Origin: Ferroacidibacillus organovorans
GTDB lineage: Bacteria > Bacillota > Bacilli > Alicyclobacillales > SLC66
DNA length: 64,000 nt
NCBI RefSeq assembly: GCF_001642725.1
Contig: NZ_LSUQ01000007.1
Span: forward strand, 1 to 64,000
Reading direction: 5' to 3'
Within the stretch, counting starts at the first letter, position 1, and each line of letters opens with the position of its first letter. Under the pieces are notes generated by a model. That model did not search any database. It saw only the letters and a list, made by a program, of their open reading frames with translations, and was not told the origin of the DNA. Position numbers and translations under genes: made by a program. Shown here one piece after another: positions 1 to 64,000 of the stretch.

Positions 1-1
1 G

Positions 2-652
2 TGTGAAGTTGCGCGTGCCATACTCACAGGACCGCATGCCGTCGGCCGCGTGATTGCACGACCGTTTACAGGTGAGTCCGGAAATTATACAAGAACTGCA
101 AATCGACGGGATTTTTCCCGGGATTTTGGAGAAACACAACTTACAGACCTTGAAAAACATCGTATTCCGGTCTATGCGATCGGGAAAATCGAAGATATTT
201 ATGGTGGGCACGGAATCACCCAAGCTGTTCATACCAAGAACAATGAGGATGGTGTTGATCAAACACTTCGTATCATGCAGGGTGCAGCTTCACCATGTCT
301 GATTTTTACAAACCTCGTCGATTTTGACATGCTATACGGTCACCGCAATGACCCACTCGGGTTTGGGAGAGCGATCGAAGCGTTCGACCGTCGCTTGCCA
401 GAACTGCTTGATGCGATGCAAACCGAAGATCTTCTCATCATTACAGCAGATCACGGCTGTGATCCGACAACTGCATCGACCGATCACAGCCGTGAGGCGG
501 TACCACTTCTCATGTATCACAAAGGGATGCGCGAAGGGCATACGGTTGGTGAGCGTTTGACGTTTGCCGATGTGGGTGCGACGTTTGCGGCGTGGCTTGA
601 CGTTCCCGCCCGTGCCGGAACGAATACGCTTTCTGGAGTTGATTCCCAATGA
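2..652 (+). CDS. deoB: Phosphopentomutase, C-terminal part (5' end outside window)
   Basis: Interconverts (deoxy)ribose 1-phosphate and 5-phosphate in cytosolic nucleoside salvage. The frame is open from base 2, so only about the last 216 residues of a family that is usually near 390 residues long are present. Visible family signatures are GRVIARPF near the window edge, a GGHGI stretch, and the C-terminal metal-binding segment [18 protein letters not shown], which fits the alkaline-phosphatase-superfamily fold. The stop overlaps the pdp start as ATGA, indicating a translationally coupled salvage operon. The deoB-pdp-dacF order parallels drm-pupG-dacF of Bacillus subtilis. Identity is secure; the start cannot be seen. 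Confidence 0.95.
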
Positions 653-1959
653 GAATGGTTGACTTAATTGAGAAGAAAAAGAACTCTGAAGCATTGAGTG
701 AGGCAGAGATCTCTTTTATCGTTGAAGGGTTTACTCATGGAACCATTCCTGATTACCAGATGGCGGCGTGGTTGATGGCTGTATGTTTTGCAGGCATGAA
801 TGAAGACGAGACGGCGTGGCTTACTCATGAAATGGCACACTCCGGGGATGTTCTCGATCTTTCGATGATAAGCGGACCAACGGTAGATAAACACAGCACA
901 GGGGGCGTGGGTGACAAAACGACACTGATCGTCGCGCCGCTGGCAGCCGCGCTCGGTATGTATGTCGCCAAAATGTCGGGCCGTGGGTTGTCCCACACAG
1001 GAGGGACGATCGATAAATTAGAGTCGATTCAAGCTTTTGAGACAGAGCGCACTCGTGACGCATTTATGGAGCAAGTTTCAACCCATGGTGTAGCTGTCGT
1101 CGGACAGTCAGAAGGTCTGGCGCCTGCCGATAAAAAAATGTACGCGCTACGCGATGTGACAGGAACAGTTGCTTCGCTTCCCCTTATCGCATCCTCCATT
1201 ATGAGTAAAAAAATTGCTTCCGGCGCACGCCACATCGTTCTTGATGTAAAGGTTGGAGACGGCGCGTTCATGAATACACTTGATGATGCGCGCGCACTCG
1301 CAAAGGCGATGGTCGAGATTGGAGCAAAACTCGGACGTTCCGTATGTGCCGTTTTGTCTGACATGGATCAACCACTTGGTAGAGCCATCGGGAACGCGCT
1401 TGAAGTGCGCGAGTCAATCGATGTTCTGCGCGGTGGTGGGCCTGCAGATTTACGCGATTTGTCCGTGTACCTCACAGCAAAACTCGTACAACTCGTGGAG
1501 GGTGGAACACTGGATGATGCAACCAAACGTGTGAGTCACGCACTTGCAACAGGCGCCGCTCTTAAAAAATTTAAAGAAATGGTGATCAGTCAAGGTGGCG
1601 TATGGGGGGATGATGAAATCTATCCAGAGATGCACGCTGCGCCTGTTGTGCGTACGATAACGATGTCTTCTGCGGGGTATCTATCGAGTATTCCCGCGCG
1701 TGCACTCGGAACGATTGCAATGCAACTGGGTGCTGGAAGAGAAGAAAAAACATCGTCGATCGATCATCGTGTGGGGCTTATCCTCTTTAAAAAAGCAGGG
1801 GATGAAGTACGGGTCGGTGATGAATTTGCTGAGATTCACGCGGCGACCGAAGAGGATGCCGATCGCGCAGCTTTACAGTTGGCGGTGTGGATGAAGACAT
1901 CTTCCCATGCATTTGCCAAACGTCCACTCATTCTCGACGAGATCAACGCGTTCGGATAA
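649..1959 (+). CDS. pdp: Pyrimidine-nucleoside phosphorylase
   Basis: Phosphorolyses uridine, thymidine and deoxyuridine to the free base and (deoxy)ribose 1-phosphate, which feeds phosphopentomutase encoded just upstream. The 436-residue length is normal. The family signature lies near residues 80-125: [13 protein letters not shown] (phosphate and nucleoside binding), then [41 protein letters not shown] follows near residue 180 as the second conserved block, and the C-terminal part carries the usual alpha/beta domain. The ATG overlaps the deoB stop by four bases. Thymidine phosphorylase is the close alternative; a Bacillota origin and the sequence pattern favour Pdp. Confidence 0.95.
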
Positions 1960-2046
1960 GAGTAATTCGAGAAGCACACACTACGCCTATCGATGTTGAA
2001 CGCGCCCAAAGTATTCGTTTTGGGGGTTCAAAGGGAGGCGTGTGAA

Positions 2047-3267
2047 ATGCTTCGCAAATGGATCGGTATCGTTTTCAGTCTGGTGCTTCCATTAAGCGCA
2101 CTACCGCTGGGGAATGCGCTGGCCAGTACGTCTAGCCGGGAGATTATGGTTACGCAACGCACAGAACCGATGCCTGATCTCGCACCTCATGCAAAATCGG
2201 CTGTGTTGATGGATGCAATGACGGGTACGGTGTTTTATGCAAAAAATGAACACGAGCGATTACCGATTGCTAGCGTGACAAAAGTCGCGACGATGCTTCT
2301 TGTCATGGAGGCGATCGAGCGAAAACAGCTTCACTTTCAAGACAAAGTGCGCACGTCAGACTATGCTGCCAGCATGGGAGGATCTCAAATTTTCCTTGAA
2401 TCTGGAGAAACCATGACGGTAAGCGAATTAATGAAGGGCATAGCGCTCGCCTCAGGAAATGATGCGGCGGTGGCGGTCGCGGAACATATCGCCGGATCAG
2501 AGGGTGCCTTCGTATCGCTTATGAACCAACGGGCGAGACAACTCGGTTTGCAAAATACACATTTTGTCAATGCGAACGGATTGCCGGCAAAGGGGCACTA
2601 TTCTTCTGCGTTTGATCTTGCCGTTCTTTCTAGAGAACTTATGGCGCATGAATCCATTACTCAGTATACGGGTCGTTATCAAGATCACCTGCGGCAAGGT
2701 TCTGGTAAACCTTTCTGGTTGGTCAACACGAATAAGCTGATTCGTTTTTACTCTGGGATGGACGGCATCAAAACTGGGTTTACAGCTGAAGCTCACTATT
2801 GCCTTGCGGCGAGTGCAAAGCGTGACCATTTTCGGCTGATTGCGGTCATTCTTGGCGCATCGACTGCAAAAGAGCGAAACGCAGAGATTACCGCCATGAT
2901 GAATTATGCGTTCAGTCACTACGGCGTAAAAATGGCGTACAAAAAGGGACAGGTTGTCACGCTGGTTCCCGTCTCACGCGGTGAGCTACAAGCGGTCGCA
3001 GTAACTTCGGCGCGCCCTGTCGGTGTCTTACTCAATCGCACTACTGGTCAAGAAATTGGTACTGTGGTCAGTGAGGTTCATCCCCTTGTAGCGCCTGTGA
3101 CAAGAGGACAAATCGCAGGCACGCTTCGCGTGATGATCAATCAAAAAACAGTTCTTCAGGTTCCACTGCTAGCAGTCGCTGACGTTAAAAAAGTGACTTG
3201 GTTTGAAATGCTCGGTCGCACATTCAAACATGTTTTTTCTCTGGGGGCAAAACGGTCATTTCAGTAA
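2047..3267 (+). CDS. dacF: D-alanyl-D-alanine carboxypeptidase, DacF-like
   Basis: Serine DD-carboxypeptidase (S11, penicillin-binding protein 5 type) that removes terminal D-alanine from peptidoglycan pentapeptides outside the membrane. I chose ATG 2047 because AAAGGGAGG lies just upstream and the product then begins with a signal peptide (MLRKW, a hydrophobic core, an A-x-A-like site near residue 27). Catalytic motifs are S-V-T-K (SxxK, in IASVTKV), S-G-N (in LASGNDAAVA) and K-T-G (in GIKTGFTAEA). A C-terminal PBP5-type beta domain follows. It sits directly upstream of the spoIIA operon as in Bacillus. Its 3' end overlaps the convergent regulator gene by 44 bp. Confidence 0.92.
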   Translation: MLRKWIGIVFSLVLPLSALPLGNALASTSSREIMVTQRTEPMPDLAPHAKSAVLMDAMTGTVFYAKNEHERLPIASVTKVATMLLVMEAIERKQLHFQDKVRTSDYAASMGGSQIFLESGETMTVSELMKGIALASGNDAAVAVAEHIAGSEGAFVSLMNQRARQLGLQNTHFVNANGLPAKGHYSSAFDLAVLSRELMAHESITQYTGRYQDHLRQGSGKPFWLVNTNKLIRFYSGMDGIKTGFTAEAHYCLAASAKRDHFRLIAVILGASTAKERNAEITAMMNYAFSHYGVKMAYKKGQVVTLVPVSRGELQAVAVTSARPVGVLLNRTTGQEIGTVVSEVHPLVAPVTRGQIAGTLRVMINQKTVLQVPLLAVADVKKVTWFEMLGRTFKHVFSLGAKRSFQ

Positions 3268-4558
3268 CGCGTAAACGCTGTTTTAAGATGAGTGAGAAGC
3301 GGGCGATCAGTTCGTCAACGACGAACAAATCGTCCGCTTTTTCTTGACGGAGAATCATGTCTTTCATCACTTCAAGAGTTGCGACGGCTGAGTTTAACAA
3401 CTGGAGTGCCTCAAATCGTGCAGCCGCATTTTTTAATGTGAGAAATGCCACATCATATTGCGCTGTCGCGCGCAGCAAGAGTCCTTGTACTCTCAAGGCT
3501 TCCGCACGCTCAGGAGATTCTTCTTTTGATAGGGCAAGCGCTCGCTCTACACTGCGCGCCGCATCTTCATACTGGGCGATGCTGATTTCGCACTGCGCGC
3601 GCTCGCTCCACGCGTTGCTTAACGCATCCATACGTCCTTGTTTGTGATAGTCTGTAATCAATTGCGGAAGAAGGGATACGGCTTCCTGTGAATAACCACG
3701 TTCACGTTGAATGATGGCAAGATTCATATACGCATCCGTGAGCGCGTACGTTTGCCCCAACGAACTGTAGATCGAGATCGCTTCTCTCGCATACGCGAGC
3801 GCTTCTTCTCCGGATTTGTTCTCCATAGACAATACGCTCAAAAGATGGCAGAGTTCTGCGCAATCCACGCGCGATCCACTCGTTTTCACATCTGAAAATG
3901 CGGATCGCGCAAAGTCAAATGACTGATCTGTGTTGCCGAGGCGATACGCGGTGATACTCAAGTTTTTGCGCGTTGTAAAAACGGCCTGCGGAACAGGTTG
4001 GGTGGATTGATCAAGATACCAAAGTGCTTGTAAAAAACAGTGATACGCAAGGATGTAACGTCCATTCGCGAGATGAAGCTCGCCTTGGCGATTAAGGCTG
4101 CTTGCACCGATCATCCATTCGTGGTGAACCAAGGCTCGCGCAGAAACACGTTCATAGAGCGTTTCTGCTTCTGGAAACATTCCCAATTGCTCATAGAGTC
4201 GTGCAATTTCTAGGTCGAGTTCAGTTTTTGTCACATAGGAAATGCTCGCCTGCGCAAGGAGATCGAGCAATGGTTTTGCGGCGTGAGGCGCACTGCGATC
4301 AAGCAAATCACGCGCGTCTCTAAGCAACTGGGTTTGCCGATGGCGTAGTTCAATCTCTGAAAGCAGTTCACTCGGGTTGACATCGAGCGCCTTTGTCAAT
4401 AGGTTGATCACGCGTTCAGACGGCGCTACGCGATCAGACTCAATCTGGCTGATAAGCCCAGGCGTAATCTCACGCCCTGCGAGTTCACCTTGTGTCATAC
4501 CTTTGGCGAGTCGCAACGCGCGTATTTTACCACCGAGCGTCATGGGAGTTTTCGTCAT
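3224..4558 (-). CDS. XRE-family helix-turn-helix regulator with tetratricopeptide repeats
   Basis: Probable DNA-binding regulator. Residues 1-70 form a Cro/CI-type helix-turn-helix (LRLAKGMTQGELAGREITPGLISQIE), and the remaining ~370 residues are helical repeats of TPR type, for example the segments around LARLYEQLGMFPEAETLYE and AYMNLAIIQRERGYSQEA. This architecture resembles RRNPP-type peptide-sensing regulators (Rap/PlcR/NprR), but I cannot see which ligand, if any, it binds. ATG 4558 is preferred over the TTG six bases upstream because AAGGACGG is seven bases away. It points away from the spoIIA promoter region and overlaps dacF tail-to-tail by 44 bp. Confidence 0.85.
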   Translation of the reverse strand: MTKTPMTLGGKIRALRLAKGMTQGELAGREITPGLISQIESDRVAPSERVINLLTKALDVNPSELLSEIELRHRQTQLLRDARDLLDRSAPHAAKPLLDLLAQASISYVTKTELDLEIARLYEQLGMFPEAETLYERVSARALVHHEWMIGASSLNRQGELHLANGRYILAYHCFLQALWYLDQSTQPVPQAVFTTRKNLSITAYRLGNTDQSFDFARSAFSDVKTSGSRVDCAELCHLLSVLSMENKSGEEALAYAREAISIYSSLGQTYALTDAYMNLAIIQRERGYSQEAVSLLPQLITDYHKQGRMDALSNAWSERAQCEISIAQYEDAARSVERALALSKEESPERAEALRVQGLLLRATAQYDVAFLTLKNAAARFEALQLLNSAVATLEVMKDMILRQEKADDLFVVDELIARFSLILKQRLRVTEMTVLPPEKKHV

Positions 4559-4668
4559 GTTCAATCCGTCCTTCTTGGCGTTGTTTAGTAGGAGTATAGC
4601 ATAATCTGAATAAGGAGTTGGGACTCATTTAATATCAAAAAAACATCGCATAAAGATGTCCTGTTGTT

Positions 4669-4698
4669 TTTTGTCGACCCTGCACTAGTTTTGTCGAC
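4669..4698 (+). promoter_or_regulatory. Two Spo0A-box-like sites upstream of spoIIA
   Basis: TTTTGTCGAC occurs at 4669-4678 and again at 4689-4698, exactly 20 bp apart (about two helical turns). Each matches six of seven bases of the Spo0A box TGTCGAA. In Bacillus, Spo0A-P activates the sigma-H promoter of spoIIA from boxes just upstream; the placement here is equivalent. Binding itself is inference. Confidence 0.6.
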
Positions 4699-4700
4699 AG

Positions 4701-4730
4701 GCAGGAACTTCCATGTCTAAGGGCGAACAG
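4701..4730 (+). promoter_or_regulatory. Candidate sigma-H promoter of the spoIIA operon
   Basis: GCAGGAACT at 4701-4709 resembles the sigma-H -35 element RnAGGAWWW, and GGCGAACAG at 4722-4730 resembles the -10 element RnnGAATWW with a 12-bp gap. The match is imperfect in the -10, but it lies immediately downstream of the two Spo0A-like boxes and about 90 bp before spoIIAA. Confidence 0.45.
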
Positions 4731-4821
4731 CATTATCGACGTGAAGTCGTTGCCACTGCGCGGTAACGTAAGCTCTCACGCTAAATTGATTCAGCAGTTT
4801 GCAGAGGGAGACTGAGAATGT

Positions 4822-5178
4822 ATGCGAGTCGATATTAGACAGACCCATCGCGGCTCAATCCTTGTGGCAGCGCTTGAAGGTGAACTGGATGATCATGAAG
4901 CTGCCGCGGTGCGCGACTTGCTCGATCAAAAACTCCTTGATATGCGAGTTCCATGTCTCGTTCTTGACTTGAGCGGTGTGACATTTATGGACAGCGCGGG
5001 ACTCGGGGTCATCCTTGGAAGGTATAAAAAAATCACGGCAAAAAACGGAAAGATGAGTGTGGCAGGCGTAACCAAACCGGTTGATCGACTTTTTGAAATA
5101 TCCGGGATAAAAAAAATCATGAATGTCTATCAGACTCGCGACGCGGCTGTACGCGCTCTGAAGGAGGAGATGCAATGA
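4822..5178 (+). CDS. spoIIAA: Anti-sigma F factor antagonist SpoIIAA
   Basis: STAS-domain partner-switching protein. In its unphosphorylated form it binds SpoIIAB and frees sigma F in the forespore. The 118-residue product carries the phosphorylatable serine in FMDSAGLGV at residue 58, the same position as in Bacillus subtilis. The start ATG 4822 follows GAGGGAG by 11 bases. Its last codons overlap spoIIAB as ATGA, which is typical of the coupled spoIIAA-spoIIAB-sigF operon. Confidence 0.97.
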
Positions 5179-5627
5179 AATCCCAAAATGAAATGTCCAT
5201 TCAATTCTCTGCCATCTCTGAGAACGAATCGTTTGCCCGTGTAGCCGTGGCTGCGTTCATTTCGCAACTCAATCCGACGATGGAAGAACTAACCGAGGTA
5301 AAAACGGTTGTATCTGAAGCGGTCACGAATGCGATCATTCATGGATACGCTGAACGTGTTGGGGATGTTTACTTGCGTTGTAAAATTATGGGATATACAA
5401 TGGAGCTTATCATTGAAGATCACGGAAAAGGGATGGAAGACATCGATGAAGCGCGTCAACCTCTCTTTACAACCCGTCCTGATTTGGAGCGATCAGGGAT
5501 GGGATTTACGATCATGGAATCGTTCATGGATGAGATGACGATTGAGTCCGCCCCCAATCGCGGAACACTCGTGCACATGAAAAAAATCATACGGGCCCCT
5601 CACGGTGCGGCTCGCTTTGAGGTGTAA
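5175..5627 (+). CDS. spoIIAB: Anti-sigma F factor / serine kinase SpoIIAB
   Basis: Binds and holds sigma F inactive and phosphorylates SpoIIAA using ATP. The 150-residue GHKL-type ATPase shows the N box ([12 protein letters not shown], about residues 48-58), the G1 box ([11 protein letters not shown], about 81-91) and the G2 box ([14 protein letters not shown], about 105-118). It overlaps spoIIAA by four bases and is followed after three bases by sigF, so the three proteins are made together, as the partner-switch mechanism requires. Confidence 0.97.
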
Positions 5628-5630
5628 TCC

Positions 5631-6389
5631 ATGGAGCACGGACTGGCACGGGAATTCCCGAAACTGTCCGATGAGCGTGTACGATGGCTCATTGAGGAAA
5701 GTCATGCTGGCAATGAGGCAGCGCGCGATGAGCTTGTGGTGAATAATCAACGCCTTGTCTGGTCGGTTGTCCAACGCTTTTTAGGGCGTGGTTATGATCC
5801 TGACGATTTGTTTCAAATCGGGTGCATTGGGCTGCTCAAAGCGATCGATAAATTTGACCTTCAGTATGACGTGAAATTTTCAACGTATGCCGTCCCTATG
5901 ATTATTGGAGAGATTCAGCGTTTTCTTCGCGATGACAGTTCGTTAAAAGTGAGTCGTTCAGTCAAAGAAACAGCTCGACACATTCGGCGTGTTCGCGAAG
6001 ATCTCATGAAACAGTATGGAAGACAGCCCCAGATCAACGAAGTGGCAGAAGCGATGGGACTAACTCCAGCAGAGGTTGTGCTGGCGCAAGAAGCCATTCG
6101 CGTGCCAGCGTCGATCCATGAAACTGTATTTGAAAACGATGGAGATCCGATCTATCTGATGGATCAGATCGCAGATATGGAGCAAGACAAGTGGTTTGAC
6201 CGATTGGCGCTTCACGACGCGCTTACCCGTCTTCCTGAACGTGAGCGGCTCATTGTCTACATGCGCTTTTTTCGCGATAAGACACAGTCAGAAGTGGCTG
6301 ACATGTTAAGGATCTCGCAAGTTCAAGTATCGCGTCTCGAGAAAAGAATATTGCAGTCGATTAAAGACAGTCTGGATGAACCATTCTGA
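5631..6389 (+). CDS. sigF: RNA polymerase sigma-F factor, forespore-specific
   Basis: Early forespore sigma factor. The 252-residue protein has sigma70 region 2 (DDLFQIGCIGLLKAIDKFD and FSTYAVPMIIGEIQRFLRDD), region 3 (GRQPQINEVAEAMGL) and region 4 with a helix-turn-helix (LPERERLIVYMRFFRDKTQSEVADMLRISQVQVSRLEKRIL). It is the third gene of the spoIIA operon. A terminator-like hairpin follows before spoVAC, so the spoVA genes are probably mainly expressed from their own, sigma-G-type promoter; I could not locate that promoter with confidence. Confidence 0.97.
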   Translation: MEHGLAREFPKLSDERVRWLIEESHAGNEAARDELVVNNQRLVWSVVQRFLGRGYDPDDLFQIGCIGLLKAIDKFDLQYDVKFSTYAVPMIIGEIQRFLRDDSSLKVSRSVKETARHIRRVREDLMKQYGRQPQINEVAEAMGLTPAEVVLAQEAIRVPASIHETVFENDGDPIYLMDQIADMEQDKWFDRLALHDALTRLPERERLIVYMRFFRDKTQSEVADMLRISQVQVSRLEKRILQSIKDSLDEPF

Positions 6390-6414
6390 GTCTCACCTGA
6401 TCGAATCATGAGTA

Positions 6415-6441
6415 CCTCACACTCGCCGTGTGGGGTTTTTT
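6415..6441 (+). terminator. Rho-independent terminator after sigF
   Basis: CCTCACAC (6415-6422), loop TCGCC, GTGTGGGG (6428-6435, one G-U pair), then six T. It separates the spoIIA operon from the spoVA operon. Confidence 0.75.
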
Positions 6442-6549
6442 GACGTGGATTGCAAAGTGAAAAGGGTACGTAATAAATCGTCACTAGATCAGGATCATTT
6501 GGGACACGATAATGAACGGGATGTAAAAAGAGGGGTAAGGGGTGCTTGC

Positions 6550-7014
6550 ATGAGTGTTTCGTCAGGTTCTTCTAGAAAATCGTACACAGCGCTCGTCGAT
6601 ACCATGCGTCCTGCAAAACCAGTTCTCCGCAATGTGCTACGCGCATTCTGGGTTGGTGGTGTGGTTTGTTTCATTGGTGAATGTGTCGAGGAATTTTTTG
6701 TGCACGCATTTCATTTCTCCGAAAAAACGGCAGGTAATCCAACGGTCGCAATCATGATTTTGCTGGCGGTCATTTTAACTGGATTCGGTGTCTACGATAA
6801 AATCTCCCAGTATGCGGGAGCGGGCACTGCGGTGCCGGTCACTGGATTTGCAAACTCAATTGCTTCTGCGGCGCTTGAACACAAAACGGAAGGATATGTT
6901 GTCGGTGTTGGGACGAACATGTTTAAAATTGCTGGCCCCGTCATCGTTTTTGGTGTGGTAGCAGCGTTTGTCGTCTCGTTTGTCGTATATGCGTACATCA
7001 GATTGCACGGATAA
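6550..7014 (+). CDS. spoVAC: Stage V sporulation protein AC
   Basis: Integral inner-membrane component of the SpoVA channel that imports dipicolinic acid into the forespore and releases it at germination; the Bacillus protein behaves as a mechanosensitive channel. ATG 6550 is preceded by TAAGGGG and gives the usual length (154 residues). Several hydrophobic helices are seen, with the conserved block QYAGAGTAVPVTGFANSIASAALEHKTEG near residues 85-115. It is the first gene of the spoVA operon here; spoVAA and spoVAB, which precede it in Bacillus subtilis, are absent from this locus. Confidence 0.95.
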   Translation: MSVSSGSSRKSYTALVDTMRPAKPVLRNVLRAFWVGGVVCFIGECVEEFFVHAFHFSEKTAGNPTVAIMILLAVILTGFGVYDKISQYAGAGTAVPVTGFANSIASAALEHKTEGYVVGVGTNMFKIAGPVIVFGVVAAFVVSFVVYAYIRLHG

Positions 7015-7036
7015 CGCAAAGAGGAGGGCATCGTCG

Positions 7037-8038
7037 ATGCAGGTAGGTAAACAAACGTGGCGATTTCCATCACGCCCCCGCATTACTGGCTCCGCTACCG
7101 TTGTCGGTGCTAAAGAGGGAGAGGGGCCACTTGGATCTTGGTTTGATGAGGTGGAGCGCGACGCGTATTTTGGAGAAAACAGTTTTGAAAAAGCAGAGCG
7201 AATCATGTTTGAACGAGCGCAACGACTCGCTGCAAAAAAGGCGAATCATTCTATGGAGGATGTGTCGCATGTCATCGCGGGAGATCTTTTGGCACAAAAC
7301 ATCAGCGCCAGTTTTTCTGCCCGAACGCACAGTAGACCACATTTAGGCGTATTTAGCGCATGCGCAACCATTATGGAGTCGTTTGCACTGGGTGGACTGC
7401 TGATCGACTCTTTAAACAGCGAAAAGGTTCTTGTAGGGGCGAGCAGCCATAACAGTACAGCGGAGCGCACCTTTCGTTATCCAACAGAGTACGGCGGTCA
7501 AAAGCCGCAGACGGCACATTGTACAGCAACGGCTGCCGGCGCCGCAATACTTGAAGCAAAGGGAGACGGCCCGGCGTTGACAGAGGCGACCATCGGTCGC
7601 GTCATTGATTTCGGAATCACCAATCCTTGGGAGATGGGCGCTGCCATGGCGCCTGCGGCCGTAGATACACTGCGCGTCCACCTTCAAGCTACGGGTCGTT
7701 CCGTTCTTGATTATGATTTGATCGCGACAGGTGACCTCGGCCGTGTGGGCCATCCGCTGGCGCGTCAAATGCTGCTCGAACAAGGTATTGATCCTGGTCA
7801 TCAATTCACAGACTGCGGCATTCTTCTCTACAACGAAAATCAACCGGAAGTGTTTTCAGGCGGTAGTGGACCAGGATGCTGTACAGTGGTGACGCTTTCG
7901 TACTTGCTTAAAAAGTTAAAAGAAGGTAAGAATAAACGAATTTTGGTGATTGCAACAGGCGCTTTGCTTTCTCCGCTCACTGTTTTGCAAGGTGACACGA
8001 TACCGTGTATTGCGCACGCGGTTACATTTGAAGGGTAA
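7037..8038 (+). CDS. spoVAD: Stage V sporulation protein AD
   Basis: Soluble, membrane-associated SpoVA component that binds dipicolinic acid; its fold is that of a thiolase. ATG 7037 is chosen for the GAGGAGG ten bases upstream, giving 333 residues, the standard length. Conserved blocks include [33 protein letters not shown] and [17 protein letters not shown]. The gene lies 22 bases after spoVAC and 17 before spoVAE, inside one operon. Confidence 0.96.
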
Positions 8039-8055
8039 CAAAGGAGGTTTATTCG

Positions 8056-8418
8056 ATGGGAACCCTTGCAATTTTTCTAGCGGCCTTTTTCGTTGGTGGA
8101 CTCATTTGTGCCATAGGTCAGTTGTTGTTTGATTTGACCAAATTAACGCCTGCGCACGTTATGGTCATTTTTGTCGTCGCCGGTGCGATTCTTGAAGGGC
8201 TTGGGTGGTATGATCCACTGATTCGCTTTGCCGGGGCGGGTGCGACCGTGCCTATTACATCCTTTGGCAGTTCACTGGTTCATGGAGCGATCGAAGAGAC
8301 ACGCCATTACGGTTGGCTAGGTCTTGTGACGGGTATTTTTGAGGTGACGAGTGCAGGGATTTCAGCTGCTATCCTCTTTGGATTTTTGTCAACGCTGGTT
8401 TTTCGCGCGCGCGGTTAA
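8056..8418 (+). CDS. spoVAE: Stage V sporulation protein AE, membrane form (SpoVAEb)
   Basis: Small integral membrane subunit of the dipicolinic acid channel, 120 residues with about four hydrophobic segments. The block [21 protein letters not shown] parallels the one in SpoVAC, showing their common origin. AAAGGAGG lies 8-9 bases before the ATG. With spoVAC and spoVAD it makes up the three-gene core that is conserved across spore formers. Confidence 0.95.
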
Positions 8419-8431
8419 TGAGGCGTAGCTG

Positions 8432-9025
8432 ATGAACAAAAAAAGAGTCATTCTGGTAACGGACGGGGATATCGTTGCACAGCGGACACTAGAATATGTG
8501 GCAAAAGAACTCGGTGCAAGAGTAATTTCTCGTTCGGGTGGTCATCCAACGCCGCTGTCTGGTGAAGATGTTTTACGTTGTATTCTTATGACTCCGCATG
8601 ATCCGGTGATTGTCATGGTGGATGATAACGGATCACGCGGACAGGGGCCGGGTGAACATGTTTTAAAAGATCTTTGCTTTGATCATCGAATCGTGGTCAT
8701 TGGGATTCTGGCAGTCGCCAGTGACACACGTTATGTTCGCGGTGTTAAAATCGATTTTTCTGTGGATCGAAACGGCAGGATCGTGGATGCGGCCGTTAAT
8801 AAAAATGGGTATCGTTTGCGCAGTAAGAGAAAAGTGTTGTTCGGCGACACGGTTGATATTCTCCGGAAAATTCATTCGCCCATTCTCATCGGCATCGGGG
8901 ACATTGGAAAAATGCGAGGTGCCGATCATTTCCGAAGAGGCTATCCGGTTACGAAGGAAGCACTGAGAATCATCATTGAACTCGATCGCACGCGTCCGTG
9001 CGTACGTGTTCCCACCACCTTGTGA
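8432..9025 (+). CDS. spoVAEa: Stage V sporulation protein AEa
   Basis: Cytosolic SpoVA-associated protein of unclear biochemical role (SpoVAEa family, about 200 residues). The 197-residue product starts with the family hallmark VILVTDGDIVAQRTLE and contains SRSGGHPTPLSG, VDDNGSRGQGPGE and IGIGDIGKMRGADHF. It follows spoVAEb by 13 bases and closes the operon. spoVAF, which comes next in Bacillus subtilis, is missing; lysA follows directly. Confidence 0.93.
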   Translation: MNKKRVILVTDGDIVAQRTLEYVAKELGARVISRSGGHPTPLSGEDVLRCILMTPHDPVIVMVDDNGSRGQGPGEHVLKDLCFDHRIVVIGILAVASDTRYVRGVKIDFSVDRNGRIVDAAVNKNGYRLRSKRKVLFGDTVDILRKIHSPILIGIGDIGKMRGADHFRRGYPVTKEALRIIIELDRTRPCVRVPTTL

Positions 9026-9036
9026 ATCAAGGTCAG

Positions 9037-9050
9037 CAATGATATCATTG
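9037..9050. repeat. 14-bp perfect palindrome in the spoVAEa-lysA gap
   Basis: CAATGATATCATTG reads the same on both strands. With flanking bases an RNA form would extend to ten pairs with one G-U. No T-run follows, so it does not look like a terminator. Confidence 0.7.
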
Positions 9051-9063
9051 TTGGTCAGATGCG

Positions 9064-9081
9064 ATTTTTATGCATAAAAAT
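9064..9081. repeat. 18-bp perfect palindrome directly upstream of lysA
   Basis: ATTTTTATGCATAAAAAT is perfectly self-complementary and lies about 20 bases before the lysA start codon. It is AT-rich, unlike its surroundings, and has the look of an operator for a dimeric regulator; no regulator is identified. Confidence 0.7.
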
Positions 9082-9101
9082 ACAGGCGGGAGAGACAGAC
9101 G

Positions 9102-10394
9102 ATGGAGTTGCATGGGACGAGCAGTGTCAATGAACGAGGCGTTCTTGAGATTGGCGGATGCACCGTCGATGATCTCGCAGCAACCTACGGAACACCTCTT
9201 ATTCTTTATGATGTAGAGCAGATTAGAGAGCGCATTCGCGCATATTGGAAGTCGTTACTATCCTTTCAGGTGCCGTACGTTCTTGCCTACGCCAGCAAGG
9301 CATTTTCTTGCAAAGCGATGTGCCGACTTGCAAATGAGGAAGCGATGTGGCTCGACGTGGTTTCTGGCGGCGAACTGCACACCGCGCTGGCAGCTGATTT
9401 TCCTCCAGAACGAATCTATATGCACGGAAATAATAAATCATCTGACGAACTCGAATATGCCATTATGTCTGGCATTCACCATATTGTCATTGACAACTTC
9501 GACGAGATCGATCGTATGGTTGAGATTCTACGCAAACGAAACACTTCTATGCGTGTTGTATTGCGAATCACGCCGGGCGTCGATGCGCACACGCATGAAT
9601 TTATAACGACAGGTACGCAGGATTCCAAGTTCGGATTTGATTTGTTTAGTGGACAAGCAGATGAGGCGGCAAGTCTTGTGCTCAAACAGGAACATCTCAT
9701 CCTCATTGGCCTTCATATGCATATCGGTTCACAAATTTTTGAGGCAGACGGATTTCACATCGCGAGCGAACGTATGGCTCAACTCTATTCGCGCATAAAA
9801 GTGAATTGTGACACACTGGAATGGTTCAATATGGGTGGCGGACTCGGAATTCGCTATACCAAAGAAGATCGTTTGCCACCTTTAGAACAAGCTGTCAAAG
9901 GGCTTATTGAAGGTGCTAAACGTGCGTTCGAACGAGTCGGTCTTGTACTCCCCAAGCTCATGATTGAACCAGGCCGAAGCATTGTCGCAGAAGCGGGCAC
10001 TACGATCTACCGAGTTGGCAGTCGCAAATCTGTCCCTAATGTGCGCGACTATATTGCGATTGACGGAGGAATGACAGACAATCCGCGCCTCGCACTGTAC
10101 GGGGCGGTTTACGAGGCGTGCATCGCCAATCGCATGTTCGATGAATCGAAACAGACTGTCTCTGTGGCGGGAAAGTGCTGTGAGAGCGGAGACATGATAT
10201 TGTGGGATGCGCTGCTTCCGGAACCGCACCCAGGAGATCTACTCGCCGTTTCATGCACGGGTGCGTATAATTACTCAATGGCAAGTAACTACAATCGACT
10301 CCCTCGCCCAGCTGTCGTGTTTGTTGAACGCGGCGAGGCGCGCCTTGTCATTCGCCGTGAAACATACAGCGATGTGTGCAGTCTTGATCTGTAG
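9102..10394 (+). CDS. lysA: Diaminopimelate decarboxylase
   Basis: PLP enzyme that converts meso-diaminopimelate to L-lysine, the last step of lysine synthesis. The 430-residue fold-III decarboxylase has the PLP lysine in LAYASKAFSC (K66), the glycine-rich phosphate-binding segment GGGLGIRYT, the EPGRSIVAEAG block and the C-terminal CCESGD active-site motif. It follows the spoVA genes as in Bacillus subtilis. There is no lysine riboswitch upstream, but two perfect palindromes are. Removing diaminopimelate links it to cortex and cell-wall precursor supply. Confidence 0.96.
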   Translation: MELHGTSSVNERGVLEIGGCTVDDLAATYGTPLILYDVEQIRERIRAYWKSLLSFQVPYVLAYASKAFSCKAMCRLANEEAMWLDVVSGGELHTALAADFPPERIYMHGNNKSSDELEYAIMSGIHHIVIDNFDEIDRMVEILRKRNTSMRVVLRITPGVDAHTHEFITTGTQDSKFGFDLFSGQADEAASLVLKQEHLILIGLHMHIGSQIFEADGFHIASERMAQLYSRIKVNCDTLEWFNMGGGLGIRYTKEDRLPPLEQAVKGLIEGAKRAFERVGLVLPKLMIEPGRSIVAEAGTTIYRVGSRKSVPNVRDYIAIDGGMTDNPRLALYGAVYEACIANRMFDESKQTVSVAGKCCESGDMILWDALLPEPHPGDLLAVSCTGAYNYSMASNYNRLPRPAVVFVERGEARLVIRRETYSDVCSLDL

Positions 10395-10454
10395 GCGTTC
10401 GTCGCTCCACGCGATCACTCTTTGACATACACTGTGTGATGAGGAGGGGATGTT

Positions 10455-10604
10455 GTGCTGACAATCCTCGCGTGGGTACCTCGCATCGCACGTTTTTTCG
10501 GGATGTTTCGAGGTGTTGTGGGTTTTGTTACACCGATGTGGCCCTATGTGTCATCTTTTGTGCGACGCGTCCGTCAACCGCGCGCGATTGCACAAGCCTA
10601 CTAG
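10455..10604 (+). CDS. Small cationic protein of unknown function (49 aa)
   Basis: A short open frame that I do not recognise. GTG 10455 is preceded by GAGGAGGGG with a five-base gap, an excellent ribosome binding site. The product is hydrophobic and strongly basic with no acidic residues: LTILAWVPRIARFF near the start, VVGFVTPMWPYVSSF in the middle and RRVRQPR near the end. It lies 60 bases after lysA on the same strand and a hairpin follows. It could be a membrane-associated peptide. Evidence is limited to the binding site, composition and open frame. Confidence 0.5.
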   Translation: MLTILAWVPRIARFFGMFRGVVGFVTPMWPYVSSFVRRVRQPRAIAQAY

Positions 10605-10630
10605 TTGTCCATTCATTCCTTATTAAAAAG

Positions 10631-10668
10631 GGCGCCCAAAACACCATGCGACTTGGTGTGGGCGCCTT
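10631..10668. terminator. Hairpin between the small ORF and the rib promoter
   Basis: GGGCGCC pairs with GGCGCCC as a seven-base stem, continued after an AAA bulge by ACACC/GGTGT. On the + strand it is followed by TTCTTG, and on the - strand by a better T-run (CTTTTTAAT). It probably insulates lysA from the riboflavin operon. Confidence 0.6.
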
Positions 10669-10710
10669 CTTGTGATCGAAATTCCTGCTGCGAGGGAATT
10701 CCGATCTCGC

Positions 10711-10740
10711 TTTACAACAGGGAAAGCTCATCTGTATACT
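10711..10740 (+). promoter_or_regulatory. Sigma-A promoter of the riboflavin operon
   Basis: TTTACA (10711-10716), 18-bp spacer, TATACT (10735-10740); each hexamer matches five of six consensus bases. Transcription would begin near 10747, only about 35 bases before the ribD start, too short to hold an FMN riboswitch. Confidence 0.7.
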
Positions 10741-10782
10741 TTGGAAACTAGAGAAAATCGTTTGCTGTGCAGGAGGATCATC

Positions 10783-11883
10783 GTGATCGAATGGAGCACT
10801 ATAGATCGCCACTGGATGGATCTGGCACTCATGCTCGCGCGTGCGACACGCGGACAAACCCATCCCAACCCACAGGTTGGAGCAGTCCTTGTCGCTGCTG
10901 GGCGAGTGATCGGTTTAGGGACCCATCTCAAGGCGGGCGATCCTCACGCCGAAGTTCACGCGTTGCGAATGGCGGGGGAGCATGCGCGCGGCGCCACACT
11001 CTATGTTACGCTGGAACCGTGCGCGCACGTCGGTAGAACCCCTCCGTGTGCTGACGCGGTCATTCAAGCGGGGATTACGCGCGTTGTCGTCGCGCTTGAG
11101 GACCCTGATCCGCGCGTTGCTGGGCGAGGTATTTCTCGCATGAGAGAAGCGGGTATCTCGGTTGAAGTAGGATGCATGCGTGAACAAACAGAGGAGTTGC
11201 TTCGCCCCTATCTTCATGTCAAAGCTACAGGACTTCCATATGTTACGCTGAAATTGGCGACGACGCTCGATGGATTTTTGGCGACTGCATCAGGTGAGAG
11301 TTTATATATGACAGGCGATGCGGCACGTGCGGCAGTCCATCGCCTGCGCGCGCAGGTGGACGCCGTCGGTGTAGGGATCGGAACGGTACTTGCAGATGAC
11401 CCAAAGCTCACGGTGCGGCTTGGAGGAGAGTTCAGGCAGCCTGCGCGCATCGTCTTTGATCGCAAGGCGCGCCTACCTCTGGATGCGCGCCTTGTTTCGG
11501 ATCGCGCGGCAGAAACGTATGTGCTTTGTAGTGAGGATGCATCCATGGATCGTGTTCACGAGTTGCGAGCGCACGGTGTCAATGTGATTGTCATCGGACC
11601 TCACGAGACGTTTACAATGAAAACCGCGCTTCACAAACTGGTAGAAATAGGATTTATACATCTCCTTATTGAAGGCGGATCTACGATTGCGACAGCGCTT
11701 TTAAGTGAGCGTCTCGCGACAGAGCTCTGGTGGTTTCATGCCCCTCTCATTCTTGGACAGGGCATTTCGGGACTGGGAGCACTCGCGATCCAATCCTTAC
11801 ACTCAGCGTTCACACTTGAGAACCCCAGGATTGAGGTCTTTGGAAGCGATGTGTTGACGAAAGGCGCGCTTAAGTATACATAA
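10783..11883 (+). CDS. ribD: Bifunctional pyrimidine deaminase / 5-amino-6-(5-phosphoribosylamino)uracil reductase
   Basis: Catalyses steps two and three of riboflavin synthesis. Residues 1-145 are a zinc deaminase (H-A-E in DPHAEVHALRMAG; PCAHVGRTPPCADA with the two cysteine ligands); residues ~150-366 form the NADPH reductase (LKLATTLDGFLA, then LIEGGSTIATALL). I place the start at GTG 10783, six bases after AGGAGG; the open frame continues further upstream, but that part overlaps the promoter. The length of 366 residues matches the family. First gene of ribD-ribE-ribBA-ribH. Confidence 0.95.
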   Translation: MIEWSTIDRHWMDLALMLARATRGQTHPNPQVGAVLVAAGRVIGLGTHLKAGDPHAEVHALRMAGEHARGATLYVTLEPCAHVGRTPPCADAVIQAGITRVVVALEDPDPRVAGRGISRMREAGISVEVGCMREQTEELLRPYLHVKATGLPYVTLKLATTLDGFLATASGESLYMTGDAARAAVHRLRAQVDAVGVGIGTVLADDPKLTVRLGGEFRQPARIVFDRKARLPLDARLVSDRAAETYVLCSEDASMDRVHELRAHGVNVIVIGPHETFTMKTALHKLVEIGFIHLLIEGGSTIATALLSERLATELWWFHAPLILGQGISGLGALAIQSLHSAFTLENPRIEVFGSDVLTKGALKYT

Positions 11884-11929
11884 TGTTTATTGTGTTAACA
11901 GATGAGCATGGTGCTCACGGAGGTATACG

Positions 11930-12574
11930 ATGTTCACAGGACTTGTGGAAGAGGTAGGGCGTATTCACCAGATCGAGCGAAAAGGTCGCTCACTCCTGCT
12001 CACAATCACTGCGAAGCGCGTCCTTGAAGATGCGAAGATCGGTGATAGCATCGCAGTGAGTGGCGTCTGTTTAACGGTTACGAAATGCTTCGACGATCGC
12101 TTCACAGTGGATGTCGTACCTGAAACGGTAGATCGCTCGACACTTAAGCGTCTACAGCCTGGTTCGCGCGTCAATCTGGAGCGCGCCATGCGCGCGGATG
12201 GACGATTTGGCGGTCACATTGTGGCTGGACACGTTGACACGGTCGCTCAAATACGCCAGATTCAACCTGATGAGAATGCGCGCATCGTCACAATTCAAGC
12301 GGAATCAGACACCATGAGGTATATTGTTGAGAAAGGCTCGATTGCAGTGGATGGGATCAGTCTGACGGTCATGGATGTTTCAAATGAAGCGTTTCGCGTC
12401 TCTTTGATTCCACACACTGCAGGGGAATCGACTGCACAAGATTTTATGATCGGTCAATCGGTTAATCTTGAAGTTGACATACTTGGAAAATATGTAGAGC
12501 GGCTGTTATCTGGGCAAAAAGGTGAAGCACAATCGGGTTTAACGTTTGCGAAATTGCAACAATACGGTTATTAG
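11930..12574 (+). CDS. ribE: Riboflavin synthase, alpha subunit
   Basis: Dismutates two 6,7-dimethyl-8-ribityllumazine molecules to riboflavin and the pyrimidine substrate. The 214-residue protein starts with the family hallmark MFTGLVEEVG and has the two repeated lumazine-binding barrels: the first with SIAVSGVCLTVT, the second with SIAVDGISLTVM, preceded by FGGHIVAGHVD. GGAGG lies six bases before the ATG. Second gene of the operon, working on the product of ribH. Confidence 0.97.
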   Translation: MFTGLVEEVGRIHQIERKGRSLLLTITAKRVLEDAKIGDSIAVSGVCLTVTKCFDDRFTVDVVPETVDRSTLKRLQPGSRVNLERAMRADGRFGGHIVAGHVDTVAQIRQIQPDENARIVTIQAESDTMRYIVEKGSIAVDGISLTVMDVSNEAFRVSLIPHTAGESTAQDFMIGQSVNLEVDILGKYVERLLSGQKGEAQSGLTFAKLQQYGY

Positions 12575-12631
12575 AGATGATCGTTTAAAATGTGGCCGGG
12601 TAAGAGCCAAGCCCAAGGGAGTGGAGGATCC

Positions 12632-13825
12632 ATGTTTTCTCCAATTGAAACTGCGCTCGCGGCACTTAGACGCGGGGAAATCATTATTGTGGTTGACGAT
12701 GAGGATCGCGAAAATGAGGGGGATTTTGTCGCGCTCGCGGAGTATGCGACGCCAGAAGTCATCAATTTTATGATTACCCACGGCCGCGGTCTCGTCTGTA
12801 TACCGATAGAGATGTCACACGCAAAAGCGCTTCACCTTCACCCCATGGTAGAGAAAAATAGTGATCTGCACGGCACAGCCTTCACCATCTCGGTGGATCA
12901 TGTGAGCACGACCACCGGAATTTCCGCGTTTGAACGCGCGCAAACGGTTCAAGCGCTACTCACGGATGGGAGCAAACCGGAAGATTTTCGCCGTCCTGGT
13001 CACCTGTTTCCGCTCGTTGCAAAAGAAGGTGGCGTTTTGCGCAGGGCAGGTCACACAGAGGCTGCGGTTGACCTCGCACAACTTTGTGGTGCAAAGCCGG
13101 CTGGCGTGATCTGCGAAGTTTTAAAACAGGATGGAACAATGGCGCGCGTTCCTGACTTGTTGCAACTCGCAAATGAATTCAGTCTGCACATGATTACAAT
13201 CGCAGATCTCATCGCGTATCGAAAGCGCGTAGAAAAACTTGTCACACGCGAGGCGGAAGCACTGTTGCCGACAACGTATGGCGACTTTAAAATCTACGTG
13301 TATGCAAACGCTCTGGATCAAAAGGAGCACGTCGCCCTTGTGATGGGGGATGTTACCCCCACTCATCCGACACTAGTGCGCGTGCATTCGGAGTGCTTGA
13401 CGGGTGATGTCTTCGGATCACATCGGTGTGATTGTGGGCCACAATTACACGCAGCGCTTGAAACCATCGCACAGGAAGGTTCAGGCGTGCTACTCTATAT
13501 GCGACAAGAAGGTAGGGGCATTGGACTGATCAATAAAATTCGCGCGTACGAACTTCAAGAGCAAGGGTTTGATACGGTCGAGGCAAACCAAAAGCTTGGA
13601 TTTGCGCCTGATCTGCGCGATTATGGGATTGGGGCGCAGATCCTTGAGGATTTAGGCGTACGAGAGATGCGCTTGCTCACAAACAATCCGCGTAAAATAA
13701 GCGGACTCTCAGGATATGGGTTGAGCGTTGTCGAACGCGTTCCCATTCAAATGGACGCAAGTCAGCATAACGCTCAGTATTTAGCGACGAAAAAATCAAA
13801 ATTAGGCCATTTACTTAATATGTAA
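12632..13825 (+). CDS. ribBA: Bifunctional 3,4-dihydroxy-2-butanone 4-phosphate synthase / GTP cyclohydrolase II
   Basis: Supplies both branches of riboflavin synthesis. Residues 1-200 are the RibB domain ([22 protein letters not shown]); residues ~205-397 are GTP cyclohydrolase II, with the zinc ligands in [14 protein letters not shown] and the GTP-binding [15 protein letters not shown] 12632 is preferred to the upstream in-frame ATG at 12590 because GGGAGTGGAGG precedes it and it begins at the conserved domain. Length is normal for RibBA. Confidence 0.96.
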
Positions 13826-13841
13826 TGACGGAGGTTTACGA

Positions 13842-14309
13842 ATGGGACGTCAATTTGAAGGTCACCTGGTTGGACAGGGTTTGCGAATGGCGGTGGTGGT
13901 TGGACGCTTTAATGATTTGATCTCACTGCGCTTACTGGCGGGCGCTCAGGACGCGTTTACGCGACACGGGGTTGCGGAGGCAGATGTAGACCTGGCGTTT
14001 GTACCAGGCGCGTTTGAAATCTCGCTCGTGGCAAAACGGCTGGCTGAAACAGGACGCTATGATGCGATCGTGACGCTTGGAGCGGTGATTCGCGGTTCTA
14101 CACCGCATTTTGACTATGTTGCATCAGAAACGGCAAAAGGCGTCGCATCGTCTTCACTCGCGACAGGCGTGCCCATCATCTTTGGCGTGCTTACGACCGA
14201 CACAATTGAGCAAGCGATTGAGCGCGCAGGAACAAAAGCGGGCAATAAAGGCTGGGATGCGGCTGTCGCCGCCATTGAGATGGCAAATTTATTGAGGAGT
14301 TTCGCTTGA
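13842..14309 (+). CDS. ribH: 6,7-dimethyl-8-ribityllumazine synthase
   Basis: Condenses the RibBA butanone phosphate with the RibD pyrimidine to give lumazine. The 155-residue protein has the typical [11 protein letters not shown] start, the central [16 protein letters not shown] and the catalytic-loop sequence [15 protein letters not shown] with the active-site histidine. GGAGG precedes the ATG by seven bases. Last gene of the riboflavin operon; the next gene begins one base after its stop. Confidence 0.97.
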
Positions 14310-14310
14310 T

Positions 14311-15120
14311 TTGACGAAAATCCTGTTTCGTCAAGAGTCATCCTATCAGACGGTGTGTGTTGGAGAACAGCAAAATGTTCGTTTTTTGCGTTTTGGAGAC
14401 GCATCTGCCGGCTGGCAGGGAGCGTGTGTACTCAATCAACCGAAACGTCTTTATTTCCCGTACCAACAAGCGTTCTCTTTGCATACGGCGTGGGTGCCCA
14501 CAGTAGAAAATTTTCTCTCGATTGGTGTTGGCACAGGAACCGCACTCACTCATATTCACTGGAGGCACCCCGAGGCAAGAATGACGGGCATTGAGCTTGA
14601 CGGAATGGTCCTTCACGTTGCAGAACAGTATTTTGGCCTGTCACGCGACGCGGTACAACTTATCGAAGCGGACGCGCGCGCCTGCCTTGATCGACTGTAT
14701 CCGTCCTATGATCTCATCTTTCTCGACGCCTACTATCAAGAAGATACGCCGAGCGGGATGCTGTGTGAACCCTTTTTAAAGCGGTTGGCTGATCTGCTGA
14801 TCCCTGGTGGCGTACTTGCCATCAACGCGATTATGACGACATTTGGTCCAGGCGCATCACGCTATCGCCGGCTTTGCAACGAACTCTTACGTGCGGTTGG
14901 TCCGACCTTTCGCATTGATGTTGGCATACTTCCTTTTTCAGAGCATAACCTTCTGCTCTATTCCGTCAAAAAGCCTACATTCATCCCATCGATTGAGCGT
15001 CTTCGCGCGCGTGCCCGCGCCGAAATCGCGCAGAACTCGAGCGTCTATGGCCCGTTTCGGGAGATGTTGCCAGCGCGAATCAAAGCGATCGATAGTGCCC
15101 CGAACAGATCGCTCGGTTGA
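14311..15120 (+). CDS. Spermidine-synthase-like methyltransferase-fold protein
   Basis: The 269-residue product has the class I Rossmann fold of the polyamine synthase family: SIGVGTGTALTHI (glycine-rich motif I), MTGIELDGMV (acidic ribose-binding residue), and LIFLDAYYQEDTPS, where the true aminopropyltransferases have an Asp-Tyr pair used in catalysis. It is an outlying member of the family, so substrate is uncertain. TTG 14311 directly follows the ribH stop, with GAGGAG 12 bases upstream. No S-adenosylmethionine decarboxylase (speD) is nearby. Confidence 0.7.
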   Translation: MTKILFRQESSYQTVCVGEQQNVRFLRFGDASAGWQGACVLNQPKRLYFPYQQAFSLHTAWVPTVENFLSIGVGTGTALTHIHWRHPEARMTGIELDGMVLHVAEQYFGLSRDAVQLIEADARACLDRLYPSYDLIFLDAYYQEDTPSGMLCEPFLKRLADLLIPGGVLAINAIMTTFGPGASRYRRLCNELLRAVGPTFRIDVGILPFSEHNLLLYSVKKPTFIPSIERLRARARAEIAQNSSVYGPFREMLPARIKAIDSAPNRSLG

Positions 15121-15142
15121 TTCGGAAAGAGGAGGGAATCGC

Positions 15143-15772
15143 TTGTTGTTCTTGAGTCACAACATGATCTTTATTCTAATTGCGTTTGTCGTGGGACTCT
15201 CTTTTCACGAGTTTGGACATGCGCTGGCTGCGTTTCTCGTTGGGGATGATACGGCCAAACGGCAAGGGCGGTTGACGCTTAACCCACTGGTTCACCTCGA
15301 TCTCATCGGGTTTATCGTCGTCATTTTTGCCGGATTTGGATGGGCGCGCCCTGTCGTTTTTGATCCGCGGAGGATTCGCGGAAATGTCCGAGTCGGCATC
15401 ATTTTTATCGCGCTCGCAGGTCCACTCATGAACCTTTTTCTTGCCGTGATTAGCGGAATTGTTTTGGTCAGTTTCAATATGCTGACGAGTTCTGCCTATA
15501 TGACAGGATTAGGTCAGTTTGTGTTCTATCTCTTTCTCTATATGATGCAGTTGAATGTCGCGCTTGCCATCTTCAATCTGATTCCGATTCCGCCGCTTGA
15601 CGGATGGCAAATTCTCCATCACCTCATGCCGCGAAAAATGTATTTAAAGACGGCGTCCTTTGAACGATTCGGGATGATTATCCTGCTCATTTTTCTGATC
15701 AGTCCGCTCGGATCATCCGTGATTGGCACGACCACGCAGTATGTTTTGAATGCGTGGTTCAGGAATTTCTGA
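15143..15772 (+). CDS. Site-2 protease family (M50) membrane metalloprotease
   Basis: Integral membrane zinc protease family member; substrate unknown. Residue order is characteristic: HEFGH (zinc-binding HExxH) in the first helix at about residue 22, FGWARPV, then NLIPIPPLDG providing the third metal ligand near residue 150. Five to six hydrophobic segments span 209 residues. TTG 15143 is chosen because AGAGGAGGG stands seven bases upstream; the frame is open further upstream but runs antiparallel to nothing and overlaps the preceding gene. Stop and scpA start overlap by one base (TGATG). M50 proteins next to scpAB are common in Bacillota. Confidence 0.9.
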   Translation: MLFLSHNMIFILIAFVVGLSFHEFGHALAAFLVGDDTAKRQGRLTLNPLVHLDLIGFIVVIFAGFGWARPVVFDPRRIRGNVRVGIIFIALAGPLMNLFLAVISGIVLVSFNMLTSSAYMTGLGQFVFYLFLYMMQLNVALAIFNLIPIPPLDGWQILHHLMPRKMYLKTASFERFGMIILLIFLISPLGSSVIGTTTQYVLNAWFRNF

Positions 15773-16515
15773 TGGAACAGCACCCCATTCATGTGACGCT
15801 CGATTCGTTTGAAGGGCCTCTTGATCTGCTCTGGCATCTGATTGAAAAGCACGAGATTGACATTTACCAAATTCCGATTGCGCTTATCACAGATCAGTAT
15901 ATACGCGTGTTAAAAGATCGACTCGACGCACAGCTAGAAGTGGCGAGTGAATTCTTGGTGATGGCTGCATCTCTCGTCGCTCTCAAAGCGCGTGCGCTTT
16001 TGCCACGCCAAGAGGTGCTGATCGAAGAAGATGACGAGATCGATTTGATCGCGTCAGAGCGCGCACTCACGGAGCGACTTCTTGAATACAGGGCGTTTAA
16101 GGAAGTCGCGCGCGTGCTCAAAGAAATGGAAGGTGAGCGAGCACAGTCCGTTGGGCGGATGCCGATGAATCTGGATGCGTATCGAACGGAGCGCAGTGAT
16201 CCGCCGCTCCTTGGCGTATCTGCCGAGCAGTTGATGACAGCATTTGAAAAGGCGATGGCGCGCATGCCAAAGGAGCGAGATGTCCGCGTCGTTCGTGAAC
16301 GGGAAACCATTCCGGAGCGTATGAAGCGAATTTTACGCATGTTGCGGGATGCGCCTGCGACCTTTTCGTCGCTTTTGCTGATCGATCATCCCCGGGAAAT
16401 CGTGACGTCTTTTCTAGCGTTGCTCGAATTGATTCGAAATCAGCAGGTTATCTGTCGACAGGAGGGACTCTTTTCCGAGATATGGATCGAACGGATTACG
16501 CTTTTGACGAAATAA
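15772..16515 (+). CDS. scpA: Segregation and condensation protein A
   Basis: Kleisin subunit of the SMC-ScpAB condensin that compacts and segregates chromosomes. The N-terminal kleisin helix region reads FEGPLDLLWHLIEKHEIDIYQIPIA (residues ~13-37), followed by LVMAASLVALKARALLP; the C-terminal winged helix binds the SMC head. The 247-residue length is normal. The start ATG 15772 overlaps the upstream stop. It overlaps scpB by 34 bases, so the two are coupled. Confidence 0.95.
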   Translation: MEQHPIHVTLDSFEGPLDLLWHLIEKHEIDIYQIPIALITDQYIRVLKDRLDAQLEVASEFLVMAASLVALKARALLPRQEVLIEEDDEIDLIASERALTERLLEYRAFKEVARVLKEMEGERAQSVGRMPMNLDAYRTERSDPPLLGVSAEQLMTAFEKAMARMPKERDVRVVRERETIPERMKRILRMLRDAPATFSSLLLIDHPREIVTSFLALLELIRNQQVICRQEGLFSEIWIERITLLTK

Positions 16516-17138
16516 ATGATGAAGAATCGTTTGCACAGGGACTATTCATCGGTACCCAAGAGCAGTGGGATGAACTCGCAAAAGAAGAGGAAGTACGCTT
16601 GTTAAACCTTTTGGAAGGTTTGCTATTTGCCGCTGGAACGGAAGGACTGACCGCAAAAGCGATAGCCAAAGGACTTCTTGTTTCTGAGTCGCTTGTGCCT
16701 GAATTGTGTCATCGTCTCACTGTTTTACAAGAGCAATCCATGCGCATGCTGACCTGTATAAAGACGGCAGATACGTGGCAACTTGTCACACACAAAGCGG
16801 TTTCTCCTTATCTGACCCGCCTTGCCGAGACACCGTCGCATCCGGGTCTGTCGCAGGCTGCACTAGAAACGCTCGCCATCATTGCTTATCGTCAGCCGCT
16901 TACGCGCACCATGATTGAAGCGCTTCGCGGTGTCAAGAGTGAGCGCGCAATCGGAACGCTACTCGCGCGCGGGCTGATCGAAGAAATGGGAAGAGCGGAG
17001 GGACCTGGACGACCCTATTTGTATGGGACAACCCGCCTTTTCCTTGATCATTTTGGGATTTCTTCACCTGATCAACTTCCTCCTTTAGAGATTGCGGACG
17101 GGTTACTTGACGAAACAGCAATAGCGAAAGAAGAATAG
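16482..17138 (+). CDS. scpB: Segregation and condensation protein B
   Basis: Dimeric winged-helix partner of ScpA in condensin. The conserved core is LLEGLLFAAGTEGLTAK and QAALETLAIIAYRQPLTRTMIEALRGVKSERAI, then GRPYLYGTT near residue 180. The N-terminus carries an acidic extension of about 35 residues. ATG 16482 lies within scpA; AGGAGG is 18 bases upstream, farther than ideal, so the exact start is less certain than the identity. Confidence 0.94.
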   Translation: MDRTDYAFDEINDEESFAQGLFIGTQEQWDELAKEEEVRLLNLLEGLLFAAGTEGLTAKAIAKGLLVSESLVPELCHRLTVLQEQSMRMLTCIKTADTWQLVTHKAVSPYLTRLAETPSHPGLSQAALETLAIIAYRQPLTRTMIEALRGVKSERAIGTLLARGLIEEMGRAEGPGRPYLYGTTRLFLDHFGISSPDQLPPLEIADGLLDETAIAKEE

Positions 17139-17212
17139 GGACCAAGCGTTCTGGACAAACTTACCTGAACATCGCGGATGTTTTTGGACGGGATGAGATT
17201 AGATTCCGTTCA

Positions 17213-17899
17213 GTGGTAGGTGACCCCATTTTGCTTTGGTTCTTTTTTACGTTGCTACTCATTCTTTTACTTCTCCTTTTACCTGTTCGTATTGAGGTGA
17301 GCGCGGCGCTCCAAATGCGTCACACGCATGTGCGTGTCAGCGTCGTCCTTGCGGGCATCCGTCTGAAACTGCCACCCTTCAAGCGCCGCAAATCAAAGCG
17401 CAGGGTTCCGGCATCCACCTCGCCCGCGGATAAGTTTCCTTTTAAAGAGCACAAACCGATTGGCTATGAAGAGATTCTCGATAAACTTCATGATGTTACA
17501 GAAATGATTGATATTCTGGAAGATACTTTGCCTCGTCTAAAAAAGGCGATACGGCCGCTTTGCGTTACATACTTTACGTGGGAATCGGCTGTCGGTCTAC
17601 CAAACGCTGCAGAGACGGCCACCGCAGTCGGCGGGTTTTGGATTTTAAAGAGTGGAATTTTAGGAATTCTTTCAAGAATGATTTGCTTCACAAACGAAAT
17701 CACCCTGGAAATCACGCCTCTGTATGAACAGTTAACGCTTGAGAGTGAGATCACTTGTATAGTCGGTGTGACACTCGGTCAAGCTATCGTGGTAGTTGTT
17801 CGTTTAGTCTCTCTGGTGAAAGAAGGGATCTCACGTGTCCGAACATCCGATTCAATCCCTCATGCAAACGGCAATGGAAAACTTAAAAACCATGGTTGA
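17213..17899 (+). CDS. ytfI: DUF2953 family protein (YtfI-like)
   Basis: Function unknown; the family is found in spore formers next to ytfJ. One N-terminal hydrophobic helix (LWFFFTLLLILLLLLLPV) anchors a ~190-residue soluble part with a basic linker (PFKRRKSKRR) and a region rich in beta strands. GTG 17213 has a weak ribosome binding site; TTG 17231 is an alternative. It overlaps ytfJ by 65 bases, so both are made from one mRNA. Confidence 0.75.
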   Translation: MVGDPILLWFFFTLLLILLLLLLPVRIEVSAALQMRHTHVRVSVVLAGIRLKLPPFKRRKSKRRVPASTSPADKFPFKEHKPIGYEEILDKLHDVTEMIDILEDTLPRLKKAIRPLCVTYFTWESAVGLPNAAETATAVGGFWILKSGILGILSRMICFTNEITLEITPLYEQLTLESEITCIVGVTLGQAIVVVVRLVSLVKEGISRVRTSDSIPHANGNGKLKNHG

Positions 17900-18254
17900 T
17901 GTGAATACAATCATCGGGGATCCAGTAGAAACTCCTGACGGCAGTGTGATTCTTCCTGTCAGTCGCGTCGGATTTGGCTTTGCCGCTGGAGGCAGCCAAA
18001 TACGCACGCGAAGGGAATCGGCTGTCGTGAGTGACGCCCAGCAGCCGTTTGGGGGCGGTGCAGGTGGTGGCGTCTCGATTCAGCCGATGGGTTTTTTGAT
18101 CGTTGGCAATGGTCAGGTCAAACTACTTTCTGCGGAACCTGGCAATCAGTTGTATGATCGGTTGATCGATCTTGCGCCGCAAATGCTGGATCGGCTTGAA
18201 GCGTACGCGGTTTCGCGTCGCGAGAGTCGCGCTGTAAAGGAGACTGAAGGATGA
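17835..18254 (+). CDS. ytfJ: Sporulation protein YtfJ (GerW family)
   Basis: Forespore protein of the GerW/YtfJ family, needed in Bacillus for normal germination through the L-alanine/GerA pathway. The 139-residue product shows the conserved order MENLKTMVDVNTIIGDPVETPDG, then SRVGFGFAAGG, a glycine-rich linker GGGAGGGVSIQP and GFLIVGNGQVKLL. GTG 17835 follows AAGGG by seven bases. Coupled to ytfI. Confidence 0.92.
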   Translation: MSEHPIQSLMQTAMENLKTMVDVNTIIGDPVETPDGSVILPVSRVGFGFAAGGSQIRTRRESAVVSDAQQPFGGGAGGGVSIQPMGFLIVGNGQVKLLSAEPGNQLYDRLIDLAPQMLDRLEAYAVSRRESRAVKETEG

Positions 18255-18300
18255 TGCAAAGCGCTCGGGATAAGTTGATTTCCGTTAGAGGTGTGTCTAC

Positions 18301-19497
18301 TTGGACAAGTCAACTCATAGAGTAATGTGTAAACGGGTTGCGCTGCTTGTCATCCTTGTTTGCACGTCAGCGTCTGTCTTTACAAACGCACCATTTGATC
18401 AGCACGCGGATGCAAAACGGATGAAAAGGCATGTTCAACGCATGCAGCAAGTTCAACCGGGGACGGAAAACAGCGCTGAGACGGCCGCCTTGATCGATGT
18501 AGATTCCGGACGAATTCTTTACGAGAAATTAGGCGATCGCAGAATGAGAATCGCCAGTTTAACAAAAATCATTACGGCCTGGATTGCGGTGCGTTCACCA
18601 AAATTCAATCAAACGGTAACCGTTTCGCGAAACGCAGTGCGTCAAGAAGGTTCATCCGTCTATCTCGCCGAAGGAGAAAAGCAGACGATCCGCAATCTCA
18701 CGTACGCTTTGATGTTGCGAAGCGGAAATGACTCTGCTGTTGCAATCGCAGAAGGCGTTGCCGGATCGGTTGCTCGGTTTGCGTCGATGATGAATGCGGA
18801 CGCACGAAAGGTAGGGGCGCAACACAGTCATTTTGTCAATCCCAACGGGTTAGATCACCCTGAACACTACTCAACCGCAAATGACATGGCTTTATTGACG
18901 GCTGCCGCACTTCACAATCCTATGTTTCGCGAGATTGTGAGAACGAAATATTATTCGATGCCATGGCCCAACCAACCATGGGATCGAAAAATGAAGAACA
19001 AAAATAAACTTCTATTCATGTCTGAAGCGGATGGTGTCAAGACGGGGTACACGAAAAAGGCTGGTCGCTGTCTAGCCTCCTCCATGACAAAAGATGGTCA
19101 TCAAGTTGCACTCATTGTTTTGCGCGACGGAAATGACTGGGTTGATTCAATGCGTCTCTTGCGATACGGACTCACAGCATTCGAGCGCAAACCACTTGTG
19201 GAACGTTTTGCACAAACGGTGAAGATTCCTGTCCGATACGGCGTAACCGCAACCGTTGGGGCACGCGCGGTTGGTCATGCCATCTATCCATTAAAACAGG
19301 ATGAACAGCGTGACGTGCGCGTCGTTGTGCATGCTGTACGCTCGCTCAGTGCACCTATCCTAAAAAATCAGGTTGCGGGAACGGTCGATTATGTGTTTCA
19401 CGGCAAACGAATTGGGTCTGCCGTGCTTAAGACTGACAATGATGTGAAAGGTTCTGGATTCATCGGGTGGCTTCGCGGCCTGTTTCATCGCTCATAA
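18301..19497 (+). CDS. D-alanyl-D-alanine carboxypeptidase, sporulation type
   Basis: A second S11 serine DD-carboxypeptidase, secreted or outer-face membrane-bound. Motifs: S-L-T-K in IASLTKIITAW, S-G-N in LRSGNDSAVAIAEG, K-T-G in GVKTGYTKKAG. A signal-peptide-like segment VALLVILVCTSASVF lies near residues 12-27. TTG 18301 is supported by AGAGGTG seven bases upstream; the in-frame ATG at 18325 lacks a binding site. The following spmA and spmB point to DacB, the cortex-trimming enzyme of the dacB-spmA-spmB operon in Bacillus; the C-terminal domain is present too. Confidence 0.9.
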   Translation: MDKSTHRVMCKRVALLVILVCTSASVFTNAPFDQHADAKRMKRHVQRMQQVQPGTENSAETAALIDVDSGRILYEKLGDRRMRIASLTKIITAWIAVRSPKFNQTVTVSRNAVRQEGSSVYLAEGEKQTIRNLTYALMLRSGNDSAVAIAEGVAGSVARFASMMNADARKVGAQHSHFVNPNGLDHPEHYSTANDMALLTAAALHNPMFREIVRTKYYSMPWPNQPWDRKMKNKNKLLFMSEADGVKTGYTKKAGRCLASSMTKDGHQVALIVLRDGNDWVDSMRLLRYGLTAFERKPLVERFAQTVKIPVRYGVTATVGARAVGHAIYPLKQDEQRDVRVVVHAVRSLSAPILKNQVAGTVDYVFHGKRIGSAVLKTDNDVKGSGFIGWLRGLFHRS

Positions 19498-19547
19498 TTC
19501 CAAACCGCTTCACGTTTTCGGGTGTCCTTGGGAGGGGAGAATCCGTC

Positions 19548-20159
19548 GTGATGAATGTTATCTGGGGTTTTTTAATGCTATCTGGCATCGCCGTTGCAGC
19601 AGCGACAGGGCGCATGGACACACTTACGCAAGGACTTTTTAACGGAGCCAAAGATGCGGTCGTCGTCTCGTTTGGTTTGATTAGCATCATTAGTTTCTGG
19701 CTAGGCATGATGCAGATTGCAGAGCGGTCTGGGTTGATCCGAGCCGTCGCGCGGGTCGTTCGACCTTTTGCGAAGTGGCTTTATCCATCGGTTCCGGTCG
19801 ACCATCCTGCAATGGGTTCTCTGATCGCCAATATGAGCGCAAACATTCTCGGACTCGGCAATGCGGCGACGCCACTCGGGCTCAAGGCGATGGACGAATT
19901 GCAATCGCTGAATCAAGAGAAGGATACGGCATCGGATGCGATGTGTACACTGCTTGCGCTAAACACGGCCAGTCTAACTTTGATTCCAGCGACGATGATT
20001 GGGTTGCGGCTTGAGTTTCACAGTAAAAACCCGTCAGGAATTGTGGTTGATACGATGCTTGCCACACTGATTGCTACGTCTGCCGCCATATTTCTTGATC
20101 GTTTTTACCGTAGACGGGCGCGGCGAAAAAGGCAAAGAACCATGGATATCGCAGCATGA
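19548..20159 (+). CDS. spmA: Spore maturation protein A
   Basis: Integral membrane nucleoside-recognition (Gate) domain protein that, with SpmB, is required for full spore-core dehydration in Bacillus. The 203-residue product has about five hydrophobic segments, the FNGAKDAVVVSFGLISIISFWLG start and the signature ANMSANILGLGNAATPLGLKAM. GTG 19548 is chosen over ATG 19551 because of its spacing to GGGGAG. It overlaps spmB as ATGA. Confidence 0.92.
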   Translation: MMNVIWGFLMLSGIAVAAATGRMDTLTQGLFNGAKDAVVVSFGLISIISFWLGMMQIAERSGLIRAVARVVRPFAKWLYPSVPVDHPAMGSLIANMSANILGLGNAATPLGLKAMDELQSLNQEKDTASDAMCTLLALNTASLTLIPATMIGLRLEFHSKNPSGIVVDTMLATLIATSAAIFLDRFYRRRARRKRQRTMDIAA

Positions 20160-20686
20160 ATGTACTCACCTTTCTCTCAAACCTGATGCTGCCAAGTACG
20201 CTCGCATTGATTCTCGTTATTGGAATCATGCGACGTGTGCCGCTTTTTGACACGTTCATTGAAGGCGCTAAAGAGGGATTTGGGACATCCATCAATTTAA
20301 TCCCCCAACTGATTGCTATGATGGTGGCTGTGAGCATTTTCCGTTCATCAGGCGCGCTTACGCTGCTCATCCACGCTGTGCAGCCGCTGCTCGTACGCCT
20401 TCATTTCCCGAGTGAGCTTCTACCGCTGGCGCTTCTTCGTCCAATCTCAGGTGCCGGGTCTCTTGCGGTTGTCACAGACCTTTTTAAGACGCATGGTCCG
20501 GACTCTTTGATTGGGCGCATGGCATCCGTCATGCAAGGAAGTTCTGACACAACGCTTTATGTTTTGACCGTCTATTTTGGAAGTGTGGGGATACGCAATG
20601 CGAGATACGCCGTAAAAGTCGGATTGTTGTCTGATTTGGTCAGCGCCTTTGCCTCCGTTCTTGCGGTATACTTACTTCAGAAGTGA
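20156..20686 (+). CDS. spmB: Spore maturation protein B
   Basis: Partner of SpmA, with the same Gate fold, 176 residues. Signatures are EGAKEGFGTSINLIPQLIAMMVAV and LLRPISGAGSLAVV, then MQGSSDTTLYVLTVYFGSVG. It overlaps spmA by four bases; the order dacB-like, spmA, spmB reproduces the Bacillus operon. The pair together with the carboxypeptidase sets spore water content. Confidence 0.93.
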   Translation: MNVLTFLSNLMLPSTLALILVIGIMRRVPLFDTFIEGAKEGFGTSINLIPQLIAMMVAVSIFRSSGALTLLIHAVQPLLVRLHFPSELLPLALLRPISGAGSLAVVTDLFKTHGPDSLIGRMASVMQGSSDTTLYVLTVYFGSVGIRNARYAVKVGLLSDLVSAFASVLAVYLLQK

Positions 20687-20707
20687 GTTGGGAGGCATGC
20701 ATAACGA

Positions 20708-21505
20708 ATGAACCATTCTTCGACACGTCACGGCGCTCAAAATCCTCGCGCTGTAAAGCAGGATGCGCAAAGAGAAACGCAGCGTCTACAAAAAGTGCTG
20801 GCTCACGCGGGCGTTGCTTCGCGCAGAGCGGCTGAAGATCTTATTCGCCAAGGTCGCGTTCGCGTTGACGGTGTCATCGTCACAGAATTGGGCGTGCAGG
20901 TGCGTCCGAATCAAGCGATTGAAGTAGATGGCGCATCCATTCACCGCGATACGTTGCCTGTCTATGTATTACTCTATAAACCGCGCGGTGTCGTCACGAC
21001 ATCGTCTGATCCGCAGGGACGCAAGACGGTGCTTGATTTAATCACAGGGATTCCGAATCGCATCTATCCCGTGGGACGCCTTGACTATGATACAAAAGGC
21101 GCGCTTTTGTTGACCGACGACGGGGCGCTCACGCACCGTTTAATGCATCCTTCCTACGAGATTGAGAAGGTTTATCGCGCAACGGTAGCGGGTGAACTAG
21201 CAGAGCGCGATCTTCTTCAACTGACCGAAGGTGTAGACCTTGACGGCAAGGTGACTGCGCCTGCTGTTGTGCGCCTTATCGGAACGGATGGAAAGACAAG
21301 CGTCGTTGAACTTGCTCTTCATGAAGGTCGCAACCGACAAGTGCGTCGCATGTTTGAAGCGGTTGGGCATCCCGTGCTCGATCTGACAAGAACTCATTAC
21401 GGAAATCTTTCACTAAATGCGTTGCGCCCAGGTACATGGCGTAAACTGACGGATGCCGAGGTCAAACAGTTGTACCGACTTTGCCATCTTGCCACTTCTC
21501 AGTGA
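20708..21505 (+). CDS. rluB: Pseudouridine synthase RluB family
   Basis: Modifies a uridine in 23S rRNA (position 2605 in the E. coli numbering for this family). An N-terminal S4 RNA-binding domain (LQKVLAHAGVASRRAAEDLIRQGRVRVDG, residues ~27-55) precedes the RsuA-type catalytic domain, with the catalytic aspartate in YPVGRLDYDTKGALLLTDDG and LHEGRNRQVRRMFEAVGH. 265 residues. It lies 21 bases after spmB, as in Bacillus. Confidence 0.92.
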   Translation: MNHSSTRHGAQNPRAVKQDAQRETQRLQKVLAHAGVASRRAAEDLIRQGRVRVDGVIVTELGVQVRPNQAIEVDGASIHRDTLPVYVLLYKPRGVVTTSSDPQGRKTVLDLITGIPNRIYPVGRLDYDTKGALLLTDDGALTHRLMHPSYEIEKVYRATVAGELAERDLLQLTEGVDLDGKVTAPAVVRLIGTDGKTSVVELALHEGRNRQVRRMFEAVGHPVLDLTRTHYGNLSLNALRPGTWRKLTDAEVKQLYRLCHLATSQ

Positions 21506-21665
21506 TTTCGCAATCACGTCTTGAAAATAGCGTTTAACCTGATTTGATTTGCAGCCATATGTTTCCTAGAGTAAGCTATACATAGGCACGATAAAACGCG
21601 TATATCGCAGCGTTTGTGTTGAGGCACTCTAATGTTTATAGGCTGAACTTCTGGGAGGATAGGCC

Positions 21666-22379
21666 GTGGACACAGGACAAGAGCGAATTCTTGTAGTGGA
21701 CGATGAAGAACGGATCCGTCGATTGGTGAGGATGTACCTTGAACGAAATTTCTTTTTTGTGGATGAAGCTGAAGATGGGACGGAAGCGCTTGCCAAAGCT
21801 CTGGAAACGGATTATTCATTGATTATTCTTGATCTCATGTTACCCGGAATGGATGGACGCGATGTTTGTTCGGAAATCCGTCAATATAAAGATACGCCGA
21901 TCATCATGTTGACTGCTGCGGGTGATGAAAGCAATCGTGTGCACGGTTTTGAGCTAGGAGCGGATGACTATGTCGTAAAACCGTTTAGTCCGCGCGAGTT
22001 GATGATGCGCGTCAAGGCGCTTCTAAGGAGGACGGGTGGGCAACTTGTCGAATCGACAGCGGCAGCAGGACACCTACTCACGTTTCCAGGACTTGTTATT
22101 AACATTGATGCGCGCAAGGTGTTGGTTGAAAATCAGGAGATTCAATTGACGCCAAAGGAATTTGAATTACTCCTTTACCTTGCACAGCGGCCAGAAAAAG
22201 TGTTTAGCCGCGAAGAATTGCTTAAAGATGTGTGGAATTACCAATTTTTTGGCGATCAGCGAACTGTTGACACGCATGTCAAACGACTTCGCGAAAAACT
22301 TGGGAGGGCATCTGAGCGAGTGCCTCAGCATATTCACACGGTGTGGGGTGTAGGATACAAATTTGAGGTGTCAGAGTAG
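21666..22379 (+). CDS. resD: Two-component response regulator, ResD-type (OmpR family)
   Basis: Transcription regulator controlling aerobic/anaerobic respiration genes in Bacillus. Receiver domain residues 1-125 with acidic pocket VVDDEE, phosphoacceptor D56 (IILDLMLPGMDG), T in LTAAG and K in VKPFSPREL; winged-helix DNA-binding domain residues ~140-237 ending RTVDTHVKRLREKLG and VWGVGYKFE. GTG 21666 follows GGGAGG. The stop overlaps resE by one base. ResD assignment rests on the position after spmAB-rluB, as in Bacillus (where resABC lie between), and is inference; a PhoP/WalR-type is possible. Confidence 0.85.
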   Translation: MDTGQERILVVDDEERIRRLVRMYLERNFFFVDEAEDGTEALAKALETDYSLIILDLMLPGMDGRDVCSEIRQYKDTPIIMLTAAGDESNRVHGFELGADDYVVKPFSPRELMMRVKALLRRTGGQLVESTAAAGHLLTFPGLVINIDARKVLVENQEIQLTPKEFELLLYLAQRPEKVFSREELLKDVWNYQFFGDQRTVDTHVKRLREKLGRASERVPQHIHTVWGVGYKFEVSE

Positions 22380-24154
22380 TGATTCGTCAAAGTGTGGTTT
22401 TAAAGTTATGGTTAACCATCATTGTTCTTGTTTTGATGGTTTTAGCCATACTTTCTTTGTATCTGGAGCAATTTTTAAACTCCTATGTCATGACGATGCA
22501 GCGCCGCGATCTGACAAGTCAAGCCATGGTAATCAGTGAGTTGTTAAAGCGCGAACCCAATCAAACACTCGCCTATGAAATTGGGTCGCGCATCATGACT
22601 GCGCTGCACGGACAGTATGATCTAGTTCCGCCGCCGCAAAAAAGCGCGCGCTCGCGCGCTTTTTTGACCGCCTTGACGCCAACGGAACGAAATGATTTTC
22701 TGACTGGGCACCCTTATGTAGACTCTGGTGTACCTGCGTTGCTGCCTCACGCATCTCCCAATACGGTGGTTTATGCCGTTATGCCGATTCATAATCAACA
22801 ACATGGGCTGGAAGCATTCCTTGTCATTACTGAAATGATGGATCCAAAGGATGATCCCGCAAAGGTCATTTCAGATCTCATCATGTTTGCAGTTATTTTG
22901 GGCACCGTTCTTACGACAGGGTTGGCGTTTGTCGTATCGAAGAATTTATCGCGCCCTCTCATTGAAATGATTGACGCTGCAGAAGAAATGGCGCGTGGGA
23001 AATTTGATACGCGCGTTCGTGTTGTGACACAGGACGAAGTGGGAAGACTAGGCTATACGTTCAATCATGTGGCTGGAGAATTAGAGCGAACCGTTCGCGC
23101 GCTGACAGAAGAAAAGGAAGAGATCGGTGGAATTCTTGGCGCGATGACGGACGCCGTGGTGGCGGCGGATGTAGACGGACGATTGACATTGTTGAATCCT
23201 TCAGCGGAACAATGGCTTAGGAATCTTCGCTCACTCTCCGCGGAAGAACGCCCATTCGCTCTGCCTGAAGAATTAATTCAAATGCAACGTGATACACTTG
23301 AATCGCGATCACGCATGACGCGGGAATTTTTCTGGCACGGTAGACACTTTATTGGCAGTATGACACCGCTTTATCAGTCAGATCGAAAGAGCGTCTTGCG
23401 AGGAACTGTGACTGTCTTGCGCGATGTAACGGAAGAGCGAAGGCTCGATCGCTTGCGCAAAGATTTTATCGCAAACGTTTCACATGAACTGAGAACGCCG
23501 CTTGCACTTTTTCAAGGATATGCGGAAGCACTTCTGGATGACTTTGGAGATGACCCTGATCAGCGGACTGAGATCACTCAAATCATCTACGATGAGTCGC
23601 TTCGCATGCGACGTTTAGTGAATGAACTACTTGACTTGGCGCAATTGGAATCGGGGAACTTTTCCATGCGCTTTGAACGCATGGATATGCTCGTCGTTTT
23701 GCGCAGGGTGGCTCGCAAATATTTTAACATCTACGCTGAACGCGGATTGTCGCTTAAACTTGAAACCGAGTTGAACTCGATCATCGTTTGTGCAGATGTA
23801 GATCGCATTGAGCAAGTCTTGACCAATCTCGTTGATAACGCGCTGCGCCATACGAGAGAAGGGGGGGTTTCTCTACAAGTTACGCGGAATGAATCACACC
23901 TCATTTTACGTGTGCGAGATACTGGAGAAGGAATACCACAAGAAGATGTCCCTTTTGTGTTTGAGCGTTTTTATAAAGCAGATAAGGCGCGCACGCGCTC
24001 ACGCGGCGGAACAGGGTTGGGTCTGGCGATCACTCAGAATCTCATTCGCGCTCACGGCGGGGAAATCGGAGTGGAGAGTCAAGTGGGCATAGGGACAACG
24101 TTTTCTGTCGTAATACCAATCAGTTTTTCGCTGTGTCAAAAAGAAACGGATTAG
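22379..24154 (+). CDS. resE: Membrane sensor histidine kinase, ResE-type
   Basis: Partner kinase of the preceding regulator. The 591-residue order is: TM1 (residues ~10-30), extracytoplasmic part ~31-165, TM2 (~170-190), HAMP (to ~245), a PAS-like domain (~250-350), HisKA with the phospho-accepting H369 in FIANVSHELRTPLALFQ, and HATPase with N box DNALRHTREGG, G1 DTGEGIP and G2 GGTGLGLAI. GTG 22379 overlaps the resD stop. A GC-rich inverted repeat with a T6 tail lies inside the extracytoplasmic part (see the separate entry). Confidence 0.88.
   Translation: MIRQSVVLKLWLTIIVLVLMVLAILSLYLEQFLNSYVMTMQRRDLTSQAMVISELLKREPNQTLAYEIGSRIMTALHGQYDLVPPPQKSARSRAFLTALTPTERNDFLTGHPYVDSGVPALLPHASPNTVVYAVMPIHNQQHGLEAFLVITEMMDPKDDPAKVISDLIMFAVILGTVLTTGLAFVVSKNLSRPLIEMIDAAEEMARGKFDTRVRVVTQDEVGRLGYTFNHVAGELERTVRALTEEKEEIGGILGAMTDAVVAADVDGRLTLLNPSAEQWLRNLRSLSAEERPFALPEELIQMQRDTLESRSRMTREFFWHGRHFIGSMTPLYQSDRKSVLRGTVTVLRDVTEERRLDRLRKDFIANVSHELRTPLALFQGYAEALLDDFGDDPDQRTEITQIIYDESLRMRRLVNELLDLAQLESGNFSMRFERMDMLVVLRRVARKYFNIYAERGLSLKLETELNSIIVCADVDRIEQVLTNLVDNALRHTREGGVSLQVTRNESHLILRVRDTGEGIPQEDVPFVFERFYKADKARTRSRGGTGLGLAITQNLIRAHGGEIGVESQVGIGTTFSVVIPISFSLCQKETD
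22637..22666 (+). terminator. Terminator-like hairpin inside resE
   Basis: CAAAAAAGCGCGCG (22637-22650), loop CT, CGCGCGCTTTTTTG (22653-22666): a 14-pair perfect inverted repeat with T6 on the + strand and, by symmetry, on the - strand. It is in frame and codes for residues KSARSRAF in the sensor's outer domain. It has every feature of an intrinsic terminator; whether it acts while ribosomes translate through it is unknown. Confidence 0.6.
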
Positions 24155-24217
24155 AAATAGCATAGAGTGGTTCGTGAATCATGAATAAAAGACTTTTAGT
24201 GAAAAGGAGGCGGTGAA

Positions 24218-24382
24218 GTGTCTTGGGTCTACACAGGGAAACTCTACACCTCTGAGTTTCAGGCGGGTTGCCTCGCGACACGAATACGTGAAGAAGGATT
24301 TCACTACGCAAAACGAATGCCGCGCTACGTGTATGTGTACAAAACCAAGCGCGGTAAATATGGTGTGAAATTTCAGTGGTAA
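24218..24382 (+). CDS. Small basic protein, unknown function (54 aa); paralogue of the protein at 35286-35453
   Basis: I do not recognise the family. GTG 24218 follows AAAAGGAGG by seven bases. The sequence begins SWVYTGKLYTSEF and ends YKTKRGKYGVKFQW; the first and last thirds match the 55-residue protein encoded at 35286 (TWVYEARLYDSRS ... YRTRKGNFGVRYQ), so the two are paralogues. The protein is rich in aromatic and basic residues and has no membrane helix or signal peptide, suggesting a small beta-rich nucleic-acid- or partner-binding protein (inference). It lies between resE and a CoA-binding protein gene on the same strand. Confidence 0.75.
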   Translation: MSWVYTGKLYTSEFQAGCLATRIREEGFHYAKRMPRYVYVYKTKRGKYGVKFQW

Positions 24383-24395
24383 GGGAGGCGCTAGA

Positions 24396-24812
24396 ATGGA
24401 TGATGTGAAATGGAAATCACATTTTTCGACGATTCGAACCATTGCAGTGGTTGGTCTATCCGACAATCCAGATCGCGACAGCTATCGGGTGGCGTCATAC
24501 CTACTTCAGCAGGGGTACGAGATATTCCCTGTTAATCCTACCGTTTCTTCCGTTCTGTCTCGTAAAGCATACGCGTCATTGAGCGATATCCCTAAAAAAA
24601 TTGATCTCGTGGATGTTTTTCGTCGGGCAGACGCAGTTCCCGCGATCGTACATGAAGCGATTGCGATAGGAGTTACACGGATATGGCTCCAACTGGGTGT
24701 CGTGCATCAAGTAGCAGAAGCGTATGCGCGTGCGCATGGCGTCGAAATCATTTCTGATCATTGCATTAAAATTGAACATCATCGTATGATGCATTCATCA
24801 CCTTTTGCTTAA
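24396..24812 (+). CDS. CoA-binding domain protein (CoA_binding_2, YccU-like)
   Basis: A 138-residue stand-alone Rossmann-fold CoA-binding domain. Visible blocks are IAVVGLSDNPDRDSYRVASYL (the nucleotide-binding turn), YEIFPVNPT, DLVDVFRRAD and the conserved tail EIISDHCIKIEHHR. The role of these single-domain proteins is not settled; they bind CoA in structures and some are themselves CoA-modified. GGGAGG precedes the ATG by eight bases, 13 bases after the small gene upstream. Confidence 0.88.
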   Translation: MDDVKWKSHFSTIRTIAVVGLSDNPDRDSYRVASYLLQQGYEIFPVNPTVSSVLSRKAYASLSDIPKKIDLVDVFRRADAVPAIVHEAIAIGVTRIWLQLGVVHQVAEAYARAHGVEIISDHCIKIEHHRMMHSSPFA

Positions 24813-24861
24813 ACCGCTGAAAGTAGACTAGAGAACTCAAAAAGAGTGGAGAGTATGCATC

Positions 24862-25674
24862 ATGTTAACGGATTATCATACCCATACAGAACGCGGGCCT
24901 TATACAGTTTCCTGGCTGGAAAAGTTTCTTGATGTAGCCAAAACACGTGGTATTCAAGAGTATGGTGTATCTGAACACGGTTATCGTTTTCATCAAACGG
25001 CGCATTTGTTTGACAATCCCTGGACGCGTGAGCGGCGAACGGAAGATTTGGACGAGTACATGGAGATGGTGATGGCGGCGCGAAGAGCCGGGCATCAGGT
25101 AAAGTTTGGATTAGAACTGGATTATATTCCTGGCACTGAAGATGCACTCGCTGCATTTATTCAATCATATCCATTTGACTATGTGATTGGTTCTGTGCAT
25201 TGGCTCGACGATTTTGGTTTTGATCTGCTTGAAATGAAACAACGTTGGGAAAACTGCGATCTGAAAGAAACCTATAATACGTATTTCAATATCTTGACGC
25301 GTATGGTCAAAACCGAGTTGTTTGATTTTGTAGGACACGCAGACGTCATTAAGGTGTTCGGTTACGAACCTGACGACATCGCATTTTTGGATGACTGGTA
25401 TAAACGTTTGGCTGAAACATTTTCAAAACATCATGCAGTGGTGGAGATTTCAACGGCAGGATTGCGCAAACCAGTCGGTAAACTATATCCCGCTCCGGGT
25501 TTGCTCCACGCATGTTTTCAGGCGAATGTACCTATTTTAATCAATTCAGACGCCCACAGACCGGAGGATGTAGGCGCCGACTATGATCGGGCCATCGCAT
25601 TTGCAAGACAGACGGGTTATCAAGAGCTGGTGACGTTTTCAAAGAGACAGAGAACCATGGCCACATTAGGGTAA
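24862..25674 (+). CDS. hisK: PHP-family histidinol-phosphatase
   Basis: Polymerase-and-histidinol-phosphatase superfamily enzyme, likely cleaving histidinol phosphate in histidine synthesis. Metal ligands appear in DYHTHTE (residues 4-9), VSEHGY, FGLELDY, GSVHWLDD, FVGHADVIK and INSDAHRPEDVG. 270 residues is standard. No other his gene is nearby, so a different phosphoester substrate is possible. An intrinsic terminator follows, shared with the convergent regulator. Confidence 0.85.
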   Translation: MLTDYHTHTERGPYTVSWLEKFLDVAKTRGIQEYGVSEHGYRFHQTAHLFDNPWTRERRTEDLDEYMEMVMAARRAGHQVKFGLELDYIPGTEDALAAFIQSYPFDYVIGSVHWLDDFGFDLLEMKQRWENCDLKETYNTYFNILTRMVKTELFDFVGHADVIKVFGYEPDDIAFLDDWYKRLAETFSKHHAVVEISTAGLRKPVGKLYPAPGLLHACFQANVPILINSDAHRPEDVGADYDRAIAFARQTGYQELVTFSKRQRTMATLG

Positions 25675-25690
25675 TGTTTTTTAACAAGAG

Positions 25691-25722
25691 GGCAGACCTT
25701 TCGCAAAGATTGGTCTGCCTTT
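25691..25722. terminator. Bidirectional terminator between the PHP gene and the XRE gene
   Basis: GGCAGACC (25691-25698), 13-base loop, GGTCTGCC (25712-25719), then TTT on the + strand; the - strand reading is followed by CTCTTGTT. Confidence 0.75.
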
Positions 25723-25729
25723 CTCTATC

Positions 25730-26146
25730 TTAAATTTCAATATCTGTAAAATTCTTGAGACGCTTTCTTTGGGCCATAATTTCGATCATCGCACAAATCA
25801 TATTATAATCGGTTTCGTCGAGTCGGCTGACGCGATGGGCCATGGCAAGATACGGTTGTGCACTCTCACGTGTAATGAACGATTGCAAATAGCCTGGCAT
25901 ATCGACGATACCCTGATAACTCTCGGCGTCAGGTAGTGTTGAAACTTCTGCGTTATCTGCAAAATAACCGACGGGAACACCGAGTGCTTCGGCAATGCGG
26001 ATCGCATACTCGAGAGAAGGTTGTCTCTCGCCACGTTCAATGGAAGAGATATGCGGTGTTGAGATTCCAGTACGGTAAGCAATTTCTTGTTGCGTGAGTG
26101 CTCGCTTATGGCGCAGCAAGCGAATTTTGTACCCCAATTTTTCCAA
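25730..26146 (-). CDS. XRE-family transcriptional regulator
   Basis: Likely repressor with a Cro/CI helix-turn-helix in the first 65 residues (IRLLRHKRALTQQEIAYRTGISTPHISSIERGERQPSLEYAIRIAEALGV, quoted here in outline only by its start LRHKRALTQQE and its end RIAEALGV) and a ~70-residue C-terminal part of unknown ligand. TTG 26146 is preferred because TTAGGAG lies eight bases upstream. The gene is divergent from acetoacetyl-CoA synthetase across an AT-rich gap, so it may regulate that gene (inference). Confidence 0.82.
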   Translation of the reverse strand: MEKLGYKIRLLRHKRALTQQEIAYRTGISTPHISSIERGERQPSLEYAIRIAEALGVPVGYFADNAEVSTLPDAESYQGIVDMPGYLQSFITRESAQPYLAMAHRVSRLDETDYNMICAMIEIMAQRKRLKNFTDIEI

Positions 26147-26200
26147 ATCTATCACTCCTAATCCTAGAGGATGTATGTTCATGAGTAAACTATATTCCAC

Positions 26201-26345
26201 ATATGTGTAAGTTGCAACATAAAGTTAGTTAAAAATATTATAATATAGAGTATAAGCATGCATAGAATCTTAATGAATCTATATTTACTTTAGAATTTGA
26301 TCAGATATGAAAATGCCCTTGGCATTCCATTGAAAACGCTTTACA
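26201..26345. promoter_or_regulatory. AT-rich divergent intergenic region with a cre-like site
   Basis: The gap between the XRE gene and acetoacetyl-CoA synthetase is distinctly AT-rich and contains TATAAT-like runs, an inverted repeat AATGCC-CTT-GGCATT (26312-26326), and TTGAAAACGCTTTACA (26330-26345). The last resembles a CcpA cre box with one extra base. Functions are inferred only. Confidence 0.35.
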
Positions 26346-26386
26346 ATTTCACTTGAGAAGATGTGGCATCGCGGGGGGCGACACGG

Positions 26387-28381
26387 GTGGAAAAGGTAAT
26401 AGAAGGTACGCCAATGTATGAAGCGAGTCAGTATGAGAAAGATCAATCTTTAATCTCTAATTATATGCAATGGTTGCAGCATACGCGCGGACTTCATTTC
26501 TCAGATTACGTTTCACTTCATGAATGGTCAGTTCAATCTCTGGAAGCGTTTTGGGATTCTATCGTTGACTATGCAGAAATCCAAATGAAGCGAAAATCGC
26601 TGTCGCCTTGTTTGAAGTCAAAAGAGATGCCAGGAGCGCAATTTTATCCAGATGCGACGATCAATTATGTGAATCAGGTTTTTCATCAACGAGATGAATC
26701 TTCAATCGCCGTATGGCATCAATCCGAAAATCGACCGCTGAATTCCTTGACCTACGGTGATTTAAAAATGCAGGTGGGCGCATTTGCATCTTATCTGAAG
26801 CAATGGGGTGTCAAAGAGGGAGATCGCGTTGCCGCTTACGCGCCAAACATCGCGGAAACGCTCGTGGCCTTCTTGGCGACGGCCAGCCTTGGAGCGATTT
26901 GGTCGAGTTGCTCCCCTGACTTTGGAACAGCAAGCGTGATGGATCGGTTTTCACAAATTGAACCGGTTGTTTTGATTGCAGTCGACGGGTATCGTTATCA
27001 GGGGAGGGACTATGACCGCCTGCAAATGGTGTCTTCTTTGCAAGAGCAACTGCCATCGTTAAAACTCACCATTCTTATTCCGTATCGATCAGAAACGGTT
27101 TCAGTCGATCACTTCCAAAAAAATACTGTTTCTTATCGTGAAGCGATTCGTCGCGCCGCGGCACTAGAACCTCTGCAGGTACCCTTCAATCACCCGCTGT
27201 GGATTCTTTACACCTCGGGCACGACCGGATTGCCGAAACCGATTGTCCAGAGTCACGGTGGGATCGTCCTTGAGCACGTCAAATCAATGAAGCTCCACGT
27301 CGATCTGCATCCCGGGAATCGTTTTTTTTGGTATTCAACGACAGGCTGGATGATGTGGAACTACTTGATCGGCGGATTGCTGGTTGGCGCTGAAATCATT
27401 CTCTATGACGGCAGCCCGGTTCATCCGCACCCCTATACATTATGGGAATTGGCTCAGAATACTTTAGTGACAGTTTTTGGCGCGAGCGCCGCCTATCTCG
27501 CAACGTGTAAAAAACAAGGGTTACGCCCAAGCGAGCATTATGATTTATCCTCATTGCGAATGATCGGATCGACGGGCTCACCGCTCACGCCTGATCTGTT
27601 CGTTTACGTGTATGACGCTGTCAAAAAAGATGTGATGGTGGTTTCTACGAGTGGCGGAACGGATGTGTGCACAGCGTTTGTCACAGGTTCGGTCCTTTTG
27701 CCGATCTGCGCAGGGGAGATCAGTTGTCGCGCGCTTGGCGCCGATATTCACGCCTTCAATGAAATGGGAGAATCGATCATCAATGAGGTCGGGGAGTTGG
27801 TCATTACTTCGCCAATGCCATCGATGCCGATTTCATTTTTTAAAGACCCTGAGTTCAAACGCTATAAAGAGAGCTATTTTGATCAATATCCAGGCGTGTG
27901 GCGACATGGAGACTGGATAAAGATCACAGAGCGCGGAAGCTGCGTTATCTATGGGCGCTCTGACTCAACGATCAACCGCAACGGAATTCGCATGGGAACA
28001 AGTGAACTTTACCAAGTCATCGAAGCGTTCGACGAAGTGGTCGATAGTTTGGTCATTGATCTAGAAATGTTAGGACGACCGTCCTTTTTAGCGCTCTTTC
28101 TTGTCTTGCGTCAAGGTAGTGCATTGACGGATCAACTAAAACTTCAGATACGTGAAAAATTAAAACGCGATGTGTCGCCGCGTCACGTACCTGATGAAAT
28201 GTACGTGATTCATGACGTGCCTCGCACGCTCAGCGGTAAAAAAATGGAGGTGCCTATTCGAAAAATTCTATTGGGTATGAATGGCACGAGCGCAGCAAAT
28301 CCGGATTCCATGGCGAATCCAAATTCCCTTCAGTACTTTTATGAGTTCGCAAAACGCATTGCAATTGAACACACTCCGTGA
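26387..28381 (+). CDS. Acetoacetyl-CoA synthetase
   Basis: Adenylate-forming enzyme that activates acetoacetate (acetoacetate-CoA ligase). The 664-residue ANL protein shows the family's N-terminal block (WSVQSLEAFWDSIVDY), the ATP-binding P-loop LYTSGTTGLPKPIV, STTGWMMWNY, and the C-terminal ATP-binding block GDWIKITERG with YGRSDSTINRNGIRMGTSEL and the catalytic lysine in RTLSGKKMEVP. The acetoacetate type is inferred from these blocks against acetyl-CoA synthetase. GTG 26387 follows GGGGGG; ATG 26414 is an alternative. It stands alone with a divergent XRE regulator. Confidence 0.88.
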   Translation: MEKVIEGTPMYEASQYEKDQSLISNYMQWLQHTRGLHFSDYVSLHEWSVQSLEAFWDSIVDYAEIQMKRKSLSPCLKSKEMPGAQFYPDATINYVNQVFHQRDESSIAVWHQSENRPLNSLTYGDLKMQVGAFASYLKQWGVKEGDRVAAYAPNIAETLVAFLATASLGAIWSSCSPDFGTASVMDRFSQIEPVVLIAVDGYRYQGRDYDRLQMVSSLQEQLPSLKLTILIPYRSETVSVDHFQKNTVSYREAIRRAAALEPLQVPFNHPLWILYTSGTTGLPKPIVQSHGGIVLEHVKSMKLHVDLHPGNRFFWYSTTGWMMWNYLIGGLLVGAEIILYDGSPVHPHPYTLWELAQNTLVTVFGASAAYLATCKKQGLRPSEHYDLSSLRMIGSTGSPLTPDLFVYVYDAVKKDVMVVSTSGGTDVCTAFVTGSVLLPICAGEISCRALGADIHAFNEMGESIINEVGELVITSPMPSMPISFFKDPEFKRYKESYFDQYPGVWRHGDWIKITERGSCVIYGRSDSTINRNGIRMGTSELYQVIEAFDEVVDSLVIDLEMLGRPSFLALFLVLRQGSALTDQLKLQIREKLKRDVSPRHVPDEMYVIHDVPRTLSGKKMEVPIRKILLGMNGTSAANPDSMANPNSLQYFYEFAKRIAIEHTP

Positions 28382-28402
28382 TGCGCCTGATGAGCATCAC
28401 GC
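28378..28402. terminator. Hairpin across the end of the acetoacetyl-CoA synthetase gene
   Basis: CGTGATGC-(9)-GCATCACG spans the stop codon, and a second stem AGAATGACG ... CGTCATTCT follows at 28415-28445. Neither has a T-run; they may help to end the two convergent transcripts. Confidence 0.35.
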
Positions 28403-28479
28403 ATTCGCAAAAGAATGACGCGCATAGACACAGCACGTCATTCTAGTGTTAATGTGTAAACCATCCTCTGTTCAATTCA

Positions 28480-30075
28480 TCAGGCAATTGGCAGTTCGAT
28501 ATAGGCGACCCGCTCCATGTCTGCCGCGTCGCGTATCGCCTGTACACTCTCATCAGAGACAGAGCGGTCGACGGCCATCAACATGAGCGCTTCTCCGCCT
28601 TCGATCGCACGCCCGACTTGCATCGATGCAATGTTAATCCCGGCGAGTCCGAGAACACTTCCCACGCGACCGATGATTCCAGGACGATCGCGATGCCAGG
28701 TCATAAGCATGGCAGAACTCGGCGTGATATCTACGGGATAATGATCGATCTGGATGATCCGCATACCGTGACCTTTGAGCACAGTACCAGCAACGGTTAC
28801 TTCTTCATTCGCGCCTGTCAGCGTGACACGGATGACATTGGTGTAACCTCCGTGGGGTGGAAGCTTCGTTTCCGTCACTTCAATACCCATCTCTTCTGCG
28901 ATGAGTGCCACACTGATGAGATGTACTTCCTCTCGGTAATAGCGGCTGAGAATGCCGCGAAGGGTGGAACGCGAGATCGGATCGGTCGCGTGTTGCGTTG
29001 GTTCTCCTTCGTATTGAATCGTTACGCGGTGTACCCCGCCACGAAACAACTGTGCCGCAAAACTTCCAAGCACTTCTCCTAAATTCGAAAAGGGCTCAAG
29101 GATTGCACGCTGTTCTGGCGCTAAACTGGGTAGGTTGACCGTGTGCGGATAGGAGCGCCCGTGAAGGAGGTCGACAACACCTTGCGCGACATCCACGGCG
29201 ACATTCACTTGCGCCTCTTCCGTCGATGCACCGAGGTGGGGCGTTGATATCACTTGCGGAAATGCCAAGAGGGGTTGGCCCACCGCTGGTTCTTGTTCGT
29301 AGACATCAAGTGCGGCACCCGCCACAATGCCTTGTTCAAGCGCACGCGCGAGCGCTCCCTCGTCGATGATGCCACCTCTCGCGCAATTCAGAATTCGCAC
29401 ACCAGGTTTCATCATGTGAAATTGTTCGTCGCTGATCAAATGGTGAGTCTCTTTGCTCAGTGGAGTGTGCACCGTTAGAAAATCAGCTGTACGTATCGCT
29501 TCTTCTAATGTGGCCGCTTTAATGCCCAATTTCTCAGCGCGCGTTGGTGTGAGGTATGGATCATACGCAGTGACGTGCATCCCGAAAGCTTGTGCGCGTT
29601 TTGCAACTTCCGCTCCGATTCTGCCGAGTCCAAGTATCGAGAGATGCTTTCCGCGAAGTTCGACACCGACAAAACGATTGCGATCCCAGACGCCATCCTT
29701 TAATTTAGCGTGCGCTTGCGGAATGTGGCGAGCAAGGGCGAGCATCATCGCAAATGTAAACTCTGCCGTCGTAATGGTGTTTCCATCCGGCGCGTTAATG
29801 ACAAGGACGCCCGCTTTGGTAGCAGCGCGCACATCAATGTTATCGACGCCAACACCTGCCCGTCCGATGACCTGGAGGTTGCTTCCTGCCTTGATGATCT
29901 CTTCTGTAACCTTTGTCTGGCTGCGCACCAGTAATGCGTCAAAGTCACCGATGATCTCCACCAGTTTTTCTTTGCTGACACCAATTTCTTGAACAATCTC
30001 TAGATCGCTTGCGGCATACAATTGCGCCAGCCCCTGTTCGGAGAGTGGGTCAGTTACGAGAATGCGAAACGACAT
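28480..30075 (-). CDS. serA: D-3-phosphoglycerate dehydrogenase
   Basis: First enzyme of serine synthesis, NAD-dependent. Catalytic-lid and Rossmann domains occupy residues ~1-315: VIGRAGVGVDNIDV, NAPDGNTITTAEFTFAMML, nucleotide-binding LGLGRIGAEVAKRA, NCARGGIIDEGAL and the active-site STPHLGASTEEAQ. Then an allosteric substrate-binding domain, and a C-terminal ACT domain (MLMTWHRDRPGIIGRVGSVL, residues ~455-531) for serine feedback. ATG 30075 follows AAAGGGG. Expression is controlled by the T-box leader immediately upstream. Confidence 0.96.
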   Translation of the reverse strand: MSFRILVTDPLSEQGLAQLYAASDLEIVQEIGVSKEKLVEIIGDFDALLVRSQTKVTEEIIKAGSNLQVIGRAGVGVDNIDVRAATKAGVLVINAPDGNTITTAEFTFAMMLALARHIPQAHAKLKDGVWDRNRFVGVELRGKHLSILGLGRIGAEVAKRAQAFGMHVTAYDPYLTPTRAEKLGIKAATLEEAIRTADFLTVHTPLSKETHHLISDEQFHMMKPGVRILNCARGGIIDEGALARALEQGIVAGAALDVYEQEPAVGQPLLAFPQVISTPHLGASTEEAQVNVAVDVAQGVVDLLHGRSYPHTVNLPSLAPEQRAILEPFSNLGEVLGSFAAQLFRGGVHRVTIQYEGEPTQHATDPISRSTLRGILSRYYREEVHLISVALIAEEMGIEVTETKLPPHGGYTNVIRVTLTGANEEVTVAGTVLKGHGMRIIQIDHYPVDITPSSAMLMTWHRDRPGIIGRVGSVLGLAGINIASMQVGRAIEGGEALMLMAVDRSVSDESVQAIRDAADMERVAYIELPIA

Positions 30076-30121
30076 CTGAAAATCCCCTTTCTTTCTGATG
30101 ATAAAGGCGTAAAAGAATCTC

Positions 30122-30397
30122 AAAACAAAGCAAAACTCGCCCCTGCGCAATTGCGAGGGGCGAGTTTCAACCCGCGGTGCCACCCTGATTCCCATGAAAT
30201 TCATGGCTTGTTACGACGTGTGTCGTACCACCGATAACGCGGTGTGCGGAACCAGTTTGGATACACGGGGCATCCTTACCTGGTCACTCCGGAGGGCTAC
30301 CTCCACGGACGTTCACTGACTTGCACCAGCCGTCAGCTCTCTGAGAACAAAACCGTGGATTCATTTCCATCGACGTTTTAGGTTTGTGATTTTTGTG
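30122..30397 (-). ncRNA. T-box riboswitch leader of serA
   Basis: The leader senses uncharged tRNA and allows read-through only when the cognate amino acid is short. The universal T-box motif AGGGTGGCACCGCGG lies at 30172-30186, followed by the terminator. Stem I features are present: a K-turn-like GATGGAAATGA, AGAGAGC and the apical GGCTGGTGCAAG. A serine specifier is expected from the gene; a TCC triplet at 30307-30309 beside the lower stem is a candidate, but I could not fix the specifier with certainty. Confidence 0.92.
30131..30165 (-). terminator. T-box terminator hairpin
   Basis: ACTCGCCCCT (30156-30165) and AGGGGCGAGT (30135-30144) form a ten-pair GC-rich stem followed by TTTGCTTTG on the - strand. 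The T-box motif just upstream would pair with its 5' arm in the antiterminator state. Confidence 0.9.
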
Positions 30398-30427
30398 AGA
30401 ATACTACACCTTGGGATGAAACGTCAA
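30398..30427 (-). promoter_or_regulatory. Sigma-A promoter of the serA leader
   Basis: TTGACG (30422-30427) and TATTCT (30398-30403) with an 18-bp spacer; five and four consensus matches. It lies directly before the T-box stem I. Confidence 0.55.
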
Positions 30428-30500
30428 GCCTTCGAAGAATTCCCGGTAAAATTGACACAATTTAGAGGCTCTCTACGGAGGCGCAAAAGGAGTCACTCCA

Positions 30501-31181
30501 ATGGAATACAACGTTCGCCACGTTCAGGATTTCCTTAAAAAAGCAACGCGAATTCTTGCCATTACAGGAGCCGGCATCAGTCGCGCGAGCGGACTGCCTG
30601 TGATGTCGAGTGAGTTTTATGGCATCCGACTCGAACATTTGTTTAGCCTTGAGCACGCCCAACGTCACCAAAATGAGTTTGAACGATATTATCGTAAAAT
30701 GACAACAGAATTTTTACACGCAGAACCTAACGCGGCACATCGCACACTTGCCCGCCACGGTGTTCATGTCATCACGCAGAACATTGATGGACTCGATCGT
30801 CGCGCAGGAAACAAAAACGTCATCGAACTGCACGGCAACCTTCACGCGGTCCGTTGCAGAACGTGCGGATACCGTTTGCCTGTCTTTCAAATGACAGCAA
30901 GTACTTGGCAGTGCATGCGATGTCACGGCGCATTGTGGCCAGATGTCGTTCTCGAGGGGGAAGCCGTTTACGATCTTTGGAAAGCGGTTTGCCTCGCTTC
31001 GACGTGCAGTGCTGCATTAGTCGTTGGAACACGACTGGAAATGTCTCCCCTCGTCAAACTGCTGGCCATTCTACGCAGTCGACACGTTCCGATTTGGCAG
31101 ATCAACGAAACGGCAGAACAGCTCGTGCCTATCCTTTTTCAGGCGAGAGAATTGGACGATGAGTGCGTTACGTTGGTGTAA
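30501..31181 (+). CDS. NAD-dependent protein deacylase, sirtuin
   Basis: Removes acyl groups from lysine side chains with consumption of NAD. The 226-residue protein has the sirtuin motifs in order: ITGAGISRASGLPV (residues 21-34), the catalytic QNIDGLD and ELHGNL (catalytic histidine), a zinc ribbon CRTCGY ... CMRCHG, and VVGTRLEMSPL plus WQINET for NAD ribose contacts. It is divergent from serA. The 3' end overlaps the convergent hypothetical gene by 14 bases. It may act on acetylated CoA ligases such as the acetoacetyl-CoA synthetase 2 kb away (inference). Confidence 0.92.
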   Translation: MEYNVRHVQDFLKKATRILAITGAGISRASGLPVMSSEFYGIRLEHLFSLEHAQRHQNEFERYYRKMTTEFLHAEPNAAHRTLARHGVHVITQNIDGLDRRAGNKNVIELHGNLHAVRCRTCGYRLPVFQMTASTWQCMRCHGALWPDVVLEGEAVYDLWKAVCLASTCSAALVVGTRLEMSPLVKLLAILRSRHVPIWQINETAEQLVPILFQARELDDECVTLV

Positions 31182-31473
31182 CACCTGTTTGCAGTGTGAT
31201 TTTTTCAAGCACTCTTTCTGCAAAGTCAAAAGGCGTATCGGTGTCTCGGACCTCTTCTCGCATCAAAATTTCGACACATCCGTCAAACGCTGCTTTGGCG
31301 GATTCATACCCGGTAAATGTGAATGTGCCAGTCTCAAAGGCTTCCTCGGGGTCGTACACATACATCACATATCCTGCATCAGTTTCGTGAAGGTCAATGT
31401 CAAATGTTCTTAACTCGCCTTCAATCGATTTTGAAAGTACCGTGCGTTCAAGGAGGGTGCGGGCATTTCTCAC
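31168..31473 (-). CDS. Hypothetical acidic protein (101 aa)
   Basis: Not recognised. The product contains SIEGELRTFDIDLHETDAG, YDPEEAFETGTFTFTGY and a helical tail, with no cysteines at the termini, membrane segments or repeats; it looks like a small soluble alpha/beta protein. GTG 31473 follows GGAGTGA by seven bases. It is convergent with the sirtuin gene (14-base overlap) and divergent from pepA. Confidence 0.6.
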   Translation of the reverse strand: MRNARTLLERTVLSKSIEGELRTFDIDLHETDAGYVMYVYDPEEAFETGTFTFTGYESAKAAFDGCVEILMREEVRDTDTPFDFAERVLEKITLQTGVTPT

Positions 31474-31599
31474 AGTCGTTCACTCCGGAGTTTGACTTTT
31501 GTAATGAAGTGGAAATGAATTGCTCATTTCTCCACACCTTGAAGTATACTATACCTAGGGCATGTACAGCGCGGGAAACGCGAGAGGGAGTCAGCCAAG

Positions 31600-33009
31600 T
31601 TGAATATTCACCTATCGGGGCACAGCGCACAGCCAGCGGCCTGCCATATCGAACTGATTCATACAAATTCCTTTTCATCTTTATCAGCTCGCGGCGTCGC
31701 GAAACGTCACAGCACACGCCACAACATCTCCTTATTTCACGAACGTGATGCATCGCTGATCACCGTTGGGCTTGGCGATCCTTCAACGGTGGATGAAGAA
31801 ACGCTGCGCGATGCCGCAGGACTGGCGATTCGCGCGGCTGCCAAAGAAGAGTGGGAAGATGTGTCGATCGGACTACCCCATCTCTTGGAGGCAGAGCGGG
31901 AGATCCATTGTCTGGTCGAAGGGGTGGCGCTTGGCGCGTATCGTTTTGACCGTTACCAATCCAAGAAAGACACGCACCTCGTAAAAACAGTGACGCTAAT
32001 GGCGGATGAACGTCATGTTGCAACGCTTGCGCGCGCGCTCGCCTTTGTGCGGGGAACGATGCTTGCGCGCGATTTGGTCAATGAACCACCCAATCGCCTG
32101 CGACCGGCTACCTTAGCCGAGTTTGTCACACATCATTTCAGAGGAAGCAAAGCGGAAGTCACAGTACTAGCTGGCCAGCAACTGATCGATCAGCAGATGA
32201 ACGGTCTGATCGCAGTCGGAAAAGGGAGTGAATACCCCCCGCGATTTATTCAAGTCACCTATGCAACCGACCCCACGCGACCGCTGATTGCGCTCGTAGG
32301 AAAAGGCGTGACCTTTGATACAGGAGGAATTTCGCTCAAAGGGGGGCGAGACATCTCCAATATGCGAATGGATATGGGCGGGGCAGGCGCCGTGATTGGC
32401 GCGCTTGATATTCTCATCCAGCTTGATCTACCGTGCAATGTTGTCGGATTGATCGCGGCGACGGAAAACATACCTGACGCGGGCTCGATGCTTCCGGGTG
32501 AATTGATTCAATATCGAAACGGCACATCTGTTCAAGTCGCAAATACGGATGCAGAGGGGCGACTTATTTTGGCGGACGCGCTCATCCGTGCACAAGAATT
32601 ACATGCGAGTGAAGTGCTCGATATTGCAACGCTCACAGGATCTGCGGCGGCTGCGCTGGGCTCGCGCTATGCGGCAGTCTTTGGCGGCGACGACATCGTT
32701 TCAGGCGTAAAAGAGGCAGGGCTTCGGTCTGGCGATTATGTTTGGCAAATGCCTCTCCCGGAGAGTTATCGCGAGCAATTGAAGAGCGTTTATGCAGATC
32801 TTTCGAACATTGGTAAAGGGCAGGGTGGAGCGATTGTCGCGGCACTGTTTCTAAAGCAATTTGTCGCAGACGATCAAGCGTGGGCACATATCGACATGGC
32901 GGGCCCGATGGAGTCAGAAAAAACAGCCGGATATCGTCCACATGGAGCGACAGGCTATGGCGCCAGATTGCTTGCAGAGTACGTGTTAAAGCGAGTTGGG
33001 CATGCTTAA
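31600..33009 (+). CDS. pepA: Leucyl aminopeptidase (M17)
   Basis: Cytosolic di-metal aminopeptidase that releases N-terminal residues from peptides. The 469-residue protein has the N-terminal variable domain and the M17 catalytic domain: VGKGVTFDTGGISLKG (metal lysine and aspartate), MDMGGAGAVIGAL and the family signature NTDAEGRLILADAL near residue 318, then ATLTGSAAAALG. TTG 31600 follows GAGGGAG. Length and motifs are complete. Confidence 0.94.
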   Translation: MNIHLSGHSAQPAACHIELIHTNSFSSLSARGVAKRHSTRHNISLFHERDASLITVGLGDPSTVDEETLRDAAGLAIRAAAKEEWEDVSIGLPHLLEAEREIHCLVEGVALGAYRFDRYQSKKDTHLVKTVTLMADERHVATLARALAFVRGTMLARDLVNEPPNRLRPATLAEFVTHHFRGSKAEVTVLAGQQLIDQQMNGLIAVGKGSEYPPRFIQVTYATDPTRPLIALVGKGVTFDTGGISLKGGRDISNMRMDMGGAGAVIGALDILIQLDLPCNVVGLIAATENIPDAGSMLPGELIQYRNGTSVQVANTDAEGRLILADALIRAQELHASEVLDIATLTGSAAAALGSRYAAVFGGDDIVSGVKEAGLRSGDYVWQMPLPESYREQLKSVYADLSNIGKGQGGAIVAALFLKQFVADDQAWAHIDMAGPMESEKTAGYRPHGATGYGARLLAEYVLKRVGHA

Positions 33010-33205
33010 AACACGTGTCTCGAAGCGTCAGACATCCAAGAATCGTTTCTTCTGAGAAATAATTCCCAGAGCGATGATTTACGTGCCCCAAGAGTCGTGA
33101 TATCTTGTATACTGATCAGAGAGCGCGAAACAACAGTGCTTTGCATGAGTTTACGTTTTCAAATCCGGTTGGTTTACCAAGGAAACGTATCCTCGTGGTT
33201 CGGAA

Positions 33206-33244
33206 CGCGAAACGGACATGACCTTACGGCATGTCCGTTTCGCG
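33206..33244. repeat. 15-bp perfect inverted repeat upstream of the 33276 gene
   Basis: CGCGAAACGGACATG (33206-33220), nine-base loop, CATGTCCGTTTCGCG (33230-33244); an A-T pair outside makes it 16. No T-run follows. It ends about 15 bases before the ribosome binding site of the next gene. The rest of the 266-base gap holds a smaller inverted repeat TTGGT-TT-ACCAA and a TATACT hexamer. Confidence 0.8.
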
Positions 33245-33275
33245 TAGGAATTTTGCGTTGAAAGAGGAGAGAGCG

Positions 33276-33635
33276 ATGAAATACGGTCTGATTCTTGACC
33301 CGAGTCGAAAAGCAAAGCCAGCCAAACAACTCTTTGAGTGGGTAAAAAAACTCAATCCCGAATCGCAGTTAAAAGACGTCGTCGTCATGGATTTCCCTGT
33401 CATCGCAGGCTTTGAGATTCCATTGCTTGAGCGCAATCGCGTTCTTTCGCTCGCTTTGCAGGATGAACATATGAGTCCATACTTCAAAACGGATATGAAC
33501 CTCTTTCAGCTTCTGATGATGGATGAGTCGATTGCCATGAACATTTATCGCACAACAGATGGAACGCTTTTCCTTTTTGAAGGTTTGCCAGATGTACCTC
33601 AACCTTTTGGCGCGCACGGTCACGATCTTCGATAG
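33276..33635 (+). CDS. Hypothetical protein (119 aa)
   Basis: Not recognised. ATG 33276 follows GAGGAGAG by six bases. The product begins MKYGLILDPSRKAKPAKQL and contains a central VVVMDFPVIAGFEIP and LFQLLMMDESIAMNIYR; it looks soluble, with no transmembrane segment. It is preceded by a long inverted repeat. The 3' end overlaps the convergent prsW gene by 16 bases. Confidence 0.65.
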   Translation: MKYGLILDPSRKAKPAKQLFEWVKKLNPESQLKDVVVMDFPVIAGFEIPLLERNRVLSLALQDEHMSPYFKTDMNLFQLLMMDESIAMNIYRTTDGTLFLFEGLPDVPQPFGAHGHDLR

Positions 33636-34285
33636 TGAAGCTCGCGTTGTTTCTCAATCCGCAGTTCGTGCATCGCGTACGCCACAATGACCATGAGGTA
33701 AAAAGCGAGCGCTAGGTTCCAAACGTAGCCCTGCGACATGGCGAACGCATCGTAAAATCCATGCAAAAGCGCGGGGATGGCAAAAGCAGGCCAGCGACTT
33801 GCGCCAAAGAAACGTGCGCGCGCAAAACGTGAGCCCATGATGACTGCAAACACTGCGTGCGCGGGGACTGCCGTAAAAGCGCGGACAAACGCGGTGTCAA
33901 TTCCAGAACTCGTGACATAGAGCACGTTTTCAACGGCAGCGAAGCCGAGGCCAATCGCACCTGCATACACAATTCCGTCATACGGTTCCTCAAAAAAGGG
34001 TTTGCGGTCGACAAGGCGCAAAAAACAGAGCGCTTTTAGTCCTTCTTCGACGACTCCGGCCACAAAAAAAGCGGAGATCATTGTATAAATGAACCCTTGT
34101 TGTGGATCAGGCGTCAGACTGTACAGATCGAGAAGGGTGCGTTCTGCGATTCCGGCAGGCAAGACGACGACCGCACCGACAAGAAAAAATCGAAAGACAA
34201 GCCCCGGCGGTTCGCGGTGTCGATCCAAGCGATAAAGAATAAAGAGAAATGCGAGCGCTGGCAATAATCCTGCGATGACCAACAA
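33620..34285 (-). CDS. prsW: PrsW-family intramembrane metalloprotease
   Basis: Multi-pass membrane protease. In Bacillus subtilis PrsW makes the site-1 cut in anti-sigma RsiW. The 221-residue product has about seven hydrophobic segments and the family motifs VVEEGLKAL (EExxK), FAAVENVLY (FxxxE), VPAHAVFAVIMG and LLHGFYD for metal binding. TTG 34285 follows AAGGAGTGA. The Bacillus neighbours (gudB, sleB, ypeB, ypfA) occur later in the window, so this is a rearranged version of that block. The substrate here is unknown. Confidence 0.88.
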   Translation of the reverse strand: MLVIAGLLPALAFLFILYRLDRHREPPGLVFRFFLVGAVVVLPAGIAERTLLDLYSLTPDPQQGFIYTMISAFFVAGVVEEGLKALCFLRLVDRKPFFEEPYDGIVYAGAIGLGFAAVENVLYVTSSGIDTAFVRAFTAVPAHAVFAVIMGSRFARARFFGASRWPAFAIPALLHGFYDAFAMSQGYVWNLALAFYLMVIVAYAMHELRIEKQRELHYRRS

Positions 34286-34368
34286 CGTGGATCACTCCTT
34301 TGACGTAGTATGCTTCATTCACGGCTGACCATTTCGTAGCTCATAAAATTTGTGAAGGGGCGGTTTAA

Positions 34369-35160
34369 ATGAATGGTTACATCAAACAACTGAACCACAG
34401 CGTAAACGACGATGAGGTTCAGTATTCCTTGCAATTAGGAGAAGAGACTGCGTCGGTCAACGCTTGGATTGGTCGCCGCATCCACATTCGATTTTTGGGA
34501 GAGCGGCACTGTATTGCGTGTGGGCGCGCCGTAAAGAAACTGTTTCAAAACGGGTATTGCTTCCCATGTGTCACTACACTTGCTGAAACGGATTTGTGCA
34601 TTGTAAAACCGCATCAATGCCATTTTGCTCAGGGGACGTGCCGAGATGAGTCATTCGCGCAGACGCATTGTATGATTCCGCACACGGTGTATCTCTCCTT
34701 GAGCAGCCAAGCAAAAGTAGGAATCACGCGAATGGGACGCGAACTGCAGAGATGGGTTGATCAGGGCGCTGTTCAGGCGGTTGCGATTGCGCGAACACCG
34801 ACGCGAATGCGTTCAGGAGAAATGGAAGTCGAAATTGCACAGAATATGCCTGACAAGACAGACTGGAGAAAAATGGTCAGAGGGGTTCATGAAGAGGTTG
34901 ATCTTTTGCAATTGGCAGAGAAGGTAGCAGGGAATGTGTCGGAATCGTTTCAGTCTTATCTCTTAGATCAACATGTATTAAAGCGGTTTAACTACCCTGT
35001 CTTACCTGATGTAACCATCAAGGCGGTCTCTAAGAACATTGAAAAAGAAGAGGTAACATCCGATCTCATCGGCGTACGTGGGCAATACCTTCTTTTTAGT
35101 GACGGTGTTTTGAATGTCAAAAAATTCGCCGGTTACCACGTAGCGCTTGATGTATCATAA
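34369..35160 (+). CDS. DUF2797 family protein
   Basis: Function unknown. The 263-residue protein has the family's N-terminal cysteine cluster (CIACGRAVKKLFQNGYCFPC, near residues 45-65, then PHQCHF and GTCRDE), probably metal binding, followed by a middle part that starts HTVYLSLSSQAKVGITR, which resembles a GIY-YIG-type nuclease region. Catalytic competence cannot be judged from sequence alone. It stands alone on this strand. Confidence 0.75.
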   Translation: MNGYIKQLNHSVNDDEVQYSLQLGEETASVNAWIGRRIHIRFLGERHCIACGRAVKKLFQNGYCFPCVTTLAETDLCIVKPHQCHFAQGTCRDESFAQTHCMIPHTVYLSLSSQAKVGITRMGRELQRWVDQGAVQAVAIARTPTRMRSGEMEVEIAQNMPDKTDWRKMVRGVHEEVDLLQLAEKVAGNVSESFQSYLLDQHVLKRFNYPVLPDVTIKAVSKNIEKEEVTSDLIGVRGQYLLFSDGVLNVKKFAGYHVALDVS

Positions 35161-35285
35161 CGCCACTATAAAGTGATTCTCCAAATAAAGCGGCAAAGAG
35201 CATTTTTTACTCTGTGATACATGAGCTCACACCTTAAGGGTACGCTATCCCTAAGAGTAAAATGGATCGTGTGAGGAGGGTGCGC

Positions 35286-35453
35286 ATGACGTGGGTATAT
35301 GAGGCACGGCTTTATGATTCGCGATCCGTGGCGAATTACGTGGCGATGTGCGTGCGTGATGATCAGGTTTTACGAGGATATCGCAAACCTTTAGTGCAAA
35401 TTTATCGGACGAGAAAGGGGAACTTTGGTGTTCGCTACCAACCTCTGGCTTGA
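35286..35453 (+). CDS. Small basic protein (55 aa); paralogue of the protein at 24218-24382
   Basis: Unrecognised family. ATG 35286 follows GAGGAGGG by five bases. The protein begins TWVYEARLYDSRS and ends YRTRKGNFGVRYQPLA, matching the 54-residue protein at 24218 in both end regions. Positions W, V, Y, L, Y, S and the C-terminal Y-[KR]-T-[KR]-[KR]-G-x-[FY]-G-V-[KR]-[FY]-Q are shared. A hairpin (TTAAGGG/CCCTAAG) lies upstream. Role unknown. Confidence 0.75.
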   Translation: MTWVYEARLYDSRSVANYVAMCVRDDQVLRGYRKPLVQIYRTRKGNFGVRYQPLA

Positions 35454-35543
35454 AGGAAACGTCAGTGCCTGACTTTCTCTGACTCGTTTCATAGAGTACA
35501 ATAGAGGCGATCGATCCTGTCGTAAGAGGAGAGAATAGCGTCT

Positions 35544-35825
35544 ATGGCATTCGCGGTTCAACTCACATTTTGTAAAAAAAACCTCGCGCTTTATAGCCAG
35601 AGTGTGCTTGAAGCGATTTCACACGATTATCCGGACGTGGAGATCGAATTGAAGGACTGCGCAGATGTTTGTGGCACGTGCACCGACATTCCATTTGCAC
35701 TCCGCAATGGCGCACTCATTGGTGGAAGAGATCCGCGTGATCTATACAAAAAATTAGAGCGCGGAATGAGATTTTTATCCGAAGATAAACTCCCTGGGAC
35801 AGCAGGATATGTTGAAGTAAAGTGA
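35544..35825 (+). CDS. DUF1450 family protein (YuzB-like)
   Basis: Small soluble protein of unknown function. The 93-residue product has the conserved FCKKNLALYS start (a cysteine near the N-terminus) and CADVCGTCTDIPFALRNGALI, i.e. four cysteines in a thioredoxin-like ferredoxin arrangement. Metal or redox function has been suggested only by this pattern. RBS AAGAGGAGAG. A TACAAT hexamer lies about 40 bases upstream. Confidence 0.8.
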   Translation: MAFAVQLTFCKKNLALYSQSVLEAISHDYPDVEIELKDCADVCGTCTDIPFALRNGALIGGRDPRDLYKKLERGMRFLSEDKLPGTAGYVEVK

Positions 35826-35890
35826 CCTTCACACTGTAGACATTCCGCGATTTTACTGGTGACACAGGCATATATCCCACACCGAAACAT

Positions 35891-35931
35891 CCACCTCGAA
35901 TAGGATGACGTTAGTCAAACGTTCGAGGTGG
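35891..35931 (+). promoter_or_regulatory. Hairpin covering the ribosome binding site of the HtrA-like gene
   Basis: CCACCTCGAA (35891-35900) pairs with TTCGAGGTGG (35922-35931) over a 21-base loop. The 3' arm contains the GAGGTGG ribosome binding site (35925-35931), and TTG 35937 follows five bases later. The TTTCTTTG that follows also makes it resemble a terminator for the upstream gene. Confidence 0.65.
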
Positions 35932-35936
35932 TTTCT

Positions 35937-36686
35937 TTGCAGCGAAAAAAAGGATCAGCGTCAAGCGCGGCCAAAGGACTGCGGGCACGAACACCGCGCA
36001 ACCTGCGGATGCCCGATTTTGTATCCATCGTCGATCAGTGTAAGGATGCAGTTGTCAATATTGAAGTTGCTCATGAACGCACGCGCAATCGGCAAATTCG
36101 CAGTCCATTTGGATTGCCGTTCGACATGTTTATCGAACAAGAACCGCGTGCGATGAACATCGGTACGGGTTTTATTTTTGATGAACGCGGCTACATTTTA
36201 ACAAACGAACACGTCATTCACGGGGCTTCACGAGTTCACGTCAAAATGCGAAATCAAGATCGAAAGCTGATCGCTCAAGTTGTTGGAACAAATTATGAAC
36301 ATGATTTGGCTGTTCTTAAAGTCGATCTTCCAAAAACGATTCGCATTTTGCGTCTTGGAAAGTCAAAGGATGTGCAAGTTGGCGAGTGGGTAATGGCAGT
36401 CGGCAATCCGTTGGGGCTTGATCACTCTGTTACAGTTGGCATTATTAGCGCCAAAGAAAGGCCTATGCAGATTGGTGATCGCTCCTACCCACACCTTTTG
36501 CAGACAGACGCGGCAATCAACCGCGGCAATTCTGGCGGACCTCTGATCAGCCTGCGCGGTGAAGTGATTGGCATTAACACGGCTGTAAGTCAGAGTTCAC
36601 AGGGAATCGGTTTTGCCATCGCGATTGATGTCGTACGCGATGCGCTTCCTGAAATGATGGGGAAGAGATACCGCCAGAGTGTTTGA
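35937..36686 (+). CDS. HtrA/trypsin-like serine protease lacking PDZ domain and membrane anchor
   Basis: The 249-residue protein has an S1C catalytic triad: His in LTNEHVIHGAS, Asp in NYEHDLAVLKV, Ser in INRGNSGGPLISLRG. Unlike typical HtrA/DegP it has no N-terminal transmembrane helix or signal peptide (the start is basic: QRKKGSASSAAKG) and stops after the protease domain, with no PDZ. It would be cytosolic unless exported by an unseen route. TTG 35937 is chosen for its spacing to GAGGTGG; GTG 35928 is inside the binding site. A long hairpin terminator follows. Confidence 0.85.
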   Translation: MQRKKGSASSAAKGLRARTPRNLRMPDFVSIVDQCKDAVVNIEVAHERTRNRQIRSPFGLPFDMFIEQEPRAMNIGTGFIFDERGYILTNEHVIHGASRVHVKMRNQDRKLIAQVVGTNYEHDLAVLKVDLPKTIRILRLGKSKDVQVGEWVMAVGNPLGLDHSVTVGIISAKERPMQIGDRSYPHLLQTDAAINRGNSGGPLISLRGEVIGINTAVSQSSQGIGFAIAIDVVRDALPEMMGKRYRQSV

Positions 36687-36702
36687 GTCCTCGCGTGAAA
36701 AC

Positions 36703-36764
36703 AATCGGTTCTATTTCCAAATTGGATTGTCACATAATAAGTCCAATTTGGATAGACCGATTTT
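36703..36764 (+). terminator. Long hairpin terminator after the HtrA-like gene
   Basis: The left arm (36703-36726) and right arm (36742-36762) pair over 21 positions with two single-base bulges; the inner stem is TCCAAATTGGA/TCCAATTTGGA. The stem ends in T-rich ATTTTC. Confidence 0.75.
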
Positions 36765-36836
36765 CGGATTGATCACATTTAAGACAAATTTGAACGCGCA
36801 ATCGCTTTCGGGGTAGCGTTATGAACATAAAGTGGA

Positions 36837-36865
36837 TTGCATTCCTATGCAATGCACGCTATAGT
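36837..36865 (+). promoter_or_regulatory. Sigma-A promoter of gltB
   Basis: TTGCAT (36837-36842), 17-bp spacer, TATAGT (36860-36865). The predicted start lies just before the riboswitch. Confidence 0.75.
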
Positions 36866-36875
36866 AAAATTACAG

Positions 36876-36987
36876 AGGAAGTGCACCTAGGGATCCGGCC
36901 TGATGCATGTTTCGGGACAGGACCAAGCGGTGCAAGCGTGCTAATGCTACACCGTGAGTATAAAAGACTCGGCGGAGAGGTTCCCTG
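36876..36987 (+). ncRNA. ykkC subtype-2 riboswitch aptamer, probably ppGpp class
   Basis: GGAAGTGCACCTAGGGATCC, then GGACAGGACCAAGCGGTGCA, ACACCGTGAG, ATAAAAGACTCGGCGGAGAGG and the closing TTCC reproduce the conserved order of ykkC subtype-2 aptamers (ppGpp, PRPP). The location in front of glutamate synthase fits the ppGpp class (subtype 2a) rather than the PRPP class, which usually precedes purine genes. Ligand is inferred. Confidence 0.88.
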
Positions 36988-37013
36988 AAAAGGGCGTTTC
37001 TTCGCCTTTTGTA
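36988..37013 (+). terminator. Riboswitch expression platform terminator
   Basis: AAAAGG(G)CG, loop TTTCTT, CGCCTTTT followed by GTAT. The GGTTCCC just upstream can pair with GGG of the terminator arm, giving an alternative antiterminator fold. Confidence 0.7.
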
Positions 37014-37071
37014 TATCTAAATCAGATGGTTCAAATGGAGTTCGTCAGATTCAAGTAAAGGAGTCGATACC

Positions 37072-40000
37072 ATGGCCTTTCTAGAGAGAGAAGAGCACGA
37101 CGCGTGTGGGATTGTCGCTTGGGTAGAAAAAGGAGCACAACCGACGCGCGCGAATGTTGAACGAGTATTACGCGCACTTGATCAAATGAAGCACAGAGCC
37201 GGTTTTGTGGAAGAAGAAGGCGATGGCTCAGGCATTTTGGTGGATTTACCGCGCGCGATCTGGGTAAAAAAATTAGGCGGGGACGTTGTCGCGCGTCAGC
37301 TTGTCGCAAATCCTTTATTCGCCGTCGCGCACGTTTTACTTACGGATGAAATGAAATCGAGCGAAGGTACAGCAGTTGATGTTGAGACTGTCGCGCAAAA
37401 CGTGCCGCTCATGGCGGAGGCTGCGGGCTTTTCACTTTGTAAGGTGGTCATTGACCCCGTCCACGCAGAGGCGCTAGGTCCGGGCGGGCGTAAAGAAGGA
37501 ATTCACTTTCTCCAATTTGCATTTTTATACAACGACGCAACCGCTACAGCGGAACGAGTAGACGCTGCCTGTTATCGATTATTAAAGGAGATTGAAACGC
37601 AACTGAGAGTCCATGTGGCTTCTCTATCGTCTCAATCCACGGTGTATAAAATTCGCGGAGATAGCGACACACTTCGCGCTTATTACACGGATTTAAATGA
37701 CGAGTCTTTTGTGAGTCGCATTACGATTGGACACAATCGCTATTCAACGAATACAACGACGTCTAGCGAGCGCGTTCAACCTTTCACACTGCTCGGTCAC
37801 AATGGTGAATTGAACACGATTCATCGCTTGCGTGAGGAGTCGCGCATGGTCAACATTGAGACGGTCTCTGGAGGTAGTGATTCACAGGATCTCGACCGTT
37901 TTCTTGAAGGTCTGATTCACAACTATTCGTATTCACTCATCGAAGCCATGGAAATTGCGTTCCCGCCGATCATTCATGAAATCAAGCAAATGAGCCTACC
38001 ACTTCAGGATCTCTACATGTATATTCGATCGCTGTTCGGTCCGTTTGCTCAAGGACCTGCAGGAATCGTATCGCGCCACGGGAGAGAAGCCGTGTTCTCT
38101 GTGGATGCGATGGGACTACGCCCGCTTTGGATGGTCGAGACAGACGCAAGCTTAATTTTTTCAAGTGAACAGGGCGTTGTTTCACTTTCTGAAATGATTC
38201 ACGATCCGCGCCCCCTCTCGCCAGGAGAGAAGATTTATCTCGAATTGCCGCCTGGGGAACCGACGATTGTGCACGCGTATCCAGATGCTCAGCATTTGGT
38301 GCATGCCCGTATGCGTGAACGTCATGAGATAAAGGGCTACGGCCAAGGCGTGTCGTTTCACGGACCACTGGTTTGGGGTGATACGCACTTGACGCCAAAC
38401 CGCGCTACGGACGGAACGCGTGAAGCGCGAATGGCTGTGTTCGGCTGGGATCAGGAAGATGTGCGCAATTTAGAGGCGCAGACGGCGAATGGGGCGGAGC
38501 CGATTCGCTCGCTCGGATTTGATGGACCGCTCGCCGCTTTGTCAGCGGAACGTCAGAATCTGAGCGACTATTTGAAAGAAACCGTCGCGGTGGTGACCAA
38601 TCCAGCTGTTGATCGCGAGCGAGAGATTGAACATTTTTCAACGCGTGTCGTGCTCGGCGGTCGGCCACATATCGATGGTTCATCGAAACATTTACTGCAC
38701 CTGGAACTGCAGAGCCCGCTGTTGTTGGGCGGACACAGTTTGCCTGAAGCAGACCGCTATCGCGCGCTCGCAACGAAAGTCGGCACCCAACTCTATGAAG
38801 ATGTCATTCGCTACTTCATGAGGGATGATGATGCACTGTGCGAAATTTATCCGCAGCTATTGCCGTCTGAAACAATCGAAGATGCTCTTGTGAGAATCGC
38901 AGAAGAAGTCGAGCAAGGTGTGCTGCGCGGCGCTCGTCTCTTTGTGCTTGATGATCGATTCTCTTTTGATGACGGTGGCACGTTTATCGATCCGGCACTT
39001 GCTGTCGCTAAGACGCATCGCGTGCTGCGTGAACTCGTCGTTGAAGGGCTGAGTGCAAGGCGGAGTGCCAGTGTGATTGTTCGCACAGGCGCTGTGCGAA
39101 ACTTGCACGATGTGATGGTTCTGGCCGGACTTGGCGCCGATGCGATCTGTCCCTACCTCTATATGGAGACAGCCTATGAGGTGGATGGGTGGAAGGGGAT
39201 CGAGAACGTATACGCTGCACTTACCAAAGGTGTAGAAAAGGTGTTGTCAACGCTTGGCATTCACGAATTGCGCGGGTATGATCGGTTGTTCAGCGCAATC
39301 GGCCTTTCTGAGACAATCGCCGACCTTCTGGAAATTCGCACTTTTTTTGGTGCGGGCTCAGGTGCAGATTTGATCTTCTTTGCGGATGTTGCGCGCGAAC
39401 GCGCATTGCTGCTAAAGCAACCCAAAGCTTCCGTTGCTCGTCCCTATCAATTGTGGCCGCGCATCTGGAAATCGGCTGGGGACGTCGCAGGCGGTACGCT
39501 CTCGTTTGAAGAATATTCGGCCAAACTACGTGAACTCGAGATAAAGCAGCCAATCTCTCTTCGCCATGTGCTCGACATCGTTCCACAGTCGAATAAACCA
39601 TCTCCTGATACCGTCGATCTATCTGTAGGCGATCACTCTCTTCCTTTTTTGATCAGTTCGATGTCGTTTGGTTCACAGAGCGAGATTGCATTTCGCTCCT
39701 ACGCCGAGGCGGCAAAGCGACTTGATATGCTCTCACTGAATGGCGAAGGTGGGGAGATCAAGGACATGCTCGGCAAATACGCAAAACATCGGGGACATCA
39801 GATTGCATCTGGACGATTCGGCGTCAACGCGGAGTTGTGTAATTCAGTGGATCTCCTGGAGATTAAAATCGGACAGGGAGCAAAGCCTGGTGAAGGCGGT
39901 CATTTGCCTGGTTCAAAGGTCTCGGTAAAGGTTGCTGCCGCAAGAAATGCGCGCCAAGGAACCGACCTCATTTCACCTTCGAACAATCACGATATTTATT

Positions 40001-41613
40001 CGATTGAAGATCTCGCTCAAATGATCGATGAGTTAAAGACGGTAAATTCGCGCGCAAAAGTATCTGTCAAAGTGCCTGTTGTTCCAGGAATTGGAACCAT
40101 TGCGGTAGGCATTGCAAAAGCTGGCGCTGACATCATTACGCTGAGTGGTTTTGACGGTGGAACAGGAGCTGCGCGCGCGCACGCATTGAAACATGTAGGT
40201 TTGCCAGTTGAAATCGGTGTGAAGTTGGCGCACGAGGCGCTTTTGGATGCGGGATTGCGCGAGCTCGTTGAACTCTGGGCAGACGGCGGGATGAAAAACG
40301 GGTACGATGTTGTGAAAATGGTGTTGCTTGGCGCAAATCGAGTAGGATTCGGAACGATGGCGATGGTGGCCGTCGGGTGCACCAGTTGTCGCGCATGTCA
40401 CAAAGATACGTGTCACGTGGGAATCGCCACGCAAATTGAAACGGTTGAACAAGCAACTGCACACGGATTGAAAGCTTTTGTCCCGCGCGAATTCGATCTG
40501 GCTGTGGCAAATCTTGAGCGTTTCTTCGGCGGGTTGGCTCAAGAAGTGCGGCACGTTGCCGCGCAGCTTGGCGCGACGTCGCTTCAAGCTCTGGTTGGTA
40601 AATCAGAATACCTGCAGCAAGCGAGATGCCACGACCGCGTAGATCTGCACGATTTGATTCAACACCATGTCGCCGTAACGTATCAATATAAGAAAATCGC
40701 CGTTCGACCGAGTAGCGTGAGCCGTCAATCCATTACGGCTCAGCTCGGACAACAAGCGTTGACTGCCATGGCGGCAGGAAGTGAGTCATTACAATTCGGC
40801 GCGGATCACGTGAACTCTGGCGAACGGATCATTGGCGGCATGCTCTCTGGATCCGTTGTGCGCACAGAGATTCGCGAGCGAAAGCAAGGTCTGACACGTG
40901 CATCCGTAGGTCTGCTCGCCGGGTCGGTTGCCGGCAATGGATTTGCCGCGTATAACGCCACGGGCATTCATCTGCGTGTTGAAGGTGGTGCACAAGACGG
41001 CGTTGGTAAAGGCGCACTTGGCGGCAAGGTCATCATTTTAAAAGGGCTTAACGAGCGCGGACGACGGGTAAATGGAAGTGTCGGCAAAGGATTGGCGTAT
41101 GGCGCTCAACGCGGATTGTTTATCGTTCAGGGAAATGCGGATGCGCGCGCCGGCATTCGCTTGTCAGGCGCAGACCTTATTATCGGTGGCGAGGTTGAGA
41201 CTCCAATTGATGATAGTAAGGGTTATCTTGCGAGCCGCGCAAACGTAAAAGGTTTTGCTTTTGAATACATGACTGGCGGAAGGGCGCTTGTCATGGGGGA
41301 TCCGGGACCGTGGATTTGTTCTGGAATGACCGGTGGTTTTGTTTATTTACGCATCGATTTCGAAATGGGATTGACGCCTGAAGTCATTCGTCGCCGGATT
41401 GCAAAAGGTGCAAAAGTATCCTTAACGCATTTGCATCCTGGGGGAATTCTTGATGTACAGGAATTGCTCGGTCACTATCAAAAAGAACTGATTCGCTCTG
41501 GTCAACAGGATGCAGCCGAAAAACTGCAACCGCTGATGCAAAGCCCTGACGATCATTTCATGGTGATTCGTCCCGGCGCGGAACTTACAGACCAGGATAT
41601 TGCGACGGAATAA
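37072..41613 (+). CDS. gltB: Glutamate synthase, large subunit
   Basis: Makes two glutamates from glutamine and 2-oxoglutarate. The 1513-residue order is: class II glutaminase with the nucleophile C12 in HDACGIVAW (an 11-residue propeptide would be cleaved), a central domain, the FMN barrel with SMSFGSQSEIAFRSY, LNGEGGEIKD, the [3Fe-4S] cysteines in CTSCRACHKDTCHVGIATQ (near residues 1103-1114) and the C-terminal GXGXG beta-helix domain (ALGGKVIILKG, KGLAYGAQRG). The small subunit gltD is not adjacent. AAAGGAG precedes the ATG. Transcription is under a ykkC-type riboswitch. Confidence 0.95.
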   Translation: MAFLEREEHDACGIVAWVEKGAQPTRANVERVLRALDQMKHRAGFVEEEGDGSGILVDLPRAIWVKKLGGDVVARQLVANPLFAVAHVLLTDEMKSSEGTAVDVETVAQNVPLMAEAAGFSLCKVVIDPVHAEALGPGGRKEGIHFLQFAFLYNDATATAERVDAACYRLLKEIETQLRVHVASLSSQSTVYKIRGDSDTLRAYYTDLNDESFVSRITIGHNRYSTNTTTSSERVQPFTLLGHNGELNTIHRLREESRMVNIETVSGGSDSQDLDRFLEGLIHNYSYSLIEAMEIAFPPIIHEIKQMSLPLQDLYMYIRSLFGPFAQGPAGIVSRHGREAVFSVDAMGLRPLWMVETDASLIFSSEQGVVSLSEMIHDPRPLSPGEKIYLELPPGEPTIVHAYPDAQHLVHARMRERHEIKGYGQGVSFHGPLVWGDTHLTPNRATDGTREARMAVFGWDQEDVRNLEAQTANGAEPIRSLGFDGPLAALSAERQNLSDYLKETVAVVTNPAVDREREIEHFSTRVVLGGRPHIDGSSKHLLHLELQSPLLLGGHSLPEADRYRALATKVGTQLYEDVIRYFMRDDDALCEIYPQLLPSETIEDALVRIAEEVEQGVLRGARLFVLDDRFSFDDGGTFIDPALAVAKTHRVLRELVVEGLSARRSASVIVRTGAVRNLHDVMVLAGLGADAICPYLYMETAYEVDGWKGIENVYAALTKGVEKVLSTLGIHELRGYDRLFSAIGLSETIADLLEIRTFFGAGSGADLIFFADVARERALLLKQPKASVARPYQLWPRIWKSAGDVAGGTLSFEEYSAKLRELEIKQPISLRHVLDIVPQSNKPSPDTVDLSVGDHSLPFLISSMSFGSQSEIAFRSYAEAAKRLDMLSLNGEGGEIKDMLGKYAKHRGHQIASGRFGVNAELCNSVDLLEIKIGQGAKPGEGGHLPGSKVSVKVAAARNARQGTDLISPSNNHDIYSIEDLAQMIDELKTVNSRAKVSVKVPVVPGIGTIAVGIAKAGADIITLSGFDGGTGAARAHALKHVGLPVEIGVKLAHEALLDAGLRELVELWADGGMKNGYDVVKMVLLGANRVGFGTMAMVAVGCTSCRACHKDTCHVGIATQIETVEQATAHGLKAFVPREFDLAVANLERFFGGLAQEVRHVAAQLGATSLQALVGKSEYLQQARCHDRVDLHDLIQHHVAVTYQYKKIAVRPSSVSRQSITAQLGQQALTAMAAGSESLQFGADHVNSGERIIGGMLSGSVVRTEIRERKQGLTRASVGLLAGSVAGNGFAAYNATGIHLRVEGGAQDGVGKGALGGKVIILKGLNERGRRVNGSVGKGLAYGAQRGLFIVQGNADARAGIRLSGADLIIGGEVETPIDDSKGYLASRANVKGFAFEYMTGGRALVMGDPGPWICSGMTGGFVYLRIDFEMGLTPEVIRRRIAKGAKVSLTHLHPGGILDVQELLGHYQKELIRSGQQDAAEKLQPLMQSPDDHFMVIRPGAELTDQDIATE

Positions 41614-41639
41614 CCAATCATTGTAAAACCATAGCAATG

Positions 41640-41678
41640 AAAAAAGGATTGCCGAAATTTCGTGGCAATCCTTTTTTT
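41640..41678. terminator. Bidirectional terminator after gltB
   Basis: AAAAAAGGATTGCC (41640-41653), ten-base loop, GGCAATCC (41664-41671) and seven T. It serves gltB and the convergent gene on the - strand. Confidence 0.9.
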
Positions 41679-41695
41679 GATGTACGAAAAAAAGA

Positions 41696-42058
41696 TTACA
41701 TCGTATAGACGCTGGACCCCAGAAAGTGAAACCTTTGAGGGTGTTTTTCATATAATGCTCGGAGTGTCGCTGCGACCGATGCATCACGCAAGGAGAGCGC
41801 TTCGCGAAGGTTTGATAAATCTTCGAAACGATAGATGGAACCGCGGAATTCCACACCGTTTAGCAACTCATCAATCGAGTATTTCAGTGCTGCGGCGCGC
41901 AGTACATTGTGGCGTGCAGCTTCGCTGTAGATGCGGTAGTGTCGCTCTTCATCAATCATGCATATTCCTTCCGGCGAGAAGAAGAGATCGCCAGCTGGCT
42001 CAACCCATATCAGATAAAGTTGAAAAGGTACTTGGATTCCATTTGTTGGTTTACGCAT
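41696..42058 (-). CDS. Hypothetical protein (120 aa)
   Basis: Not recognised. ATG 42058 follows AAGGA by nine bases; a longer in-frame start at 42082 lacks one. The product begins MRKPTNGIQVPFQLYLIWVE, has FSPEGICMIDEERHYRIYSEAARHN, and ends with HPQRFHFLGSSVYTM. It looks like a small soluble alpha/beta protein. It is divergent from the methyltransferase gene and ends at the gltB terminator. The + strand frame over this region is a shadow. Confidence 0.6.
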   Translation of the reverse strand: MRKPTNGIQVPFQLYLIWVEPAGDLFFSPEGICMIDEERHYRIYSEAARHNVLRAAALKYSIDELLNGVEFRGSIYRFEDLSNLREALSLRDASVAATLRALYEKHPQRFHFLGSSVYTM

Positions 42059-42138
42059 CGATCGGTGTCCTTCTTTCTGCATGGCACTACGGTCAGACAG
42101 ACTATACCGTCTCTAGGATATCCATCGCAAGGGATGCG

Positions 42139-42900
42139 ATGAAAGTGAACCATGTGAAAGGCGTGTTATCTTTGGACTATCATGATGCTCTAGCGCATCT
42201 GGGAATTTCAAGCGCACACCCAGGCGGCTATCAAATGACGGAAGTCGTGTTTCATGAGCTTGAAAAACGCGGAGTGCCCCTTCATCCATCTTCTCGTGTG
42301 CTTGAGGCGGGCTGTGGAACAGGGCAAACTTCGTGTGAAATGGCACGTCGTTTTGGATGCCAAGTTACCGGAGTAGACTTGCGAAAACCGATGATCGAGC
42401 GTGCGCAGGAACGCGCTAAACGAGAAGGGGTATCTGTTCGTTTTTATCAGATAAAACCTGGCCTATTACCATTTTCTGATCATTCTTTTGATCTTGTTTT
42501 GGCTGAATCAGTCGCCGTCTTTAATCCGCTGTTGCCACTTCTAAGGGAGTGGCGTCGGGTTCTTGCACCGCACGGTTCGCTCATTGATCTCGAGATGGCT
42601 GCAAGTTTCACGCTTCCTGATGATGCCCGGCGCGCATTCCAGCGATTGTACGGAGCCGTTCAAGTCCCCACCCTAAAAGGGTGGAAAGAAGCATACGAAA
42701 CCGTAGGTTTTACCGATGTTCAGATGGTGCGCTCTGGCGCGATCCGCGGGTTACACGCTCCTCTTGCAATTCCTAACGTAACGACGCTTACACCGACAAC
42801 CTACACAAAAGAAATCATGGCCATCGTTCAAGAAAATCAAAAGGTGATGATGACCTACGATCGATGGTTGTCGTACGCTATGATTCTCGCACGCGATTAA
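42139..42900 (+). CDS. SAM-dependent class I methyltransferase
   Basis: The 253-residue protein has motif I VLEAGCGTGQTSCEMA (residues ~57-72), the acidic ribose-binding VTGVDLRKPM, motif IV FDLVLAESVAVF and LREWRRVLAPHGSLIDLEM, as in UbiE/methyltransferase-11 proteins. Substrate unknown. ATG 42139 follows AAGGG; a much longer reading frame upstream covers the opposite-strand gene and is not taken as coding. It stands alone, ~80 bases before the penicillin-binding protein gene. Confidence 0.85.
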   Translation: MKVNHVKGVLSLDYHDALAHLGISSAHPGGYQMTEVVFHELEKRGVPLHPSSRVLEAGCGTGQTSCEMARRFGCQVTGVDLRKPMIERAQERAKREGVSVRFYQIKPGLLPFSDHSFDLVLAESVAVFNPLLPLLREWRRVLAPHGSLIDLEMAASFTLPDDARRAFQRLYGAVQVPTLKGWKEAYETVGFTDVQMVRSGAIRGLHAPLAIPNVTTLTPTTYTKEIMAIVQENQKVMMTYDRWLSYAMILARD

Positions 42901-42980
42901 ACTCTTACACGATGCGTGAGCGCGGATAAAGATCGCAAATTTCGCCAGAAACATGTACAATACATGCGAGGTGATCGATT

Positions 42981-45485
42981 TTGCGATCCAATGGGAAGCC
43001 GACCAAACCTGCCGGCCCACCTGTAAAAAAGAAAAAACGTCGCATGTCATTGAGAAAAAAAATTCTGATCAGCGCTTCCATCGCTGTCGGTTTTACTGCC
43101 CTGGCGACGGGTGGAATTGTCTTTGTTTTGACTACGGCAAACTTTAATCCTGCAAAGGTTGATCAAGGTGCAACAAGCCCAACGATCGTATACGATCGAT
43201 TTGGCCACGTCGCCTTTACGATTAATCCATCGGGTACGCGACGCGTCAATTTATCACAGATTCCTAAAATGTTACAAGATGCGCTGATCGCAACCGAAGA
43301 CATCCGTTTCTATCAAAATCACGGATTCGATTTGCGCTCTACGTTCCGCTCACTTGTACAGGATATCCTTCATCGCGGGTCTCTTCAGGGTGCGAGCACG
43401 ATTACGGAGCAACTCGCGAAAATGGTCTATCTCACAGATAACCAGTCGATTAAATACAAGATTCAAGAGATTATTCTTGGCGTTGAGCTTAGTCGCTACT
43501 ACACCAAGAATCAAATTCTCGACATGTATTTCAACACGGCTAATTTCAACGGAGCGACACCGGGAATTGAAAATGCGGCACAGATTTATTTTCAAAAAAA
43601 TGTGTGGCAACTCAATCTTCCACAGTGTGCGCTCTTAGCCGGATTGCCACAAGCGCCTACACAGTATGATCCGTTTTTACACCCGCATGCTGCGATGGCG
43701 CGCCGGAACATCGTTTTGGGACAGTTGCTAAAGTACCACTTCATTTCGCAAGCGACGTACGCCAAGGCGATTCAATCTCCGCTTGATTTGGCGAAAAATC
43801 CAGGCGCTGTTGCGGACGGCGTTCCTCCACAATACGCGTCGTATCGTGATTATTTGTATGAAGAAGCCAATAAAATTGGCATTGGTGCGCGTGCGCTTCA
43901 ACAAGGTGGGTATAAGATCTACACCAATCTCTCCCCACAGTTACAGATGGCTGCCTATCAGCAGTTTAATAACAACGCGTATTTTCCGCCAAACATGAAT
44001 GGAAATGTTGCACAGGGCGGGGCTGCCTTTCTCGATCCAAAAACGGGTGGACTCCTCGCGATTATGAGTAGCAGACCGTCAACGTATCAGTACGAAGGCT
44101 TTGACTACGCGACGCAGACACAGCGGTCACCCGGATCGTCGATCAAACCATTGGTCGTGTATGGCCCGGCGATCGATACTGGTAAATACAATGCAAATTC
44201 GCTCCTGTATGACGGTCCGCTCAATATCGGTGGGTATCAGCCGCAAGATTGGGAGTCGCATCCTACCATTAATCAACATGTGACGATGCGCGACGCGCTT
44301 GCGATGTCATGGAACATCCCTGCCGTTTGGCTTTTGCAACAGATCGGAATCTCAACAGGTTTGACATTCGCTGAGCGGGCAGGACTGCATTTTCAACCGC
44401 AAGATTTTTTGCATCTCGATGTTGCGCTCGGTGATATTCATCCAGGGACGAACCCATTACAGATGGCGGAAGCCTATACATCATTTGACAACAATGGTCA
44501 GAGAATTCCCGCACATGCGATTGAACGCATCGTCAACGCGCAAGGGTTGACCGTTTATCAAGCGCAAAGTGTACCGATTCAGGTGATGAAGCCGTCGACT
44601 GCATCACAGATCGTAGGACTTTTACAGAATAACGTTGTCAATGGAATCGCTCACCTTGCAGGCGTTGCCGGACGTCACGTGGCAGGAAAAACGGGTTCGG
44701 TTGCATTCTTGCCTCCGGGATACACCTATTCACCAGGTGATAGTGACCTGTGGTTCTGTGGATTTACACCGAATGTCGTGGGATCCATTTGGGAAGGCTT
44801 TCCTAATACCTCACTTCAAGCATACATTCCAAACTGGGTTGGCGGAAGCGCTTTGCCGGCGGAACTTTTTAGCGCGATCATGACGCAGGGGCTCTCTGGT
44901 ACGCCAGCAGGTTCGTTTACCACTCCGGTAAACACGTCAAGCACAGCACCGCTCATGACGTTGACTGGACTTACAGGGTCGTACAGTGCAACTCAAAACG
45001 GAATTTCACTTTCGTGGAATCCGCTTAACGGCTCCGTATACTATCTCGTGTTCCGTGGCGGCCCAAGCGATCGGAATTTGTATTATAATCGTTCAATTGG
45101 AAAAACGACGTCGCCGAGTTATGTCGATCCGATTCACGTTCTCGGGGGCCACACCTATCAGGTGGTCGCATTTAATGCGTTGACAGATCACGAGATTGCC
45201 GTTTCGCCAGAGATCGAGGTGCAAATTACTCCGTCCTCATTCGCGGGTTCGGGCACGACGACGCCCGGTTCAGGCACGACGACATCCGGTTCAGGCACGA
45301 CGACACCCGGTTCAGGTACGACGACACCCGGTTCAGGTACGACGACACCCGGTTCAGGTACGACGACACCCGGTTCAGGTACGACGACATCCAGCTCGGG
45401 CCCTACAAGCACGGTGATTCCAGGGACTTCGACACCCGTAGCACCGCCAGCCGCATCACTCAAACCGCCTCCGCAAGGCGAGTAG
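42981..45485 (+). CDS. Class A penicillin-binding protein (PBP1A family) with repetitive C-terminal tail
   Basis: Bifunctional peptidoglycan polymerase and crosslinker, anchored in the membrane and facing outward. Order over 834 residues: basic N-terminus, TM helix ~25-50, glycosyltransferase family 51 ([17 protein letters not shown] with its catalytic Glu; [12 protein letters not shown]), transpeptidase with S386-x-x-K in [11 protein letters not shown] and K-T-G-S, then a fibronectin-III-like domain (~660-750) and seven copies of GSGTTT[PS] before a proline-rich end. TTG 42981 follows GAGGTGAT. Tail length may vary between strains. Confidence 0.92.
45246..45392 (+). repeat. Seven tandem 21-bp repeats in the PBP tail
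   Basis: The unit GGTTCAGGTACGACGACACC(C) codes for GSGTTTP. Seven in-frame copies occupy 147 bases; copies two and seven end in S rather than P, and synonymous changes distinguish early copies. The near-identity of copies three to six points to recent expansion. Confidence 0.9.
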
Positions 45486-45511
45486 ATTCAGACGTAGAAA
45501 GGAATTTTACT

Positions 45512-46078
45512 ATGGCGCATGTAGATCAGGAAAAAATTCAGGCCGCTGTTCGCATGATCCTTGAGGCCGTTGGCGAAAATCCAGATCGTGAAGGTTTGCT
45601 CGAGACACCCGCTCGCGTTGGAAGGCTTTACGCAGAAGTATTTGCAGGTCTTCACCAAGACCCGCGCGAACAACTTCAAACGATTTTTAATGAGGATCAC
45701 AACGAACTTGTACTTGTCAAAGACATCACGTTTTACAGCATGTGTGAGCATCACCTTGTTCCCTTTTTCGGTAAAGCGCACGTTGCCTACATCCCACAAG
45801 GTGCCAAGATTACAGGACTCTCAAAGCTTGCGCGACTGGTTGAAAGTGCTGCGCGACGTCCACAACTCCAAGAACGTTTGACTGCGACGGTAGCAGATTC
45901 ACTTGTCGATCAGCTTGATCCACTGGGCGTTGCCGTCATGGTGGAGGCTGAGCACATGTGTATGGCCATGCGCGGCGTAAACAAACCGGGCACAAAAACA
46001 CTTACGACAGCTGTCCGCGGCGCATTCTTGGAAGATTCGCATCGGCGCGCAGAAGTGTTTCAAATGATGAGACAGTAG
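45512..46078 (+). CDS. folE: GTP cyclohydrolase I
   Basis: First enzyme of folate (dihydroneopterin) synthesis. The 188-residue protein has [18 protein letters not shown], the zinc/active-site motif [22 protein letters not shown] and the C-terminal [29 protein letters not shown] precedes the ATG. It follows the PBP gene by 26 bases and ends at a strong terminator. Confidence 0.96.
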
Positions 46079-46117
46079 GGAATGGGTCGATGAATTCACA
46101 CATCAAAGCGTGAAGCC

Positions 46118-46147
46118 AAAAGGCGCAGAATAACGTCTGCGCCTTTT
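46118..46147. terminator. Bidirectional terminator between folE and the metallophosphoesterase gene
   Basis: AAAAGGCGCAGA (46118-46129), six-base loop, TCTGCGCCTTTT (46136-46147); T-run on both strands. Confidence 0.9.
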
Positions 46148-46148
46148 G

Positions 46149-46844
46149 TCATGGAGAGTGAAATGCGAGTTGCAGTGGGGAAAATTTTAAAAAGTCTGCG
46201 GCGACCAAATGGTAATCGACATTGCGGACGATGCCTTCAACGCGCGTTTGGTGGGCGTTACCGTGTAAATGACCATATACGCAGAGTTTCACATTGTATG
46301 CTTCAAGCAGCTTGCTAAACTCTGATTCGCGCACGTGACGAGTGATTGGCGGATAATGCATCATCGCGATAAGCGGTTTGTCCATTTTTTTCCCCGCTTC
46401 CAAAGAGAGTCGCAATCGCTCCACTTCACGTCTGTAGATGGTGTGATCCTCTGCCGTCATTTTAGAGTGGGGCAAATCCCAACCACGCGTTCCAACGATG
46501 GTGACATAAGCAAGAGGAATTGCATTGTTTTGCAAGACAGAAAAATCAGATCCGGCTAATTTTTCTACTTTTCGTTTCGTACTCCACCAATAGTCATGGT
46601 TTCCGCGGAGCAGGATTTTTCGCCCCGGGAGTGACGTGAGAAATGCAAAATCGGGTAGCGCCTCATTTTCACGCATGGCCCATGAGATATCTCCGGGGAT
46701 CAAAACGACATCCTCGTCAGCGATTTGTTCGCGCCATGCGCGTTCAATGCGTTCTGCATGCCGTTCCCACGTAGCCCCAAAAACATCCATCGGTTTGTTG
46801 GTGCCAAACGATAAATGGAGATCGGCAATGGCAAAGAGTGAAAT
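46149..46844 (-). CDS. Calcineurin-like metallophosphoesterase, probable ATT start
   Basis: Di-metal phosphoesterase of unknown substrate. The ORF begins at ATG 46790, but that start would cut off the first metal motif. The frame continues upstream without stop to ATT 46844, nine bases after a perfect AAGGAGG (46854-46860), giving SLFAIADLHLSFG with the D8-x-H10 ligands. Downstream come GDISW, the GNHDYWW, AMMHYPP and YGHLHGN motifs. No ATG, GTG or TTG lies in frame between the upstream stop TAA and 46790. With ATT the length is 231 residues. It is divergent from sprT. Confidence 0.85.
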   Translation of the reverse strand: MSLFAIADLHLSFGTNKPMDVFGATWERHAERIERAWREQIADEDVVLIPGDISWAMRENEALPDFAFLTSLPGRKILLRGNHDYWWSTKRKVEKLAGSDFSVLQNNAIPLAYVTIVGTRGWDLPHSKMTAEDHTIYRREVERLRLSLEAGKKMDKPLIAMMHYPPITRHVRESEFSKLLEAYNVKLCVYGHLHGNAHQTRVEGIVRNVDYHLVAADFLKFSPLQLAFHSP

Positions 46845-46911
46845 AAGCCCTTGCCTCCTTTTTCTTGAGATTGTACCATGTTTTTATTGAATTGCTGAGG
46901 AGTTATTGCTG

Positions 46912-47385
46912 ATGGAAGGACTTCCACGCACTGACGCCGAATTGAAATCCATGGTGTGTATGATATCCATGCGCGATTTTCATCTTCCGTTTTCGCACGA
47001 TTGTCGCTTTAACGCACGACTGCGCAGTACAGGTGGAAGATACATCCTTTCCACCCACAACGTGGAGATCAATCCGAGCTACGCACATCGCTTTGGAATC
47101 GAAGAATTGATTCGTGTGATTCGCCACGAGTTGGTTCACTATCATCTTCATTTGGCTGGTCGCGGATATCGACACCAAGATCGGGATTTTAAAGAGTTAC
47201 TCTCCCGCGTTGACGGTGCGCGCTATGCCAGAGCGCACCGCGTTACACCACTTACAACGCGGTACGCATATCGCTGTACGGCGTGTGGCGCCAATTACGT
47301 ACGCAAGCGAAAACTGGATACATCGCGCTATGCGTGTGGAAGTTGCCGCGGAAAATTAGAAATGATTGCGATAAAAAATACGTAA
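46912..47385 (+). CDS. SprT-like zinc metalloprotease domain protein
   Basis: 157-residue SprT-family protein (Spartan-like fold). The zinc-binding HELVHYHLHLAG (HExxH) is near residue 77, and a C-terminal zinc ribbon has CTACGANYV and CGSCRGKL. ATG 46912 is nine bases after GAGGAG; the TTG at 46906 is too close. In Bacillus subtilis the homologue YdcK is uncharacterised; eukaryotic relatives digest DNA-protein crosslinks. The genes downstream (two coiled-coil proteins and a helicase) make a DNA-repair role conceivable but unproven. Confidence 0.88.
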   Translation: MEGLPRTDAELKSMVCMISMRDFHLPFSHDCRFNARLRSTGGRYILSTHNVEINPSYAHRFGIEELIRVIRHELVHYHLHLAGRGYRHQDRDFKELLSRVDGARYARAHRVTPLTTRYAYRCTACGANYVRKRKLDTSRYACGSCRGKLEMIAIKNT

Positions 47386-47401
47386 GGAGGATGTTTTTAG
47401 G

Positions 47402-47647
47402 ATGGAAGAACAATTGATAAAAGGAATTCAATCATCGCTGGATTTACTTCGTGAATGTGAAAAAGAAACGGCTGTCACCGTTTCCGATACACAACTGTCA
47501 GAGATGGTCATGCGACTTTTTAGAAATGAGGATATGGAAGGGCTTGAGCGATTGATGCAGATGAAAAAGGTGGAGCGTCAATTTGTCGATGAACTTCAGG
47601 CGTTTGTCATGCGGTGGTCCAATCGACTGGAGGCGCTCCATGCATGA
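47402..47647 (+). CDS. Small helical protein (81 aa), unknown function
   Basis: Not recognised. ATG 47402 follows AAGGAGG by 11 bases. It is highly charged and helical (LDLLRECEKETAVTV, RNEDMEGLERLMQMKKVERQFVDEL), suggesting a coiled coil. It overlaps the next gene as ATGA. The spacing and overlap suggest it works with the following small protein. Similar in size to flagellar or secretion chaperones, but no such genes are nearby. Confidence 0.65.
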   Translation: MEEQLIKGIQSSLDLLRECEKETAVTVSDTQLSEMVMRLFRNEDMEGLERLMQMKKVERQFVDELQAFVMRWSNRLEALHA

Positions 47648-47841
47648 CCCTTCGGATGGAGCGCGTCTCGCGCATTGTCGGCGCATGGAACGACCAGCTT
47701 CAGCTCTTGGAAGGATCTGCAGTCGAACATTTTCGCGCACAGGATTTGGAGAAGATCGGACGTTTAGTTGAGGAGAAACGAACGCTTGAGCGACGAATTG
47801 AGCGCGTGCAAGCGTTTATCGAGGCGTGGCGAAGTGAGTGA
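47644..47841 (+). CDS. Small coiled-coil protein (65 aa), unknown function
   Basis: Not recognised. ATG 47644 overlaps the previous stop as ATGA; the 65-residue product is almost entirely helical and charged (VEHFRAQDLEKIGRLVEEKRTLERRIERVQAFIEAW). Its stop overlaps the helicase start (GTG 47834) by eight bases, so three genes are translationally coupled. A frame extending upstream to 47614 has no binding site. Confidence 0.6.
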   Translation: MTLRMERVSRIVGAWNDQLQLLEGSAVEHFRAQDLEKIGRLVEEKRTLERRIERVQAFIEAWRSE

Positions 47842-50011
47842 CGAATCGTTTTTTGCGGAACTCAAGGGCAAGGGAATTGATATCACCGAAACGCAAAAGT
47901 CGGCGATAAGACACCCTTCAGGTGCTCTCGCTCTCTTTGCGGGTCCTGGCAGTGGAAAAACGACTGTGATTACGCTGCGCGCAGCTTATCTTGTCCGCGT
48001 GCTTAACGAAGATCCAAATTCCATCTCTATTTTCACGTTTACAAAAAAGAGCGCTGACGAACTCACACGACGTCTCCAACAGATTCATCCGACGCTTAAA
48101 AGCGTGCAGACTGGGACGTTTCACGCACTGTATTTGAAATGGCTTTTGCGTGAAGCGAAAGAGCGACGCGAACTTCTTACAGGGTATGCGCAGCGCGGTG
48201 TCGTGCGATCTATTCTGCAATCCCTTCGCGAACCTTTTCACGATGATCAAGTCACTGCAATTTTGCAAGCGATCACCGTTTTGAAAAATCAAATGGTTGA
48301 ACCTGTAAACGCCAAGGATCACCTGGATACACGAGACGTCCCTGCGAGTACGGCAACTGTGTATCAGCAGTATGAATCTTACAAAAAGGAAAATAACGTG
48401 TGGGATTTTGACGATATTCTCATGGTGATGAATGAGCGTCTGCATTCACAGCCTTCTTTTTACACATCGTGTACGGACAGCATTCGTCATATCATGGTGG
48501 ATGAGTTTCAGGATACGAGCCGCATTCAATGGAATTCACTTTTAAAATTGGCGTCTAAAACGGTCAGTTTTATGGTGGTAGGGGATGACGACCAGTCGAT
48601 TTATGCATTTCGTGGAGCGGAGCCAGGACTCATGAAAACGTTCGTTCACGCACGCCCCCATGTGCGTGAACTCGTGCTCTCCGAAAATTTCCGCTCACTT
48701 GATCCGATCATTCGCACGGCGAGTCGTTTGATTCAAATGAATGAAGATCGAAAACCGAAGTTGATGCGCGGGGTTCGCGGTACTGGAGAACGTGTGCGTG
48801 TATTGCGCGCAAAAAACGCAATGGAAGAGGGCAGGGTAATCGCGACGGCGATTGCCAAAATCCACGCACGCGACCCACTGCGTACCGTAGGCATCCTTGC
48901 GCGTTCCCATCACCATCTGTATCTTGTATCTGAGCAGCTAAGAACACAGGGAATCGCACTGGTTGAGGATTTAGGAAAAAACCTGTATACAGAATCTGTG
49001 GTCGCGTCCTATTTGGCGCTTTTTCGTGTCTCGTGTGGTGATTTTCGCGTTCGTGAGGAAGCATTTCGCTTTTACTTAAAACTGTTAGAACCACGTGTCG
49101 CGCGCGAACAGGCAGGACTTTTGGGCGGACGGGCTGCGCTGTACCAGCATATGGCAGGAACTCCAACTACGCTTGCATTTGATGCGTTTGTAAAAAATAT
49201 GGCCGTCCAAACGCCACTTGATGCGGTTCGCTTACTTACAAAGCATTATGAAGCCTATACAGTACGTTTGGAGCATGCGCGGAGAACCCCTTCTCAGGAA
49301 GCGCGTCAAGCGTTACAATTGTTGGAAGATCGCGTTGCAGGTTTACCTGACCTGAAAACGTTTATCCTTGAAGTAGACCGATTCTCGCAGAAGGACGAGC
49401 AGGGGTTGTCTAAGGCGCAAGTACGTGTGATGACATTTCACGGTGCGAAGGGGTTGGAGTTTGACGATGTTATCTTGGCGGGGGTTTATGACGGCGCCGT
49501 TCCACACGCGCGTGCGCTGACAGGCGAACGCAAAGCAAGACGCGTGCTTTTAGAAGAAGAACGTCGACTCTTCTATGTGGCGCTTACCCGCGCACGCGAT
49601 CGCTTGTTTGTCGTGTATCCTGCGTCAACGGCAAATGCGGATCGTGAGCCATCCCCTTTTTTGTTCGATGCAGGATTACTTTCGAGAAAAGATGAGAATC
49701 GAAAATCAATTCACACAAAGGATCGCGAGAAACAGGTGCGCGTAAAGAGCGACCGCCAGATTGTGACGCGGCATGACAAACGATCGACGGTCGTGAGAAA
49801 GGCTGCGTTTCATACGCCAATTCCAGTAACCGCTGATCAATTGCCAAAGCGCGGAGAACCGATCCATCACGAAGTCTTTGGAGAAGGCGTTGTTCTCTCG
49901 ATTGATCCTTTTCCGAATGGTCACAAAGTTGCCATTCAGTTTAAGGAAAGCGATGTTCGCCATTTATTTTGGGAAGTGGCGCTTTCTGAAGGACATGTAC
50001 GAAAACCTTAG
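47834..50011 (+). CDS. UvrD/Rep-family superfamily 1 DNA helicase
   Basis: 3'-5' ATP-dependent helicase. The 725-residue protein has motif I LFAGPGSGKTTVI (near residue 38), Ia FTFTKKSADEL, II (VDEFQDTSR), III VVGDDDQSIYAFRGA, IV ENFRS, V VMTFHGAKGLEFDDVILAGV and VI YVALTRARDRL. The C-terminal ~100 residues end with a domain similar to that seen in PcrA (FGEGVVLSIDPFP). GTG 47834 overlaps the previous gene. It is distinct from PcrA by sequence length and context, and its role is unknown beyond DNA repair or recombination. Confidence 0.88.
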   Translation: MSDESFFAELKGKGIDITETQKSAIRHPSGALALFAGPGSGKTTVITLRAAYLVRVLNEDPNSISIFTFTKKSADELTRRLQQIHPTLKSVQTGTFHALYLKWLLREAKERRELLTGYAQRGVVRSILQSLREPFHDDQVTAILQAITVLKNQMVEPVNAKDHLDTRDVPASTATVYQQYESYKKENNVWDFDDILMVMNERLHSQPSFYTSCTDSIRHIMVDEFQDTSRIQWNSLLKLASKTVSFMVVGDDDQSIYAFRGAEPGLMKTFVHARPHVRELVLSENFRSLDPIIRTASRLIQMNEDRKPKLMRGVRGTGERVRVLRAKNAMEEGRVIATAIAKIHARDPLRTVGILARSHHHLYLVSEQLRTQGIALVEDLGKNLYTESVVASYLALFRVSCGDFRVREEAFRFYLKLLEPRVAREQAGLLGGRAALYQHMAGTPTTLAFDAFVKNMAVQTPLDAVRLLTKHYEAYTVRLEHARRTPSQEARQALQLLEDRVAGLPDLKTFILEVDRFSQKDEQGLSKAQVRVMTFHGAKGLEFDDVILAGVYDGAVPHARALTGERKARRVLLEEERRLFYVALTRARDRLFVVYPASTANADREPSPFLFDAGLLSRKDENRKSIHTKDREKQVRVKSDRQIVTRHDKRSTVVRKAAFHTPIPVTADQLPKRGEPIHHEVFGEGVVLSIDPFPNGHKVAIQFKESDVRHLFWEVALSEGHVRKP

Positions 50012-50032
50012 TGAGAGTGTGGCGATTTCTAC

Positions 50033-51028
50033 ATGAGCGCAACCATCTATGACGTGGCGCGCGAAGCTGGAGTATCGATGGCTACCGTTTCTCGAGTGCT
50101 CAATGAGACGGCTGTCGTAAAAGATGAGACAAAAAAACGCGTGCTCGATGCAATCGCAAAACTTTCATATCGTCCGAACGCTGTAGCAAGGGGGCTTGCC
50201 AGCAAACGGACCAAAACCATCGGTGTCATCGTGCCGGATGTGTCGGCTGCATTTATGGCAGAGCTCGTACGCGGGATTGAAGACGTGGCGCGCATGTATC
50301 ATTACCACATTATTCTTTGCAATTCGGATGGACTTCTCGCGCGCGAAGTCGATTTGATCGGAACGATGTGGGAAAAACAGGTTGACGGAATCATTTTTAT
50401 GTCCCCTGCGCTGCTGACGGAGCATGTGAATACATTTGAAGAGGCGCAAATTCCAATCGTCCTTTGTCGCACAGATGACCCTGAGGGTCGCATTCCGTCT
50501 GTCAACATTGACAATTCTGGCGCATCCATTGACGCAGTGAGATACCTTCACAAAAAGGGACGTAACAAGATCGCCTTTTTAGGGTCGATCCATCATGAAG
50601 GGACGCTTACGAGTGAACGCCGGCGCGGGTATGTTGCGGAAATGGAAAACCGCAAACTTACCCCAATCTTTATTGACACGGCGCGCGAAGAGTATCAGGA
50701 CGCGCTTTTGGCGGTGCGCACGCACGTCACGATGGAGCCGATCGACGCGATACTCGCGGCGAATGACGAAATGGCCATCGCGGCAATCCACGCGATCCTC
50801 GACGAGAAAAAGAGTGTCCCAAAAGATATCGCGGTCGTCGGTTTTGACAACACCAAATTATCGATGATGGCGCGACCTGAATTGACCACGATTGCTCAAC
50901 CGATGTACGATTATGGTGCAGTCGCAATGCGCTTTATGACAAAATTATTGCTAGATGAACCGATTTCAACCTTTCGCGTCGTGTTGCCTCATCAAATTCT
51001 GGAACACGCTTCCTCGGCAGACGTGTAA
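50033..51028 (+). CDS. ccpA: Catabolite control protein A
   Basis: LacI/GalR-family global regulator of carbon metabolism, acting with HPr-Ser46-P. The 331-residue protein has an N-terminal HTH of the conserved form IYDVAREAGVSMATVSRVLN followed by YRPNAVARGLASKRTKTIGVIVPDVSAAF, and a periplasmic-binding-protein-like C-terminal domain. The sequence matches CcpA closely in these blocks, including the hinge helix. CcpA and its cre sites are consistent with the cre-like site upstream of acetoacetyl-CoA synthetase. Confidence 0.9.
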   Translation: MSATIYDVAREAGVSMATVSRVLNETAVVKDETKKRVLDAIAKLSYRPNAVARGLASKRTKTIGVIVPDVSAAFMAELVRGIEDVARMYHYHIILCNSDGLLAREVDLIGTMWEKQVDGIIFMSPALLTEHVNTFEEAQIPIVLCRTDDPEGRIPSVNIDNSGASIDAVRYLHKKGRNKIAFLGSIHHEGTLTSERRRGYVAEMENRKLTPIFIDTAREEYQDALLAVRTHVTMEPIDAILAANDEMAIAAIHAILDEKKSVPKDIAVVGFDNTKLSMMARPELTTIAQPMYDYGAVAMRFMTKLLLDEPISTFRVVLPHQILEHASSADV

Positions 51029-51194
51029 GGCATCCTTGATGTCTGGATTTTCATGAATCGACCAGAAACACGCAACGATTGAGGTGGCAACTTTTCGATC
51101 GGTTGAGTATCATGTCTATATGCTCGCGTGACGTTGCGTTGCTCCCTACAGCGTTTCAGTAGAATGCAAGGACAGCGAAGGAGATGAAGACGAG

Positions 51195-51782
51195 ATGCGG
51201 GTTGAAAAGATTGCAAAAAATAAGATCCGGATCTTTGTCAGTTACGAAGATCTCGCGTCGCGGGGCATTGAACGGGATGAGATGTTCCAAAACGGCAAGA
51301 AGGTACAGGAATTATTTTGGGATATGATGGAAGTTGCGTATGCAGAAGTGGGTTTTGAAATGATTGGCCCGATTGCCGTAGAGGCGTTTACAATGCCTTC
51401 GGAAGGTGTGGTCATCATCGTGACACAAGTTCCATCACTCCCTGTGCCGGGATCACTCTCTGAACTCACGGATGAACCTGAGATGGAGCGCGACCCATAC
51501 GATTCCTTTGTCTTTTCGTTCGCGGATTTCGAGGATGTCGTCCGTGTTGGAAAGGCATTGGCGCAAATTGAGGATCTCGACTGCAGATTGTATGTCTATC
51601 GCAAAACGTACCATGTATTTTTTCCAGATGATTCGCTATCGGAACGTGTTTATGACACGGTTTGGTCTATTCTTCACGAGTACGGGGAATTGGTGAATGT
51701 TACGCGCGCAATGCTAGATGAGTATGGAACACTGGTCTCAGAGCATGCGCTTGATATGCTTCGCACTTTCTTTGAATTGTAA
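51195..51782 (+). CDS. mecA: Adaptor protein MecA
   Basis: Adaptor that presents substrates (ComK and others in Bacillus) to ClpCP. The 195-residue protein has the MecA N-terminal substrate-binding block MRVEKIAKNKIRIFVSYEDL, a linker, and the C-terminal ClpC-binding part YRLYVYRKTYHVFF-like (DCRLYVYRKTYHVFFPDD). ATG 51195 follows AAGGAGAT. A 166-base gap to ccpA carries no clear promoter that I could place. Confidence 0.9.
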   Translation: MRVEKIAKNKIRIFVSYEDLASRGIERDEMFQNGKKVQELFWDMMEVAYAEVGFEMIGPIAVEAFTMPSEGVVIIVTQVPSLPVPGSLSELTDEPEMERDPYDSFVFSFADFEDVVRVGKALAQIEDLDCRLYVYRKTYHVFFPDDSLSERVYDTVWSILHEYGELVNVTRAMLDEYGTLVSEHALDMLRTFFEL

Positions 51783-51864
51783 AATGATTCTTTGATTCGG
51801 TAACCACACTCACGCATCGATCATAGAGATGGTGCAACACATGAAGAAATGAGGCATGCACCCT

Positions 51865-52821
51865 ATGAAAATTGCAGTGATTTACGGTGGAACGTCTGCT
51901 GAGCGAGAGGTTTCTCTAAACTCCGGCCGCGCAATTCTTCAAGCGCTATCTTCTTACGGTTATGAAGTATGCGGAATGGACGTCGACCAAACATTGTTTG
52001 ACGAATTGAAACGGTACCAACCGGATTTGGTTTTTCTAGGCTTACATGGAAGATTGGGGGAAGATGGGGCGATCCAAGGCGCGCTCGAGATTCTTGGCAT
52101 CCCATACGTCGGTTCAGCAGTGCTCAGCAGTGCGCTCGCAATGGACAAGGTGATGACAAAACGCATTTTACGTCCCCTCGGTATTCCACTGGCTGATGAT
52201 CGTGTTTATGTTTCCCACAGGGCGCCTGAGGAAGATCAAGTGGAGCGCATGATGGATGATATCCTGAGTCACCTGACACTCCCAGTGATTGTGAAGCCGA
52301 ATCGGGAAGGCAGCACGTTTGGTCTGACACTTGCCACTACGGAATCGCTTCTGAAGCAAGGAATCAGACAAGCGTTTGCGCACGATGATAGCATTCTCGT
52401 GGAATCTTATATACGCGGAATGGAAGTGACGGTAGTTGTCGTCGGCACGGCGCGCGACGCGCAGAACCCTCCACGCGTGCTTGGCACCATTGAAATTATT
52501 CCAAAAGCTGAAGTCTATGACTATGAATCAAAATATGGTATGAATGGGAGTGAGCATATCATTCCTGCTCGGCTCCCTGAAGAATTGCTTTCACAAGTTG
52601 AAACGTATGCATTGACAGCATACACAGAACTTGGCTGTCGCGATTATGGACGGGTGGATTTTATGGTGGGCGAAAATGGCCCTGTACTGTTAGAAGTGAA
52701 TACATTGCCAGGCATGACTGCGACGAGCCTTGTGCCTGATGCTGCACGCGCAGCCGGACTGTCTTTTGAAGCCCTGATCGATCAACTCGTTTCGCAAGCC
52801 TATCAACGAGCACATCCATAA
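51865..52821 (+). CDS. ddl: D-alanine--D-alanine ligase
   Basis: ATP-grasp ligase that makes D-Ala-D-Ala for peptidoglycan. The 318-residue protein has KIAVIYGGTSAEREVSLNSG, the ATP-grasp core KPNREGSTFGLTLA, GRVDFMVGENGPVLLEVNTLPGMT with metal ligands, and EDGAIQGALEILGIPYVG. ATG 51865 is 11 bases after GAGG; the ATG at 51856 lies too near. It belongs with the PBP1 and DD-carboxypeptidases of this window as wall-synthesis machinery. Confidence 0.95.
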   Translation: MKIAVIYGGTSAEREVSLNSGRAILQALSSYGYEVCGMDVDQTLFDELKRYQPDLVFLGLHGRLGEDGAIQGALEILGIPYVGSAVLSSALAMDKVMTKRILRPLGIPLADDRVYVSHRAPEEDQVERMMDDILSHLTLPVIVKPNREGSTFGLTLATTESLLKQGIRQAFAHDDSILVESYIRGMEVTVVVVGTARDAQNPPRVLGTIEIIPKAEVYDYESKYGMNGSEHIIPARLPEELLSQVETYALTAYTELGCRDYGRVDFMVGENGPVLLEVNTLPGMTATSLVPDAARAAGLSFEALIDQLVSQAYQRAHP

Positions 52822-52873
52822 CGTCGACTGTGCCGTTTACAATCGCTTTGAGTCGGCAGGGTTGTAGGAGCAT

Positions 52874-52903
52874 TTGACCAATTTTCCGCAACCCTGTTAT
52901 ACT
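52874..52903 (+). promoter_or_regulatory. Sigma-A promoter upstream of gudB
   Basis: TTGACC (52874-52879), 18-bp spacer, TATACT (52898-52903), each five of six consensus bases; about 50 bases before the gudB start. Confidence 0.65.
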
Positions 52904-52951
52904 GTCGCTATGTAAATTGGCCTGTTCGCGAAAAAAAGAGGTGGCATTTTC

Positions 52952-54211
52952 GTGGATCATCAAGAGTTGTCCGAGAATCTCAATGTATTAACGAGCACCC
53001 AAATGGTCATTAAAGATGCGTTGTCAAAGCTAGGCTATGGAAATGATATGTATGAGTTATTAAAAGAGCCGATGCGCGTTCTGACCGTTCGTTTTCCTGT
53101 GCGCATGGATGATGGACAAGTTAAGGTGTTTACTGGATATCGTGCGCAACATAACGATTCGGTGGGTCCCACAAAAGGCGGTATTCGCTTTCACCCGGAC
53201 GTGACGGAAGATGAGGTCAAGGCATTATCTGTTTGGATGAGCGTAAAATGTGGAATTGCCAACCTACCTTACGGTGGCGGCAAGGGCGGCGTAATCTGTG
53301 ATCCACGTGAAATGTCATTCCGTGAACAGGAACGCCTGGCGCGCGGCTATGTTCGCGCAATCAGCCAAATCGTCGGGCCTTCAAAAGATATCCCGGCTCC
53401 AGATGTGATGACGAATTCTCAGGTCATGGCATGGATGATGGACGAGTACAGCCGAATTAAAGAGTTTGACTCGCCTGGATTTATTACTGGAAAGCCGATC
53501 GTTCTCGGCGGTTCACAAGGACGGGACACATCGACTGCGCGTGGCGTTGCGATCTGCATACGAGAAGCGGCTCGCGTTCGCGGCCTCGTTTTAAAAGACG
53601 CGCGCGTAATCGTGCAGGGGTTTGGAAACGCCGGAAGTTATTTGGCGAAATTCATGCATGATGAAGGCGCAAAAGTGATCGGTATCTCAGATGCATACGG
53701 CGCACTGTACGACGAACGCGGCCTTGATATTCCTTCACTTCTTGAGCGACGCGACTCATTTGGGACTGTGACGAAGCTGTTCAAAAACACAATTTCCAAC
53801 AAGGAACTTTTGGAACAACCCTGTGATATTCTTGTACCGGCAGCGATTGAGAATCAGATCACGCAGGAAAATGCGGATAAGATTCAGGCGCAAATTGTCG
53901 TCGAGGCGGCGAATGGCCCGACGACCAATGAAGCTACGCGAATCTTGACGGAACGCGGAATCCTGTTAGTACCGGATGTGCTCGGCAATTCAGGCGGTGT
54001 AATCGTTTCTTACTTTGAGTGGGTACAAAATAACCAAGGGTATTATTGGACAGAAGAGGATGTCATGACTCGTTTGGAAGAAGTCATGATGCGATCTTTT
54101 GAGACGGTTTATGCAACAGCCACTGCGCGGAAAATTGACATGCGACTCGCGGCCTATATGGTAGGCGTACGACGAATGGCAGAGGCGGTGGAACTGCGCG
54201 GATGGGTATGA
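52952..54211 (+). CDS. gudB: NAD-dependent glutamate dehydrogenase
   Basis: Hexameric enzyme that oxidatively deaminates glutamate to 2-oxoglutarate and ammonia. The 419-residue protein has the substrate-binding PTKGGIRFHPDVT, catalytic PYGGGKGGVICDP, Rossmann QGFGNAGSYLAKFMHDEG and NGPTTNEATRILTERG blocks. GTG 52952 follows AAGAGGTGG. It catalyses the reverse direction of glutamate flow relative to gltB, about 11 kb away. It lies in the gudB..sleB neighbourhood as in Bacillus. Confidence 0.95.
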   Translation: MDHQELSENLNVLTSTQMVIKDALSKLGYGNDMYELLKEPMRVLTVRFPVRMDDGQVKVFTGYRAQHNDSVGPTKGGIRFHPDVTEDEVKALSVWMSVKCGIANLPYGGGKGGVICDPREMSFREQERLARGYVRAISQIVGPSKDIPAPDVMTNSQVMAWMMDEYSRIKEFDSPGFITGKPIVLGGSQGRDTSTARGVAICIREAARVRGLVLKDARVIVQGFGNAGSYLAKFMHDEGAKVIGISDAYGALYDERGLDIPSLLERRDSFGTVTKLFKNTISNKELLEQPCDILVPAAIENQITQENADKIQAQIVVEAANGPTTNEATRILTERGILLVPDVLGNSGGVIVSYFEWVQNNQGYYWTEEDVMTRLEEVMMRSFETVYATATARKIDMRLAAYMVGVRRMAEAVELRGWV

Positions 54212-54269
54212 TTTACCACCCAACTGGCGCATACTGGAACGGATTGGTTTTGTAGGGGGGCATGTCACT

Positions 54270-54476
54270 ATGCGTAGCGATACTCTTTCTCTGCACGAAA
54301 ATGCAAGCGAGATGATGGGTTCAAGCGGTAGGGTGAAAATTCATATACGCTGCAGAAAATGTGGAGAAGTCTTTATCCTCCGCGGTGTTAAAGACGGCAG
54401 AGGTCACGTGGAAACGGGGTTTCGTCGTTGTCTTTGTGACAATGATCGAGAATTTGACATTGAAACCTTGGTATAA
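54270..54476 (+). CDS. Small CxxC zinc-ribbon-like protein (68 aa)
   Basis: Not recognised. ATG 54270 is preceded by TAGGGGGGC. The product has IHIRCRKCGEVFILRGVKDG and GFRRCLCDND, four cysteines (CxxC ... CxC) that could bind one zinc. No enzymatic motif. It lies between gudB and a strong terminator; the fold would suit a nucleic-acid or protein contact module (inference). Confidence 0.6.
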   Translation: MRSDTLSLHENASEMMGSSGRVKIHIRCRKCGEVFILRGVKDGRGHVETGFRRCLCDNDREFDIETLV

Positions 54477-54520
54477 GGAGCTTTTAAAAAGTCTCCGGTA
54501 AGAGTCAAGTAAATGAAAAT

Positions 54521-54568
54521 TCCACAACAAAAGCCACCTTCTTCATGTGAGGTGGCTTTTGTTGTGGA
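54521..54568. terminator. 19-bp perfect hairpin, bidirectional terminator
   Basis: TCCACAACAAAAGCCACCT (54521-54539), loop of ten, and its exact complement (54550-54568) with TTTTGTTG inside the 3' arm. It ends the gudB group and separates it from sleB. Confidence 0.8.
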
Positions 54569-54634
54569 TTTGCCACATAAATTTTCCGTTCTTCACAGAC
54601 ACTAGTCTCAATTCGCCTGTGAGGAGTGATGAGA

Positions 54635-55483
54635 GTGAGGCGTTCATGGCTCGCTGTTGTGTCACTGACGGTTTTTACAATGGTTGCGGGCATCCTGCCA
54701 TCGGCGCACACCCACGCAGAAACATGGGCACTCATGCCCGGTGAACGTGGTACATCCGTCGTGGAAGTTCAGGCCAATCTTAAGCGACTCGGTTACTATA
54801 ACGGGCCGATCGATGGAATTTATACGTGGCAGACCTATTGGGCGGTTCGCGATTTTCAGAACAAATTTGGATTGCCAATCGATGGACTAGCCGGGGCGCA
54901 AACGCTGAACATGCTTCACTCAGCCCTACGCGCCAATTTTGGGACGACATCGACTCAAATTCAAGGAGGAACACCTTCTCCAACCCCCATGACGTCACCA
55001 CCACCCACACACATTGTGCCAACCAACACAGTGGCTCAGACCGCACCTGCACCATCTTCTACGGCAGCATTGACACCGCCGTCCGCCGGGACCAATGTGA
55101 CGATTCCAAGCAGTGGGGTCAACGGGATTTCGGCCAACGACATTCAAATGATGTCACAAGTCGTCTATGGAGAAGCGCGCGGGCAACCGTTTATCGGACA
55201 AGTTGCCGTTGCGGCAGTCATGATGAATCGATTACACTCTAGCCTTTTCCCGCACAGCATCCCGGCCATCTTGTATCAGCCAGGTGCGTTTACCGCCGTA
55301 TCAAACGGGCAGGCTTCACTCGGTACAGATCCAGAGGCGACGGCTGCGGTGCTCGACGCCATCCACGGCTACGACCCAACGCACGGCGCTCTCTATTATT
55401 GGAATCCAGCGACCGCCACATCTCCGTGGGTTTGGTCACAACCGATCATGCTTCGTATCGGCAATCACGTCTTTGCAAAATGA
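54635..55483 (+). CDS. sleB: Spore cortex-lytic enzyme SleB
   Basis: Lytic transglycosylase stored in the spore and used to degrade cortex at germination. The 282-residue protein has a signal peptide (LAVVSLTVFTMVAGILPSAHTHA), a peptidoglycan-binding domain (VVEVQANLKRLGYYNGPIDG ... FGLPIDGLAGAQTL), a Pro/Thr-rich linker and the hydrolase domain (catalytic Glu in VVYGEARGQPFIGQVAVAAVMMNRL). GTG 54635 is eight bases after GAGGAG; ATG 54629 is two bases away. Operon with ypeB. Confidence 0.95.
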   Translation: MRRSWLAVVSLTVFTMVAGILPSAHTHAETWALMPGERGTSVVEVQANLKRLGYYNGPIDGIYTWQTYWAVRDFQNKFGLPIDGLAGAQTLNMLHSALRANFGTTSTQIQGGTPSPTPMTSPPPTHIVPTNTVAQTAPAPSSTAALTPPSAGTNVTIPSSGVNGISANDIQMMSQVVYGEARGQPFIGQVAVAAVMMNRLHSSLFPHSIPAILYQPGAFTAVSNGQASLGTDPEATAAVLDAIHGYDPTHGALYYWNPATATSPWVWSQPIMLRIGNHVFAK

Positions 55484-55506
55484 TTGATTGAAAGGAGGAA
55501 GTCGAC

Positions 55507-56853
55507 ATGGATCATCGCGGTTATGCGTGGGCGCTTATTCCGGCCTTGGCAGTCGGATTATTTGCGGTGTCGCTGTATGGATACAATGAACACACAAAGC
55601 GGTCAGCGGCCGTATCGCAAGTGGAACTGGGATACCAAACCATCTATCACAACGTATCCTATGACGCTGATGAGATGCAAGATGCGTTAAGACGCGCAGA
55701 AGTCACAACGCAGACACTGACGATCAATCGCGAACTGCGCAGTGCCGCACAGCATGCTGCACTCGCAGCGCGGGCGAGCGGCAGTTTGCCAATCAGTGTC
55801 CAGTCTCATCCGTTGACAGCATTTTTCCACGATGTTGAGACGCGCTGCACACAGTTGATGGATCTCCATGCAGCAGCCACACCGCTCACACCGTCTGAAC
55901 GATCCGATCTATCTACCATGGCATCAGACGCGACGCGCGTCGAGCAGCAGCTGCGGACGATTCAACGTTCTGGTTTTAGAGGAAGTTATCCGTTGACGAA
56001 CTTTGTTAAATTCGGCGCGAGCGCAGTGAACGCATCTCCGCTTGCAAAGCAGTTTACGAAGATGAACCAAACCGTATTCTCGCTGCGCGCTACCCATCAA
56101 GCGGTCTATCTCAAGTCGTTTGCAGCAGATCGCGATCCTGTTCACGATGAACCTTCTCTCGCGTCGGTTGGTTCCGTCATATCGAGTCAGCAGGCAATCG
56201 CACGCGCGACCTCATTTGTCGGAGGAACTGTTGGTAAGAATCCCTATGTTGCGGCGTATGGAACGGGGAGTGCGCATCCGTTTTATCTCGTGACATTTCA
56301 TCCGAGTGGCCCGCAGAGTTCACCGCTTTACGTATCCGTTTTCCAACATGGCGGCTACGTTTTTGAAATGGCGCGTGAAGGATTCTCAGGAGGGACAGGC
56401 ACCTCCGTCGCGGACGGTCGTTCCATTGCAAAGCAGTTTCTTTGGCAGCATGGGTTCCCATCTGTGACACTTGTTGAGAGCGATGCATATCACGGTCAAA
56501 TCTTCACGAAGTTTGCGCCACTGCGACAAGGGGTTCCACTGGAGAATCAGACCATTCTCGTCACGGTTGCGCAGGGTGCGCGCCGTGTGACCCACTATGA
56601 CGCATCTGCTTATTTCGAGGCAGAACCTTATCGCGGTACGTTCACGCCTAAGATCACTGCCCAAGATGCCGTAAAGGCGTTTTCTGCAGGAGTTAAAACG
56701 GCCCATGCGCAACTTGTGGTTTGTGCGCCGCACGGCGATGATCCGCGATTAGCGTATCGTTTTTTTGCAATGCGCGGCACGAACACGTATATCGTTGATG
56801 TCGATGCACAGAATGGGCGTGTACTTGCGATCGCAAAGCAGACAAAATTGTAG
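55507..56853 (+). CDS. ypeB: Germination protein YpeB
   Basis: Membrane-anchored partner required to hold SleB in the dormant spore. The 448-residue protein has one N-terminal TM helix (YAWALIPALAVGLFAVSLYG), a coil-rich part and three C-terminal PepSY domains, for example SSQQAIARATSF, ITAQDAVKAFSAGV and TYIVDVDAQNGRVLAI. AAAGGAGGAAG precedes the ATG. sleB and ypeB are 23 bases apart. Confidence 0.93.
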   Translation: MDHRGYAWALIPALAVGLFAVSLYGYNEHTKRSAAVSQVELGYQTIYHNVSYDADEMQDALRRAEVTTQTLTINRELRSAAQHAALAARASGSLPISVQSHPLTAFFHDVETRCTQLMDLHAAATPLTPSERSDLSTMASDATRVEQQLRTIQRSGFRGSYPLTNFVKFGASAVNASPLAKQFTKMNQTVFSLRATHQAVYLKSFAADRDPVHDEPSLASVGSVISSQQAIARATSFVGGTVGKNPYVAAYGTGSAHPFYLVTFHPSGPQSSPLYVSVFQHGGYVFEMAREGFSGGTGTSVADGRSIAKQFLWQHGFPSVTLVESDAYHGQIFTKFAPLRQGVPLENQTILVTVAQGARRVTHYDASAYFEAEPYRGTFTPKITAQDAVKAFSAGVKTAHAQLVVCAPHGDDPRLAYRFFAMRGTNTYIVDVDAQNGRVLAIAKQTKL

Positions 56854-56892
56854 ATTCACAACCGAAAGCTCAATCGAGAACGCGATTTTTTG

Positions 56893-56929
56893 CAAAAGGA
56901 GGGGGAATTCCAATCCTCCTCTTTTGTGT
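56893..56929 (+). terminator. Probable terminator after ypeB
   Basis: AAAAGGAGG and CCTCCTCTTTT form an imperfect stem followed by TTTTG. A TATAAT hexamer at 56945-56950 follows and probably belongs to the ypfA promoter. Confidence 0.6.
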
Positions 56930-56974
56930 ATGCCTCTCAATCGCTATAATAGAGTGGAGTGAGGGAGGGGCGGC

Positions 56975-57631
56975 ATGGCGTACCCGTCTATTGGGCAAAT
57001 TGTAGATTGTGAACTTTATGGTACAAAAGGGTTACAGGCAACGGTGATTAATGAGAGTGAAACACAGCTTTATCTTCGTTCGCGAACAAGTAAAGATGAG
57101 TTCGATTGGGAGACTCGTCTTGGTGAGGTGCTACAGATCCAGTTTCGCTCCTCAAGCGGTGCACTTTGTATCGCGTCTTCGCGCATCGCAGCGATCGAAG
57201 AGGATGGCGCGGACGACGTGATTGTGATTGAAAGACCACATGAAGAGGCGATCCAAAAAATTCAACAGCGCGAATATGTTCGCGTAGGGGTCTCCGTGGA
57301 GATCCAATGCACATGCCTTATGAATGAGAATGAAGGTTTGCGCACGATAAAAGCGATTACGCACGATTTAAGTGCAGGTGGTCTTTCTTTTTATCTTGAG
57401 GATGAACCTTGTCTTACCCTCGGAACGTCTGTTTCGCTCAAACTCTTCTTGCGAACGCGAGATGGGTTACAGATGATCGACGCGCAGGGAGATCTGGTGC
57501 GGATTGAGCAAATAGGACGCGCGATTCCGCTCTATGCGGTTCGCCTCGTCGATTTAAAGGATAAAGAACAGCGCCAGATTCTTCAATTTGTCTATCGAAA
57601 GCAATTGGAAGGCCGGGGGAAGAAATCGTGA
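56975..57631 (+). CDS. ypfA: PilZ-domain protein YpfA (YcgR-like c-di-GMP receptor)
   Basis: Cyclic-di-GMP receptor family. In Bacillus YpfA inhibits motility through MotA. The N-terminal YcgR-like domain occupies residues ~1-95; the PilZ domain begins at the RxxxR motif (QQREYVRVGV, ~residue 98) and has the D-x-S-x-x-G motif (HDLSAGGLSFYL). Both ligand-binding motifs are complete, so c-di-GMP binding is plausible. GTGA overlap with cmk. RBS GGAGGGG. Confidence 0.87.
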   Translation: MAYPSIGQIVDCELYGTKGLQATVINESETQLYLRSRTSKDEFDWETRLGEVLQIQFRSSSGALCIASSRIAAIEEDGADDVIVIERPHEEAIQKIQQREYVRVGVSVEIQCTCLMNENEGLRTIKAITHDLSAGGLSFYLEDEPCLTLGTSVSLKLFLRTRDGLQMIDAQGDLVRIEQIGRAIPLYAVRLVDLKDKEQRQILQFVYRKQLEGRGKKS

Positions 57632-58308
57632 AAATCGCGCTTGATGGTCCCGCCGGAGCAGGAAAGAGCACCGTCGCGAAAGAAGTTGCAAAACGACTTC
57701 AGATGACCTATGTAGATAGTGGCGCGATGTACCGCTGTGTCACGTATTTGGCAATTAAACGCCATGTCACGATGCAAGATGAAACGGGTTTATCTAATCT
57801 CGCCAATGCGATGCAACTGATGTTTATCCCTTCCGAACACGGTCAAGTGGTGCACCTTGACGGTGTGGACGTTACCGATGCGATCCGTTCGTCCGAAGTC
57901 GGGGCGCTTGTTCCGCTTGTCGCAAAGCATGCGCGCGTTCGTGAGTGCCTTGTTGAAAAACAACGTGAGATGGCGCGCACCGCACACAGTGTCGTGATGG
58001 ACGGTCGGGACATTGGCACGCATGTCTTGCCTGACGCGGTCGTGAAGGTTTATTTGACAGCGACACTTGACGTGCGTGCGCGAAGGCGCCACGAAGAACT
58101 CGTACGACAAGGATTTACAGGATCTGTCGCAGACGTGATGAAGCTTTTGCATGAGCGCGACGAAATTGACGGGAGAAGGGAGATTGCTCCCATGCGGCCT
58201 GCCAGCGATGCGGTTGTCTTGGATACGTCATGCCTTGCGATTCATGAAGTGACTGCGATGGTTGTAAGCCTTTGTCAAGCTCGCATGCACAACGAGGTGA
58301 GGCATTGA
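57628..58308 (+). CDS. cmk: Cytidylate kinase
   Basis: Phosphorylates CMP and dCMP with ATP. The 226-residue protein has the P-loop LDGPAGAGKSTVAKEVAKRL at the very start, YVDSGAMYRCVTYLAI, MDGRDIGTHVLPDA and RRRHEEL near the lid. GTG 57628 overlaps the ypfA stop as GTGA; the stop overlaps plsC as TTGA. Confidence 0.95.
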   Translation: MKIALDGPAGAGKSTVAKEVAKRLQMTYVDSGAMYRCVTYLAIKRHVTMQDETGLSNLANAMQLMFIPSEHGQVVHLDGVDVTDAIRSSEVGALVPLVAKHARVRECLVEKQREMARTAHSVVMDGRDIGTHVLPDAVVKVYLTATLDVRARRRHEELVRQGFTGSVADVMKLLHERDEIDGRREIAPMRPASDAVVLDTSCLAIHEVTAMVVSLCQARMHNEVRH

Positions 58309-58901
58309 CAGTCTATCAGTTCGCTCGTGATTTCATGCGGTATGTCGTGATCCTGCTATTTCAAATCCGCGTTACAGGACAGGAGCATCTTCCCGATCAG
58401 GGGGCTGTTCTATTATGCAGCACGCATAAATCCAACTGGGATCCTGTTTTAGTCGGGTGTTTTTCAAAACGGGAAGTCGCTTTTCTTGCAAAAGAAGAAC
58501 TATTTAGTTTGAAATGGCTTGGCCATATCATGCACAAACTTCATGCGTTCCCCATTCGGCGCGGGGCAGGGGATCGCGGCGCATTGCGAACATCGCTTCA
58601 AATTCTCGAACAAGGTGAAGTTCTTGTCATGTTTCCAGAAGGAACGCGCAAGCTAAAAGGGCAGCTCACAGAACTTCAGCCTGGCGCCTCCATGCTGGCG
58701 CTGCGATCCGATGCTCAGATTGTACCTGTTGCAATTCGCGGTCACTATCTTCCGTTCGGGGGACTACGCATGCAGTTTGGCGCTCCGTTTCAACTCGATG
58801 AGCAAGCGAAATCGCTTAAAGGTCGTGCAGCGATCAGTCACGCCACGGAGATCATTGCCACGAAGATGAGAGAACTTGCGCGAGAGGTCGAACAAGGATG
58901 A
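58305..58901 (+). CDS. plsC: 1-acyl-sn-glycerol-3-phosphate acyltransferase
   Basis: Makes phosphatidic acid. The 198-residue protein has HKSNWD (HX4D), the FPIRRGAGDRGALR block, FPEGTRKLKGQL and VPVAIRGHYLPF. TTG 58305 overlaps the cmk stop by three bases; GAGGTGAGG lies upstream. Together with plsY and gpsA at the end of the window it provides the enzymes for the entry into phospholipid synthesis. It overlaps the next gene as ATGA. Confidence 0.93.
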   Translation: MTVYQFARDFMRYVVILLFQIRVTGQEHLPDQGAVLLCSTHKSNWDPVLVGCFSKREVAFLAKEELFSLKWLGHIMHKLHAFPIRRGAGDRGALRTSLQILEQGEVLVMFPEGTRKLKGQLTELQPGASMLALRSDAQIVPVAIRGHYLPFGGLRMQFGAPFQLDEQAKSLKGRAAISHATEIIATKMRELAREVEQG

Positions 58902-59203
58902 GTCGCGTTTTGGAACCGGTGCTGATGTTTTGTGGTATTGTGCTGATTTTGCAGTTATACGCAAGACAGATCAGTGCCAAACTTGTCAAGAAAAGTTTGG
59001 CGGAACGAGCAGCATTTCGAAAACGTTTTTTTTCGATTGGCGTTTCACTTGCAGTTGCCTGTTTCAGTGTGGGATTATTGTATCAAGAACATGTTGTCTC
59101 CTTGCTTCTTGCGGGGATTTTGTACATACCACTGATCGCCCTGTTTGCAGTCTGCATGGTTCGACTGCAACCGCTGCTGCGAGCTCACGAGGAGGATTTA
59201 TAG
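58898..59203 (+). CDS. Small membrane protein, unknown function (101 aa)
   Basis: Not recognised. It has three hydrophobic segments: VLMFCGIVLILQLYA, IGVSLAVACFSVGLLY and LLLAGILYIPLIALFAVCM, separated by a basic stretch (KLVKKSLAERAAFRKR). ATG 58898 overlaps the plsC stop as ATGA. The stop is immediately before the rpsA start. An inner-membrane protein in a phospholipid/ribosome operon. Confidence 0.75.
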   Translation: MSRVLEPVLMFCGIVLILQLYARQISAKLVKKSLAERAAFRKRFFSIGVSLAVACFSVGLLYQEHVVSLLLAGILYIPLIALFAVCMVRLQPLLRAHEEDL

Positions 59204-60361
59204 ATGTCTGAACTTGTAAATGAAGAACAATCCAAGGAAGTAGCGAGTGAAGCAAAACCATTAGATGCGGTTGTCACGCGTGTTGAGAGCGACGCCGTCT
59301 TTGTACAGTTTGATGGCACTCGCGAGGGCGTTATCTCGCGTGCGCAATTCTCACAGGCAACGGGCGGAGATCTGACGGTTATGGCCAGAGTCGGTCAGAC
59401 CATTCGCGCGGTGATCCTTCGCGAAGAAGAAGACGGAACGGTGCGCCTTTCACGTAAAAATGCAGTGGATGCGTCAACGTGGGAAACGTTGCGCGCACTC
59501 GCAGAATCACAAGAAGTGATCGAAGTGACGATTGCGACGGCGGTAAAAGGCGGTCTTGTCGCAGACCTTATGGGTGCGCGCGCATTTATGCCGGCATCAC
59601 AGTCCGACCTTCGCTTTGCGGCAGATCTGACTCCGCTTGTCGGTTCGGATGTGTATGTGATCGTGACAGAAGTTGACGAAGAGAATAAGCGATTGATCAT
59701 CTCCCGCAAGCGCGTGCTTGAAATGGAAGAACAGTCTGCGCGCGCCGAACGAATCCATGACTTCCACCCGGGGGATTTGGTGCATGGGCGTGTTGCCCGT
59801 ATGACTCAGTTTGGCGCCTTTATTGATCTCGGTGGAATTGATGGTCTATTGCACGTGTCTGAAATGTCTTGGTCGCGCGTCGCACGTCCTGAAGAAGTGA
59901 TTTCGATCGGCGATGAAATTGAGGTTCGCGTACTTCGCGTAGAACCTGAAAACGGCAAGGTGTCTCTCAGCATGAAACACACTCAGGAAAGCCCTTGGCA
60001 AAAAGCGAGCAAAGCGTTTCAGATTGGGGATATTGTCGAAGGGGAGGTGCGCCGCCTTTCGTCATTCGGCGCATTTGTCGAAGTGGCACCGGGGGTCGAG
60101 GGTTTAGTGCACGTCTCGCAAATCTCCCGACAGCGCGTTGATCAGCCTTCAGACGTTCTCGAACCGGGGCAACGGGTCATGGTCAAAGTGCTCGACATTC
60201 GTCCCGAGGAAGAGCGGATGTCACTTTCAATCAAAGAGGCTCAGATGCGCGAAGAAAAACGACGAGCTCCTGAATGGACAGAGAAGTCCAATTCGGAATC
60301 TCAACAAACCACGCTTGGGGACCTTTTTGGTGACTTGTTAAGAGATCGTTTCAAATCCTGA
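59204..60361 (+). CDS. rpsA: 30S ribosomal protein S1 homologue
   Basis: RNA-binding protein with four S1 (OB-fold) domains over 385 residues: segments near residues 18-85, 98-165, 185-255 and 270-340, with hallmarks such as TQFGAFIDLGGIDGLLHVSEMS and SSFGAFVEVAPGVEGLVHVSQIS. Low-GC Bacillota versions (YpfD) are shorter than the six-domain protein of E. coli and their role in the ribosome is less firm. AGGAGG is upstream. Position after cmk as in Bacillus (cmk-ypfD). Confidence 0.93.
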   Translation: MSELVNEEQSKEVASEAKPLDAVVTRVESDAVFVQFDGTREGVISRAQFSQATGGDLTVMARVGQTIRAVILREEEDGTVRLSRKNAVDASTWETLRALAESQEVIEVTIATAVKGGLVADLMGARAFMPASQSDLRFAADLTPLVGSDVYVIVTEVDEENKRLIISRKRVLEMEEQSARAERIHDFHPGDLVHGRVARMTQFGAFIDLGGIDGLLHVSEMSWSRVARPEEVISIGDEIEVRVLRVEPENGKVSLSMKHTQESPWQKASKAFQIGDIVEGEVRRLSSFGAFVEVAPGVEGLVHVSQISRQRVDQPSDVLEPGQRVMVKVLDIRPEEERMSLSIKEAQMREEKRRAPEWTEKSNSESQQTTLGDLFGDLLRDRFKS

Positions 60362-60451
60362 CATTCTTGAACAAATGCGTGTGAGAAACGATCATTTTTT
60401 AGAGCATCTTCAGAATTTGGTCAGGTAATCTTCAAGTGACACAGGATCCAT

Positions 60452-60490
60452 ACCGTCTGGTGCCATCGCAGTGGCATAAGACGGTTGTTT
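60452..60490 (+). terminator. Composite hairpin terminator after rpsA
   Basis: ACCGTCT-gg-TGCCA-(6)-TGGCA-ta-AGACGGT (60452-60485): a 12-pair stem with a symmetrical 2x2 internal loop, followed by TGTTT. Other parts of the 187-base gap show nothing. Confidence 0.65.
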
Positions 60491-60494
60491 CCAT

Positions 60495-60524
60495 TTGACT
60501 GAATGAATTTGAATATGCGACAAT
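60495..60524 (+). promoter_or_regulatory. Possible sigma-A promoter of the DUF512 gene
   Basis: TTGACT (60495-60500), 18-bp spacer, GACAAT (60519-60524); the -10 is weak. Confidence 0.45.
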
Positions 60525-60548
60525 GGATTGCTATGCGAAGGAGGTTAG

Positions 60549-61913
60549 ATGACTGTGCCTAAGGTGCGCACTGTCAGCGCAGATTCTCTAGCGGAAGAAT
60601 TGCAGATCGAACCTGGCGATGAAGTGGTCTCAATCAATGGGCAGCCAATTCGGGACATTGTAGATTTGCAGTTTGCACTCGCGGGTGAGTATTTAGAAAT
60701 TGAAGTAAAAAAGTGCGATGGAGAAGAGTGGCTCATTGAAGTCGATAAAGCGTATGATGAGATGCTTGGCGTGGAGTGGGAGCATGCGACGGTTGATCGC
60801 GTGAAACTTTGCCACAACAAATGTGTCTTTTGCTTTGTCGATCAAATCCCCGGAAATATGAGAAAGACGCTTAACATGCGCGACGATGATTATCGACTTT
60901 CGTTCTTGCATGGGAACTTCGTGACACTCACCAACTTGAAATCGGGTGAACTTGAACGAATGGCCGAACTTAAGATGTCGCCCATTAATATCAGTGTTCA
61001 TACGACCAACCCGGAACTTCGCGAGCAAATGCTTGTCAATAAAAAATCGGGTGAAATTCTCAATCAGATTCGCTATTTGGCAGAACATGAAATTGAGATG
61101 AATACCCAGATCGTGCTGTGCCCTGAGTGGAATGACGGCGCCGAACTTGATCGTACCATTGAGGAACTCGCTCAATTTTATCCTGCTGTTCGTACGTTAT
61201 CTGTCGTTCCGGTCGGCTTGACGAAACACCGCAAAGGGTTATCTGCCCTTCGCGGCTGCACTTCAATTGAGGCGCGGCGAACCGTTCGCCAGATTGAGCG
61301 ATGGCAGGGGATTTTGCGCCCAAAACTCGGCGTGAATTTCGTTCACGCGTCGGATGAATTCTATGTGCTGGCTAACACCGACATTCCATCAGCGGAGTAT
61401 TATGATGAGTTTGCGCAGGTTGAAAACGGAGTCGGAATGCTGCGAACGTTTATCGACGAATTCCAGGCGCTTGAGAATACGCTCCCGACTGGACTTGACG
61501 CACCGCGACACATTGCCATCGTTACCGGAACATCTGCGAGTAAAACGATGAAGGAGGCCGTCTCAAAACTCAGTCAAATTGCAAATCTCGCTATTGATGT
61601 CCATGTGATTCGCAATGCGTTTTACGGGGAAGAAGTCACGGTGACCGGTTTGATTACTGGCCAGGATATCGTCCATCAACTGGAAACATCCCTTACTGCC
61701 GACACAATATTGCTCCCAGATGTGATGTTGAAAGATGAAGAGGATGTTTTTCTTGACGATTTCACTGTACAACAGGTATCTGAAGCGTTGCGTTGTAAAG
61801 TTCTGATTGTACCACCAACGGCGAGCGGGTTGATACACGGCGCGCTTGGGGCGCTTGAAGCATTGCCTTTGCGCAAACGGTATGAAGGTACGTTTGCGCG
61901 AGCGATGGCGTAG
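60549..61913 (+). CDS. PDZ / radical-SAM-like DUF512 protein
   Basis: Conserved, poorly characterised Bacillota protein. The 454-residue order is a short PDZ-like N-terminus (LAEELQIEPGDEVVSINGQPI), then a cysteine motif CHNKCVFCFVDQIP (C-x3-C-x2-C, the [4Fe-4S]/SAM site of radical SAM proteins), a TIM-barrel-like middle (SPINISVHTTNPELREQMLVN) and the C-terminal DUF512 domain. AAGGAGG before the ATG. The gene upstream of der is typical of Clostridia and relatives. Confidence 0.85.
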   Translation: MTVPKVRTVSADSLAEELQIEPGDEVVSINGQPIRDIVDLQFALAGEYLEIEVKKCDGEEWLIEVDKAYDEMLGVEWEHATVDRVKLCHNKCVFCFVDQIPGNMRKTLNMRDDDYRLSFLHGNFVTLTNLKSGELERMAELKMSPINISVHTTNPELREQMLVNKKSGEILNQIRYLAEHEIEMNTQIVLCPEWNDGAELDRTIEELAQFYPAVRTLSVVPVGLTKHRKGLSALRGCTSIEARRTVRQIERWQGILRPKLGVNFVHASDEFYVLANTDIPSAEYYDEFAQVENGVGMLRTFIDEFQALENTLPTGLDAPRHIAIVTGTSASKTMKEAVSKLSQIANLAIDVHVIRNAFYGEEVTVTGLITGQDIVHQLETSLTADTILLPDVMLKDEEDVFLDDFTVQQVSEALRCKVLIVPPTASGLIHGALGALEALPLRKRYEGTFARAMA

Positions 61914-61953
61914 GGTTACTTTGAAGTAGTCGTAAAGGAAAGAAGGTATTTTA

Positions 61954-63270
61954 GTGGCTACACCAGTCATGGCAATTGTGGGACGACCCAATGTGGGTAA
62001 GTCTACACTTTTTAACAAGATCGTCGGCGAGCGCATCGCCATTGTTGAAGATCGACCAGGCATTACTCGCGATCGCATTTTTGCAGCGTCGGAGTGGTCT
62101 GGGACTTCGTTTCGCATCATTGACACTGGAGGACTCGATTTCGGTGAGGATGACGAGATTGCGGCGAGAATTCGCGCGCAAGTGGAACTTGCGATCGATG
62201 AGGCGCACGTGATTGTTTTTTTGGTGGACGGGCAGTCTGGACTGACGAGTGCCGATGAAGAGATTGCCGATCGTCTGCGCAGATCCCATAAACGCGTCAT
62301 TGTCGCGGTGAACAAAGCGGATCATCCTGGTCGCTTGAGTCACGCCTATGAGTTCTATCAACTCGGGTTTGGCGAAGCGCTGTCCATCTCTGCGGAACAC
62401 GGACTTGGAATTGGTGATTTGCTCGATGAGGTGGTTAATCATTTTCCACTTGATCAAGAAGAACCGAGTTACGCAGAAGATGCGATCCGCATCGCGATTA
62501 TCGGCCGCCCGAACGTCGGTAAGTCTTCGATGATCAATGCACTGCTCGGAGAAGAGCGCGTTCTCGTAAGCAACATTGCCGGAACAACGCGTGATGCGAT
62601 TGATACAGAACTCACGTTTGCAGGAAATCCCTACGTACTCATTGACACGGCGGGCGTACGCAAGCGAGGCAAAGTCTACGAGAAGACAGAAAAGTACAGC
62701 GTGTTGCGCGCGCTACGAGCGATTGAGCGATGTGATGTCGCCGTTCTTGTCATCGATGGAGAGCAGGGCATCATCGAGCAGGACAAACACGTTGTTGGCT
62801 ATGCACTTGACGCGGGAAAAGCGCTTGTGATCGCTGTGAATAAATGGGATATTGTTGAAAAGGATCATAAAACTGCACAAGAATTCGAAAAAAATCTGCG
62901 CTCCCATTTTCCGTTTATGAGCTGGGCACCTGTGGCTTTTGTATCCGCCAAGACAGGGCGACGTGTGTCACGCGTACTCGAAATGTCTTCCCATGTCGCA
63001 GAGCAACACGCCATGCGGATTCAAACATCAACCGTAAACACGATTGTTCAAGAAGCGGTATCGTTAACGCCACCACCTACAGACAAAGGACGTCGCTTAA
63101 AAGTTCTCTACGCAACGCAAGTGTCTGTCAAACCGCCGACCTTTGCTGTCTTTGTAAACACCCCAGAGTTGATGCATTTTTCTTATGTGCGTTATCTTGA
63201 AAATCAGCTACGTCAATCGTTTGGATTTGATGGCACCCCGATTCGTATTCTTGTGCGTCAACGATCTTAA
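61954..63270 (+). CDS. der: GTPase Der (EngA)
   Basis: Double-GTPase essential for 50S subunit assembly. Two G domains, residues ~4-165 and ~175-345: [13 protein letters not shown] and [14 protein letters not shown] (P-loops), DTGG and DTAG (G3), NKAD and NKWD (G4), then the KH-like domain at the C-terminus. 438 residues. GTG 61954 follows GAAGG by eight bases. Followed by plsY after 12 bases, then gpsA, the common Bacillota order der-plsY-gpsA. Confidence 0.97.
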
Positions 63271-63282
63271 GGAGGTGGTAGC

Positions 63283-63885
63283 GTGTTTTTTCTCATTCTC
63301 ATCTCAAGCATCGTCGCGTATTTATTAGGCTCCGTCTCTTCGAGCTATCTATTAGGGCGAACCCTCGCTGGCGTAGACATTCGCAACCATGGAAGTGGCA
63401 ATGCAGGTGCGACAAACACCTTGCGCATTCTTGGCTGGCGAATCGCTGTTTTTGTTTTGTTCATCGATATTCTAAAAGGTGTATTTGCAATCGCCTTTGC
63501 CCACCTGATCACAGGAGGGAACGAAGTGGCTTTGGCATTCGCTGGATTTTTTGCGATTGTTGGCCACAATTGGCCTGTCTATTTTGGATTTCGCGGAGGG
63601 AAGGGAGTCGCCACGACGATCGGCGTACTCTTAACTCTCTATGCCGCACCCGCACTGTACGCCGGATTGATTGCGATTGCGCTCCTTTTACTCTTTCGCT
63701 ATGTATCTGTTGCGTCGCTCACATTTGTCGCTCTAACGCCGATCTTTCAATGGATTATGCACGGTAATGCGGCGGTTATCCTCATCTCTTTCGCGATCGC
63801 CATAATGACATTCATCCGCCATCGCACCAACATCGCCAGACTTCGCTCTGGTCAAGAACATCGTTTGTTTTCAAGGACTTCGTAA
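63283..63885 (+). CDS. plsY: Acyl-phosphate:glycerol-3-phosphate acyltransferase
   Basis: Integral membrane enzyme that makes lysophosphatidic acid from acyl-phosphate (from PlsX). The 200-residue protein has about five TM helices and the three PlsY motifs: DIRNHGSGNAGATN, GHNWPVYFGFRGGKGVATT and, near the end, RHRTNIARLRSGQE. GTG 63283 follows AAGGAGGTGG. Acts just upstream of PlsC in phospholipid synthesis. Confidence 0.95.
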   Translation: MFFLILISSIVAYLLGSVSSSYLLGRTLAGVDIRNHGSGNAGATNTLRILGWRIAVFVLFIDILKGVFAIAFAHLITGGNEVALAFAGFFAIVGHNWPVYFGFRGGKGVATTIGVLLTLYAAPALYAGLIAIALLLLFRYVSVASLTFVALTPIFQWIMHGNAAVILISFAIAIMTFIRHRTNIARLRSGQEHRLFSRTS

Positions 63886-63904
63886 GAAAGTGGGATCATG
63901 CATC

Positions 63905-64000
63905 ATGGCTGATTTGGTGTCGGCAATAAGAACGCCAATCTCGCATTTTGCTATCTTTGGCGCCGGAAGTTTTGGAACGGCGCTTGCCGTTACGCTTGCG
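63905..64000 (+). CDS. gpsA: NAD(P)-dependent glycerol-3-phosphate dehydrogenase, N-terminal part (3' end outside window)
   Basis: Reduces dihydroxyacetone phosphate to sn-glycerol 3-phosphate, the PlsY substrate. Only 32 codons are seen; FAIFGAGSFGTALAVTLA is the NAD-binding G-x-G-x-x-G of the family, placed after an unusually long ~17-residue leader. ATG 63905 follows GGGA. Position after plsY supports the call. Confidence 0.9.
   Translation, partial: MADLVSAIRTPISHFAIFGAGSFGTALAVTLA

Follow-up and report, generated by a model that had tools for sequence, protein, structure and literature searches.

Two very short open reading frames in the 64,000-nucleotide stretch of Ferroacidibacillus organovorans DNA analysed here (the window) raise the question of whether they are genuine, related genes and, if so, to what family they belong and what their products might do. 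Both ORFs are located where a preliminary description had placed them, each behind a good ribosome-binding site that can be read directly in the sequence (Table 1). As described, the two proteins share W-V-Y, LY-x-S and the C-terminal motif Y-[KR]-T-[KR]-[KR]-G-x-[FY]-G-V-[KR]-[FY]-Q, and their proposed paralogy is upheld by BLASTP comparison of the pair, which yields an end-to-end alignment with 34% identity (E = 5e-11), as well as by the orthologous groups of paralogs described below. A search of the whole genome with protein A alone retrieved B (E = 5e-6) along with C, a third copy (E = 1.5e-9) that is encoded beside clpP in another contig; the possibility, raised at the outset, that no third homolog exists thus does not hold, and there are matches in hundreds of genomes. 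Genes A, B and C are under strong purifying selection: the nucleotide changes that separate the window genome from its nearest relative are mostly in third codon positions, and the NG86 dN/dS values against this sister genome are 0.022, 0.029 and 0.015, respectively, so that these are real, constrained genes. An in-frame ATG upstream of B would add 8 residues (63 in total); the start given in Table 1 is favoured because of the position of the Shine-Dalgarno sequence.

Table 1. Location of the features discussed in the text, in window coordinates; the names of neighbouring genes and of the genes between A and B are our own reading of the translations.
Feature	Position	Strand	Remarks
Shine-Dalgarno sequence of gene A	24203..24210	+	AAAGGAGG
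Gene A	24218..24382	+	54 residues, GTG start; group A; lies immediately downstream of resE
Small XRE-type regulator gene	25730..26200	-	between A and B
Sir2-like deacetylase gene	30501..31181	+	between A and B
PrsW-like membrane protease gene	33620..34285	-	forms a divergent pair with the DUF2797-like gene that precedes B
Candidate forespore-type promoter of B	35219..35247	+	ACATG (35219-35223), N17, TACGCTA (35241-35247); weak, 8/11 consensus positions
In-frame ATG upstream of B	35262	+	alternative start
Shine-Dalgarno sequence of gene B	35274..35279	+	AGGAGG
Gene B	35286..35453	+	55 residues, ATG start; group B; flanked by DUF2797-like and DUF1450-like genes

Homologs were detected in all 41 genomes sampled from the genus, family and order of the window genome, most of which carry two or three copies. 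The sequences together with the gene order define three orthologous groups with fixed neighbours, each of them monophyletic (support 0.92-0.96). Group A directly follows resE; group B follows the DUF2797-like gene and is found near a DUF1450-like or CbiX/SirB-like gene; and group C adjoins clpP and, in the loci that were read, comes after an isochorismatase-like gene, all these neighbours being named from our reading of the translations. In many genomes, the A and B loci are about 3.5-12 kb apart. Genes similar to the Sir2-like and XRE-type genes of the window also lie between A and B in two other loci (L042 and L044), which have a similar divergent PrsW-like/DUF2797-like pair as well. In other families of Bacilli, there is a fourth type, D, usually present in a single copy and located mostly after a pgpA-like gene or, in one large family (f5), after a gene for a solute-binding protein. 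Across 126 members, the residues W3, Y5, L9, A16, G46, [YF]48, G49, V50 and [KR]51 (A numbering) are invariant or nearly so. A shared function could not be derived from the gene neighbours, which differ between the groups. An origin from phages or other mobile elements was rejected as well: there is no match in phages or viral contigs. One match comes from a Paenibacillus megaplasmid.

The preliminary description recognised no known family, and this assessment stands: neither A nor B has a match in Pfam, NCBIfam or PHROGs, and a sequence search of the PDB returned nothing significant. When the members were scanned one by one, only scattered weak matches appeared, for example, to KA1, GH98C and BetR. 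The hits to the KA1 profile (PF02149) were weak and inconsistent: 5 of 41 members gave hits, with a best E-value of 0.0013, as did 4 of 46 members of a broader set, with a best E-value of 0.035. No description of the family was found in the open-access literature that was searched. The family is, then, unlisted in the standard libraries covered by these searches, and undescribed.

Structure prediction bears out the suggestion that these proteins, with their conserved ends, form a small folded domain. The AlphaFold models of A and B both have a beta-alpha-beta-beta arrangement, with mean pLDDT values of 84.0 and 83.8 and pTM values of 0.61 and 0.62, the two predictions being not fully independent because the underlying alignments overlap. 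The fold searches produced no significant match, the best Foldseek E-values being 1.2 (PDB) and 0.07 (BFVD) and the VIA Z-scores not exceeding 5.4; CutA1, S6, RRM-like and designed proteins were considered as fold relatives and rejected, all of them appearing at similar Z-scores. CutA1 and other ferredoxin-like folds share the common beta-alpha-beta-beta packing (Z about 4) but are about twice the size, show no sequence relation and tie in Z with unrelated proteins. Judging from the alternation of residues along the strands, rather than from coordinates, W3, Y5, G49 and K/R51 are expected on the face of the sheet that points away from the helix, forming an exposed aromatic and basic patch.

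The distribution of the family links it to sporulation. A broad profile matched 120 of the 299 genomes of the class at E <= 0.1, and the 117 strong matches, from which the marginal ones (G069, G075 and G097) were excluded, all fall among the 211 class genomes that are positive for SpoIVA, a protein of spore formation (lists compared by eye). The two sets of genomes coincide in the Paenibacillus-like family f5, which, as inferred from a Paenibacillus record, would correspond to Paenibacillaceae: every one of the 134 SpoIVA-positive genomes has the gene (counting G765, where it is apparently frameshifted), compared with none of the 14 SpoIVA-negative ones, which are to be taken as one loss event because all belong to a single genus. 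Within this family, G765 is the only SpoIVA-positive genome with a gene split over two frames (G765:C1:3016233-3016390; a frameshift or a sequencing error), and the SpoIVA-negative G783 has just a match at E = 0.0055 with internal stops. Some 90 SpoIVA-positive genomes of the class lack the family, including families that are presumably Bacillus-like, so the gene is accessory rather than generally needed for sporulation; a broader profile (A3) aimed at divergent members in such genomes gave marginal matches only (G069, E = 0.083; G075, 0.008; G097, 0.016). No match was obtained outside the class in a sample of 398 genomes of the phylum. Among the genomes of an overlapping sample of 329, 277 are SpoIVA-positive and just nine of these are listed as the same class, so that, as judged within the phylum sample, the family looks specific to Bacilli.

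The regions upstream of the genes point in the same direction for three of the four types. We scored the 130 upstream bases for GHATR-N17/18-CATNHTA (maximum 11), the forespore sigma-G consensus, with the SASP genes of related genomes as the positive control and 418 other genes and shuffled D regions for comparison. One published account gives the sigma-G consensus only as a figure (PMC5942855), and in C. difficile there is overlap between the consensus sites of sigma-F and sigma-G (PMC7438776). Scores of at least 10 were reached by 33% of the SASP genes, 27% of the D genes (14/52), 2.9% of the other genes (12/418) and 1.4% of the shuffled D regions; an exact CATACTA precedes 45% of the C genes versus 1.4% of the controls, and 78% of the B genes (n = 9) score at least 9 versus 23% of the controls, all these percentages overstating the evidence somewhat because related sequences are not independent. 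The A upstream regions are no different from the controls, without enrichment of the motif. Thus, B, C and D look forespore-regulated, with sigma-G/F-like motifs that resemble those of the SASP genes, and A probably shares transcription with its neighbours. In the window, the candidate promoter of B is weak (Table 1); the sister genome (L051) has a similar site. Many C genes match the -35 half of the sigma-G consensus poorly. In the C genes of family f2 (e.g., L043, L047, L049, L054 and L065), where this half is poor too, a second conserved element, approximately TT[GC]CC, precedes CATACTA by some 29 bases, a position at which a sigma-G -35 box would not be expected.

We propose, with a probability of roughly 60%, that these proteins of about 54 residues are a family of forespore-expressed, folded binding proteins of the spore core in endospore-forming Bacilli. 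Under this scenario, sigma-G or sigma-F would drive the transcription of B, C and D in the forespore, and A would more likely be co-read with its neighbours, either resE or a CoA-binding gene. The products would stay in the spore core because nearly all of the 54 residues are folded, leaving no room for a signal peptide. There, they may act as small binding proteins via the side of the three-stranded sheet that the helix leaves open, with the invariant W3 and Y5 and the nearly invariant G49 and K/R51 as the putative binding residues; an exposed aromatic and basic patch of this kind appears fit for binding, which is why we prefer this reading. As for the ligand, we would put nucleic acid first and a protein partner second. 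The leading mechanism, offered here only tentatively, is that the proteins bind DNA or RNA in dormant spores, with the paralogs dividing targets or timing among themselves. The PDB, Foldseek and VIA searches yielded no fold or sequence match in support of nucleic-acid binding, and the low net charge of C (+3) counts against it; the designation of the proteins as basic, apt for A and B (mean net charge of about +6 and +5), is accordingly less fitting for C.

A possible rather than probable reading is that the proteins are spore-linked adaptors, in which the same sheet face binds and modulates a protein partner, such as an enzyme, a protease or a sigma-factor partner present in the forespore, or another copy of the protein itself. 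The small size, the conserved candidates for the exposed face and the division into paralogous groups would suit this role, as would the invariable adjacency of C to clpP and of A to resE in the genomes that were read; however, the neighbours vary by group (resE, DUF2797, clpP, pgpA, solute-binding protein) and so do not suggest a common partner. Less plausible still, and in our estimate unlikely, are general vegetative proteins that match sporulation by shared ancestry only, having been inherited in lineages that happen to sporulate. The family is indeed patchy by lineage, the clean loss in f5 involves a single genus, and A shows no enrichment of the forespore-type promoter motif, but such an explanation leaves unaccounted for both the motif enrichment that B, C and D show at a level comparable to the SASP genes and the lack of any strong match in a SpoIVA-negative genome of the class sample.

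A very improbable alternative is that the family consists of degenerate SPOR-like domains (PF05036) that bind peptidoglycan. The order of the elements is that of the N-terminal beta-alpha-beta-beta part of SPOR; the SPOR domain of RlpA is the nearest natural structure to the model of B (Z = 5.4 over 48 residues), and that of CwlC appears among the structures listed for both models. These Z-scores, 5.4 to 6i05 and 4.1-4.2 to 1x60, tie, however, with those of unrelated folds and are in the range of common arrangements. Furthermore, no member matches the Pfam SPOR profile, and comparison by hhalign with 11 SPOR domains from related genomes was not significant (probability 0.4%, E = 0.14). SPOR domains repeat beta-alpha-beta twice over about 70 residues, whereas the 54 residues here make up beta-alpha-beta-beta only, with neither the second alpha-beta unit nor an export signal or membrane segment. 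Finally, chance or non-coding ORFs that merely look alike, for which nothing but the short length speaks, are refuted by the similarity of the pair, the matches across many families and in every genome of the order, and the confinement of nearly all changes to third codon positions.

Returning to spore-core binding proteins as the preferred reading, a close term of comparison is the alpha/beta-type SASP (PF00269), which are likewise small, are encoded by several paralogous genes per genome in spore-forming Bacilli and, in the same genomes, share the same type of sigma-G-like promoter with B, C and D as a group, though not with A, as far as the motif goes. The two families are unrelated in sequence: no member matches the SASP profile at E-values up to 5 or 10, whereas the same profile does detect SASP genes in these genomes. 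The new family is predicted to adopt a stable beta-alpha-beta-beta fold, in contrast to free SASP, which are mostly unfolded. It is a more doubtful, broader suggestion that these proteins make up a hitherto overlooked class in the core of dormant spores, folded, binding nucleic acids or ribosomes and comprising as many as three specialised paralogs, which a considerable fraction of the spore-forming Bacilli would use but which is absent from the lineages to which the main laboratory models belong. Spore biology has been built largely on Bacillus subtilis, and the family would represent a spore component that this model may not show. The genes hint at an aspect of spore biology that is missing from the standard family libraries. 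They offer knock-out and structural studies a small and convenient target, and with a profile, annotation pipelines could name a family that is now listed as hypothetical.

The expectation that genes of this size are easily missed by gene calling is borne out in part only, as a plasmid-borne Paenibacillus member is annotated, if only as a hypothetical protein (WP_174812428.1). The D gene of Paenibacillus cellulosilyticus (L112:7995-8159), which is carried by a 509-kb plasmid, lies behind an ABC-transporter operon that includes a solute-binding protein, a locus that resembles the chromosomal loci L092 and L093.
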